Shown in pieces: positions 1-35,367 of a stretch of DNA of 35,367 nucleotides. The notes under the pieces were generated by a model, which saw only the letters and a program-made list of their open reading frames with translations, searched no databases and was not told the origin of the DNA. This DNA comes from Lachnospiraceae bacterium (GTDB taxonomy: Bacteria > Bacillota > Clostridia > Lachnospirales > Lachnospiraceae), in contig JALCKY010000011.1 of the NCBI GenBank assembly GCA_022647575.1, positions 1-35,367 on the forward strand. The letters are read 5' to 3'. Within the stretch, counting starts at the first letter, position 1; every line of letters starts with the position of its first letter. Both the position numbers and the translations under genes were made by a program.

Positions 1-23
1 TTTTACAGTCTGCAAAAGGCCGT

Positions 24-53
24 AAAAATTCCACCTCTTCGTATCGGGTGGAA
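24..53 (-). terminator. intrinsic terminator after the pfkA-to-cvpA operon
   Basis: Read on the minus strand, a 7-bp stem (TTCCACC at 53-47 pairing with GGTGGAA at 35-29, 11-base loop) is followed directly by five T residues (28-24). It lies about 125 bases past the stop of the CvpA-like gene, the last gene of the minus-strand operon. The stem is short, so efficiency is uncertain. Bases 54-176 show no gene. Confidence 0.6.
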
Positions 54-176
54 CCTTATAATAGCATCAGGGATTTACAAAGTCAAGGAAAATAAAAAGA
101 CTTTTTCAAAATATTTTCACCAGGATTTTCAGCAGCTTTTTCAACACCTGTTTCCGGTGCCGTCCGAAGCCTCTTT

Positions 177-890
177 TCAGAGAATGCTTTCCAGCACATC
201 CGGCAGAAACTGAACCAGAAGATTGTTTTCATACATCGGTTTGAGAAGCAGGCTTCCCCTGATCTGGGAAAGCAGTTCCGCCCCGGCCGGCGTCGACGGA
301 AACAGTCCGATCACGGCGAAGATGATCCATGTAATCAGAAAGCATTTGCAGATGCCGAGCAGAAGTCCGAGGATCCGGTTGACGGTTCCGAGAACCGGAA
401 GATTGGCGATCCGGTTCAGGATGGCTCCGATCACGGCAAGCACGATGGCAGACAGGATCAGCGTCAGCAGAAAGGCTGCCGCACCGATGGCTGCCGCCGC
501 CATCTTCTCCGAAAGATAGGATCGGACGGTGTCAGACTGAAGAAGCAGCCGGATGATTTCTTCATTTCCCTGAGCAAGATTTTCCTTCAGGTTATCCGGC
601 AGCGGAATGATGCTCAGCCAGGCATAGGCGGCAGCGTCCTGCGTCCCGTTTCCGCTGCTGTCCGCGTCGGCCTTGCTGTCGATGTAATTCCGGCACTGTT
701 CTTCCGTCCACTCGCTGACGGTTTCATTTTCGGAAAGCGCTTTCTGAACATAGGGAGTCAGACTGACCGTACAGATGATGACCAGGATCAGAAAAATCAT
801 GGAAAAGAAAGTCTTCACGAATCCGCGCCGGAAACTTCGGAACACAATCAGAGCCCAGAGAAGAAGGGCCGCAAGCGTCAGCCAGTTCAT
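177..890 (-). CDS. CvpA family membrane protein
   Basis: A 237-aa integral membrane protein of the CvpA (colicin V production) family. The N-terminus has a hydrophobic segment (about residues 5-17), an R-R-G-F turn typical of CvpA, and a second segment (about 28-46). A soluble loop follows, then two or more hydrophobic segments (about 133-160 and 172-197). Family members are linked to purine-locus expression, envelope stress and cell-wall processes; the molecular function is not settled. The ATG overlaps the stop of the upstream gene in an ATGA, so translation is probably coupled. It is the last gene before a terminator. The family call rests on topology and the RGF motif. Confidence 0.75.
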   Translation of the reverse strand: MNWLTLAALLLWALIVFRSFRRGFVKTFFSMIFLILVIICTVSLTPYVQKALSENETVSEWTEEQCRNYIDSKADADSSGNGTQDAAAYAWLSIIPLPDNLKENLAQGNEEIIRLLLQSDTVRSYLSEKMAAAAIGAAAFLLTLILSAIVLAVIGAILNRIANLPVLGTVNRILGLLLGICKCFLITWIIFAVIGLFPSTPAGAELLSQIRGSLLLKPMYENNLLVQFLPDVLESIL

Positions 891-2158
891 GTCAGTTTAA
901 TCGTCTCCGTCTTGGTATCCGTCACAATCAGATATCGGTTCCAGCCGATCTTCAGCACGTAGGAAATATCCCCTTCGTCCAGCACGCCTGTAAACCGCTC
1001 AATGCCGTTCAGGGAAAAGACCGAAAGCTCGGTGGAGTTGCTGAAAAGCACCTGGTCGTCGCAGACTTTGACGGTATCGTAAATGACATCGACATAGGTC
1101 GTGGTCAGCAGCGCGCCGTTGATGCTGTAGATCTTCATCACATATTTATGATCAGCATCCTTGCTTTTGAAAATGAAACCCAGATGGCGGGAATCGCAGA
1201 ACGTGCTGACGACCTCGTCTTCAAAGTCGACGCTCTGCGTCTTGGCAGGCGTGCTGCTTCCCTTGTAGATCGTAAAACCGTTTTCTCGGAAGGCGATGGC
1301 TTCTTCATTGCTGACGAAGGCGACCTCCGGAATAATCGTTCCGCTGTAATCTTCGGATGCCACCATATGGTCGGTCACATTCTTTCCGGCATCACCGAAA
1401 TTATAGAAGGCAAGATGCGTCCCGACCGAACCTTCATTGACGGTCAGATAAGAAACGGCAAGGAACAGTCCGTCATCGGAAAGCGCAATGTCGGTGGGAT
1501 ATCCCGGGCTTTTGATGGTGGAACTGGCGGCCGCGATTTCCGAACCGCCGGACGTGTAGTACTTGATCCAGGTCGTATCCGAATCGCTCAGGACGGCTGC
1601 CACATTTCCGGCAGAAGAGACTTTTGCCTTCACGATCGGGAAGTCCGTCTGGAAATTTCCGATCTGGCCTTTTGCGTCATAGACAAAAACATTCGTTCCG
1701 TTCCGGTCGTAAATGACCAGGGTGGAACCGCACGAATCAACCTGCGGGGATTCCATCGTAAAAGCCACGTTCCATACGGTATCGAGATTCTCCTTCAAAA
1801 GTGCCGCACCGTCGCTGGAGTAGCGGAGGATCCTGCCATTGACATACTGATATTCGGAAACATTGTCCGTCTTCTCAAGAGCGCTGACGACAGCATAGCC
1901 GTGATAGACGTGATGATCCGCCAGGGCCTTCACCAGAAAGACGAGCAGGACAAGGAGAACGACAAGAAAGGCCGTACGCACGTACATGGCCTTTCTGTGA
2001 TTGCGGATCCGCACCTTGTAAGCTTCGACATCGTTATCCGGAATCTCTTCCTGGAATTCGATTTTTTTGCGGAAAGCCGTCCATTTCTCTTTGAAGTTTT
2101 CCCTGAACCGTCTGAACCTGTCGCTCATGCTGCTGTCCGGACTGTGCCGATCTCTCAC
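887..2158 (-). CDS. DUF5711-like membrane-anchored beta-propeller-like protein
   Basis: A 423-aa protein with a charged cytoplasmic N-terminus, one transmembrane helix (about residues 59-78) and a long extracytoplasmic region. That region has repeated short beta-strand stretches ending in Asp/Ser-Asp turns (for example V-I-Y-D-R-N-G and I-A-L-S-D-D-G), as in WD40/PQQ-like propellers. It resembles the DUF5711 family of Clostridia; no enzymatic role is known. I take the GTG at 2158, which overlaps the recR stop in GTGA and has a GGAGG about 12 bases upstream. An alternative ATG (residue 11, at 2128) has a weaker ribosome site. Position between recR and cvpA suggests only co-expression. Confidence 0.65.
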   Translation of the reverse strand: MRDRHSPDSSMSDRFRRFRENFKEKWTAFRKKIEFQEEIPDNDVEAYKVRIRNHRKAMYVRTAFLVVLLVLLVFLVKALADHHVYHGYAVVSALEKTDNVSEYQYVNGRILRYSSDGAALLKENLDTVWNVAFTMESPQVDSCGSTLVIYDRNGTNVFVYDAKGQIGNFQTDFPIVKAKVSSAGNVAAVLSDSDTTWIKYYTSGGSEIAAASSTIKSPGYPTDIALSDDGLFLAVSYLTVNEGSVGTHLAFYNFGDAGKNVTDHMVASEDYSGTIIPEVAFVSNEEAIAFRENGFTIYKGSSTPAKTQSVDFEDEVVSTFCDSRHLGFIFKSKDADHKYVMKIYSINGALLTTTYVDVIYDTVKVCDDQVLFSNSTELSVFSLNGIERFTGVLDEGDISYVLKIGWNRYLIVTDTKTETIKLT

Positions 2159-2751
2159 AGTTCGGTTCTTCCCTCCAGTGCCCGAAGAAGCGTCACTTCA
2201 TCAATGTTTTCCAGATCTCCTCCGACCGGTACGCCGGATGCGATCCGCGTCACCTTGATTCCCGTGGGCTTGATCAGTTTGCTGATATACATTGCCGTCG
2301 TCTCTCCTTCGAGAGAGCTGTTCGTCGCAATGATGACTTCGTTCACGTCGCCTTCCAGGCGGCGGATCAGTTCCTTGATCCGGATGTCGTCCGGTCCGAT
2401 GCCGAGCATCGGGGAAATCGCCCCGTGCAGCACGTGATAGACGCCGCTGTATTTCCCGGTCTTCTCATAGGCTGCCAGGTCGCTCGGATTCTCGACGACC
2501 ATGATTGTCTTATGGTCGCGCCGTTCATTCGCGCAGATCGGACACAGGTCCGTGTCCGTCAGCGTGAAGCATTCCCTGCAGAAATGAATATTGTCTTTTG
2601 CGTCGATCAGCGCGTTTGCCAGCCGTTCCACTTTTTCCCTCGGCTGGCCGATGATATAAAAGGCAAGCCGCTGCGCGGATTTTGCTCCGATGCCGGGAAG
2701 CAGCGTCAGCTGTTCGATCAGCGCGCTGATGTGCCCGCTAAAATAGTCCAC
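2155..2751 (-). CDS. recR: recombination mediator RecR
   Basis: A 198-aa protein of standard RecR length. RecR works with RecO (and RecF) to load RecA on SSB-coated single-stranded gaps. Visible features are the N-terminal helix-hairpin-helix (L-P-G-I-G-A-K-S-A-Q-R, residues 18-28), the four-cysteine zinc finger (C58, C61, C70, C73) and a Toprim domain starting at about residue 80 with the V-V-E-N-P and S-L-E-G-E-T motifs. The start is a GTG at 2751 with GGGAGG eight bases upstream. It overlaps the end of ybaB by 14 bases, in the widely conserved dnaX-ybaB-recR order. Confidence 0.97.
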   Translation of the reverse strand: MDYFSGHISALIEQLTLLPGIGAKSAQRLAFYIIGQPREKVERLANALIDAKDNIHFCRECFTLTDTDLCPICANERRDHKTIMVVENPSDLAAYEKTGKYSGVYHVLHGAISPMLGIGPDDIRIKELIRRLEGDVNEVIIATNSSLEGETTAMYISKLIKPTGIKVTRIASGVPVGGDLENIDEVTLLRALEGRTEL

Positions 2752-3079
2752 CGCCGAGTCCTCCCGTTATGGAGTTGACCTGATTGGCCATTTCATCGTC
2801 GATTTTTTTCATGCATTCGTTAAAGGCAGCCACGATCAGATCCTGCAGGGTTTCCACATCCTCCGGATCCACCGCTTCTTTGGAAATGACGAGGCTTTTC
2901 ACATCCCTTTTCCCCGTCATGGAAATCGTCACGGCTCCGCCGCCTGCTGCGGCAGTGAATTCCTTCTCCTCCAGCGCCTTCTGATTCTCCTGCATCTTCT
3001 GCTGCATTCTCTGTGCCTGTTTCATCAGGTTGTTCATGTTTCCGGGCATTCCTCCCTGGAAGCCTCCGTGCTTAGCCAT
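2738..3079 (-). CDS. YbaB/EbfC nucleoid-associated protein
   Basis: A 113-aa small DNA-binding protein of the YbaB/EbfC family, which forms tweezer-like dimers on DNA. Typical features are a Gly/Met-rich N-terminus (G-G-M-P-G-N-M-N-N-L-M-K-Q-A), a Gln/Met coiled helix, the A-G-G-G-A-V strand, and the P-E-D-V-E-T-L-Q-D-L-I helix. The chosen ATG at 3079 has AGGAGG nine bases upstream. A longer frame exists but runs back through dnaX without family similarity. It overlaps the dnaX stop by 8 bases and recR by 14 bases, so the three genes are translationally linked. Confidence 0.93.
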   Translation of the reverse strand: MAKHGGFQGGMPGNMNNLMKQAQRMQQKMQENQKALEEKEFTAAAGGGAVTISMTGKRDVKSLVISKEAVDPEDVETLQDLIVAAFNECMKKIDDEMANQVNSITGGLGGGLF

Positions 3080-4700
3080 CCTCTTCATCCTCCTCTGTTT
3101 CTTCGACCGGCATGTTGATTCTGCTGATGCCTGTACTGACATCTCCGATCGGTGCAAGGTTCGATTTATGATCCTTGGCCAGATGGAGTTCCAAGTCGAC
3201 ATGCCTGCCGTAAGTCTGTTCTATGATCTTCATCAGCGTGTCCCGCACTTCATCCGTGACGCAGAGTTCGCCGAGAGTATCCGGTACTTCTACATAAAGC
3301 TTGTTTTCCGCCGTTGAGGAATCATACTGCGGAACTGCCTCCCCGAGGATCTGCCGGTGGAGACGGTCTTTCAGTCTTCCGGTAATGCTCAGCCAGTCGG
3401 CTTTGATTTTCCGGAGATCTTCCGGCGCCGCAAGAGGCACGACTTCGGGATCCGGTTTTGCTTCCGCCGTTTTTCCGGAAGAGGCAGCTGCTTTCTCCGG
3501 TTTCGCATCTTCCGGCGCTGCATAGACAGCCGGACGCCTGGAAAGTTCTTCGACTTTCATTTCCAGACGGCGGATGCGGTCCGAAACGGCATCTTCCGTC
3601 TTCTCCATCTGCGGACGCGTCATGCGGATGAGGGCAATCTCAACCAGCACGCGGCGGTTCGATGCATAGCGGATCTGATTGGAAAGATCCGACAGGATCC
3701 GGATGTAGCGCATCAGCGTTTCCGCCTCCGCTACGGAAGAAATCTCACGGAGCTCCTGCATCTTTTCTGCCGAAGCATCGACCGCGTCGACATCTCCGTC
3801 CTTCGACGTCTTTACCAGAAGCAGGTCCCTTAAATACCAGGTAAAGTCACTGACGAACTGACCGATTTCCCTGCCGTTCGCGATGAGTTCCTCATAAAGC
3901 CGGATGCTCGCAGCGGCATTTCCGCGGATGATTTCCTTCAGCAGTTCTCCGAAGACTTCCGTGTCGACTGCCCCGAGCACGTCGAGGACTTTTTCATAAG
4001 TCAGCTTCTGGCCCATGTAAAAAGCCATGCACTGATCCAGAAGGGAAAGGGCGTCCCTCATCGAGCCGTCCGCCGAACGGGCAATGTAGCGCAGGGCTTT
4101 GTCCTCCGCTTCTGCTCCTTCCGCCGCCGTCAGTTCCTTCATGCGGTCCGTGAGGACATCGATACCGATGCGGTGGAAATCGTACCGTTGGCACCGGCTC
4201 AGAATCGTCAGCGGAATTTTCGCGGCCTCCGTCGTCGCCAGAATAAAGATCACGTATTCCGGAGGCTCTTCCAGTGTCTTCAAAAGGGCGTTGAACGCGC
4301 CCGTGGAAAGCATATGGACTTCATCGATGATGTAAACCTTGTATTTCCCCTGCGTGGGACGGTACTGGACTTCGTCGATGATTTCCCGGATGTTGTCGAC
4401 GCCGTTGTTCGATGCCGCATCGATCTCGATGACATTCATCGACGTGCCGTTCTGGATCGACCGGCACATTTCGCACTCATTGCAGGGAGAGCCGTCGGAG
4501 GGATGCTCACAGTTCACGGCCTTTGCCAGAATCTTCGCGACAGAGGTTTTTCCGGTTCCCCTTGTGCCGCAGAAAAGATAGGCATGCTGCATGCGGCCTG
4601 CCTTGATCTGGTTTTTTAAAGTTGTCACAATATGGTCCTGTCCTTTGACTTCTTCGAAAGTCGTCGGACGGAACTTACGGTATAAGGCTACGTAAGACAT
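3072..4700 (-). CDS. dnaX: DNA polymerase III subunit gamma/tau
   Basis: A 542-aa clamp-loader subunit. It shows the AAA+ Walker A motif G-T-R-G-T-G-K-T (45-52), zinc-binding cysteines C64, C73, C76 and C79, Walker B D-E-V-H (126-129) and the sensor-1 S-R-C (168-170). Domain III follows, then an acidic and Lys/Ala-rich tau tail ending in Glu/Asp repeats. The start ATG has GGAGAG three bases upstream. It is 31 bases downstream of pfkA and overlaps ybaB. No convincing programmed gamma frameshift signal was identified by eye. Confidence 0.97.
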   Translation of the reverse strand: MSYVALYRKFRPTTFEEVKGQDHIVTTLKNQIKAGRMQHAYLFCGTRGTGKTSVAKILAKAVNCEHPSDGSPCNECEMCRSIQNGTSMNVIEIDAASNNGVDNIREIIDEVQYRPTQGKYKVYIIDEVHMLSTGAFNALLKTLEEPPEYVIFILATTEAAKIPLTILSRCQRYDFHRIGIDVLTDRMKELTAAEGAEAEDKALRYIARSADGSMRDALSLLDQCMAFYMGQKLTYEKVLDVLGAVDTEVFGELLKEIIRGNAAASIRLYEELIANGREIGQFVSDFTWYLRDLLLVKTSKDGDVDAVDASAEKMQELREISSVAEAETLMRYIRILSDLSNQIRYASNRRVLVEIALIRMTRPQMEKTEDAVSDRIRRLEMKVEELSRRPAVYAAPEDAKPEKAAASSGKTAEAKPDPEVVPLAAPEDLRKIKADWLSITGRLKDRLHRQILGEAVPQYDSSTAENKLYVEVPDTLGELCVTDEVRDTLMKIIEQTYGRHVDLELHLAKDHKSNLAPIGDVSTGISRINMPVEETEEDEEDG

Positions 4701-4731
4701 GAACTCTCCGAAATGCTATTCTGAAAATGAA

Positions 4732-5811
4732 TCAGTCACCGAAAGAAATGCCGATGCTCTTTGCCAGCTCGACCGTCTGGTCGTGCGGCGATACCGACTT
4801 GAGTTTTCCGGCGCAGTCCTCCAGCTTGACTTTCTTGATCTCATTGTTGACAAGGGCGACCATGTAGCCGTACTGCTCTTTCATGATGAGCTGTGCCGCA
4901 TAGGCTCCCATCCTCGTGGAAAGGACGCGGTCGAACGCGCACGGCGTGCCGCCTCTCTGCGTATGGCCCGGAACCGTTACACGCACTTCGTATCCGGTCG
5001 CATTGGTAATGTCCTCAGCCAGTTTGTAGGAAACGGAAGGATATTTCTTCAGGAGTTTTTCCATGGCCTTCTCCCGTTCCTTCTTGTCAAGCTTGGCCGT
5101 CTCCTTGGAAATGGCGCCTTCCGCCACCGCCAGGATCGTAAATTTCTTGCCGCTCGTATGGCGTGCCTCGATGGCAGCGCAGACCTTCTTCGTATCATAG
5201 GGAATTTCCGGAAGCAGGATGATGTCCGCTCCGCCGGCAATTCCGGCATTCAGCGTCAGCCACCCGACTTTATGTCCCATGACTTCGACGATGAAAACAC
5301 GTCCGTGGGAAGAAGCGGTCGTATGGATGCAGTCGATACAGTCCGTTGCGATGTTGATAGCCGTCTGGTAGCCGAAGGTCAGATCCGTGCCGTAAATATC
5401 GTTGTCAATCGTCTTCGGAAGATGGATGACATTCAGTCCTTCCTCATGAAGAAGGTTCGCGGTCTTCTGCGTTCCGTTCCCGCCGAGAATGACAATGCAG
5501 TCGAGGCGAAGCTTGTAGTAATTCTGCTTCATGGCCTCTACCTTATCAAGTCCGTTGGCATCCGGAACTCTCATCAGCTTGAACGGCTGGCGTGAAGATC
5601 CGATAATCGTGCCGCCGCGCGTCAGGATTCCTGAGAAATCCTTTGAAGACAGCAGACGGTAATCCCCGTAAATCATTCCTTTGTAGCCTTCTTCAAAACC
5701 GTAGATCTCCAGCTCAGGGATATTATGGCTCAGTCCTTTGACGACACCTCGCATGGTCGCATTCAGCGCCTGGCAGTCTCCGCCGCTTGTCAGCATACCG
5801 ATTCGCTTCAT
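4732..5811 (-). CDS. pfkA: 6-phosphofructokinase, long/mixed-substrate clade, predicted ATP-dependent
   Basis: A 359-aa phosphofructokinase catalysing fructose 6-phosphate to fructose 1,6-bisphosphate in glycolysis. Motifs are the nucleotide-binding T-S-G-G-D at residues 8-12, G-G-N-G-T at 110-114, the catalytic P-K-T-I-D-N-D at 132-138, and the C-terminal G-H-T-Q-R-G-G loop. In this superfamily a glycine in GG-x-G-T goes with ATP use and an aspartate (GG-D-D) with pyrophosphate use, while the lysine in PKTIDND is usual in the PPi/group III branch. The enzyme therefore combines a group III backbone with an ATP-type residue. The start at 5811 has an AAGG-type ribosome site. The 31-base gap to dnaX suggests one transcript. 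Confidence 0.92.
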   Translation of the reverse strand: MKRIGMLTSGGDCQALNATMRGVVKGLSHNIPELEIYGFEEGYKGMIYGDYRLLSSKDFSGILTRGGTIIGSSRQPFKLMRVPDANGLDKVEAMKQNYYKLRLDCIVILGGNGTQKTANLLHEEGLNVIHLPKTIDNDIYGTDLTFGYQTAINIATDCIDCIHTTASSHGRVFIVEVMGHKVGWLTLNAGIAGGADIILLPEIPYDTKKVCAAIEARHTSGKKFTILAVAEGAISKETAKLDKKEREKAMEKLLKKYPSVSYKLAEDITNATGYEVRVTVPGHTQRGGTPCAFDRVLSTRMGAYAAQLIMKEQYGYMVALVNNEIKKVKLEDCAGKLKSVSPHDQTVELAKSIGISFGD

Positions 5812-5845
5812 TTCCGCACCTTCTTTCAAAATAAAATTCAGGTAC

Positions 5846-5874
5846 AGTATAGCATGTCGTCTCAAAGTTGTCGA
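5846..5874 (-). promoter_or_regulatory. pfkA operon promoter
   Basis: On the minus strand, a -35 box TCGACA (5874-5869), a 17-base spacer and a -10 box TATACT (5851-5846) preceded by TGC (extended -10). The predicted start lies about 30 bases before the pfkA ATG. It probably drives pfkA through the cvpA-like gene and faces away from the SRP RNA promoter. Confidence 0.65.
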
Positions 5875-5924
5875 ATTCCAATCCGCCGCTTTCCCGTATT
5901 TTTCTCCATCGTTTCCGATACTGT

Positions 5925-5954
5925 TTGACGAATGGCCTGACTTCTTGCTATAAT
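5925..5954 (+). promoter_or_regulatory. strong promoter of the SRP RNA gene
   Basis: The -35 box TTGACG (5925-5930), an 18-base spacer and a perfect -10 TATAAT (5949-5954) with an extended TGC element. The predicted transcription start at about 5960-5962 matches the 5' end of the SRP RNA helix. Confidence 0.8.
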
Positions 5955-5959
5955 AAAGG

Positions 5960-6227
5960 TCCGTGCAGCCGGGGAGTCAGCGGGGCCCTGTAACCTGCAG
6001 TCCGCTACAGCAGGGGTGATGCCGATCCGAGGGTCCGTTTTTGCGGAGCCGCCCTTTCAGGGCAGTGATGACGTTTGGGTCCTGCGCAATGGGAACCTGT
6101 GAAATGTGTCAGGGTGGGAACACAGCAGCACTAAGCAGGAGCTCTCGTGTGCCGCAGGAGTGCCTGGACCGAGCAGGCCGGGAAGGTACCGTCTGCGGGA
6201 ACCGATTCGGAGTGAGGCGCACGGATC
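5960..6227 (+). ncRNA. ffs: signal recognition particle RNA, large Gram-positive type
   Basis: About 268 nt. The 5' end TCCGTGC (5960-5966) pairs with GCACGGA (6219-6225), closing the long SRP RNA helix. Blocks match the Bacillus scRNA type: CCCTGTAACCTGCA in the Alu domain, GACGTTTGGGTCCTGCGCAA before helix 8, and the helix 8 loop GTGGGAACAC followed by AGCAGC, where Ffh binds. It has the strong promoter described at 5925-5954 and a terminator right after. A tadA/ffs/dnaX neighbourhood is common in Firmicutes; here dacA and pfkA are interposed. Exact ends are inferred from pairing. Confidence 0.95.
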
Positions 6228-6229
6228 AT

Positions 6230-6281
6230 AAAAAAAGACACGGCTTCCGGCTGATTTCTCAGTCCGGAAGCCGTATTTTTT
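6230..6281. terminator. bidirectional terminator between SRP RNA and dacA
   Basis: An 11-bp GC-rich stem (6240-6250 with 6264-6274). It is followed on the plus strand by six T (6276-6281) and preceded by seven A (6230-6236), which form a T-run on the minus strand. It can end the SRP RNA on the plus strand and the dacA transcript on the minus strand. Confidence 0.85.
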
Positions 6282-6327
6282 CTGTCTGTCCTGACGCTGC
6301 CTTCTCCGTTTTATCCTGCTCTGTCTT

Positions 6328-6394
6328 CTGCCGCGCCGTCAATTCTGCTTTATCTGTCTGCCGCGTCATTCTTTGCGCTTTATCTCCTGCCGCG
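6328..6394. repeat. imperfect 30-base tandem repeat at the dacA 3' end
   Basis: CTGCCGCG occurs at 6328, 6358 and 6387 (spacing 30 and 29), and the bases between copies are similar (ending in a CTTTATCT-like stretch). The array crosses the dacA stop (6380-6382) into the sequence next to the terminator. It is about 2.3 copies, and diverged. Confidence 0.5.
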
Positions 6395-7678
6395 TCTGTT
6401 CCTTCTCCGTCTTCTGGCCGCCCGGATCCGTGCATTGCGGATCAGGACAAAAATCATCAGGGCCAGGACCGCACCCACGATGACCGCAAGAATGATCAGG
6501 ATGATGCGAAGCGCTGAAATGCCTTTTCCGGATTTTCCGGAAGTACCCGAAGATGAGGAATTCGCCGAATCCGCTGCGGAAGCTGCAGGGACTGAAGTCG
6601 GCTCCGCTTTTTTTACTTCTGTTCCGGTTCCCACCGGAAGCTTCTCATAATAATAGCGGTAAATTGTATTTCCGCTGCCGTCGGTTCCTTTTTCCGCCGT
6701 CAGCTGATCGGAAGTGATGCCGGAGGGAAGCGTCACCGTTCCGGACGTTTCCGTTCCGTTTACCGAAACCGTCACGTTCTGCTCCGAGAAATTGCTGAAG
6801 CCGTATTCCAGAAGGCTCACGATGTCCGTGAAGTCCTGGTTGGTCGGCGCATACATCGTTACCGCCGTCAGAGTCTTCCCGTCTTTTTCCGCTGCCGCCA
6901 CGAGCGTCCTCAGGGCATCATTCGTATAGCCCGTCTTTCCGCCGATGCAGTACTGATAATAAAAGCCGCTGTCCTTGATGATCAGTTTGTTGTGATTCTG
7001 ATAGGTTCTTTCCGTCGCCGTTTTGTTTGTGGCCGGCACCGTATAAACCGTCGTCGAAACGATTTTGCGGAACGTTTCATTCTGGATGCAGGTGCTCATG
7101 ATGAGAGCCATATCGCCCGCGGTCGTATAATGGTTTTCATCCGGCAGTCCGTTCGGATTCGTAAAATGCGTACCGGTGCAGCCCATTTCCGCTGCCCTCT
7201 TATTCATCAGCTCGGCAAAGGAAGCCGTGTCCCCGGAGACGGTATCCGCCAGGGAGACCGCGATGTCATTTGCCGATTTCAGCATCAGCATGTAGAGGCA
7301 CTGCTCAACCGTGAACTGCTCGCCGAGGACCGGCACGATATTCGAGTTGCCTGCAATGGCGACGTCCATGGCGTCCTGCCCGATGGTCACGGTATCGGTC
7401 ATCTTACAGTTTTCTATGACCAGAAGACAGGTCAGGATTTTCGTGATGGAAGCCGGGTAGCGTTTCACCTCCCGGTCGAGGGAATAAAGGATTGCTCCGT
7501 CCGAAGCATCCATGACCGCTGCAGAACCGCAGCTGATGTCCGTCATCTGCGGCCAGTTCGTCATATGGTTGGAAAGAGGATCGGAAGCCAGGACATCCTG
7601 AGCGCCCAGTCCGGACACCAGGAGAACCGCTGTCAGGACTGCCGCTGTCAATTGAGAGATTCTTTTCATCTTTTTCAT
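6380..7678 (-). CDS. D-alanyl-D-alanine carboxypeptidase (peptidase S11, low-molecular-weight PBP)
   Basis: A 432-aa secreted, membrane-held penicillin-binding protein that trims the terminal D-Ala of peptidoglycan stem peptides. It has a signal peptide (about 1-31, ending A-S-D). The active-site motifs are S-I-T-K (77-80, nucleophile S77), S-A-N (135-137) and K-T-G (248-250). A C-terminal beta domain, a Ser/Gly linker (about 362-386) and a transmembrane helix (about 390-412) with an Arg-rich cytoplasmic tail follow. Most DacA proteins use an amphipathic C-terminal anchor, so a full helix plus basic tail is slightly unusual. No Shine-Dalgarno precedes the ATG; a TATAAT box lies 7 bases upstream, which suggests a leaderless mRNA. 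The ATG at 7669 is an alternative start. Confidence 0.93.
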   Translation of the reverse strand: MKKMKRISQLTAAVLTAVLLVSGLGAQDVLASDPLSNHMTNWPQMTDISCGSAAVMDASDGAILYSLDREVKRYPASITKILTCLLVIENCKMTDTVTIGQDAMDVAIAGNSNIVPVLGEQFTVEQCLYMLMLKSANDIAVSLADTVSGDTASFAELMNKRAAEMGCTGTHFTNPNGLPDENHYTTAGDMALIMSTCIQNETFRKIVSTTVYTVPATNKTATERTYQNHNKLIIKDSGFYYQYCIGGKTGYTNDALRTLVAAAEKDGKTLTAVTMYAPTNQDFTDIVSLLEYGFSNFSEQNVTVSVNGTETSGTVTLPSGITSDQLTAEKGTDGSGNTIYRYYYEKLPVGTGTEVKKAEPTSVPAASAADSANSSSSGTSGKSGKGISALRIILIILAVIVGAVLALMIFVLIRNARIRAARRRRRNRRGRR

Positions 7679-7685
7679 GGGTGCT

Positions 7686-7694
7686 ATTATACCA
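7686..7694 (-). promoter_or_regulatory. extended -10 promoter of dacA, leaderless spacing
   Basis: On the minus strand, TATAAT (7691-7686) is preceded by TGG (extended -10). The expected start of transcription is within 1-2 bases of the dacA ATG at 7678. A -35 box is weak (TTCATT-like). Confidence 0.6.
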
Positions 7695-7760
7695 TGAGTC
7701 CGTCCGCAAATGAAGCCCTCTTAAACGGTGCCGCCCGTCTGCATTCTCCTCAAGATTCCA

Positions 7761-7789
7761 TTGATTTTCCGGACGGGATTCGTTATAAT
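7761..7789 (+). promoter_or_regulatory. tadA promoter, leaderless spacing
   Basis: TTGATT (7761-7766), a 17-base spacer and TATAAT (7784-7789). The tadA ATG begins 8 bases after the -10 box, so the transcript should start at or within two bases of the start codon. It diverges from the dacA promoter. Confidence 0.75.
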
Positions 7790-7797
7790 AACCGGGT

Positions 7798-8289
7798 ATG
7801 AATGCCGATGAGAAATACATGCGCGCCGCGGTCAGGGAAGCCCGGAAGGCTTATGCCCTGAAAGAAGTCCCGATCGGATGCGTCATCGTGAAGGATGACC
7901 GGATCATCGCCCGGGGCTATAACCGCCGCAATACGGACGGAAGCACGCTCTCGCATGCGGAAATGACTGCCATACGGAAGGCCTGCCGGAAACTCGGCGA
8001 CTGGCGCCTGGAGGACTGCATCATTTACATTACGCTGGAACCGTGCCCGATGTGTGCCGGGGCCATCGTACAGGCCCGTATCCGCGAAGCCGTCATCGGA
8101 TGCATGAACCCGAAAGCCGGATGTGCCGGCTCCGTCATGAACCTGCTTCAGACGGACGGATTCAATCACCGGACGGAAATACGGACCGGTGTCCTGGAAG
8201 AAGAATGCAGCACGATGCTGAAGGATTTCTTTATGGAGATCCGGAAGGAAAAGGGCTGCTCGGGCAGAAAGCCCGGTGAAAATGTTTAG
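7798..8289 (+). CDS. tadA: tRNA adenosine(34) deaminase TadA
   Basis: A 163-aa zinc-dependent deaminase that converts A34 to inosine in the anticodon of tRNA-Arg(ACG). The signature is H-A-E (the H-A-E-M-T-A-I segment) for zinc and proton shuttling, followed by P-C-P-M-C-A-G-A with the two zinc cysteines. The N-terminus (M-N-A-D-E-K-Y-M-R) matches the family start, supporting 7798. No Shine-Dalgarno is present because the promoter abuts the ATG. The C-terminal 15 residues are a basic extension. tRNA-Ser lies 56 bases downstream, possibly on the same transcript. Confidence 0.96.
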   Translation: MNADEKYMRAAVREARKAYALKEVPIGCVIVKDDRIIARGYNRRNTDGSTLSHAEMTAIRKACRKLGDWRLEDCIIYITLEPCPMCAGAIVQARIREAVIGCMNPKAGCAGSVMNLLQTDGFNHRTEIRTGVLEEECSTMLKDFFMEIRKEKGCSGRKPGENV

Positions 8290-8345
8290 AACGGATTCGT
8301 CCTGTTTCGGAAAACGCTGAAGCGGACCATCCTGTTTTAATAAAT

Positions 8346-8433
8346 GGAGAGGTATCGAAGTGGTCGTAACGAGCCGCACTCGAAATGCGGTCATCGGCTT
8401 GCCGGTGCATGGGTTCGAATCCCATCCTCTCCG
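8346..8433 (+). tRNA. tRNA-Ser (anticodon CGA)
   Basis: An 88-nt class II tRNA. The acceptor stem GGAGAGG (8346-8352) pairs with CCTCTCC (8426-8432), with discriminator G8433. The anticodon stem CCGCA/TGCGG encloses loop CTCGAAA with anticodon CGA at 8381-8383, reading UCG. It has a long variable arm and a T arm with GGTTCGAATCC. CCA is not encoded. No good promoter was seen directly upstream, so it may be read through from tadA. Confidence 0.97.
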
Positions 8434-8435
8434 CT

Positions 8436-9134
8436 ATGGCCATACATGGATTCAATAAATTAACGCTCCTGGATTATCCGGGCAAATGTGCAGCCACCGT
8501 TTTTCTGGGGGGCTGCAATTTTCGCTGTCCCTTCTGCCAGAACTCGGAGCTGGTCATCAGCCCGATGAGCCAGCCTGTCATCAAACCGGAAGAAGTCCTG
8601 AAATATCTTGAAAAAAGAAAAGGCATTCTTGACGGAGTCTGCGTCACCGGCGGCGAACCCACGCTGGAGCCTGACCTGAAGCCCCTGCTGCAAGAAATCA
8701 AAAAGCTCGGCTATCTCATCAAACTCGACACGAACGGTTCCCATCCCGAAGTCATGGAAGACCTGGCCGCAGCCGGTCTCATCGACACCGTCGCGATGGA
8801 TATCAAATCCTCTCCGGAGCATTACGCAAAGGCTGCCGGCGTCCCGGGCATCGATCTCATTCCGGTCGGCGACAGCGTGCAGTTCCTTCTGAAAGGGAAG
8901 CTTCCGTACGAATTCCGGACCACTGTCGTCCGCGAGCTTCATGAACGTGAGGATTTTATTTCCATCGGGAAATGGATCGCGGGTGCGCAGGCCTATTATC
9001 TTCAGGCCTTCCGCGACAGTGAGAACGTCATGAGCGACGGATTCAGTTCCTATACTTATGAAGAGCTGAATGAATTCCGGAAGCTGCTCGAAAAGACCAT
9101 TCCGAAGGTCGGCATCCGCGGCATCAACGCCTGA
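8436..9134 (+). CDS. anaerobic ribonucleoside-triphosphate reductase activating protein (radical SAM, NrdG-like)
   Basis: A 232-aa radical SAM enzyme of the type annotated as anaerobic ribonucleotide reductase activase. The cluster motif is C-N-F-R-C-P-F-C (C27, C31, C34), followed by V-T-G-G-E-P-T-L for SAM binding. The N-terminal F-N-K-L-T-L-L-D-Y-P-G is typical of this clade. No nrdD is in the window, so the partner glycyl-radical enzyme is unknown. The start ATG at 8436 lies two bases beyond the tRNA-Ser discriminator. A longer frame reading back through the tRNA is not believable. With no room for a ribosome site outside the tRNA, translation may be leaderless after tRNA 3' processing. 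Confidence 0.85.
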   Translation: MAIHGFNKLTLLDYPGKCAATVFLGGCNFRCPFCQNSELVISPMSQPVIKPEEVLKYLEKRKGILDGVCVTGGEPTLEPDLKPLLQEIKKLGYLIKLDTNGSHPEVMEDLAAAGLIDTVAMDIKSSPEHYAKAAGVPGIDLIPVGDSVQFLLKGKLPYEFRTTVVRELHEREDFISIGKWIAGAQAYYLQAFRDSENVMSDGFSSYTYEELNEFRKLLEKTIPKVGIRGINA

Positions 9135-9758
9135 TCAGAAGCACATCCTTTTGACGCCGAGCCATTCGGCGCAGCCCGCCAGCGCGGTTCCGTAAAAAAT
9201 CACTTCTTTATCCAGATTGAGATAATCGCAGAGCGTGCCGTCGCAGAGCACGCTTCCTTTGCAGAGCACGATGTCCGCCCAGTCGACGGCTTCTTTGGTT
9301 TCCGCCTCCGCAAGAGAGGTGCCGGCCGGCGCCTTCACTTCGAAATTCTTCTTCAGGCATTCCAGGATGTCTTCCTGCATGCCGATCAGCGCAATCTTCG
9401 GATTCCCGTAATTTTCACAGACGTAGCGCCGGATATTTTCCGCACAGAATTCCGGTTCTTTCCCCATGCAGTGCGCCGTCCGGGCCGCGTAGCCCAGTGC
9501 GCCCATGACGGCATTCAGGACTGCCGTGAAAATGCAGCGCTGCCTCTCATCCTCCAGATTCATTTCCAACGCTTCCCTGACCGTTCCCTCAAACGAAGAC
9601 GGAACGGAGGATTCGGCCTGACCGACTGCGCCTCTGAAAACAGCATTCATCTCGTTCCCGCTGCAGCTGACTTTCACGGTCTCGTCGGCAATCCCGCTGT
9701 CCTCGATGACCCGGTTGAATTTTGTTCTGAGAAATGAATACAGTTCCTGACAATCCAT
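9135..9758 (-). CDS. DUF364-like protein (putative heavy-metal chelatase fold)
   Basis: A 207-aa protein. The C-terminal half (about 118-207) resembles the DUF364 Rossmann-like domain: an I-A-L-I-G-M strand, W-A-D-I-V-L-C-K-G-S-V-L-C-D-G-T-L near residues 159-175, then V-I-F-Y-G-T-A-L-A-G. The N-terminal half has an A-V-L-N-A-V-M-G-A-L helix seen in the DUF4213 partner domain. Such proteins are suggested to bind metals, without proof. It is Cys-rich (at least 8 Cys). The stop codon is back to back with that of the convergent radical SAM gene. It starts 14 bases after the EAL gene stop, with GGCGGAG as ribosome site, so it is probably co-transcribed with the phosphodiesterase. Confidence 0.55.
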   Translation of the reverse strand: MDCQELYSFLRTKFNRVIEDSGIADETVKVSCSGNEMNAVFRGAVGQAESSVPSSFEGTVREALEMNLEDERQRCIFTAVLNAVMGALGYAARTAHCMGKEPEFCAENIRRYVCENYGNPKIALIGMQEDILECLKKNFEVKAPAGTSLAEAETKEAVDWADIVLCKGSVLCDGTLCDYLNLDKEVIFYGTALAGCAEWLGVKRMCF

Positions 9759-9772
9759 TTTTTCTCCGCCTC

Positions 9773-11716
9773 TTAAAGCCCTGCTTTAACATAGCTGATG
9801 ATCTGCATGAACTTTCCGCCCGGAACCGGCATGGAATAAAGGAAGCCCTGGAAATGATGACAGCCGATGGAATCCATCAGGTCTGCCTGCTCCTGCGTTT
9901 CGATTCCTTCCGCCAGAGGTTCGATCTTCAGTTCATTGATCAGCATCGTGATAAACTTCAGCGTCAGAAGGGATTTCTCATTCCTCTGCGCCGCCCATAC
10001 AATACTCTTGTCGATCTTGACGACCGAGTAATCATATGCCAGAAGATTCCCCGCATTCGAGTAGCCTGTCCCGTAATCGTCAAGGGCGAAGCGGATGCCT
10101 TCGGACATCAGTTTTCCGATCAGCTCCCCGGTCTTGTCGGAAGAGACGGCCGCTACGGATTCCGTGATCTCAAAGGTGATCATGCTGTGCGGAATCTGGT
10201 TCGCATCGATGATGGAAATGAGGCGGTCCGCCATATGCTCCTGCATGCACTGGATTGCGGACAGGTTCACATTGACGGTCTCGATCCCGTAATCCTGGGG
10301 ATGGGACATCGCGATGAAGCTGCACACCATCTGCAGCACCATTTCCCCGAGCTTCAGGATGTCGCCTTCCTGTTCGGCCAGCGGGATGAATTCTCCCGGG
10401 GCAATGTATCCGCCCTTGCCGTCGGGCAGGCGCGCCAGCGCTTCTGCCGACGTGTACCGTTTTTTTTCGGTGGAATAAATCGGCTGATAGAAAACTTCAA
10501 TCGTACTCTCTTCGATTGCCTGCCGGAGCGTGCGGAGGACCGACTCGCTCCTTTTCAGCTTTTCGGAAAAGTCCCTGCCGTAGAAAACCCTGGATTCGGT
10601 TCTTCCCACTTCCACCTTCAGCGCGTAATCCATGCTCTGCGAAAGTTCATCCATGGAATCGACGTCCTGCGGAAAACGGAGGCAGGTAATCACTGCCGTC
10701 AGCGGCACCTCCAGACGCTCAATCCGGAAGGGAGAATCAAACCGGCTGCGGACTGCCGCGACGGTCTCTGAGGGATCCCCCTCTCCTTTAAGAAGCATGG
10801 CAAACTTCGTGCCGATCAGGTGGAAGACATAGGCTTCCTTATTCAGAGAAAGCAGATAATTCGCCACGGTCTCGAGGACCTTGTCCCCGTTTTCACGCCC
10901 GATGGCCCCGCTGATCCCGGAAAAGCCTTCCGGATGGATTGTGATGACGGAAAACGCCCTGCCGTCCTCCATCAGGGATTTCGCAATGTCATGAAACGCC
11001 TTTTCATTTCCGGCCTTCGTATAGGGGTCATGATAAGCCAGCGGATTCTGCAGAGTGACAAACATCAGCATGGCCGGCATGGCCGTTTCAAACATGGTCA
11101 GGATCCGGTCGCCGGTCAGGAAGGAATAGATCAGGGACATGGCCATGAGGAGCACGAAGAGGAAAGACGCCACTCTCTGAATCAGGTCCAGCTGGCGGAA
11201 ATACCGGATGGCAAAAACAAGACTCAGGGCCACATAGAGGAACCTTACCGTGAAGGTGATCCATGCCTGGGAGCAGAAAATCCGCACCGTTCCGTTTTCC
11301 TCAAGGACGGAATAGAATCCGCGTCCGAATACCAGGAGAACGAAACATGCGGCAAGGAACGGTCCGACGAGGATCCAGTACCACTGCCGGCGGAAAGCCT
11401 GTCTGGTCTGTGTCATGGAAATAAAATTCAGACAGAAGAAAAGCGTGACCGCCGTAATCATCAGCTCGTCCAGAACGATGAAAACAGAAAGCACGCCCGT
11501 GTACGTTTTTCCCCAGGTCAGACAGGCATTGGAAAGGAAGATTTCCATCACGCAGGCAGCGATGCTGGCGATGATGGTTCTCCGGAAAATCCTGTCCTGC
11601 CAGGATATGCGGTTCCCTGTTGCAAAGAGGATGAAAAGCATGATGATAAAGATGACAAGAGCGGCAAGATTGAAATCGATGTTCCAGGCAAACGGCAGAA
11701 ATGCTGTCATTTTCAA
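9773..11716 (-). CDS. membrane c-di-GMP phosphodiesterase (degenerate GGDEF + EAL)
   Basis: A 647-aa protein. Six or seven N-terminal membrane helices (about 17-222) form a sensor region. A GGDEF-like domain (about 225-385) follows, in which the signature is replaced by I-G-T-K-F (301-305), so cyclase activity is unlikely. The EAL domain (about 395-640) has the catalytic set: E425-A-L, N484 (N-V-N-L-S), E516 (E-I-T-E-S), D546-D547 (D-D-Y-G-T-G-Y-S), K567 (V-K-I-D-K) and E603 (E-G-I-E-T). It should therefore hydrolyse c-di-GMP to pGpG. The GGDEF remnant may bind GTP or regulate. The ribosome site is GGAGAGAGGAG before the ATG. It heads an apparent two-gene unit with the DUF364-like gene and diverges from the alarmone synthetase. 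Confidence 0.93.
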   Translation of the reverse strand: MKMTAFLPFAWNIDFNLAALVIFIIMLFILFATGNRISWQDRIFRRTIIASIAACVMEIFLSNACLTWGKTYTGVLSVFIVLDELMITAVTLFFCLNFISMTQTRQAFRRQWYWILVGPFLAACFVLLVFGRGFYSVLEENGTVRIFCSQAWITFTVRFLYVALSLVFAIRYFRQLDLIQRVASFLFVLLMAMSLIYSFLTGDRILTMFETAMPAMLMFVTLQNPLAYHDPYTKAGNEKAFHDIAKSLMEDGRAFSVITIHPEGFSGISGAIGRENGDKVLETVANYLLSLNKEAYVFHLIGTKFAMLLKGEGDPSETVAAVRSRFDSPFRIERLEVPLTAVITCLRFPQDVDSMDELSQSMDYALKVEVGRTESRVFYGRDFSEKLKRSESVLRTLRQAIEESTIEVFYQPIYSTEKKRYTSAEALARLPDGKGGYIAPGEFIPLAEQEGDILKLGEMVLQMVCSFIAMSHPQDYGIETVNVNLSAIQCMQEHMADRLISIIDANQIPHSMITFEITESVAAVSSDKTGELIGKLMSEGIRFALDDYGTGYSNAGNLLAYDYSVVKIDKSIVWAAQRNEKSLLTLKFITMLINELKIEPLAEGIETQEQADLMDSIGCHHFQGFLYSMPVPGGKFMQIISYVKAGL

Positions 11717-11757
11717 TCTCCTCTCTCCTTCCGCAGGAAGATTCCCGACACGCTTTC

Positions 11758-11786
11758 ATTCTAGCATATTCATTGAAAATTCACAA
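11758..11786 (-). promoter_or_regulatory. promoter of the EAL gene, interleaved with the opposing promoter
   Basis: Minus strand: -35 TTGTGA (11786-11781), 17-base spacer, -10 TAGAAT (11763-11758) with extended TGC. Its -35 box lies inside the spacer of the plus-strand promoter at 11773-11800, so polymerase can probably occupy only one at a time. Confidence 0.55.
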
Positions 11787-11800
11787 TCCGATGCTATAAT
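11773..11800 (+). promoter_or_regulatory. promoter of the alarmone synthetase operon, leaderless spacing
   Basis: TTGAAA (11773-11778), 16-base spacer, TATAAT (11795-11800) with extended TGC. Only six bases separate the -10 box from the ATG at 11807, so the mRNA is predicted to begin at or next to the start codon. Confidence 0.75.
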
Positions 11801-11806
11801 CGAACC

Positions 11807-12424
11807 ATGGACAATTTCAGTATTTACGGCAGCCACCTGCCTGAAATGCATAAGGTCATGGAAGAAATGCTCCGCAGGATCGATCAGTACCGGGATCACA
11901 TGAAAAATGAGACCGGAACCGATCCGGTTGACCACACGCTCTCCCGCATCAAATCCGAAGAGAGCATGCGCGAAAAATGCCGCCGCCGGGGATTCCCGGA
12001 AACAACCGAATCCGCACTTTCGGAAATCCACGATGCCATCGGCATCCGCATCGTCTGTCCGTTCGTGAATGACGTCTATTCCGTCATCGGCTACCTGCAT
12101 TCCTTCTCGGACTGCCGGGTAGTGGAGGAAAAAGATTATATCCGGCACGCCAAGCCGAACGGCTACCGCAGCTATCACATCATCCTCCATGTCCGGGATA
12201 GCTACTTCGTGGAAGTGCAGCTGCGGACGGTCTCGATGGATACGTGGGCGGCTCTGGAGCACCAGCTGAAATACAAAAAAGAAGTACAGAATCAGAATCT
12301 TATCGAACAGGAACTGAAGCGCTGCGCCGACGAACTGGCATCGACAGACGCTTCCATGCAGACGATCCGGGACATGATCCGTGAAGAAGCAGGAAACATG
12401 GACATGAGCGAGGGCTACCAATGA
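11807..12424 (+). CDS. small alarmone synthetase (RelA/SpoT-domain GTP pyrophosphokinase)
   Basis: A 205-aa single-domain (p)ppGpp synthetase of the RelQ/YjbM type, transferring pyrophosphate from ATP to GTP or GDP. Motifs are S-R-I-K-S near 46-50 (ATP site), D-A-I-G-I-R (76-81, Mg-binding D76), K-P-N-G-Y-R-S-Y-H (116-124, G-loop) and V-E-V-Q-L-R-T (135-141, E136), then W147 and E-H-Q. There is no hydrolase domain and no regulatory TGS/ACT domains. The last codons overlap the response-regulator start in ATGA, so the alarmone synthetase and the two-component system are translationally coupled. No ribosome site is present; the promoter implies leaderless translation. Confidence 0.92.
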   Translation: MDNFSIYGSHLPEMHKVMEEMLRRIDQYRDHMKNETGTDPVDHTLSRIKSEESMREKCRRRGFPETTESALSEIHDAIGIRIVCPFVNDVYSVIGYLHSFSDCRVVEEKDYIRHAKPNGYRSYHIILHVRDSYFVEVQLRTVSMDTWAALEHQLKYKKEVQNQNLIEQELKRCADELASTDASMQTIRDMIREEAGNMDMSEGYQ

Positions 12425-13086
12425 AATTGCTTTTAGCAGAAGACACCATAGATCTTTCACGCGCCGAAGTCGCCGTGCTTTCCCACGAGGGCTATGAAGT
12501 CGATGCCGCCTATGACGGCGAGCAGGCACTTCAGCTGATTACGGCCGGCACGTACGACGGCATCATCCTGGATATCATGATGCCGAAAATGACCGGGCTC
12601 GAGGTTCTCACGGAAATCCGCAGCCGCGGCATCACCGCACCGGTGCTTCTTCTGACCGCCAAGGCGGAAATCGACGACCGCGTGACCGGACTGGATATGG
12701 GGGCAGACGACTACCTGACCAAGCCGTTCGCCATGAAAGAGCTTCTCGCCCGCGTCCGCTCCATGACGCGGAGGAAAACGGACTACAGCCTGAAGGACAT
12801 GAAGATCGGCGACATCCGCCTGAATTCAGAAAGCTTCGAGCTGGCTTCGGAAAATACCGTGCGCCTTTCCATCAAGGAATTTGAGCTGATGCAGACGCTG
12901 ATCCTGAACGCCGGGCATCCGCTGGCAACCGACTACCTGATTGCCAGGATCTGGGCAACGGAGCCGGATGCAAATTCCGATACGGTCTGGCTGTACATTT
13001 CCTACCTGAGGAAAAAACTGGATTCCATCGACTCGCATGTCCGGATCGCCGGCGACCGCGGAGGCAGCTTCACACTGAATGCATAG
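12421..13086 (+). CDS. OmpR/PhoB-family response regulator
   Basis: A 221-aa transcription factor. The receiver domain (1-115) has the acidic pocket E7-D8, phospho-acceptor D51 (L-D-I-M-M-P), T79 and K101 (K-P-F). The C-terminal winged-helix DNA-binding domain (about 125-219) has the L-S-I-K-E-F-E-L-M motif and the V-W-L-Y-I-S-Y-L-R-K-K-L recognition helix. It overlaps the alarmone synthetase by 4 bases and is 9 bases upstream of the kinase. Targets are unknown. Confidence 0.95.
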   Translation: MKLLLAEDTIDLSRAEVAVLSHEGYEVDAAYDGEQALQLITAGTYDGIILDIMMPKMTGLEVLTEIRSRGITAPVLLLTAKAEIDDRVTGLDMGADDYLTKPFAMKELLARVRSMTRRKTDYSLKDMKIGDIRLNSESFELASENTVRLSIKEFELMQTLILNAGHPLATDYLIARIWATEPDANSDTVWLYISYLRKKLDSIDSHVRIAGDRGGSFTLNA

Positions 13087-13095
13087 GGTAAGCTT

Positions 13096-14328
13096 ATGAA
13101 TATTGATTCTATCCGGAAACTGAGAAAAAAATTCATCTTCATCTCGATGGTTTCAATTGCCGTCGTCATGTTCGTGCTGGCCATTCTCATCAACGGCGTC
13201 AATTTCGCAAGCATCCGTTCGGAAATTTATGAAACGCTGGATTACATTTCCGACAACGGCGGCACGATTCCGCAGAGTACGCCGGCAACGATCACGCCCG
13301 GCAACGATTCTCCCGAATTCCGCTACCAGACAAGATATTTTTCCGTCGTTCTGGATTCCGAGGGAAATGAAACTTCCGCAAACACCGCCAGCATTGCCGC
13401 CGTCGACGAGACCGAAGCCGTTCAGTATGCCCGCCTGGTCTACCGGCGCTTCTTTAACTTCGGCGCCTACGGCGACTATTATTATGAAGTCACCAAGCAG
13501 TCCGACGGAAGCTACCTCGTCGTGTTCCTGGACTGCGCGATCCGCATCCATTCCTACTACCGCCTGCTCTACGGCTCCCTCTTTATCTGCCTCGGCGGAC
13601 TGCTGATTATTTTCCTGTTCATCTACTTTCTTTCGAACCGCATCATCCAGCCGGAAATCGAAAATGTCGAAAAGCAGAAGCAGTTCATTACGAATGCCAG
13701 CCATGAGCTGAAAACTCCCCTGGCCGTCATCCGTGCCAATACCGAAATCAGTGAAATGACGGCAGGAAAGACCGAATGGACAGAAAGCACGCTGAAGCAG
13801 GTCGACCGGCTCGATGAACTGGTGAAGAATCTCGTGACCCTTTCCCGCGCAAATGAACAGGCCGACACCGGCCTGATCACCGATCTCAACGTCTCAAAAG
13901 CCATCTCGGATGTCTGCGAGACCATGCGTCCCGTTGCCGAACAGCAGAAAAAGGAACTGGATAAAGAGGTTCAGGAAAATGTCATCATGCACACGGACGA
14001 GAATGCGATTCGCCAGCTGACGCGTCTCCTTCTCGACAATGCGATCAAGTACTGCGACGACGGAGGAAAGATCATCGTGGCCTTCTGGAAAAAGGGCAAG
14101 ACCATGCATCTTGTCATCAGCAACTCCTATGCGGAAGGAAAAGATACGGATTTCTCACGTTTCTTCGAACGCTTCTACCGGAAGGACGAGTCCCATAATG
14201 TCAGCAAGGGCGGCTACGGCATCGGTCTTTCGATTGCCCAGAATATCGTCACGCGGTTCAGGGGAAAGATCAACGCTTCCTGGAAGAACGGATACATTTC
14301 CTTCACCTGCACCATGTACGGACTGTAG
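13096..14328 (+). CDS. sensor histidine kinase
   Basis: A 410-aa membrane kinase. Helices are at about 13-35 and 159-180, enclosing a 120-residue extracytoplasmic sensor domain rich in Tyr and acidic residues with no recognised fold. No obvious HAMP domain separates the second helix from the H-box N-A-S-H-E-L-K-T-P-L (phospho-acceptor H203). ATPase motifs are the N-box L-L-L-D-N-A-I-K-Y (311-319), F-F-E-R-F-Y-R (F box) and G-Y-G-I-G-L-S-I (G2). It pairs with the adjacent response regulator. The ribosome site before the ATG is weak (GGTAAG), consistent with coupling to the preceding gene. Confidence 0.94.
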   Translation: MNIDSIRKLRKKFIFISMVSIAVVMFVLAILINGVNFASIRSEIYETLDYISDNGGTIPQSTPATITPGNDSPEFRYQTRYFSVVLDSEGNETSANTASIAAVDETEAVQYARLVYRRFFNFGAYGDYYYEVTKQSDGSYLVVFLDCAIRIHSYYRLLYGSLFICLGGLLIIFLFIYFLSNRIIQPEIENVEKQKQFITNASHELKTPLAVIRANTEISEMTAGKTEWTESTLKQVDRLDELVKNLVTLSRANEQADTGLITDLNVSKAISDVCETMRPVAEQQKKELDKEVQENVIMHTDENAIRQLTRLLLDNAIKYCDDGGKIIVAFWKKGKTMHLVISNSYAEGKDTDFSRFFERFYRKDESHNVSKGGYGIGLSIAQNIVTRFRGKINASWKNGYISFTCTMYGL

Positions 14329-14351
14329 AAAGGATTTTTAAGGCGCGGTTC

Positions 14352-14380
14352 TTGCATTTGAAAATGGATTGGAATATAAT
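14352..14380 (+). promoter_or_regulatory. promoter of a candidate small RNA
   Basis: TTGCAT (14352-14357), a 17-base spacer and a perfect TATAAT (14375-14380), located 24 bases after the histidine kinase stop. No open frame with a ribosome site follows before the terminator at 14432-14476. Confidence 0.7.
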
Positions 14381-14386
14381 ACAGCT

Positions 14387-14476
14387 ATCCCATTTGGAAG
14401 GGCTATGCTAGCGGTCCCCAATTGGTTATGTCCCTCGGCGCTTACCGTATAAAAGTGCCGAGGGGCATTTGTTTTT
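14387..14476 (+). ncRNA. candidate small RNA with C-rich loops
   Basis: A roughly 90-nt predicted transcript between the convergent kinase and apbE genes, with its own promoter and intrinsic terminator. The 5' part can fold as CCC/GGG (14389-14391 with 14399-14401). Three unpaired or loop C-runs (ATCCCA, GTCCCC, GTCCCT) could pair with G-rich ribosome-binding sites, as seen for UCCC-containing regulatory RNAs of other Firmicutes. I do not recognise a known RNA family or riboswitch. The downstream gene is convergent, so a cis-acting leader is unlikely. Confidence 0.55.
14432..14476 (+). terminator. intrinsic terminator of the candidate small RNA
   Basis: A 10-bp stem (14432-14441 with 14455-14464, one G-U pair) followed by TTTGTTTTT (14468-14476). 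It also ends transcription arriving from the kinase gene. The T-tract runs into the apbE stop codon on the other strand. Confidence 0.85.
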
Positions 14477-15408
14477 CAGAGATTGTATTTCACATCGTGA
14501 CCCGTCGTAAAGGTCTTTCCGTCTTCGGAAATGAACAGGCCCTTCAGGCCGCGCTCCTTGACGAGCTTCGTCCCGTCCTTCATCCCGTAGAGAATCACCG
14601 TCGTGCAGAGGGCATCCAGCTCTTCCGCATTCCCGCCGATCAGCGTGACGGAAGCCAGATTCGTATGCGCCGGCTGTCCGGTCCTCGGATCCAGGATATG
14701 ATGATAGCGGACACCGTCCTTCATGAAATAGCGTTCGTAGGTTCCGGAAGTCACGACGCATTCGTCTTTGACCGTCAGGTAGCCTGCCGTGCGGTCGGAA
14801 GCCAGAAGTCCTGCAAACGGATTGCGGATGCCGATTTTCCTCTCCCCGCCCCTGACGGCGACAGTGCCTCCGAAATTAATCGTATATTCTTTGATCTGAT
14901 GCTTATTCAGAAAATCGGCTGCCGTATCCACCGCCCAGCCTTTGGCGATTCCGCCCAGGTCCACAGCCTGCCCTTTTCTTTTCAGGAAGGCCGAGTCTTT
15001 TTTCAGGACAATATCCCGGTAGTCAATCAGCGGAAGCACTCTTTTGATTTCATCCTCGGAAGGGATATACGTCCCGCGCTTCCCGATGCTCCAGAGGATG
15101 GAGAGCGGACGCGTCGTAATATCAAAGATTCCGTTCGTCAGCTCCGCATATTTCACGCTGTCCTTCAGGATCCGGATGGTGTCTTCCTGCACTTCGACCG
15201 CCCTGTTTCCGGCCGCCGCATTCAGTTCCGAAATTTCGCTGTCGGCCAGAAAGGCAGACCAGCGGCTGTTGACATCCTGCATCCTTTCCCGGATGTCCCG
15301 GAGCAGTTCCATGCCTTCTTCCGGATAGTCCGCCTGACCGGAAAGTGCCGGCATTTCTATGGAGTTTACCGTGCCGAGGGCACGAAATGAAATCGACAGT
15401 GTTTTCAT
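14476..15408 (-). CDS. apbE: FAD:protein FMN transferase ApbE
   Basis: A 310-aa flavin transferase that attaches FMN through a phosphodiester bond to a Thr or Ser in exported electron-transfer proteins, using FAD. Family features include the N-terminal F-R-A-L-G-T block, W-S-A-F and S-E-I-S-E-L-N, the V-D-L-G-G-I-A-K-G-W-A-V-D segment at about 155-167, and the C-terminal H-H-I-L-D-P-R-T-G metal/flavin motif. A clear signal peptide or lipobox is absent. The ATG at 15408 fits the family N-terminus; a longer GTG start at 15441 lies inside the TGTACA repeat and is less likely. It is divergent from a protein bearing the ApbE target motif. Confidence 0.92.
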   Translation of the reverse strand: MKTLSISFRALGTVNSIEMPALSGQADYPEEGMELLRDIRERMQDVNSRWSAFLADSEISELNAAAGNRAVEVQEDTIRILKDSVKYAELTNGIFDITTRPLSILWSIGKRGTYIPSEDEIKRVLPLIDYRDIVLKKDSAFLKRKGQAVDLGGIAKGWAVDTAADFLNKHQIKEYTINFGGTVAVRGGERKIGIRNPFAGLLASDRTAGYLTVKDECVVTSGTYERYFMKDGVRYHHILDPRTGQPAHTNLASVTLIGGNAEELDALCTTVILYGMKDGTKLVKERGLKGLFISEDGKTFTTGHDVKYNL

Positions 15409-15422
15409 ATTCTTTTCCAATT

Positions 15423-15458
15423 CTGTACACGGATTGTACACAGTTCATCTGTTATACT
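15423..15458 (+). promoter_or_regulatory. TGTACA double site plus extended -10 upstream of the 4Fe-4S/FMN gene
   Basis: Two TGTACA palindromes (15424-15429 and 15435-15440) lie 11 bases apart, one helical turn, inside a CTGT-N13-ACAG dyad (15423-15443). Directly downstream is an extended -10, TGT plus TATACT (15450-15458), without a proper -35 box. The double site is where a regulator would replace a missing -35 element or block the divergent apbE leader. The regulator is unknown. Confidence 0.5.
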
Positions 15459-15511
15459 TCATTCAACAAGGAAGTTCCTATTTGACTATACCACAAAAGG
15501 AGAATAATTAC

Positions 15512-16921
15512 ATGGAAACCAGAGGGAAAAGAATTCCAGTCATGCAGATTGTCCGGCACATCGTACAGATTGCTGCCTTTATCCTATATCCGGGGCTCTT
15601 CGCCACCGCATTTCTTTCACTTGGTTCAATCATCCAGGCTGCCGTCGCAGGGACCTTTACGCTGACAGCCATGCTTCCCGACCTCTTCATCGTCGCTGCA
15701 CTTTTTGCCATCACCTTCCTGCTCGGCCGTTTCTTCTGCGGCTTCCTCTGCTCGTTCGGAGCGATGGGCGATCTTCTGTGGTTCATTTCCAAACACACGA
15801 TCAAGCCGAAGTTCCGCATCAGCCGCAAGGCAGATTCCGCTTTGAAATATGTGAAGTATATCCTGCTGGCAGCCATCATCCTTCTCGACTGGGTCTTCGG
15901 TCTTTTCAGCTTCAGCGGATCCGCAAGTCCCTGGACAGCATTCGCGGTTCTTGCCGTTCCGACCTCCTGGAGCCTTCAGATCTTCTCCATGTTTATTCCG
16001 GGACTGATTCTTCTGGCGGCCATCATGATTGCTTCTCTCTTCGTGGAACGTTTCTTCTGCCGCTACCTCTGCCCGCTCGGAGCTTCCTTCTCCCTGATTT
16101 CGAAAGCACGCATTTTCCGGATCCGGAAGACCCGCCGCAACTGCGGGAACTGCAGCCTCTGCACGGCCAAATGCTCCATGGGCATTCCCCTCGGTGATGT
16201 AGACATCGTCCGTTCCGGCGAATGCATCGACTGCTTTATGTGCACGGACGTCTGCCCGAAGAAAAATGCCGTGACCGATCCCCAGCCGCTCGTGACAGCG
16301 ACCCTCGCCGTTGCCGCAACCGCCGGCCTCGTCTATACAGGCGATGTCTTCGGAAACCTGCTGACCCAGACCACGGTTACTTCTGAAGCAGCCAGCAGCG
16401 ATTCAACAGATTCCGCTGCTTCCGGCACCATCTCCGGCAGTTCTTCCGCATCCTCCGGCAGCACGTCTTCCGCAGCCGGCGGCACTTCTTCCTCTTCGGA
16501 CAGTGCGTCCGCAGGAACTGCTGATTCCTCTTCCGCAGCTCAGGACTCTTCTTCCGCAGCGGATACATCTTCTGCATCCGGAAGTTCCTCCGATGCTTCG
16601 CAGTCTTCCGGCCAGTATACGGACGGAACCTACACGGGAACCGGCACCGGCCTCCGCGGCACGACGGAAGTTTCCGTGACCGTAGAGAACGGAGTCATTT
16701 CCTCCATCGAAGTCGTCTCCTATCAGGACGACAGCCAGTATTTCAACCGCGCCAAGAGCACCGTTATTTCCGAGATCCTTGATGCGCAGAGCGTGGACGT
16801 CTCCACCGTCTCCGGCGCGACCTTCTCCAGCAACGGCATCATTGAAGCTGTGGCAAATGCCCTCGGCGTCGATTTCACCAACCCCAATTCCAGCATGCAG
16901 GGCGGCGGACGCGGTCATTGA
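15512..16921 (+). CDS. membrane 4Fe-4S protein with C-terminal FMN-binding domain (NapH/NosR-like electron conduit)
   Basis: A 469-aa protein. Four or five membrane helices (about 12-36, 55-74, 115-132, 156-177, 262-276) carry C76-x3-C80 and C183-x3-C187, as in NapH/NosR-type proteins. Two [4Fe-4S] motifs follow: C211, C214, C217, C221 and C238, C241, C244, C248. A Ser/Ala/Gly linker (about 290-366) leads to an FMN-binding domain (367-455) with V-S-G-A-T (433-437), where T437 is the expected FMN attachment site for ApbE. It probably moves electrons across the membrane to a covalently bound extracytoplasmic flavin. AAGGAG lies before the ATG. The terminal acceptor is unknown. Confidence 0.88.
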   Translation: METRGKRIPVMQIVRHIVQIAAFILYPGLFATAFLSLGSIIQAAVAGTFTLTAMLPDLFIVAALFAITFLLGRFFCGFLCSFGAMGDLLWFISKHTIKPKFRISRKADSALKYVKYILLAAIILLDWVFGLFSFSGSASPWTAFAVLAVPTSWSLQIFSMFIPGLILLAAIMIASLFVERFFCRYLCPLGASFSLISKARIFRIRKTRRNCGNCSLCTAKCSMGIPLGDVDIVRSGECIDCFMCTDVCPKKNAVTDPQPLVTATLAVAATAGLVYTGDVFGNLLTQTTVTSEAASSDSTDSAASGTISGSSSASSGSTSSAAGGTSSSSDSASAGTADSSSAAQDSSSAADTSSASGSSSDASQSSGQYTDGTYTGTGTGLRGTTEVSVTVENGVISSIEVVSYQDDSQYFNRAKSTVISEILDAQSVDVSTVSGATFSSNGIIEAVANALGVDFTNPNSSMQGGGRGH

Positions 16922-16973
16922 ATCAGACAACGGCCGGAAATATCCGATCAATCTGCAGGGCTTTATCATTCAG

Positions 16974-17000
16974 CGGCTCCCGTACGGGGGCCGTTTTTTT
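16974..17000 (+). terminator. terminator after the 4Fe-4S/FMN gene
   Basis: A 9-bp GC-rich stem with a 3-base loop (16974-16982 with 16985-16993, one G-U pair) followed by seven T (16994-17000). The next promoter starts directly after it. Confidence 0.85.
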
Positions 17001-17001
17001 A

Positions 17002-17010
17002 TGCTATAAT
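17002..17010 (+). promoter_or_regulatory. extended -10 promoter of the dehydratase-type operon
   Basis: TGC plus TATAAT (17002-17010), starting two bases after the preceding terminator T-tract. The corresponding -35 position falls in the terminator stem and has no consensus. The predicted mRNA start near 17017 leaves a short leader with AAGGAG before the ATG at 17033. Confidence 0.6.
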
Positions 17011-17032
17011 ACTCCTGTCAAAGGAGAGGAAA

Positions 17033-18310
17033 ATGAACCCGAAAATCGAAAAATTTGGAGCCTTCATCAGCAGCCGCCTGCCGGAACATCCTGAACAGGC
17101 GAGAGGAATTCTCGAAGCGGCCTATTCGGCGATTCATTTCCAGGCAGGACATTTTCCGTCAAAGAAATTCCTGTCTTCCCGTGAATATCTCCAGTCGGAA
17201 ACCGCCGGCCTTCTTACGCGCACGCTGAAGGATCCGTCCGATGCCGCTGTCGTCAACATTTTCCTGCCGTGCGAAATCTTCCATGCCATGGGGATTCCGA
17301 TCATGGCACCGGAAGTCCTCGCCTGCTACGCCGTCAATACCGCCGTCGACACGGTGCTGGCCGAAGCTGCCGAGGCAGCCGGAGCACCGCAGACCCTGTG
17401 CTCCTATCACAAAGTCCTGACCGGCCTTGAAGAAACCGGCATCCTGAAAAAGCCGATGATGATTGCCAATACGACCCTGGCCTGCGATGCCAACCAGCTC
17501 ACCTTCCGGCATCTTTCCGAAAAATGGCAGGTGCCGCATGTTGTGATCGACGTCCCTTATACCGTCGACGAAAGTGCCGTGGAGTACGTCGCCGGCCAGC
17601 TGCGTTCCCTGGCCGGAACCGCTGAGGAAATCTCCGGAAAAAAGCTGGAAGAAGACCGGCTGAAGGAAACGGTCGCCCGCAGCATCCGGACGCAGAACAG
17701 CCTGATCCGCAGCCTGAAAATGAGACCGTCCCGTCATCTTCCCGAGACCCTGACGCCCGAACTTCTGAACCTCCTCTCCGACCATATCCTTCTCGGTTCC
17801 GGCGAGGCGGAGCAGTATGCAAAGATGCTTCTTGGCGACCTGAAAAAGGCACCGGCCCATACCTCCGAAAAAAGAATCCTCTGGATGCATGTCCTTCCGA
17901 ACTGGCAGGAATCCCTCAAGGAAATCTTTCAGGGGCCTGACAATCACCGGGTCGAAATCATTGCCTCCGATATGTTCTACGACAGCTTTGTCCGGATGGA
18001 TCCGGAAAAGCCTTTTGAAAGCATGGCCCGGCGGGCCGTCTGCGGCAGCTTCAACGGACCCGGAAAGCGCCGCATTGACAGGACGCTGGAAATGGCAGAA
18101 AAAATGCAGGCTGACGGCATTCTGATTTTCTGCCAGTGGGGCTGCAAGGAAACCCAGGGAATTTCCGTCGAGGCAAAGAAGGCCTTTGAAGAGGCAGGCT
18201 ATCCTTCCCTGATCCTGGACGGGGACGGCTGCGACCGGCGCAACGGAGGCTCCGGGCAGATCGTCACGCGCGCCATGGCTTTTGTGGAAGAACTGGAGGG
18301 CCGTTCATGA
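17033..18310 (+). CDS. 2-hydroxyacyl-CoA dehydratase family protein, large subunit (HgdB/FldB-like)
   Basis: A 425-aa protein of the 2-hydroxyacyl-CoA dehydratase/benzoyl-CoA reductase D-component family. Conserved cluster-ligand regions are L-P-C-E-I-F-H-A-M-G (Cys near 80), A-C-D-A-N-Q (Cys near 151) and F-C-Q-W-G-C near residue 370. The typical end L-D-G-D-G-C-D and G-Q-I-V-T-R-A-M-A-F is present. Classic members dehydrate (R)-2-hydroxyacyl-CoA using a one-electron-reduced [4Fe-4S] cluster. No CoA-transferase or acyl-CoA dehydrogenase lies nearby, so the substrate cannot be assigned. It overlaps the next gene by ATGA. Confidence 0.82.
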   Translation: MNPKIEKFGAFISSRLPEHPEQARGILEAAYSAIHFQAGHFPSKKFLSSREYLQSETAGLLTRTLKDPSDAAVVNIFLPCEIFHAMGIPIMAPEVLACYAVNTAVDTVLAEAAEAAGAPQTLCSYHKVLTGLEETGILKKPMMIANTTLACDANQLTFRHLSEKWQVPHVVIDVPYTVDESAVEYVAGQLRSLAGTAEEISGKKLEEDRLKETVARSIRTQNSLIRSLKMRPSRHLPETLTPELLNLLSDHILLGSGEAEQYAKMLLGDLKKAPAHTSEKRILWMHVLPNWQESLKEIFQGPDNHRVEIIASDMFYDSFVRMDPEKPFESMARRAVCGSFNGPGKRRIDRTLEMAEKMQADGILIFCQWGCKETQGISVEAKKAFEEAGYPSLILDGDGCDRRNGGSGQIVTRAMAFVEELEGRS

Positions 18311-19227
18311 TCACCTATGTCTGCAAGTACACGCCCGTCGAGCTGTTCTCCGCCTGCGGTGCGGAATTTGAAGTTCCGAATACGGAGGTCTCTGATTTCA
18401 GCTATGCCGAAACGCTGCTGCACAGCAGCCTGTGCTCCCATGCGAAACAGCTTCTGACCGCGTCCCGCGGTGCACAGGAAATGGTGCTGACGAGCTGCTG
18501 CGATTCGGTCCGCCGCGTCTGCGATGTCATCAGCGGAGGGAAGGAGCATCCCGCTTTCTGTCAGATCATCGATCTTCCCCATACCGACAGCCTCTGCGCC
18601 GTCGCCGGCCTGAAGACGGAACTGTTCCGCGTGCTCCGTCTCTATGAAGCATATTCCGGACATGCTTTCAGCCGGGAAAAATTCCTGAAGGCCTGGACGG
18701 AAAATTCCCATGAATGGAACGACCGTCAGCATGCGATGGCCGCCGGGCGCTTTGTCGCGCTGCTCGGCGCGCGCGCAGGAGACGGACTCATTTCCATGAT
18801 CCGGAGCCGGCTGAGTCTGCCTGTCTTCGACCTGACCTGCGGCGGTTTCCGGAACCTTGCCGCGCCGCCCGAAAATGCCGCCGAACTTTCCGATGACGGA
18901 CTGATGGAAGAATACGCCTCCGCCCTTCTTTCCCAGATGCCCTGCATGCGCATGACGGAAATCGGAAACCGGAGGGTGCTGACGGAAAACCCGAACCTGG
19001 CCGGCATCATTTACAACACGGTCAAGTTCTGCGACTACTACGAATACGAATATGCCGGACTCCGCGGCAGCGTCCAGGTTCCGCTCCTCAAGCTGGAAAC
19101 CGATTACACGAAGACGACGGAGGGACAGCTGCTGACCAGGATTGAGGCTTTTGCCGAAAGGTTCCCGAAAGAAAGTGCTTCCGTTTCATCGAACGGGATC
19201 CGGACAGACAAAGACTCTGAAAAATGA
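18307..19227 (+). CDS. 2-hydroxyacyl-CoA dehydratase family protein, small subunit
   Basis: A 306-aa protein. The N-terminus has the family pattern T-P-V-E-L-F-S-A-C-G (about 9-18). Candidate cluster ligands are the Cys of L-C-S-H-A-K-Q and of T-S-C-C-D-S-V-R-R. It is about 70-100 residues shorter than typical dehydratase subunits and the C-terminal domain is divergent, so catalytic equivalence is uncertain. Translationally coupled to the large subunit, it probably forms the heterodimeric D-component. It ends in an Asp/Lys tail, and its stop lies inside the sequence where the activator gene should begin. Confidence 0.7.
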   Translation: MITYVCKYTPVELFSACGAEFEVPNTEVSDFSYAETLLHSSLCSHAKQLLTASRGAQEMVLTSCCDSVRRVCDVISGGKEHPAFCQIIDLPHTDSLCAVAGLKTELFRVLRLYEAYSGHAFSREKFLKAWTENSHEWNDRQHAMAAGRFVALLGARAGDGLISMIRSRLSLPVFDLTCGGFRNLAAPPENAAELSDDGLMEEYASALLSQMPCMRMTEIGNRRVLTENPNLAGIIYNTVKFCDYYEYEYAGLRGSVQVPLLKLETDYTKTTEGQLLTRIEAFAERFPKESASVSSNGIRTDKDSEK

Positions 19228-20008
19228 AGCCGATCCTCTTTACATCGGCATCGACAGCGGATCCACGACGACAAATGCAGTCGCGGTCGGAAAAGACGGA
19301 AAGATCCGCGCATGGACCGTGCTGCGCACCGGAGCCCGGGCGGCAGATTCGGCGGAACGGGCGCTCCGGGAAATCTGCGACGACACCGGACGGGAACCGG
19401 AAGATTTTGAAGCCGTCTGCGCGACAGGCTACGGACGCGAATACATTTCCTTCGCGGACATGACAAAAACCGAAATCACCTGCCATGCCTGCGGAGCCCA
19501 TTTCATGAATCCGGAAGCCCGGACCATCATCGACATCGGCGGGCAGGACAGCAAGGTCATCTGCCTTGACGGTGACGGAAGCATCATCAATTTCATCATG
19601 AATGACAAATGCGCGGCCGGCACCGGCCGCTTTCTGGAGATGATGGCAGGGACGCTGGAACTGGATCTGAAGGAAATGGATGCCCTCTCCCGGCACTGGA
19701 AAAAGGATCTGACGATCTCCAGCACCTGCACGGTCTTTGCGGAATCCGAAGTGGTTTCCCTCATTGCCGAGAATCAGGATACCGCCGATATCATCCACGG
19801 CCTGAACAAGTCCGTGGCTTCCCGGACTTACGGCATGGTGCGGCGCGCGCAGGGCAGGGCTCCGTTCATGATGACCGGAGGCGTTGCCTGCAATCCGGGC
19901 GTCGCGGAAGAACTGAGGAAGTTCCTCGGCGCCCCGCTGATGATCACGGAACACCCGGATCTGACCGGAGCCGTCGGAGCGGCCTTATCCGCGGCCGGAA
20001 TCATCTGA
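19142..20008 (+). CDS. dehydratase activator ATPase (HgdC-like, ASKHA fold)
   Basis: The recognisable domain (from about 19,238, L-Y-I-G-I-D-S-G-S-T-T-T) is an ATP-dependent one-electron donor to dehydratase D-components. It has the phosphate-1 loop, D-I-G-G-Q-D-S-K (phosphate-2), K-C-A-A-G-T-G-R-F-L-E with the cluster Cys, S-T-C-T-V-F-A-E-S-E with the second Cys, and G-G-V-A-C-N. The dimer holds one [4Fe-4S] cluster. The start is unclear: no in-frame ATG precedes the domain, and the given start is a TTG with a poor ribosome site that overlaps the upstream gene by 86 bases. An ATG at 19224 overlapping the upstream stop is in the wrong frame by one base. Confidence 0.82.
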   Translation: MRLLPKGSRKKVLPFHRTGSGQTKTLKNEADPLYIGIDSGSTTTNAVAVGKDGKIRAWTVLRTGARAADSAERALREICDDTGREPEDFEAVCATGYGREYISFADMTKTEITCHACGAHFMNPEARTIIDIGGQDSKVICLDGDGSIINFIMNDKCAAGTGRFLEMMAGTLELDLKEMDALSRHWKKDLTISSTCTVFAESEVVSLIAENQDTADIIHGLNKSVASRTYGMVRRAQGRAPFMMTGGVACNPGVAEELRKFLGAPLMITEHPDLTGAVGAALSAAGII

Positions 20009-20051
20009 AATTTCTGTCTGATCAGGGAGAACTGCAAGGAGGCTGCAGAAC

Positions 20052-20624
20052 ATGTGCGGAAGATTTTACATTGACGACGACATCACGGAAAAGATCCTGC
20101 GGAGGATTCCTTCCCTGAATCCGTCGTCCGTACGCGGACTTTTTCAGAAGGGAGACATTCATCCGGGCGATGAGGCTCCTGCCGTCGTATCGGAAGGAAC
20201 GAACCTGGCCGTCCGGAAACTGCGCTGGGGTCTTCCGGGTTTTCAGAAGAACAGCCTGGTCATCAATGCACGCGCCGAAACCGCCGGACAGAAAAGCACC
20301 TTCCGGAATTCCCTTGCCGCCTCGCGCTGCCTTTTGCCGGCATCCGGTTTTTATGAATGGAATCCCCGGAAAGATAAGTTCTTTTTCAGCAATGAGGAAG
20401 GACTTCTTTTCCTGGCCGGTTTTTTTGATCCTTCCGGGCGTTTCGTGATCCTGACCGGAGCTGCCAATGATTCCATGCTGCCGGTGCATCCCCGCATGCC
20501 CCTGTTTTTTCAGCCGGAGGAAATCGCCGGCTATCTTCTGGACAGCAAAAAAACAGCGGCCTTCCTCCGTCAGGAAATGCCGCCGCTCCGGTCCGAAATT
20601 CTCGGCCAGACATCTTTTATATAA
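20052..20624 (+). CDS. SRAP/HMCES family abasic-site DNA-protein crosslinking protein (YedK-like)
   Basis: A 190-aa SOS response-associated peptidase (SRAP) domain protein. The catalytic Cys2 (M-C-G-R-F) is exposed after Met removal and forms a thiazolidine crosslink with abasic sites in single-stranded DNA. Conserved residues are in I-N-A-R-A-E-T, S-G-F-Y-E-W (Glu) and H-P-R-M-P (His). It is slightly shorter than E. coli YedK. AAGGAGG precedes the ATG. It lies 43 bases after the activator gene and may be on the same transcript. Its last 55 bases overlap the 3' end of the convergent glycosyltransferase gene. Confidence 0.93.
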   Translation: MCGRFYIDDDITEKILRRIPSLNPSSVRGLFQKGDIHPGDEAPAVVSEGTNLAVRKLRWGLPGFQKNSLVINARAETAGQKSTFRNSLAASRCLLPASGFYEWNPRKDKFFFSNEEGLLFLAGFFDPSGRFVILTGAANDSMLPVHPRMPLFFQPEEIAGYLLDSKKTAAFLRQEMPPLRSEILGQTSFI

Positions 20625-21703
20625 CTGCCTGTCGTTTTCTTCTTTCCGCTTTCTTCTGTTATCTTCTGCCTGACGGATGCTTTCGCAGGCTTCGGCTTGA
20701 CCGGCGCTTTCACCGGCTTCTGTCTGACCAGTATTTTCGGAGGTATATGGCCGCCGGCTTCTTTTGCCTCTTTCTGTCCGGCCGGTACTTTCGAAGGCTT
20801 CTGTCTGACCAGTACGGACAGGGATTTCTGCGTTGTGCTTTTCTTTTCCGGTTTTTTCCGGACCCTGTCAGGGTCAATCTCTACCGCTTTCGTCTTGTCC
20901 CTTGCAAAGTCAAAATAATATCTCTGGATCTTCAGCCAGTTTTCCTCATAAAGATCGGCCGCCTGATACAGTTCCTTATAATAGCCGAAAAGAATCTTCT
21001 TGACCTTTCCGTTTTCCTTCCGCACATTCTGAACCGAAGACAGGCTGCCCTTCTGCCGCATGTAGTAATACGTCGGATGCGGAATCACGCAGACGTTGCG
21101 GACATAGAGCAGGTACTCCAGGTTGAACCGCAGGTCTTCGCACCAGTCCAGATCGCATGAAAAATTCAGCGACATTCCCTTCACGATTCCGGCAAGATAC
21201 ATCTTGTTCCACAGAACGCCGTAATAGAAATTCGCCGGTGCCTCCATCATGCAGCCGACATACTCATTCCGTAAAATGAGACCGCCTTCCGCAATGTCTC
21301 CCTTGATCAGTTTCTTCCTGCCGACGATACGGTAGTAATCGGAGACGGCCATTTCGCAGCCGCTTTCCGTACATGCCGTAACCAGCCGCTCCGTCGCATG
21401 CTCCTCGAGATAATCGTCGCTGTCGACGAACTGCAGGTATTTTCCGCGTGCCCTGGCAATGCCTTCGTTGCGCGTCTCCGAGACACCCATGTTGATTTTC
21501 CGGTTGATGAAAATGAACCGTCTGTCGTCCAGCGCAAAGCGTTCCGTCTCTTCCGCCGTGGCATCGGTGCTTCCGTCGTTGACGATGATGGCTTCAAACT
21601 GCGTATAAGTCTGGCGGCGGATGCTTTCCAGGCATCTGCCGATCGTCTTCTCCGCATTGTAGGCCGGTATGATAATGGAAACTCCGGGCTTTCTTCCAGC
21701 CAT
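20570..21703 (-). CDS. family 2 glycosyltransferase with Lys/Pro-rich repetitive tail
   Basis: A 377-aa protein. The N-terminal GT-A domain has V-S-I-I-I-P-A-Y-N (about 7-15), V-N-D-G-S-T-D and F-V-D-S-D-D-Y-L (metal/nucleotide-sugar site). The C-terminal region from about residue 280 is a basic, Pro-rich tail with repeats of V-R-Q-K-P-x-K-x-P. The start at 21703 has GGAGG upstream; a longer frame is not supported. The tail is encoded partly in the 55 bases shared with the SRAP gene on the other strand. It probably transfers a sugar to a surface polymer, with the tail perhaps binding anionic polymer or membrane. It is 11 bases after the LRR gene. Confidence 0.85.
   Translation of the reverse strand: MAGRKPGVSIIIPAYNAEKTIGRCLESIRRQTYTQFEAIIVNDGSTDATAEETERFALDDRRFIFINRKINMGVSETRNEGIARARGKYLQFVDSDDYLEEHATERLVTACTESGCEMAVSDYYRIVGRKKLIKGDIAEGGLILRNEYVGCMMEAPANFYYGVLWNKMYLAGIVKGMSLNFSCDLDWCEDLRFNLEYLLYVRNVCVIPHPTYYYMRQKGSLSSVQNVRKENGKVKKILFGYYKELYQAADLYEENWLKIQRYYFDFARDKTKAVEIDPDRVRKKPEKKSTTQKSLSVLVRQKPSKVPAGQKEAKEAGGHIPPKILVRQKPVKAPVKPKPAKASVRQKITEESGKKKTTGSYIKDVWPRISDRSGGIS
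20714..20816. repeat. direct repeat in the glycosyltransferase tail
   Basis: A 19-20 base sequence, GGCTTCTGTCTGACCAGTA, occurs at about 20715-20733 and 20797-20815, 82-83 bases apart. Related GACCGGCG/GGCCGG blocks lie between. On the minus strand these copies encode the L-V-R-Q-K-P repeats, so the basic tail grew by internal duplication. Confidence 0.6.
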
Positions 21704-21714
21704 CGCTCCTCCGC

Positions 21715-22218
21715 TCAGTATCTTTCGATCTTGACGATGCTGCAGTCCAGGAAAGCCTTCCCGCTCACTTCTTTCACGCTTTCGGGAATATAGATTTCCC
21801 GGAGGTTCTTGCAGCCGCGGAAAGCCCATGCCAGGATTCTTTCGGCACCCGGTTCGATCGTGACCGACTCCAGTTTTTCGCATTCATTGAAGGCATACAT
21901 CGGAACCGTCTTCAGCGTTCCGGGCAGGACGATATGCTCGATCGCACTTCTGGTGAAGCAGTACTGCCAGGCTTCCTCAACCGTCTGCGGCAGGATCAGG
22001 CTTTTCAGATTCTCGCAGCCGTCAAACAGAAAGCCTCCGAGGATCCGTACCGAATCGGGAATCGTCACTTTCGTGATTTCCTTATGCCCTTTAAACAGAT
22101 CATCGTTGAGCAGCGTAATGTTCTCGTCATCCGGAATGACGACTTCCGCATCATTTCCCTGATAGCTCATGGCGCCGGTCGTGCCGTCGTCGATTTCCTT
22201 CAGAATAAATTCTCCCAT
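21715..22218 (-). CDS. BspA-type leucine-rich repeat protein
   Basis: A 167-aa protein with four to five LRR_5 (BspA/TpLRR) units. Each has the pattern L-x-x-I-x-I/L-P-x-S/T-V-x-x-x-x-x-x-F-x-x-C, for example I-P-D-S-V-R-I-L-G-G-F-L-F-D-G-C and I-P-E-S-V-K-E-V-S-G-K-A-F-L-D-C. No signal peptide or membrane segment is visible, so it may be cytoplasmic. The ATG at 22218 is chosen because GGGAG is six bases upstream; an ATG two codons earlier leaves no spacing. It precedes the glycosyltransferase by 11 bases. Function unknown. Confidence 0.8.
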   Translation of the reverse strand: MGEFILKEIDDGTTGAMSYQGNDAEVVIPDDENITLLNDDLFKGHKEITKVTIPDSVRILGGFLFDGCENLKSLILPQTVEEAWQYCFTRSAIEHIVLPGTLKTVPMYAFNECEKLESVTIEPGAERILAWAFRGCKNLREIYIPESVKEVSGKAFLDCSIVKIERY

Positions 22219-22230
22219 TTTCATCTCCCA

Positions 22231-22278
22231 AAAAAAAAGCCTTTCCCTGATTATATTTCGGAAAGGCTTTTTAAGCAA
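22231..22278 (-). terminator. terminator with an embedded promoter between the membrane protein and LRR genes
   Basis: A 13-bp stem (22234-22246 with 22260-22272) ends, on the minus strand, in a run of at least eight T, terminating the upstream minus-strand cluster. Its loop holds a minus-strand TATAAT (22255-22250), and TTGCTT lies 17 bases upstream (22278-22273). The LRR/glycosyltransferase promoter therefore sits within the terminator. A T-run on the plus strand (22268-22272) could make it weakly bidirectional. Confidence 0.7.
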
Positions 22279-22304
22279 GTGCATGCGGTTTTCCCTGTGT
22301 TCTT

Positions 22305-22712
22305 TCAGTGCTGAAGCTTTGCCACGAAGAAGCTGCTGACCAGGTAAAGGATGAGACCGGCAACGGTAAGGACAAGTCCGGCAATCAGATAGACATTGCT
22401 GAATTTCGATGTCGTCCCGTAGATGTCCAGGACGCCCTTGAAGCAGGAGCCGACCGTCAGCGTGGCTATGCCGCAGTCGTAAAGATTCCTGTCCAGCCTG
22501 CCGGGATAATACGGATGCCCCGTAAAGGTCATGATGCCGAACGGGAGGGCTCCGCCGATCAGCGGGAAGAGGAACATCAGGGCCATGGAAGCAGAGTACA
22601 CGTCATGGCTGAAAAGTTCATAGATGAATCCGAAGACCCCGCAGAATGCCGATACGATGAGGTAGCGTCGGAAGGTGACCGCTGCAAGTTTCTTATTCTC
22701 CGATGTATACAA
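22305..22712 (-). CDS. small four-helix membrane protein, unknown function
   Basis: A 135-aa protein with four hydrophobic helices (about 17-35, 42-63, 80-96 and 105-130) and short loops. I do not recognise the family. The start is taken as TTG at 22712, because AAGGAG lies 11 bases upstream and no ATG exists before the first helix. This start overlaps the 3' end of the phosphodiester glycosidase by 20 bases, suggesting coupling. It is followed by a strong terminator, so it ends the GtrA/glycosyltransferase/glycosidase unit. Confidence 0.6.
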   Translation of the reverse strand: MYTSENKKLAAVTFRRYLIVSAFCGVFGFIYELFSHDVYSASMALMFLFPLIGGALPFGIMTFTGHPYYPGRLDRNLYDCGIATLTVGSCFKGVLDIYGTTSKFSNVYLIAGLVLTVAGLILYLVSSFFVAKLQH

Positions 22713-23748
22713 TGTCGCTCACGCTCCTTTCTTTAATGGTGCTGCCGTTTGTCGTCGGCCGGTTCACGACCGTGCCTTCAAAGACCATCGTCGAAGAACC
22801 GCCGCCGTCCAGGTTGTACGCTGTCTGCACTCCCAGTCCCTGCATGAACGATGCCAGCTGCGAGAGGGAAAGGCCTTCGCTTTCCGAAGTTCTGCCGTCG
22901 GATACGACAAATACGTAGTGCAGGCTGTCTATGATGCCGATGGCCGTTCTTGGATTCGATGCCATCGCCTTTCCGACTTCCTCGTCCGAGCTGACGGATA
23001 CCTCTCCGTTTTCCACAAGCGCCGGGCCGAAACTCAGGACCTGCACGGCTCCGTCCGCCAGAAGCTGTTCTGCCGTGATGTCGCCCTCCTTGATGATGCC
23101 GAAGGTTCCGTCGCTGTAAATGACAAGGTCTTCCTGGTCGCTTCCTGCGGATTCCGACCTCAAGAGCTGTCCGTCCCGGATGACATATCCTGTTTCCTGC
23201 GAACCGTAGAAGTCTCCGTTGATGGCCAGGATGGCATTGACTTCCGAGGCAATTGCCGAGGTCGTCTCGGTCACGTTGCGCCCGTACGTTCCCTGTGCCA
23301 GAGCCGTCTTCAGATATTCAGCACTGCTCAGCGTCACATCCGCAACATAGACATTCGTATTCTCATAACGCTCGGTCGTGATCGTGATGGAAATGTTTCC
23401 GTCGCTGTACGTCGTATCGGTAACGACCGGATCCGACGAGGCCGTGCTGCTCTCTTCTGATGAACTGCTGCTTTCTGAAGAATCCGACGCAGAAGAAGCC
23501 GTCGCAGAAGAAGCATCCGATGCGGAAGAAGAAGACGATGAACTGTCAGAGGTCTTTGAGGAAGCCGTCACGGTTCCTCCGGAGACAGCCGTCGTGCTGA
23601 CGGTCGATGCCTGGCTGCTGACAACCGCATAGGTTCTCGGGATCACAAAAGTATCGAGGAGAGCGTACGCCGTAAATGCCGTCAGGATGATGCCGTACAG
23701 AAGTCCGAATACGGGTCCTCTTTTTTTCTTTTTCTTCATGTCCCTCAC
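22693..23748 (-). CDS. membrane-anchored phosphodiester glycosidase (NAGPA domain)
   Basis: A 351-aa protein with a Lys-rich N-terminus, a transmembrane anchor (about 13-34), a Ser/Asp/Ala-rich linker (about 44-108) and an extracytoplasmic NAGPA-type domain (about 110-351). Domain landmarks are N-G-D-F-Y-G, N-P-R-T-A-I-G, V-V-S-D-G-R and the C-terminal N-L-D-G-G-G-S-S-T-M (312-321). Family members cleave sugar-phosphodiester bonds, as in the human uncovering enzyme. The likely substrate is a surface phosphoglycan, which is inference. The GTG at 23748 overlaps the preceding stop in GTGA; an ATG at 23739 is an alternative start. Confidence 0.85.
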   Translation of the reverse strand: MRDMKKKKKRGPVFGLLYGIILTAFTAYALLDTFVIPRTYAVVSSQASTVSTTAVSGGTVTASSKTSDSSSSSSSASDASSATASSASDSSESSSSSEESSTASSDPVVTDTTYSDGNISITITTERYENTNVYVADVTLSSAEYLKTALAQGTYGRNVTETTSAIASEVNAILAINGDFYGSQETGYVIRDGQLLRSESAGSDQEDLVIYSDGTFGIIKEGDITAEQLLADGAVQVLSFGPALVENGEVSVSSDEEVGKAMASNPRTAIGIIDSLHYVFVVSDGRTSESEGLSLSQLASFMQGLGVQTAYNLDGGGSSTMVFEGTVVNRPTTNGSTIKERSVSDIVYIGE

Positions 23749-24434
23749 GCTTTCATGAATCTGAATATGTTGGTGTAGATTCTCCAGGAATCCTTGATGG
23801 TATCAAAATGCGATGATCTGTTTCCTTTCTCATAAACGGTCACGATCGGCACCTCGATGATTTTCAGCCTGCGCTTTCCGTAATAGAGAAGCTGGTTCAT
23901 TTCATATTCGTAACGCTCTCCGCTGATGCTGAGCATCCGTCCGATCATCTCGGAGGAAAAAGCCCTGAGTCCCGTCTGCGTATCGAAAACGGAAACTCCG
24001 GAAACCTTTCTGAAAACGAAGCGGGTAACCGTATTTCCGAACTGGCTTCTCAGCGGCACCTTTCCGGTAAAGCGCCGGCCCCCGATGACCAGGGCCTGGG
24101 GATTTTCTTCGGAGGCTTCCGCCACTTTCACGGCATCCTCCACGCGGTGCTGTCCGTCCGCATCCACGGTAACGACCGTCAGGATAAACGGAATGCTGTC
24201 ACGGATGTAAGTGAGTCCTGTTTTGAGGGCTGCCCCTTTTCCGCGGTTTGTCTCATGCTTGAGGACGTAGGCACTGCGGGATACGGCTGTAAAAACTGCC
24301 CGGTAATCCGGACCGGATCCGTCGTCCACGACAACCGGGCAGAAGCCTGCTTCCGCAAGGCGTTCAACGAAATGCGGGAAATTGCGGTCAGGTTCATAAG
24401 CCGGAATCAGGGCGATTCTGATAGGGTGATTCAT
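23745..24434 (-). CDS. polyprenyl-phosphate sugar synthase-like glycosyltransferase (DPM1-like GT2)
   Basis: A 229-aa GT2 enzyme. Motifs are I-A-L-I-P-A-Y-E-P (N-terminal nucleotide-binding strand), V-V-V-D-D-G-S-G, the metal-binding V-D-A-D-G-Q-H and the acceptor-site D-T-Q-T-G-L-R-A-F typical of dolichol/undecaprenyl-phosphate mannose or glucose synthases. It lacks the C-terminal membrane helices of some relatives. AAGGAGG precedes the ATG. With GtrA and the phosphodiester glycosidase next to it, it should make a lipid-linked sugar on the cytoplasmic face. Confidence 0.88.
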   Translation of the reverse strand: MNHPIRIALIPAYEPDRNFPHFVERLAEAGFCPVVVDDGSGPDYRAVFTAVSRSAYVLKHETNRGKGAALKTGLTYIRDSIPFILTVVTVDADGQHRVEDAVKVAEASEENPQALVIGGRRFTGKVPLRSQFGNTVTRFVFRKVSGVSVFDTQTGLRAFSSEMIGRMLSISGERYEYEMNQLLYYGKRRLKIIEVPIVTVYEKGNRSSHFDTIKDSWRIYTNIFRFMKA

Positions 24435-24545
24435 GGGCTGCCTCCTTTCGTGTATCCGTGTCTTTCTGCTTTTGATACCGTTATCTTAAACCGGAAGTGC
24501 GTTCATTTTTCGTCGAAAGGATGAAAAAAATGTGAAGGTTCCGGC

Positions 24546-24971
24546 TCAGGCGCGGCAGCTTTTTTCATCTGCTTTTTCCGGTGTCCTGCGGAAGATCACG
24601 AATTTCTGGACCAGGTAGCTGACAGAGAAGAAAACGCATTCCGTAAAGATTTTTGCAAGGAAACGGTTCCAGAGAAGTCCGTTCACCAGCCAGGTGACCA
24701 GTACCGTGTTTCCTGCCAGAATGCCGGATGCCAAAAGGAAATACTGGATGCCGGTCCTGACGGCACTGCCTTTGTGACGGAAGGTGATTTTTTTATTGAG
24801 GGTATAATTGACGGCTGCGGATACGAAGCGCGCCCCGATATTCGATACCGGAACACTGTACGCCCCGAATCCCTGCGTGGCCATGGAAAGAAGAAAGAAC
24901 ATTCCGTAGTCGACCAGGAAGCCGGCCAGCGAAGAAGCGGTAAAACGGATGAATTCAAAAAACCGGCGCAT
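24546..24971 (-). CDS. GtrA-family membrane protein (putative lipid-linked sugar flippase)
   Basis: A 141-aa four-helix GtrA protein. Family features are F-I-R-F-T-A-S-S-L-A-G-F-L-V-D-Y near the start, N-Y-T-L-N-K-K-I-T-F-R mid-protein and V-Q-K-F-V-I-F-R near the end. GtrA proteins are thought to move polyprenyl-phosphate sugars across the membrane. The ATG at 24971 has AAGGAGG ten bases upstream; a frame 15 codons longer is less typical. The polyprenyl-phosphate sugar synthase gene is 111 bases downstream. Confidence 0.9.
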   Translation of the reverse strand: MRRFFEFIRFTASSLAGFLVDYGMFFLLSMATQGFGAYSVPVSNIGARFVSAAVNYTLNKKITFRHKGSAVRTGIQYFLLASGILAGNTVLVTWLVNGLLWNRFLAKIFTECVFFSVSYLVQKFVIFRRTPEKADEKSCRA

Positions 24972-25070
24972 GTGCGGGCATCCTCCTTCCTTCAGGAATG
25001 ATTCTGCTCTCATCATGAGCCGGTTTCTTGTTTTTTCTGTGTTTGAGATTTGTATTTTTAAAGTCCGGAT

Positions 25071-25484
25071 TCAGTCTCCTGTTTCGGGAATGACCTCCTC
25101 CAGAATGTCGCAGGCATCTTCGATGCACCCCTGGCACGGACGCAGGACCGTTCCCGTCTCTATGCCCTTCAGTTCCCGGCAGACCGTCGCTCCGTTCTTC
25201 TCCCGGAACTTCCCGATAATCTGTCTGGAGAGCTCATAGGTCGACTGCTTGGAATCCGGTTTCTCCAGATTGGCCGAACTGTTCATCGCGCCGGCGACTG
25301 CCACTGCTCCGGAAATGGCACCGCAGGTGCCTTCCATTCCTCCCATTCCCCGTCCGAAGCCTTCCATGATGATGAACATGGTCTCCGGATCGACGCCTGC
25401 CTTTTCGCAGTAGGCGCAGGCAACTGACTGTGCGCAGTCGTAGCCCATGTCATGATACATCACTGCCCGTTCTTTTCCTGTCAT
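25071..25484 (-). CDS. C_GCAxxG_C_C family protein
   Basis: A 137-aa Cys-rich protein of the family named for its C-GCAxxG-C-C pattern. Visible motifs are Y-D-C-A-Q-S-V (first conserved Cys), G-T-C-G-A-I-S-G-A, T-V-C-R-E-L-K-G and C-Q-G-C-I-E-D-A-C. Family members are common in anaerobes, probably bind metal or redox centres, and have no firmly established function. It starts 63 bases after the hydF stop, on the same strand. Confidence 0.88.
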   Translation of the reverse strand: MTGKERAVMYHDMGYDCAQSVACAYCEKAGVDPETMFIIMEGFGRGMGGMEGTCGAISGAVAVAGAMNSSANLEKPDSKQSTYELSRQIIGKFREKNGATVCRELKGIETGTVLRPCQGCIEDACDILEEVIPETGD

Positions 25485-25547
25485 CCTCTGTGTCCCTTTC
25501 TGTCCCGTCCTGATTCTCCCTGACTTCTGCCCGGCCGGATTTCCTGT

Positions 25548-26753
25548 TTATTTTTCCGGAATCATTTCCGCCAGCTCCGGGAAGATTCCCAGGCTCCGCT
25601 TCAGGATTCCGTGCGTGTACGCAATGAAGGTTCCGTAATTCGTAATCGGCACTCCCTGGTCTTCCGCGCAGTGATAGCGGTACACCATTTCGCGCTCATT
25701 GAGCATGCATCCGCCGCAGTGGATAATGGCGGCATATTTCGTAAGATCGTCCGGGAAGCCTGTTCCGCTTGAAGTCTCCAGGACAAAATCCTTTCCCGTA
25801 AACTGCCGCAGCCAGTTCGGAATCTTGACCGTCCCGATATCGTTGCACTGGCGGTGATGCGTGCAGCCTTCGGAAATGAGGACGGTATCGCCGTCTTTCA
25901 GGTTCGCAATGGCGGCAACTCCGCGGACGGCCTGCTCCAGCGTTCCCTTGAACCTTGCCATCAGGATGGAGAAGGAAGTCAGCGGGACATCCTCCGGCGT
26001 AACCTTGCTGACCAGCCCGAATGCCTGACTGTCTGTAATGACCAGGGCCGGTTTCTGATTCAGGTGCTTCAGGGTCTCCGCCAGGTTTGTTTCCTGCGTC
26101 ACGACAGACACCGCGCCTGCATCGAGCACGTCGCGGATCATCGCCTGTTCGGGGAGGATGAGACGTCCCTTGGGGGCGGCTTTGTCGATCGGAATGACCA
26201 GCACGACAAGATTGCCCGGCCGGATCAGATCGGCAACCAGATGCCTGTCCTCTTCCGACGGGACGAGATGCGCCAGTTTTTCCTTCAGTTCATAGATGCC
26301 GTCTTTCGTTTCGGCACTGACATAGATTTCATTTTCCGAAGGTTCCGGATGTGTTTCCAGAAGATCGCTTTTATTCCAGACCGTCAGAGACGGAATTCCT
26401 TTTTCTTTAAAAAGCTCCTGCAGTTCCCGGTCGATTCCGCCAAGTCCCTTCCGGGCATCCACGACAAGGACGGCGATATCCGTCTTGTTCAGGACCTGCC
26501 TGGCCTTGCGGACTCTCATTTCCCCGAGTGTTCCTTCGTCATCGTACCCCGGCGTATCGATGATCATGACCGGTCCGAGCGGAAGAAGCTCCATGGATTT
26601 ATAAACGGGATCCGTCGTCGTTCCCCTGACATCGGATACAACAGCGATGTCCTGCGCGGTGACCGCGTTGACGACGGAGCTTTTGCCTGCATTGCGGATT
26701 CCGAAGAATCCGATGTGTGTTCTGTTGCCGGATGGTGTATCGTTCAAGCCCAT
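25548..26753 (-). CDS. hydF: [FeFe]-hydrogenase maturation GTPase HydF
   Basis: A 401-aa scaffold GTPase that assembles the [2Fe] subcluster made by HydE and HydG and delivers it to apo-HydA. GTPase motifs are G-I-R-N-A-G-K-S (18-25), T-T-T (45-47), D-T-P-G (66-69) and N-K-S-D (127-130). The C-terminal cluster motif is C297-x-H299 ... H345-C346-x2-C349, matching the CxH-x(about 46)-HCxxC signature. The ATG at 26753 has AGGAGG seven bases upstream. No hydE, hydG or hydA is in the window, so maturation genes are dispersed. Confidence 0.93.
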   Translation of the reverse strand: MGLNDTPSGNRTHIGFFGIRNAGKSSVVNAVTAQDIAVVSDVRGTTTDPVYKSMELLPLGPVMIIDTPGYDDEGTLGEMRVRKARQVLNKTDIAVLVVDARKGLGGIDRELQELFKEKGIPSLTVWNKSDLLETHPEPSENEIYVSAETKDGIYELKEKLAHLVPSEEDRHLVADLIRPGNLVVLVIPIDKAAPKGRLILPEQAMIRDVLDAGAVSVVTQETNLAETLKHLNQKPALVITDSQAFGLVSKVTPEDVPLTSFSILMARFKGTLEQAVRGVAAIANLKDGDTVLISEGCTHHRQCNDIGTVKIPNWLRQFTGKDFVLETSSGTGFPDDLTKYAAIIHCGGCMLNEREMVYRYHCAEDQGVPITNYGTFIAYTHGILKRSLGIFPELAEMIPEK

Positions 26754-26849
26754 AGCACAGCCTCCTGGATGTCTTTTGCTGAATGACGGACCGTGTCCCG
26801 GCGGTCTCCCGCCTGACATTCCGCCGCCGGCCTTTTCCTGCCGGCTTCC

Positions 26850-27998
26850 TTAAATGCCGAAAATTTCTTCCGCCTTCTGCATGTTCCTGATGATTGCTAC
26901 TTTGAACGGGCAGCGGCTTTCGCAGGCTCCGCACTGAATGCAGTCGGATCCGTGGTATTCCAGAGCCCTGTAGTGATCGGCGACGGTTTCCGGCACCATG
27001 CCCTCGGCCAGCGCCAGATTCAGGTATTTCGTCACGTCCCAGATGCGGATGCCCTTCGTGCACGGAGCACAGTGGCCGCAGTACATGCAGTGTCCTTCAA
27101 TGGTATAGCTGGATGCCGCCGAAAGAACCGGGACATAATCCTTCTCTTCTTCCGACGCCTCCGAATAGGAAAGGGCTGTTTTCCACTCTTCCCTTGTTTT
27201 GCAGCCCGGGCATACCGAAACGGCAGCCGGCCGCGTCAGTGCATAGTGAAGGCACTGAACCGGCGTGAACGGTTTTCCGAACGGAGAAAGCTTTTCGCTC
27301 AGGATGTCCCCGCCGCCGTACGCTTTCATGATGTTGATGGCAATGCCGTTTCTCTCGCAGTATTCATAGAAATCGCGCCGTTCCCTGTTCTGCGCCTGAA
27401 CGCCTCCCTTATAGGTATCGCCGTCCATCAGCGCATCGATTTCCGTCTCTCCGGAAATCATGTCGTAGCAGGGATTGACCGAGAACAGGATGACTTCGAC
27501 TTCACCGGTTCTGGCTGCCTGCATCGCGGTCGTCGCACTGTGCGTGGAAAGACCGATGTGGCGGATTTTCCCTTCCTTCTTCATTTCCCGGACGTATTCC
27601 ATGACCGGACCTTCGTAAATTTCCTTCCAGTCTTTTTCGCTGTCCGCGAAATGAATCATTCCGATGTCGACATAGTCCGTTCCCAGCTGCTCCAGCCGTT
27701 CCGGAAATGCCTTCCGGATCAGTTCGATGTCCCGTGTCCTGAGGTATTCGCCGTTCTTCCAGACCGAGCCGATATGGGCCTGCAGGATGACTTTGTCCCT
27801 GCGTCCCCTGACTGCTTTTCCGACTGCCCGGTGAAATGCCGGGTCCGGGGTGTACATCTCAAAAAGATTGCAGCCCTGGTCCATCAGCCACTGAAGTTCG
27901 CTGATAACGTCCTCTTCCCTGCGTCCCAGAAAGCCTTCGCATCCGATTCCGATGACGCCTGCCTTCAGGCCGGTTCTTCCAAGTTCGCGGTATTCCAT
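26850..27998 (-). CDS. aldo/keto reductase with C-terminal double [4Fe-4S] domain
   Basis: A 382-aa protein. The N-terminal TIM-barrel AKR domain starts M-E-Y-R-E-L-G-R-T-G, with the usual G-C-E-G-F, N-L-F-E-M-Y and I-G-L-S-T-H segments. The C-terminus holds two ferredoxin-type cluster motifs: C304, C307, C310, C313 and C353, C356, C359, C363. Such fused reductases occur in strict anaerobes and probably link NAD(P)H chemistry with ferredoxin; substrates are not known. GGAGG precedes the ATG. It lies between the 81-aa Cys protein (49 bases upstream) and hydF (96 bases downstream), all in one direction. Confidence 0.87.
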   Translation of the reverse strand: MEYRELGRTGLKAGVIGIGCEGFLGRREEDVISELQWLMDQGCNLFEMYTPDPAFHRAVGKAVRGRRDKVILQAHIGSVWKNGEYLRTRDIELIRKAFPERLEQLGTDYVDIGMIHFADSEKDWKEIYEGPVMEYVREMKKEGKIRHIGLSTHSATTAMQAARTGEVEVILFSVNPCYDMISGETEIDALMDGDTYKGGVQAQNRERRDFYEYCERNGIAINIMKAYGGGDILSEKLSPFGKPFTPVQCLHYALTRPAAVSVCPGCKTREEWKTALSYSEASEEEKDYVPVLSAASSYTIEGHCMYCGHCAPCTKGIRIWDVTKYLNLALAEGMVPETVADHYRALEYHGSDCIQCGACESRCPFKVAIIRNMQKAEEIFGI

Positions 27999-28047
27999 CG
28001 TTTTTCCTCCGTTCGACTCTGCTTTCTGTTCCGTGCCTGTTCCGCCG

Positions 28048-28293
28048 TCAGCTGGTTGCCCAGAAATATTCTTCGTCATGGCTGTAGGCAATCTCCATGC
28101 CTCTCCTGCGGAAAAATGCCTTCAGCTTTTTCTTCAGGGCTTCATCCTGGTCCTCGCATCCGCCGCTCTCAAGGCGTTCGATGCGGCAGGTCTGCGCGCC
28201 GCAGGAATCCTGCAGATGGATCTTATAATCCAGTCCGTCTGCTTTCAGTTCTTTATTCAGTTCGACAATATCATTGATCCCGATAATTTTCAT
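28048..28293 (-). CDS. small Cys-containing protein (RDAC-like), leaderless start
   Basis: An 81-aa protein, M-K-I-I-G-I-N-D-I-V then a K-I-H-L-Q-D-S-C-G-A-Q-T-C core, a third Cys in G-G-C-E-D, and an acidic/aromatic end. It resembles small proteins of anaerobes called RDAC family for an R-D-A-C motif, with Q-D-S-C here; this is a pattern match from memory. No function is known. A TATAAT box lies six bases before the ATG and there is no ribosome site, so the mRNA is predicted leaderless. It probably starts the redox operon with the aldo/keto reductase and hydF. Confidence 0.65.
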   Translation of the reverse strand: MKIIGINDIVELNKELKADGLDYKIHLQDSCGAQTCRIERLESGGCEDQDEALKKKLKAFFRRRGMEIAYSHDEEYFWATS

Positions 28294-28299
28294 GCGACC

Positions 28300-28308
28300 A
28301 TTATAGCA
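28300..28308 (-). promoter_or_regulatory. extended -10 promoter of the redox gene group
   Basis: Minus strand TGC plus TATAAT (28308-28300). The start codon at 28293 is six bases downstream, the same geometry as at the alarmone synthetase gene. No clear -35 box. Confidence 0.65.
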
Positions 28309-28315
28309 TAAAACA

Positions 28316-28343
28316 GACCGCCGGCTATAAAAAACCGACGGCC
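28316..28343 (-). terminator. probable terminator of the ABC importer operon
   Basis: A 9-bp stem with two G-U pairs (28335-28343 with 28316-28324), followed on the minus strand by TGTTTTA. It lies about 40 bases after the substrate-binding protein stop. The T-run is short, so termination may be partial. Confidence 0.5.
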
Positions 28344-28381
28344 TTAAACAGAGGAGGATCACAGGCCATCCCCATTTTCGG

Positions 28382-29590
28382 TTATGAGGACGCCTCCTTT
28401 CCGGCCAGGAAAGGCGTAAATTTTGCAAGGATCGAATCGCGGTCTTCGGCAGCTTTTTCGATGTCCAGATCACAGAGATTCGACATCGGATCCGCGCTGT
28501 AGCCTTCCGGAACGTTCTTGACCGCCCCGGTGCCGATGATTCCGTATTCGGTTGCATACTCTGCCATGGCTTCATCGGAAATCGCCCAGTCAAGGAAGGT
28601 ATAGGCTGCCGGGCTGATCGTGCTCTTGTTGACCAGGCAGTTCGCCTCGACATCCCAGCCGCAGCCTTCCGACGGGAATACGACCTGGACAGGATTTCCT
28701 TCCTGCAGAAGCTCCGCACAGCGGTATCCGAAGGAAATGCCGATTGCGCATTCGCCTGCAGCAGCCATCTTTGCCGGCTTGGAGCCCGATGTCGTGTAGC
28801 TCATGATGTTGTCATTCAGCTTCGTCAGGTAATCCCAGCCTTTCGTATCTCCCATGATCTGAAGGATTCCGTTGACCGTCAGCGTACCGGTACCGGAAGA
28901 AGTCGGATCCGGCATGACGATCTGTCCTTTGTACTCATCCTTCAGAAGATCCGCAAAGGATGTCGGAACATCCAGGCCGTCGGCCTTGCAGACATCCGTG
29001 TTGACCAGAAAAGCCGTCTCATAGGCATCATTTCCGACCCATTTTGCATCCGCATTCTTCGTATCCTTGAACTTGTCCAGAATGCGGTCGATGCCTTTCG
29101 GACTGTAGCCCTTGATCAGGTTGTATTTATCCAGCTGCAGCATGACCGAAGCGGAAGTTCCCCAGAAAACATCCGCAACCGGACTGTCCTTTTCCGCGAT
29201 GGCCTTTGCCACGATTGTTCCGGTCGAATCCCGTACGACGTTCAGCTTGATGTCCGGATATTCCTTGTAGAAAGATGCCAGATACTGCTGCACCTGGTCG
29301 TCCTCCAGAGCGGTGTATACGGTCAGCTCGCCGGATGTCGCAGAAGAATCCGTCCCCGATGACGCTGATGCGGCATTTCCCGATGCATCTGATGATGTCC
29401 CTGCCGATGTGGCAGAAGAAGCCGTTCCGGCAGTAGCAGATGCTGCCGCGGAGGCTGTCCCCGATGCCGCTGACGATGCTGCCGCGGAAGCCGTATCCGA
29501 TGAACGCACCGCGCATCCTCCCAGCATGGACGCCGTCATGGCAGCAATCACCGCTCCCGCTATCATCCCTGCATATTTCTTTTTTCTCAT
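28382..29590 (-). CDS. ABC transporter substrate-binding lipoprotein (2-aminoethylphosphonate/iron-type family)
   Basis: A 402-aa lipoprotein. The signal peptide ends in lipobox L-G-G-C (C26 lipidated). A 60-residue Ala/Ser/Thr linker (27-87) precedes the binding domain. That domain has E-L-T-V-Y-T-A-L-E-D-D, V-V-R-D-S-T-G, A-D-V-F-W-G, G-Q-I-V-M-P-D-P-T-S-S-G-T-G and G-I-S-F-G-Y-R. This pattern matches the proteins annotated as putative 2-aminoethylphosphonate binding proteins, which are distant relatives of ferric-iron binders. No phosphonate-degrading gene is in view, so the ligand is open. GGAGG precedes the ATG. It is the last gene of an ATPase-permease-binding protein set. Confidence 0.82.
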   Translation of the reverse strand: MRKKKYAGMIAGAVIAAMTASMLGGCAVRSSDTASAAASSAASGTASAAASATAGTASSATSAGTSSDASGNAASASSGTDSSATSGELTVYTALEDDQVQQYLASFYKEYPDIKLNVVRDSTGTIVAKAIAEKDSPVADVFWGTSASVMLQLDKYNLIKGYSPKGIDRILDKFKDTKNADAKWVGNDAYETAFLVNTDVCKADGLDVPTSFADLLKDEYKGQIVMPDPTSSGTGTLTVNGILQIMGDTKGWDYLTKLNDNIMSYTTSGSKPAKMAAAGECAIGISFGYRCAELLQEGNPVQVVFPSEGCGWDVEANCLVNKSTISPAAYTFLDWAISDEAMAEYATEYGIIGTGAVKNVPEGYSADPMSNLCDLDIEKAAEDRDSILAKFTPFLAGKEASS

Positions 29591-29640
29591 ACTCCTTACC
29601 TCCTTCATTTTGCAGCGTGCAACAACTGTGCCTTCCCTAT

Positions 29641-31380
29641 TCAATTCCCGGCGGTTTTCCAGGCATCCAGCTTCTTTGACATTTTCGCGTTCAGCAGTTC
29701 ATAAACTGTCCTGACGGCGATATTGATCAGAAGGATCAGGACGGACATCGCGGCCGCGGAAGCATAATCTCCATTGTCATCCATGTTGAGGATGGCGATG
29801 GCTGCCGGCTTGTTCTGCGGCGTATAAAGAAACACGATGGCGGAAACGGTCACCATGGAATTGACAAAGAAATACAGGAATATTTCCAGTACGGCATTAA
29901 GAGACATCGGCAGAGAAACCTTGAAGAAAACCTTCCAGAAAGGAATGCTCATGGAAGAGGCGGCATTCTCATATTCCCGGTCCAGCTTCTTCAGGGCTGT
30001 CACGCCTGTCACGAAGGTCACGGAAAACATATGGATGATGGTGCAGAACACCATGATGGCCATCGTTCCGTACAGTCCGCTGAAAGAATTCCCGATCTCG
30101 ATTCCCAGAAACGGAATCTGGATCCATTGCTTGTTGAAGAACATGATATAGCCGAGACCGAGCACCAGGCCCGGAAGAGCCATCGGCATCATGGAAAGGA
30201 AGCGGCAGAAGCTGCGCAGCTGCCGGAACGGTTTCGTTTTTTCAATGAGATAGGCAAACAGGAAAACAAGGACCGTCCCGAATGCCGCCGTTTCCAGCGA
30301 CAGGCGGAAGCTGTTCAGAAAGCTGACTGCGCCGCTGCCCACCAGCTTTTCACCGAAGTCAAAATGCCGGAGCGTGAACGACATGTCGTTCGGCCAGCGC
30401 TTGACGAAAGCGGACATCACGACCGACGCGATCATGGAAAACGTACAGAACAGCAGCGCGCTGCCGAAAACCTGATAAAAGACATCCCTTCCGGCAGAGC
30501 GGTCAACGCGGAGGGCTACCGCCTTCGAGGAAAGTTCATTCTGTTCATTCTTCTTTCTCAGTGCCAGATCGATCACGAAGGAAATGAAAGCCGGGATCGT
30601 CAGCACGACTCCTACGACAGCCCCCATGGACATCTTCTGCTGTCCGACGACCTGCCGGTAGATATCGGTTGCCAGGACGCTGTAATTCCCGCCGACCACT
30701 TCCGGCGCGCCGAAATCCGTGAAGCTCAGCGTGAAGCAGACGATGAAGCAGTTGATCAGTCCGTAGCGGATGGAGGGAAGCGTGATCCGGAAAAAAGTCC
30801 GGGCAGGGGATACGTCCATGACCCTGGCCGCTTCATAGAGACGGTTGTCGGCATTGTTGAGAGCGACGGCAAGAATCATGAAAGCCTGCGGAAAAGTATA
30901 GAAGATTTCAGCCATGATGATGCCGTATTTCCCGTACAGGCCGATATCGATTCCCAGCACGTTCGTCACGAATCCTGTTTTCCCGAAAAGATAGACAAGG
31001 GCCATGCCGTGAACCATCGTGGGAATGAAAAGCGGAAGCAGCGCCGCATAGCGGTAAAAGACTTTCCCCCTCATGCATGTCCGGGTAATGCCGTAGGCAT
31101 ACAGAAGACCCAGGGCTGTTGAAATGAATGCGGTCGAAAGGGAAACGGTCAGCGAGTGCACGATGGAGCCGGTCAGCAGCGGGTTGCTGAAATAGGAGCG
31201 GAAATTTTCCAGCCCTACCCAGCTGCCCAGGTCATCCGTAAAGACCTGCCCGAACATCATGACCATCGGCATCAGGAGAAAGATGACGAACCAGACAAGC
31301 ATCAGGAGGATCATCAGCCTCTGCAGAAAAACGTTCAGGTCAAACCGCTGTGAAATTGGTGTTTTCGTCCTTGTTTTCAA
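29641..31380 (-). CDS. ABC transporter permease, two fused membrane domains
   Basis: A 579-aa permease with about 12 helices in two halves, each with a binding-protein-dependent transport (EAA) loop. Examples are Y-E-A-A-R-V-M-D-V-S-P-A-R-T-F-F in the first half and Y-E-N-A-A-S-S-M-S-I-P-F-W-K-V-F-F in the second. This fused layout is found in 2-aminoethylphosphonate-type and ferric-iron importers. I place the start at a TTG (31380) with GAGGAAA upstream, overlapping the ATPase stop by 41 bases. The frame continues to 31434, but that part is antisense-like to ATPase coding. The start is uncertain. Confidence 0.85.
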   Translation of the reverse strand: MKTRTKTPISQRFDLNVFLQRLMILLMLVWFVIFLLMPMVMMFGQVFTDDLGSWVGLENFRSYFSNPLLTGSIVHSLTVSLSTAFISTALGLLYAYGITRTCMRGKVFYRYAALLPLFIPTMVHGMALVYLFGKTGFVTNVLGIDIGLYGKYGIIMAEIFYTFPQAFMILAVALNNADNRLYEAARVMDVSPARTFFRITLPSIRYGLINCFIVCFTLSFTDFGAPEVVGGNYSVLATDIYRQVVGQQKMSMGAVVGVVLTIPAFISFVIDLALRKKNEQNELSSKAVALRVDRSAGRDVFYQVFGSALLFCTFSMIASVVMSAFVKRWPNDMSFTLRHFDFGEKLVGSGAVSFLNSFRLSLETAAFGTVLVFLFAYLIEKTKPFRQLRSFCRFLSMMPMALPGLVLGLGYIMFFNKQWIQIPFLGIEIGNSFSGLYGTMAIMVFCTIIHMFSVTFVTGVTALKKLDREYENAASSMSIPFWKVFFKVSLPMSLNAVLEIFLYFFVNSMVTVSAIVFLYTPQNKPAAIAILNMDDNGDYASAAAMSVLILLINIAVRTVYELLNAKMSKKLDAWKTAGN

Positions 31381-31792
31381 AATAGTAAAGTTTTCCTCTC
31401 TTGAAACGGATTGAAATGATTTCGCCCCGGGCAATCGGTCTTCTCTCGTACTGCTCCGCCGGAAGATCGAAGGAAATGCAGTCTGTGCCGGCTGCTTCTT
31501 TTCCGCTGTCGTTCAGTGCTGCCAGAAGTCGGTAGCCGTAGCCGTGAAATTCCACATTTACCACTTCCGCGCGGAACGAATTCAGCGAACCGTCCTGCAC
31601 GATTTCGATATTCTCCGGCCGGCAGGCCTTGAGCTTCGTGCTGTTCTGCTCCAGTTCTTCCCTCAGGGTGCGGTCGATTCCGACATTTGCATTTCCGAGA
31701 ATATCCGAACGGAAGAAATTGATCGAACCGATGAAATCAGCCACGAAAGCTCCCTGCGGTTTTTCATAGACTTCAATCGGGGTCCCCTCCTG
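31340..31792 (-). pseudogene. ABC transporter ATPase, C-terminal fragment cut at a sequence junction
   Basis: About 150 residues, from Q-E-G-T-P-I-E-V-Y-E-K-P and F-V-A-D-F-I-G-S-I-N-F through the C-terminal TOBE-like domain to the stop at 31340. These are the end of the nucleotide-binding domain and the substrate-type regulatory domain. The Walker A, signature and Walker B motifs are missing because the sequence changes at about 31,793 into unrelated plus-strand coding. The fragment itself has no frameshift. The intact gene should be about 350 aa, first in the importer operon. Confidence 0.85.
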
Positions 31793-33555
31793 CGTATGAC
31801 AGCAACCTCGCCGTGTACGGCGACAGCACGACGTACACGAGTGACACATATCCGCACCTCTACGTTGGACTTGGGAAATGAAGGTATAGTGAAAAACAGC
31901 TGGTCGAACAGTGAGACCAGCAGCGGCTGGATGTGGAACGCAGCCACATCGACCCTCACCCTCAAAAACATGATCATCGTCGGTACGAATGAAACTGAAT
32001 CGGATAAAGGCTCTTTCGGAATTCAGGGAGGGCAAGACATCAGCATCGTCTATGAGGGCGTGAACGTCGTCTGCGGCGGCACGTCAGAAAGCGGCGACAG
32101 CTGCGGCATTATGGATGAAGCGAATGTTGCGGATGGGCTTTCGCTCAGCGGCGGCGGAACGCTTATCGCCCTCGGCAGACAGGCCGGCGGCAGCAGCTGC
32201 GGCATTCGATTGCTTACTGGACGATGTAGATACCGGGAGGCCTTAACGTCAGCGGCGGAAAGGTCATCGCCCTTGGCGGAGATGCCGGCGGAAGCAATGC
32301 ACCCTTCAGCTGCGGGCTGGAACGCATCAATAAAGTTTCAACTATTGACCGGCGGCGATGTTACCGCTGTTGGCGGAGCCGCAGCAGGCGACGGCAGCCT
32401 TAGCGCCGGCGCTGCAGCAGGCGCCGGAATCTCTGTGAGCAGCGGACAGCTTGTTGCCGTGGGCGGGTCATGCCTCCGGCACAGGCAGCGTCAGCGCGGG
32501 CGCTTGCTCCTACGGTACGACAACATTTTCCGGCGAGCGCAAATGTCGTCGCCGCGGGCGACGGCTACGGCATTGCCACATATTTGGCCGGTATAACTCC
32601 CGCCGATTTCCAGCTTGGCACAGCCGCTGCGGATACCGTGACCCTCACCGCCATGGGCGGCGACCGGCGCGGCAAACGGTAAAGGAACCACCACGGTTTC
32701 CGGACAAGGTCGTTCGCCTGCGACGGCGGCGTCCGAACGACCGCCGGCTCCGCCGTGCGCTTCCGCCTGGGCGATCCCGATCATCGCCGTGGCGCATGAC
32801 GGAACCGTTTCAGGCTACGGCGACTTCGCCGACGGCTGGAACGCGGCGGTCGGCCTTGATACAAGCACAAATCGACCGCCGCCGTCAAGCTCTTCGCCGA
32901 CTGGACGGCGGACCACGGACAACGATCATTCGGCACCAGCTTCGGCAGCGGCGTCGGATTTTATGACGGAACGACTGAAAACAGTGAGGGCGCCGTCTGC
33001 GTTCCTGTAGGCAAACATATTACCCTCGACCTGAACGGCTTTACCATCGACCGCAATCTGAATGAGCCCTGCAGTGACTACGGCGGATGGGTCATCGCCA
33101 ATCTCGGCACCCTGAGCATATGTGACAGCGGCACCGGCGGCACCATTACCGGCGGCTATACGGGACGCAACTTGTCCGACAGCAAGAACGGCGGCGGCAT
33201 CTATAACGCGGGTACCCTTACGCTCTCGGGCGGCACTATTACCAAAAACGCCGACGGCGAGAAGGGCGGCGGCGTTTACAACGCGGAGAATGCATCCTTC
33301 ACCATGACCGGCGGTAAGATCAGCGCGAATCTCGCCGCGACGGGTGAGGGCGGCTACACCTGCGGCGGCGGCGTTTACAACGACGGGACCTTCACCATGA
33401 CCGGCGGCGAGATCAGCGGCAACTACTCCTGCGACACCGCAAACGAAGACGGCGGCGGCGTGTATAACGCCGGGACCTTCACGGTCGGCGGCACGGCGAA
33501 GATCACCGGCAACGTCGCCAAGGCAGTCTACGATTACAGAACAAATTCCGCCTCC
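31793..33555 (+). pseudogene. frameshifted internal fragment of a surface beta-helix/repeat protein
   Basis: Plus-strand coding without start or stop, spread over several frames. The first part (about 31,860-32,205) has W-M-W-N-A-A-T-S-T-L-T-L-K-N and I-V-Y-E-G-V-N-V-V, then G-G-G-T-L-I-A-L-G units and V-T-A-V-G-G repeats, as in gut-anaerobe surface proteins. From about 32,940 to 33,520 one frame carries H-I-T-L-D-L-N-G-F-T-I and repeated G-G-G-V-Y-N-A-G-T-F-T-M-T-G-G units of a right-handed beta-helix. At least five frame changes occur. Codon choice is heavier in GGC than in the flanking genes. Both ends break into other genes. Confidence 0.75.
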
Positions 33556-33831
33556 GGTCAGGACGGAATGCGTGCTTGCTTTCCCTTCACGTTTATTGAA
33601 GCCGCCGGGGAATTTTCCCCACGGCATACATCTTCTCTTCAAATTCAACGGAAAGCGGGAAGAAATCAATTCCTTCGCTGGGTTCCTTCGATGCTGTTGC
33701 AGTAGAAAGGACCAGCGTGTCCGCCGTAATGCATGAAGCAGCAGCCATTGGCCTGTTTGCCCACGCGTCCGATATCGACGGAAAGAGTCCCTTCCACCAA
33801 GTTCCATGGAATACGTTTTGTAATTTGCCAT
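33556..33831 (-). pseudogene. pnp: polyribonucleotide nucleotidyltransferase, N-terminal fragment with frameshifts
   Basis: The start [13 protein letters not shown] (ATG at 33831, AAGGGTGG upstream), then in shifted frames [37 protein letters not shown] and [11 protein letters not shown], ending near V-L-T. This is the first RNase PH domain of PNPase. About 92 of about 700 residues remain, with roughly three single-base shifts, before the join to the surface-protein fragment. Its place downstream of rpsO is the conserved one. Confidence 0.88.
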
Positions 33832-33888
33832 TTTCCACCCTTCTGCCCGATTGGGCGATCCTTAGTAAAAATAGATACCGTTACACCC

Positions 33889-33916
33889 AAAAAATGGGAC
33901 GGTCATCCCGTCCCAT
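33889..33916 (-). terminator. terminator between rpsO and pnp
   Basis: On the minus strand a 9-bp stem ATGGGACGG/CCGTCCCAT (33916-33908 with 33902-33894) followed by six T (33894-33889). It lies ten bases past the reconstructed rpsO stop, a usual site for attenuation of pnp. Confidence 0.8.
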
Positions 33917-33925
33917 CTTTCTTCA

Positions 33926-34193
33926 TTATTTACGAAGCCCTAACTTTTCAATCAGAGAACGATAACGCTCGATGTCCTTGCCTTTCAGATATCCGAGAAG
34001 ATTTCTTCTCTGTCCGACCATCTTCAGAAGTCCTCTTCTGGAATGATGATCCTTCGGGATGATCCTTCAGATGCGCTGTCAGCTCATTGATTCGCTCCGT
34101 GAGTACGGCTACCTGAACTTCCGGTGATCCTGTATCGCCTTCTGTCCTGGCGTACTCTTTCATAATCTGCTGCTTTAATTCTTTCGTAATCAT
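33926..34193 (-). CDS. rpsO: 30S ribosomal protein S15, frameshifted in this sequence
   Basis: The start M-I-T-K-E-L-K-Q and [16 protein letters not shown] are intact, with AAAGGAGG before the ATG. After H-L-K-D-H-P the frame is off by one. Removing one C from the CCC near 34,057 restores [24 protein letters not shown] and the usual end L-G-L-R-K, with stop at 33926-33928. S15 binds 16S rRNA early in assembly. A truncated S15 in a living cell is unlikely, so I read the shift as a sequence error. Confidence 0.9.
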
Positions 34194-34295
34194 TTTAATT
34201 CCTCCTTTGGAATCTGTCTGCCTTCGCCTGTCATTAAGAGCCGGCCCGGAGAAGCCTGGGTTCCGAATGAAGGTAACGGACTGTGCAACCTAGAA

Positions 34296-34326
34296 AGTAT
34301 AGCATACCCCTTCCTTGAGAAGTCAA
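34296..34326 (-). promoter_or_regulatory. rpsO promoter with about 95-base leader
   Basis: Minus strand TTGACT (34326-34321), a 19-base spacer and TATACT (34301-34296) with extended TGC. The -35 box lies in the small palindrome CCTTGA-N4-TCAAGG. Transcription from about 34289 leaves a leader of about 95 bases that may hold an S15 autoregulatory structure, but I cannot show a fold. Confidence 0.55.
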
Positions 34327-34347
34327 GGAAAAAGGCCCTTCCGTTCT

Positions 34348-35212
34348 TCTCATCCTTCTTCAGCTGAATTTTCAGCTCTTCGACGGACGGAAATTTCTTT
34401 TCCCGGCGCAGATGGCTAATATCCGGACCTCTTCTTCCTCGCCGTAGAGGTCTCGCTGCAGTCAAAAAGGAACGTCTCGACGCCGACGAACTGTCCGTCG
34501 ACCGTCGGCTTGGTTCCGATGTCGGTCCAGCCCCTGATAGATTCTTTTCCCGATCCTCGTTTCCGAAGCATACACGCCGTTCGGCCGGCAGAAGCTTCGT
34601 CCTTCTCCGGGATGATGTTCGTCGTCGGCACGCCCCAGCGTCCTTCCGATGTGGTTGCCGTGCACGATCTCGCGCGTCACGAAGAAATCGTATCCCAGAA
34701 GTTCATTGACCTTCTCCATTTCTCCCTTTGCCAAATGATTCCGGATCCGGCTGCTGCTGATTTCGCCCTCCTCATCGCAGACCACCGGCACGACCTTCAC
34801 GGTGAAGCCGTACTGCTTTCCGAGCTTCCTCAGCGTATCGGCATTTTCCTTCCGCTCATATCCGAAACGGAAATTCGGTCCGACCACGACTTCTTCGGCG
34901 TGCATTTTTCTCCGAAAGGATATCCCGGACGAATGCTTCCGGGCTCATCGTAATGATCTTCGGCGTAACGGACATTCCACCATCATGGAAATGCCCATCT
35001 TCTCCAGCATCATCCGCGCGTTCGCGCTTCGTCAGAAGCGTCATCGGGGCGATGTCGAAGGCGAAGACAGCCGGAATTCTTTCCGTCCGGCATCCCTTCA
35101 CGGTCTTTTCAATCAGTTTCCGGTGTCCGCGGTGAAGCCCGTCGAATTTTCCGAGCGTGACTGCCGTCGGCTTTTCACTGTTCACTTTATCAAGTTCTTT
35201 AATCAGGATCAT
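34348..35212 (-). pseudogene. ribF: bifunctional riboflavin kinase/FAD synthetase, multiply frameshifted
   Basis: Reading across frames gives RibF in order: V-T-L-G-K-F-D-G-L-H-R-G-H (FMN adenylyltransferase HxGH), F-D-I-A-P-M-T-L-L-T, S-P-E-A-F-V-R-D-I-L, V-V-V-G-P-N-F-R-F-G, I-S-S-S-R-I-R, G-R-T-L-G then P-T-T-N-I-I-P (kinase), N-G-V-Y-A, D-I-G-T-K-P-T-V-D and F-P-S-V-E-E-L-K-I-Q-L. Shifts occur near 35,017, 34,966, 34,906, 34,632, 34,592, 34,530 and 34,445. All motifs survive, so the underlying gene is probably intact and the sequence faulty. The start overlaps truB by 14 bases. The 3' end is uncertain. Confidence 0.88.
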
Positions 35213-35367
35213 AGAAGTTTTTCACCAGACGAACCATTCCGTTATTTTTATCAAAGCGATAGATTCCGATGATTTTCCCGCGGAAGTATGTACCCGGACT
35301 TCCTGAAGATCCGGTCTTCCCGTTTCTCTTCCGGAATCTCAAAGTCATTTCCGTTGATCAGTCTATG
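35199..35367 (-). CDS. truB: tRNA pseudouridine(55) synthase TruB, C-terminal end (partial, frameshifted)
   Basis: The window edge cuts the gene. Across frames it reads L-I-N-G-N-D-F, then R-P-D-L-Q-E-V-R-V-H-T-S-A-G-K, then I-I-G-I-Y-R-F-D-K and V-R-L-V-K-N-F-Y-D-P-D with TAA at 35201-35199. This fits the C-terminal PUA-like end of TruB. One shift lies at the A-run near 35,275 and another upstream. The conserved truB-ribF-rpsO-pnp order supports the call. Confidence 0.75.

What the first reader, a model, noticed from the sequence alone, without database searches (positions are those of the whole stretch)
31793..35367. Abrupt chimeric and low-accuracy zone to the right of 31,793
The ABC ATPase is cut between the codons for Gln and the preceding residue. 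Unrelated plus-strand coding follows, then a truncated pnp. From this point to the end, single-base frameshifts occur in the surface protein, pnp, rpsO, ribF (about seven) and truB (at least two). Several fall at homopolymers (CCC in rpsO, an A-run in truB). Left of 31,793 almost every gene is intact over 31.7 kb. Simultaneous decay of rpsO, ribF and pnp with all motifs preserved is not credible, so an assembly join plus poor base accuracy is the best reading.
Basis: partly seen in the sequence, partly recalled or inferred. Interest (0 to 1): 0.75.

Follow-up and report, generated by a model that had tools for sequence, protein, structure and literature searches.

The report
Chimeric, error-rich contig end
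The last 3.6 kb of this bacterial contig is most likely not a real gene arrangement but two error-rich copies of DNA from elsewhere in the same draft genome, stuck onto the contig end, so its broken genes should not be read as biology.

Summary
The window is one whole contig (C11) of an 11-contig, 3.03-Mb draft genome. It looks sound up to 31,792, where a PhnT2-like ATPase gene of a 2-aminoethylphosphonate transporter is cut near profile position 215 of 353. The rest is two foreign pieces end to end. Window ~31,793-33,557 is an 89% copy of part of a surface-type gene on contig C2, reverse strand; 33,557-35,367 is a 97% copy of pnp(start)-rpsO-ribF-truB(end) on contig C9. On C9, pnp and rpsO are intact and ribF has one break. 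Away from the joint, 17 of 19 insertions against C9 are single bases beside the same base; indels against C2 mostly are not. Both joins cut genes and are nearly blunt. No unpaired N-terminal half of the ATPase was found. No close copy of either piece occurs in 41 other genus genomes, so both come from this species. A chimeric, uncorrected long read at the contig end explains this best. A mild third-position and synonymous excess suggests some differences are strain variation. Reads were unavailable, so coverage is untested.

The parts
28382..29644 (-). Substrate-binding lipoprotein, PhnS2-like; sound part of the contig
   Evidence: TIGR03261 E=4.4e-115, 384.3 bits, just under the cut-off of 392.75; frame continuous at its N-terminal end
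29641..31434 (-). 2-aminoethylphosphonate ABC transporter permease PhnU2; sound part of the contig
   Evidence: TIGR03262 E=3.5e-199, 663 bits, above the cut-off 593.25
31340..31792 (-). C-terminal part of a PhnT2-like ATPase, cut near profile position 215 of 353
   Evidence: complete in relatives L025 and L026
31793..31793 (.). Join 1, C11 to C2-like piece, at most about 2-4 bases of shared sequence, no insert seen
31793..33557 (+).
   Evidence: 89% identity, blast 109 mismatches and 34 gap openings over 31,802-33,557; no further long match in the genome
33557..33557 (.). Join 2, C2-like piece to C9-like piece, about 1 base shared
33557..35367 (-). Error-rich copy of pnp start, rpsO, ribF and truB end, homologous to C9:23,095-24,893 (genes on the minus strand)

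Best explanation
An artefact of sequencing and assembly. Most likely one chimeric long read, made of three unrelated DNA fragments of this species, was left as the overhanging end of contig C11: the phosphonate-transporter region, a 1.76-kb internal piece of a surface-type gene, and at least 1.81 kb of the pnp-rpsO-ribF-truB region. Because few or no other reads cover the overhang, its raw errors were not corrected. Shown: the two source places, the mid-gene nearly blunt joins, the excess of indels, the position at the contig end and the lack of a found continuation. Inferred: that reads were the cause, that it was a single read, and that the fragments were fused in library preparation or sequencing. 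The confidence is for an artefact of either kind, the second rival included.
For: The window is the whole contig C11. The two tail pieces map to C2 and C9 of the same assembly, while 1-3000 has no second copy and 29,600-31,900 none except its C2-like last part. On C9 pnp and rpsO are intact and ribF has one break. Against C9, leaving out one 2-base insertion and one 2-base deletion at the join, 17 of 19 insertions and 7 of 7 deletions are single bases beside the same base. Both joins lie inside genes and are nearly blunt. ATPase: 0 of 84 PhnT2-profile matches in the genome reach the cut-off (the same search also rings below cut-off in all 14 control genomes, so it recognises ABC ATPases in general). 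The two best other matches are full-length 336- and 357-aa genes beside permease-like genes of their own. Of 22 contig ends only C11's right end has an ATPase match. In relatives L025 and L026 the ATPase is complete with other genes upstream. Among 41 other genus genomes nothing near 97% or 89% was found over long stretches. Chimeric reads are a stated source of error in long-read metagenome assembly (PMC12424758, PMC8862349; passages).
Against: No raw reads, so depth is unknown. No match to a nanopore or a PacBio adapter core (both typed from recall) with up to 3 mismatches. The two pieces differ in pattern: against C2 only 6 of 23 single-base insertions and 1 of 16 single-base deletions lie beside the same base, so homopolymer error does not describe that piece. 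C2 is itself frame-broken there, so poor accuracy is not unique to the tail. Substitutions, 29 against C9 and 100 against C2, outnumber insertions. They lean to third codon positions, 13 of 25 and 32 of 67 of those in assignable frames (p=0.04 and 0.01), and to synonymous changes, 10 of 25 and 28 of 67 (p=0.03 and 0.003). So part of the divergence looks natural.
Confidence: 0.95

Rival explanations
1. A real rearrangement in a minor strain: a genuine duplication placed an internal surface-type gene piece and a pnp-rpsO-ribF piece next to the phosphonate transporter, and the copies decayed.
For: Third-position and synonymous excess, and 21-, 3- and 3-base indels in the assignable parts of the C2-like piece, point to a somewhat diverged source.
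Against: Two unrelated donors, nearly blunt mid-gene joins, no mobile element noticed at the joins (not searched with profiles), homopolymer-type indels in the C9-like piece, position at the contig end, and a cut ATPase without its other half. None of 41 other genus genomes has a close long copy of either piece; the junctions themselves were not searched for there.
Confidence: 0.03
2. A variant inside the artefact class (its odds are part of the 0.95): the joins were made by the assembler or scaffolder between thinly covered contigs of a second strain, with no single chimeric read.
For: Strain-like part of the divergence. Draft genome with a 3.74% contamination estimate.
Against: No run of N at the joins, and blastn at E 1e-5 found no repeat shared at the joins between C11, the C2 stretch and the C9 stretch that could mislead an assembler.
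Confidence: 0.25
3. Natural pseudogene decay of a tandem locus.
For: Frames are broken in the pnp start, rpsO, ribF and the surface-type piece.
Against: The C9 copies of the same genes are intact or nearly so, the pnp copy is cut at codon ~91, and the C9-like indels are mostly single bases beside the same base.
Confidence: 0.01

Closest known systems
Chimeric long reads left in metagenome assemblies (passages in PMC12424758 and PMC8862349; ligation chimeras in PMC13141652, title and start of abstract in a listing only)
   Same: Separate genomic segments stitched together; described as an error source in long-read metagenome contigs
   Different: All three segments here appear to come from one species; those passages speak of segments from distinct genomes or viruses
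2-aminoethylphosphonate ABC transporter PhnS2-PhnT2-PhnU2 (TIGR03261, TIGR03265, TIGR03262)
   Same: The gene cluster that is cut; permease above its cut-off, binding protein just under it
   Different: The ATPase lacks its first ~214 profile positions because the contig changes source

Membership tests
Chimeric read / misassembled contig end | Pieces map to separate places in the same or another genome | tested here: met
   C2:142,863-144,613 minus and C9:23,095-24,893 plus
Chimeric read / misassembled contig end | Abrupt joins inside genes without shared repeat | tested here: met
   mobile elements were looked for by eye only
Chimeric read / misassembled contig end | Raw-read-like errors, indels in homopolymers | tested here: inconclusive
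   Met for the C9-like piece (17 of 19 insertions, 7 of 7 deletions away from the join), not for the C2-like piece (6 of 23 and 1 of 16 single-base events); strain-like substitutions mixed in
Chimeric read / misassembled contig end | Leftover adapter at the join (helpful, not required; recalled) | tested here: not met
   0 matches for two adapter cores typed from recall
Chimeric read / misassembled contig end | Coverage drop and no spanning reads | not testable with these tools
   no raw reads held
Real insertion or duplication | Target-site repeat or a comparable copy in relatives | tested here: not met
   nearly blunt joins; 41 other genus genomes lack a close long copy; upstream neighbours differ in L025 and L026
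Real insertion or duplication | Mobile element at the joins | not tested
   none noticed by eye; no profile search made
PhnT2 ATPase | Full-length match to TIGR03265 above cut-off | tested here: not met
   69 bits against cut-off 457.7, profile 215-352 only, a fragment; no genome match over cut-off

The most novel reading that the evidence does not exclude
A real, rare rearranged molecule from a sub-strain of this species, in which two distant gene fragments became joined beside the phosphonate transporter by repair almost without shared sequence, sampled by one read.
Probability: 0.03. Interest if true: 0.2.

Novelty: not a real feature. Interest (0 to 1): 0.07.

Why it matters
It is a quality-control finding. 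The tail adds false second copies of pnp, rpsO, ribF and truB fragments, which could raise contamination estimates and be misread as gene decay, and it hides that the phosphonate transporter ATPase is simply missing its other half. It also shows that a chimeric contig end can be spotted from frame breaks in raw sequence alone.

Tried and rejected
Considered and rejected: natural decay (C9 copies intact or nearly so); another species as the source (41 other genus genomes have nothing near 97% over a long stretch); a repeat causing a wrong join (none shared at the joins among the compared stretches); an ATPase N-terminal half elsewhere in the assembly. The C3-C6 overlap between contig ends is a dispersed repeat, unrelated. 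The codon-model scan was poor at counting breaks in the tail, so counts come from alignment to C9. I first called the differences from C9 dominated by homopolymer insertions; a recount shows more substitutions (29) than insertions, and the C2-like piece lacks the homopolymer pattern. The exact junctions were not searched for in public collections; the one genome-contig scan went to the permease. Paper searches gave background, 40 gave ligation chimeras.

Full report
What the window is. The window is the entire contig C11 (35,367 bases) of a draft genome of 3,026,614 bases in 11 contigs, estimated 94.3% complete and 3.74% contaminated. One scan found seven public loci that encode relatives of its permease; four record titles say Lachnospiraceae, the others Acetatifactor, Roseburia and Oscillospiraceae, and all seven are MAG or uncultured records. 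The organism itself is not named by any search.

The sound part. Left of 31,793 a codon-model scan made 15 frame-switch calls. By hand against the ORF list, 14 sit in the overlap, or within 30 bases, of two neighbouring same-strand ORFs, and the one at 29,334 is in an Ala/Ser-rich linker of a lipoprotein whose frame is continuous. The scan is insensitive, as its poor showing in the tail demonstrates, so a few breaks on the left could be missed. The last genes are a PhnS2-like binding protein (TIGR03261, 384 bits, slightly under the cut-off 392.75), a PhnU2 permease (TIGR03262, above cut-off) and a PhnT2 ATPase fragment that matches only profile positions 215-352 of 353. In relatives L025 and L026 the ATPase is complete, 365 and 388 aa; the other five loci were not examined for this.

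The two foreign pieces. Searching the genome with its own tail found both sources. Window 31,802-33,557 matches C2:142,863-144,613 on the reverse strand at 89%, and window 33,557-35,367 matches C9:23,095-24,893 at 97%. Inspection of the alignment moves the first border to about 31,793; two ATPase searches let the ATPase run on to 31,795 and 31,807, so it is good to a few codons. Both borders are nearly blunt and cut genes in the middle: the ATPase, the surface-type gene and pnp (codon ~91 of 731). The first 3 kb of the contig have no second copy.

Error pattern. Against C9 the alignment has 29 substitutions, 20 insertion events and 8 deletion events; one 2-base insertion and one 2-base deletion belong to the edge of the join. 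Of the remaining 19 insertions 17, and of the 7 deletions 7, are single bases beside the same base. Blast gives 33 mismatches and 23 gap openings. Against C2 there are 100 substitutions, 31 insertion and 19 deletion events, and here only 6 of 23 single-base insertions and 1 of 16 single-base deletions lie beside the same base: the two pieces do not share one error pattern. On C9, pnp is an intact 731-aa gene, rpsO is intact (88 aa) and ribF has one break near codon 45. In the tail, gap columns against C9 number 16 in ribF, 3 in the pnp start, 1 in rpsO, 3 in the truB end and 3 between genes.

Not only noise. In frames that could be assigned, substitutions lean to third codon positions (13 of 25 against C9, p=0.04; 32 of 67 against C2, p=0.01) and to synonymous changes (10 of 25, p=0.03; 28 of 67, p=0.003). 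These tests are not corrected for their number. One of six landmark stretches of the C2 gene was not placed by the script, so the C2 counts cover 1,026 bases of the 1,751-base C2 match. With 21-, 3- and 3-base indels in those parts, this suggests that the tail came from a slightly different strain of the species, or that C2 and C9 carry another allele. The C2 copy is also frame-broken, so it is an imperfect reference.

Where the real continuation is. A 365-aa ATPase of a relative gave 77 matches in the genome and the PhnT2 profile 84, none over the cut-off (the profile also rings, below cut-off, in 14 of 14 control genomes, so it sees ABC ATPases in general). The two best other matches, on C2 (47% identical over residues 6-313 and 52% over 7-248), are full-length 357- and 336-aa genes, each beside a permease-like gene. 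The C11 fragment is the only match that starts after residue 137. Among 22 contig ends of about 6 kb only C11's right end gave an ATPase match, and none matched the regulator, aminotransferase or MgtC-like neighbours of the relative. The true continuation was therefore probably not assembled or not binned.

Other species. Of 42 genus genomes (own included), 41 have a match to the pnp-rpsO-ribF piece, as expected for conserved genes, but outside G000 the matches over 200 bases are about 63-80% identical. For the surface-type piece 6 of 42 match, own included, the other five only over 26-71 bases. In the 21-genome set the 31,000-31,800 stretch matched only the own genome. So the tail is from this species rather than from any genus neighbour held here.

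Verdict. A chimeric, uncorrected read end is the simplest explanation. Chimeric reads are a described source of errors in long-read metagenome assembly (PMC12424758 and PMC8862349, passages seen; PMC13141652, start of abstract in a listing). The sequencing technology of this genome is not known to me; that long reads were used is inferred. No adapter remains were found at the joins, which neither supports nor excludes the reading.

Noticed in passing
L017 (C6:1-1412), also C2:420,853-422,264, C3:24,410-25,817, C3:369,878-371,280, and part at C1:590,171-591,092: A 1.4-kb repeat, 99-100% identical, lies at four places with a 922-base part at a fifth, and forms the left end of contig C6; perhaps an insertion sequence that broke the assembly (not tested).
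   Followed up: partly
C2:142,863-144,613 (L009) and C9 near 24.6 kb and right of 24.9 kb (L010): The C2 surface-type gene is itself frame-broken, and C9 has one break in ribF and breaks in truB, so residual indels exist elsewhere in the draft.
   Followed up: partly
L025:1352-2728, 2729-3436 and 3853-4590; L026:1276-1971, 1968-3371 and 3802-4641: In relatives the transporter lies near an aminotransferase-like, an MgtC-like and a GntR-type regulator gene (names recalled, not searched); the L025 versions matched none of the 22 contig ends of G000.
   Followed up: partly
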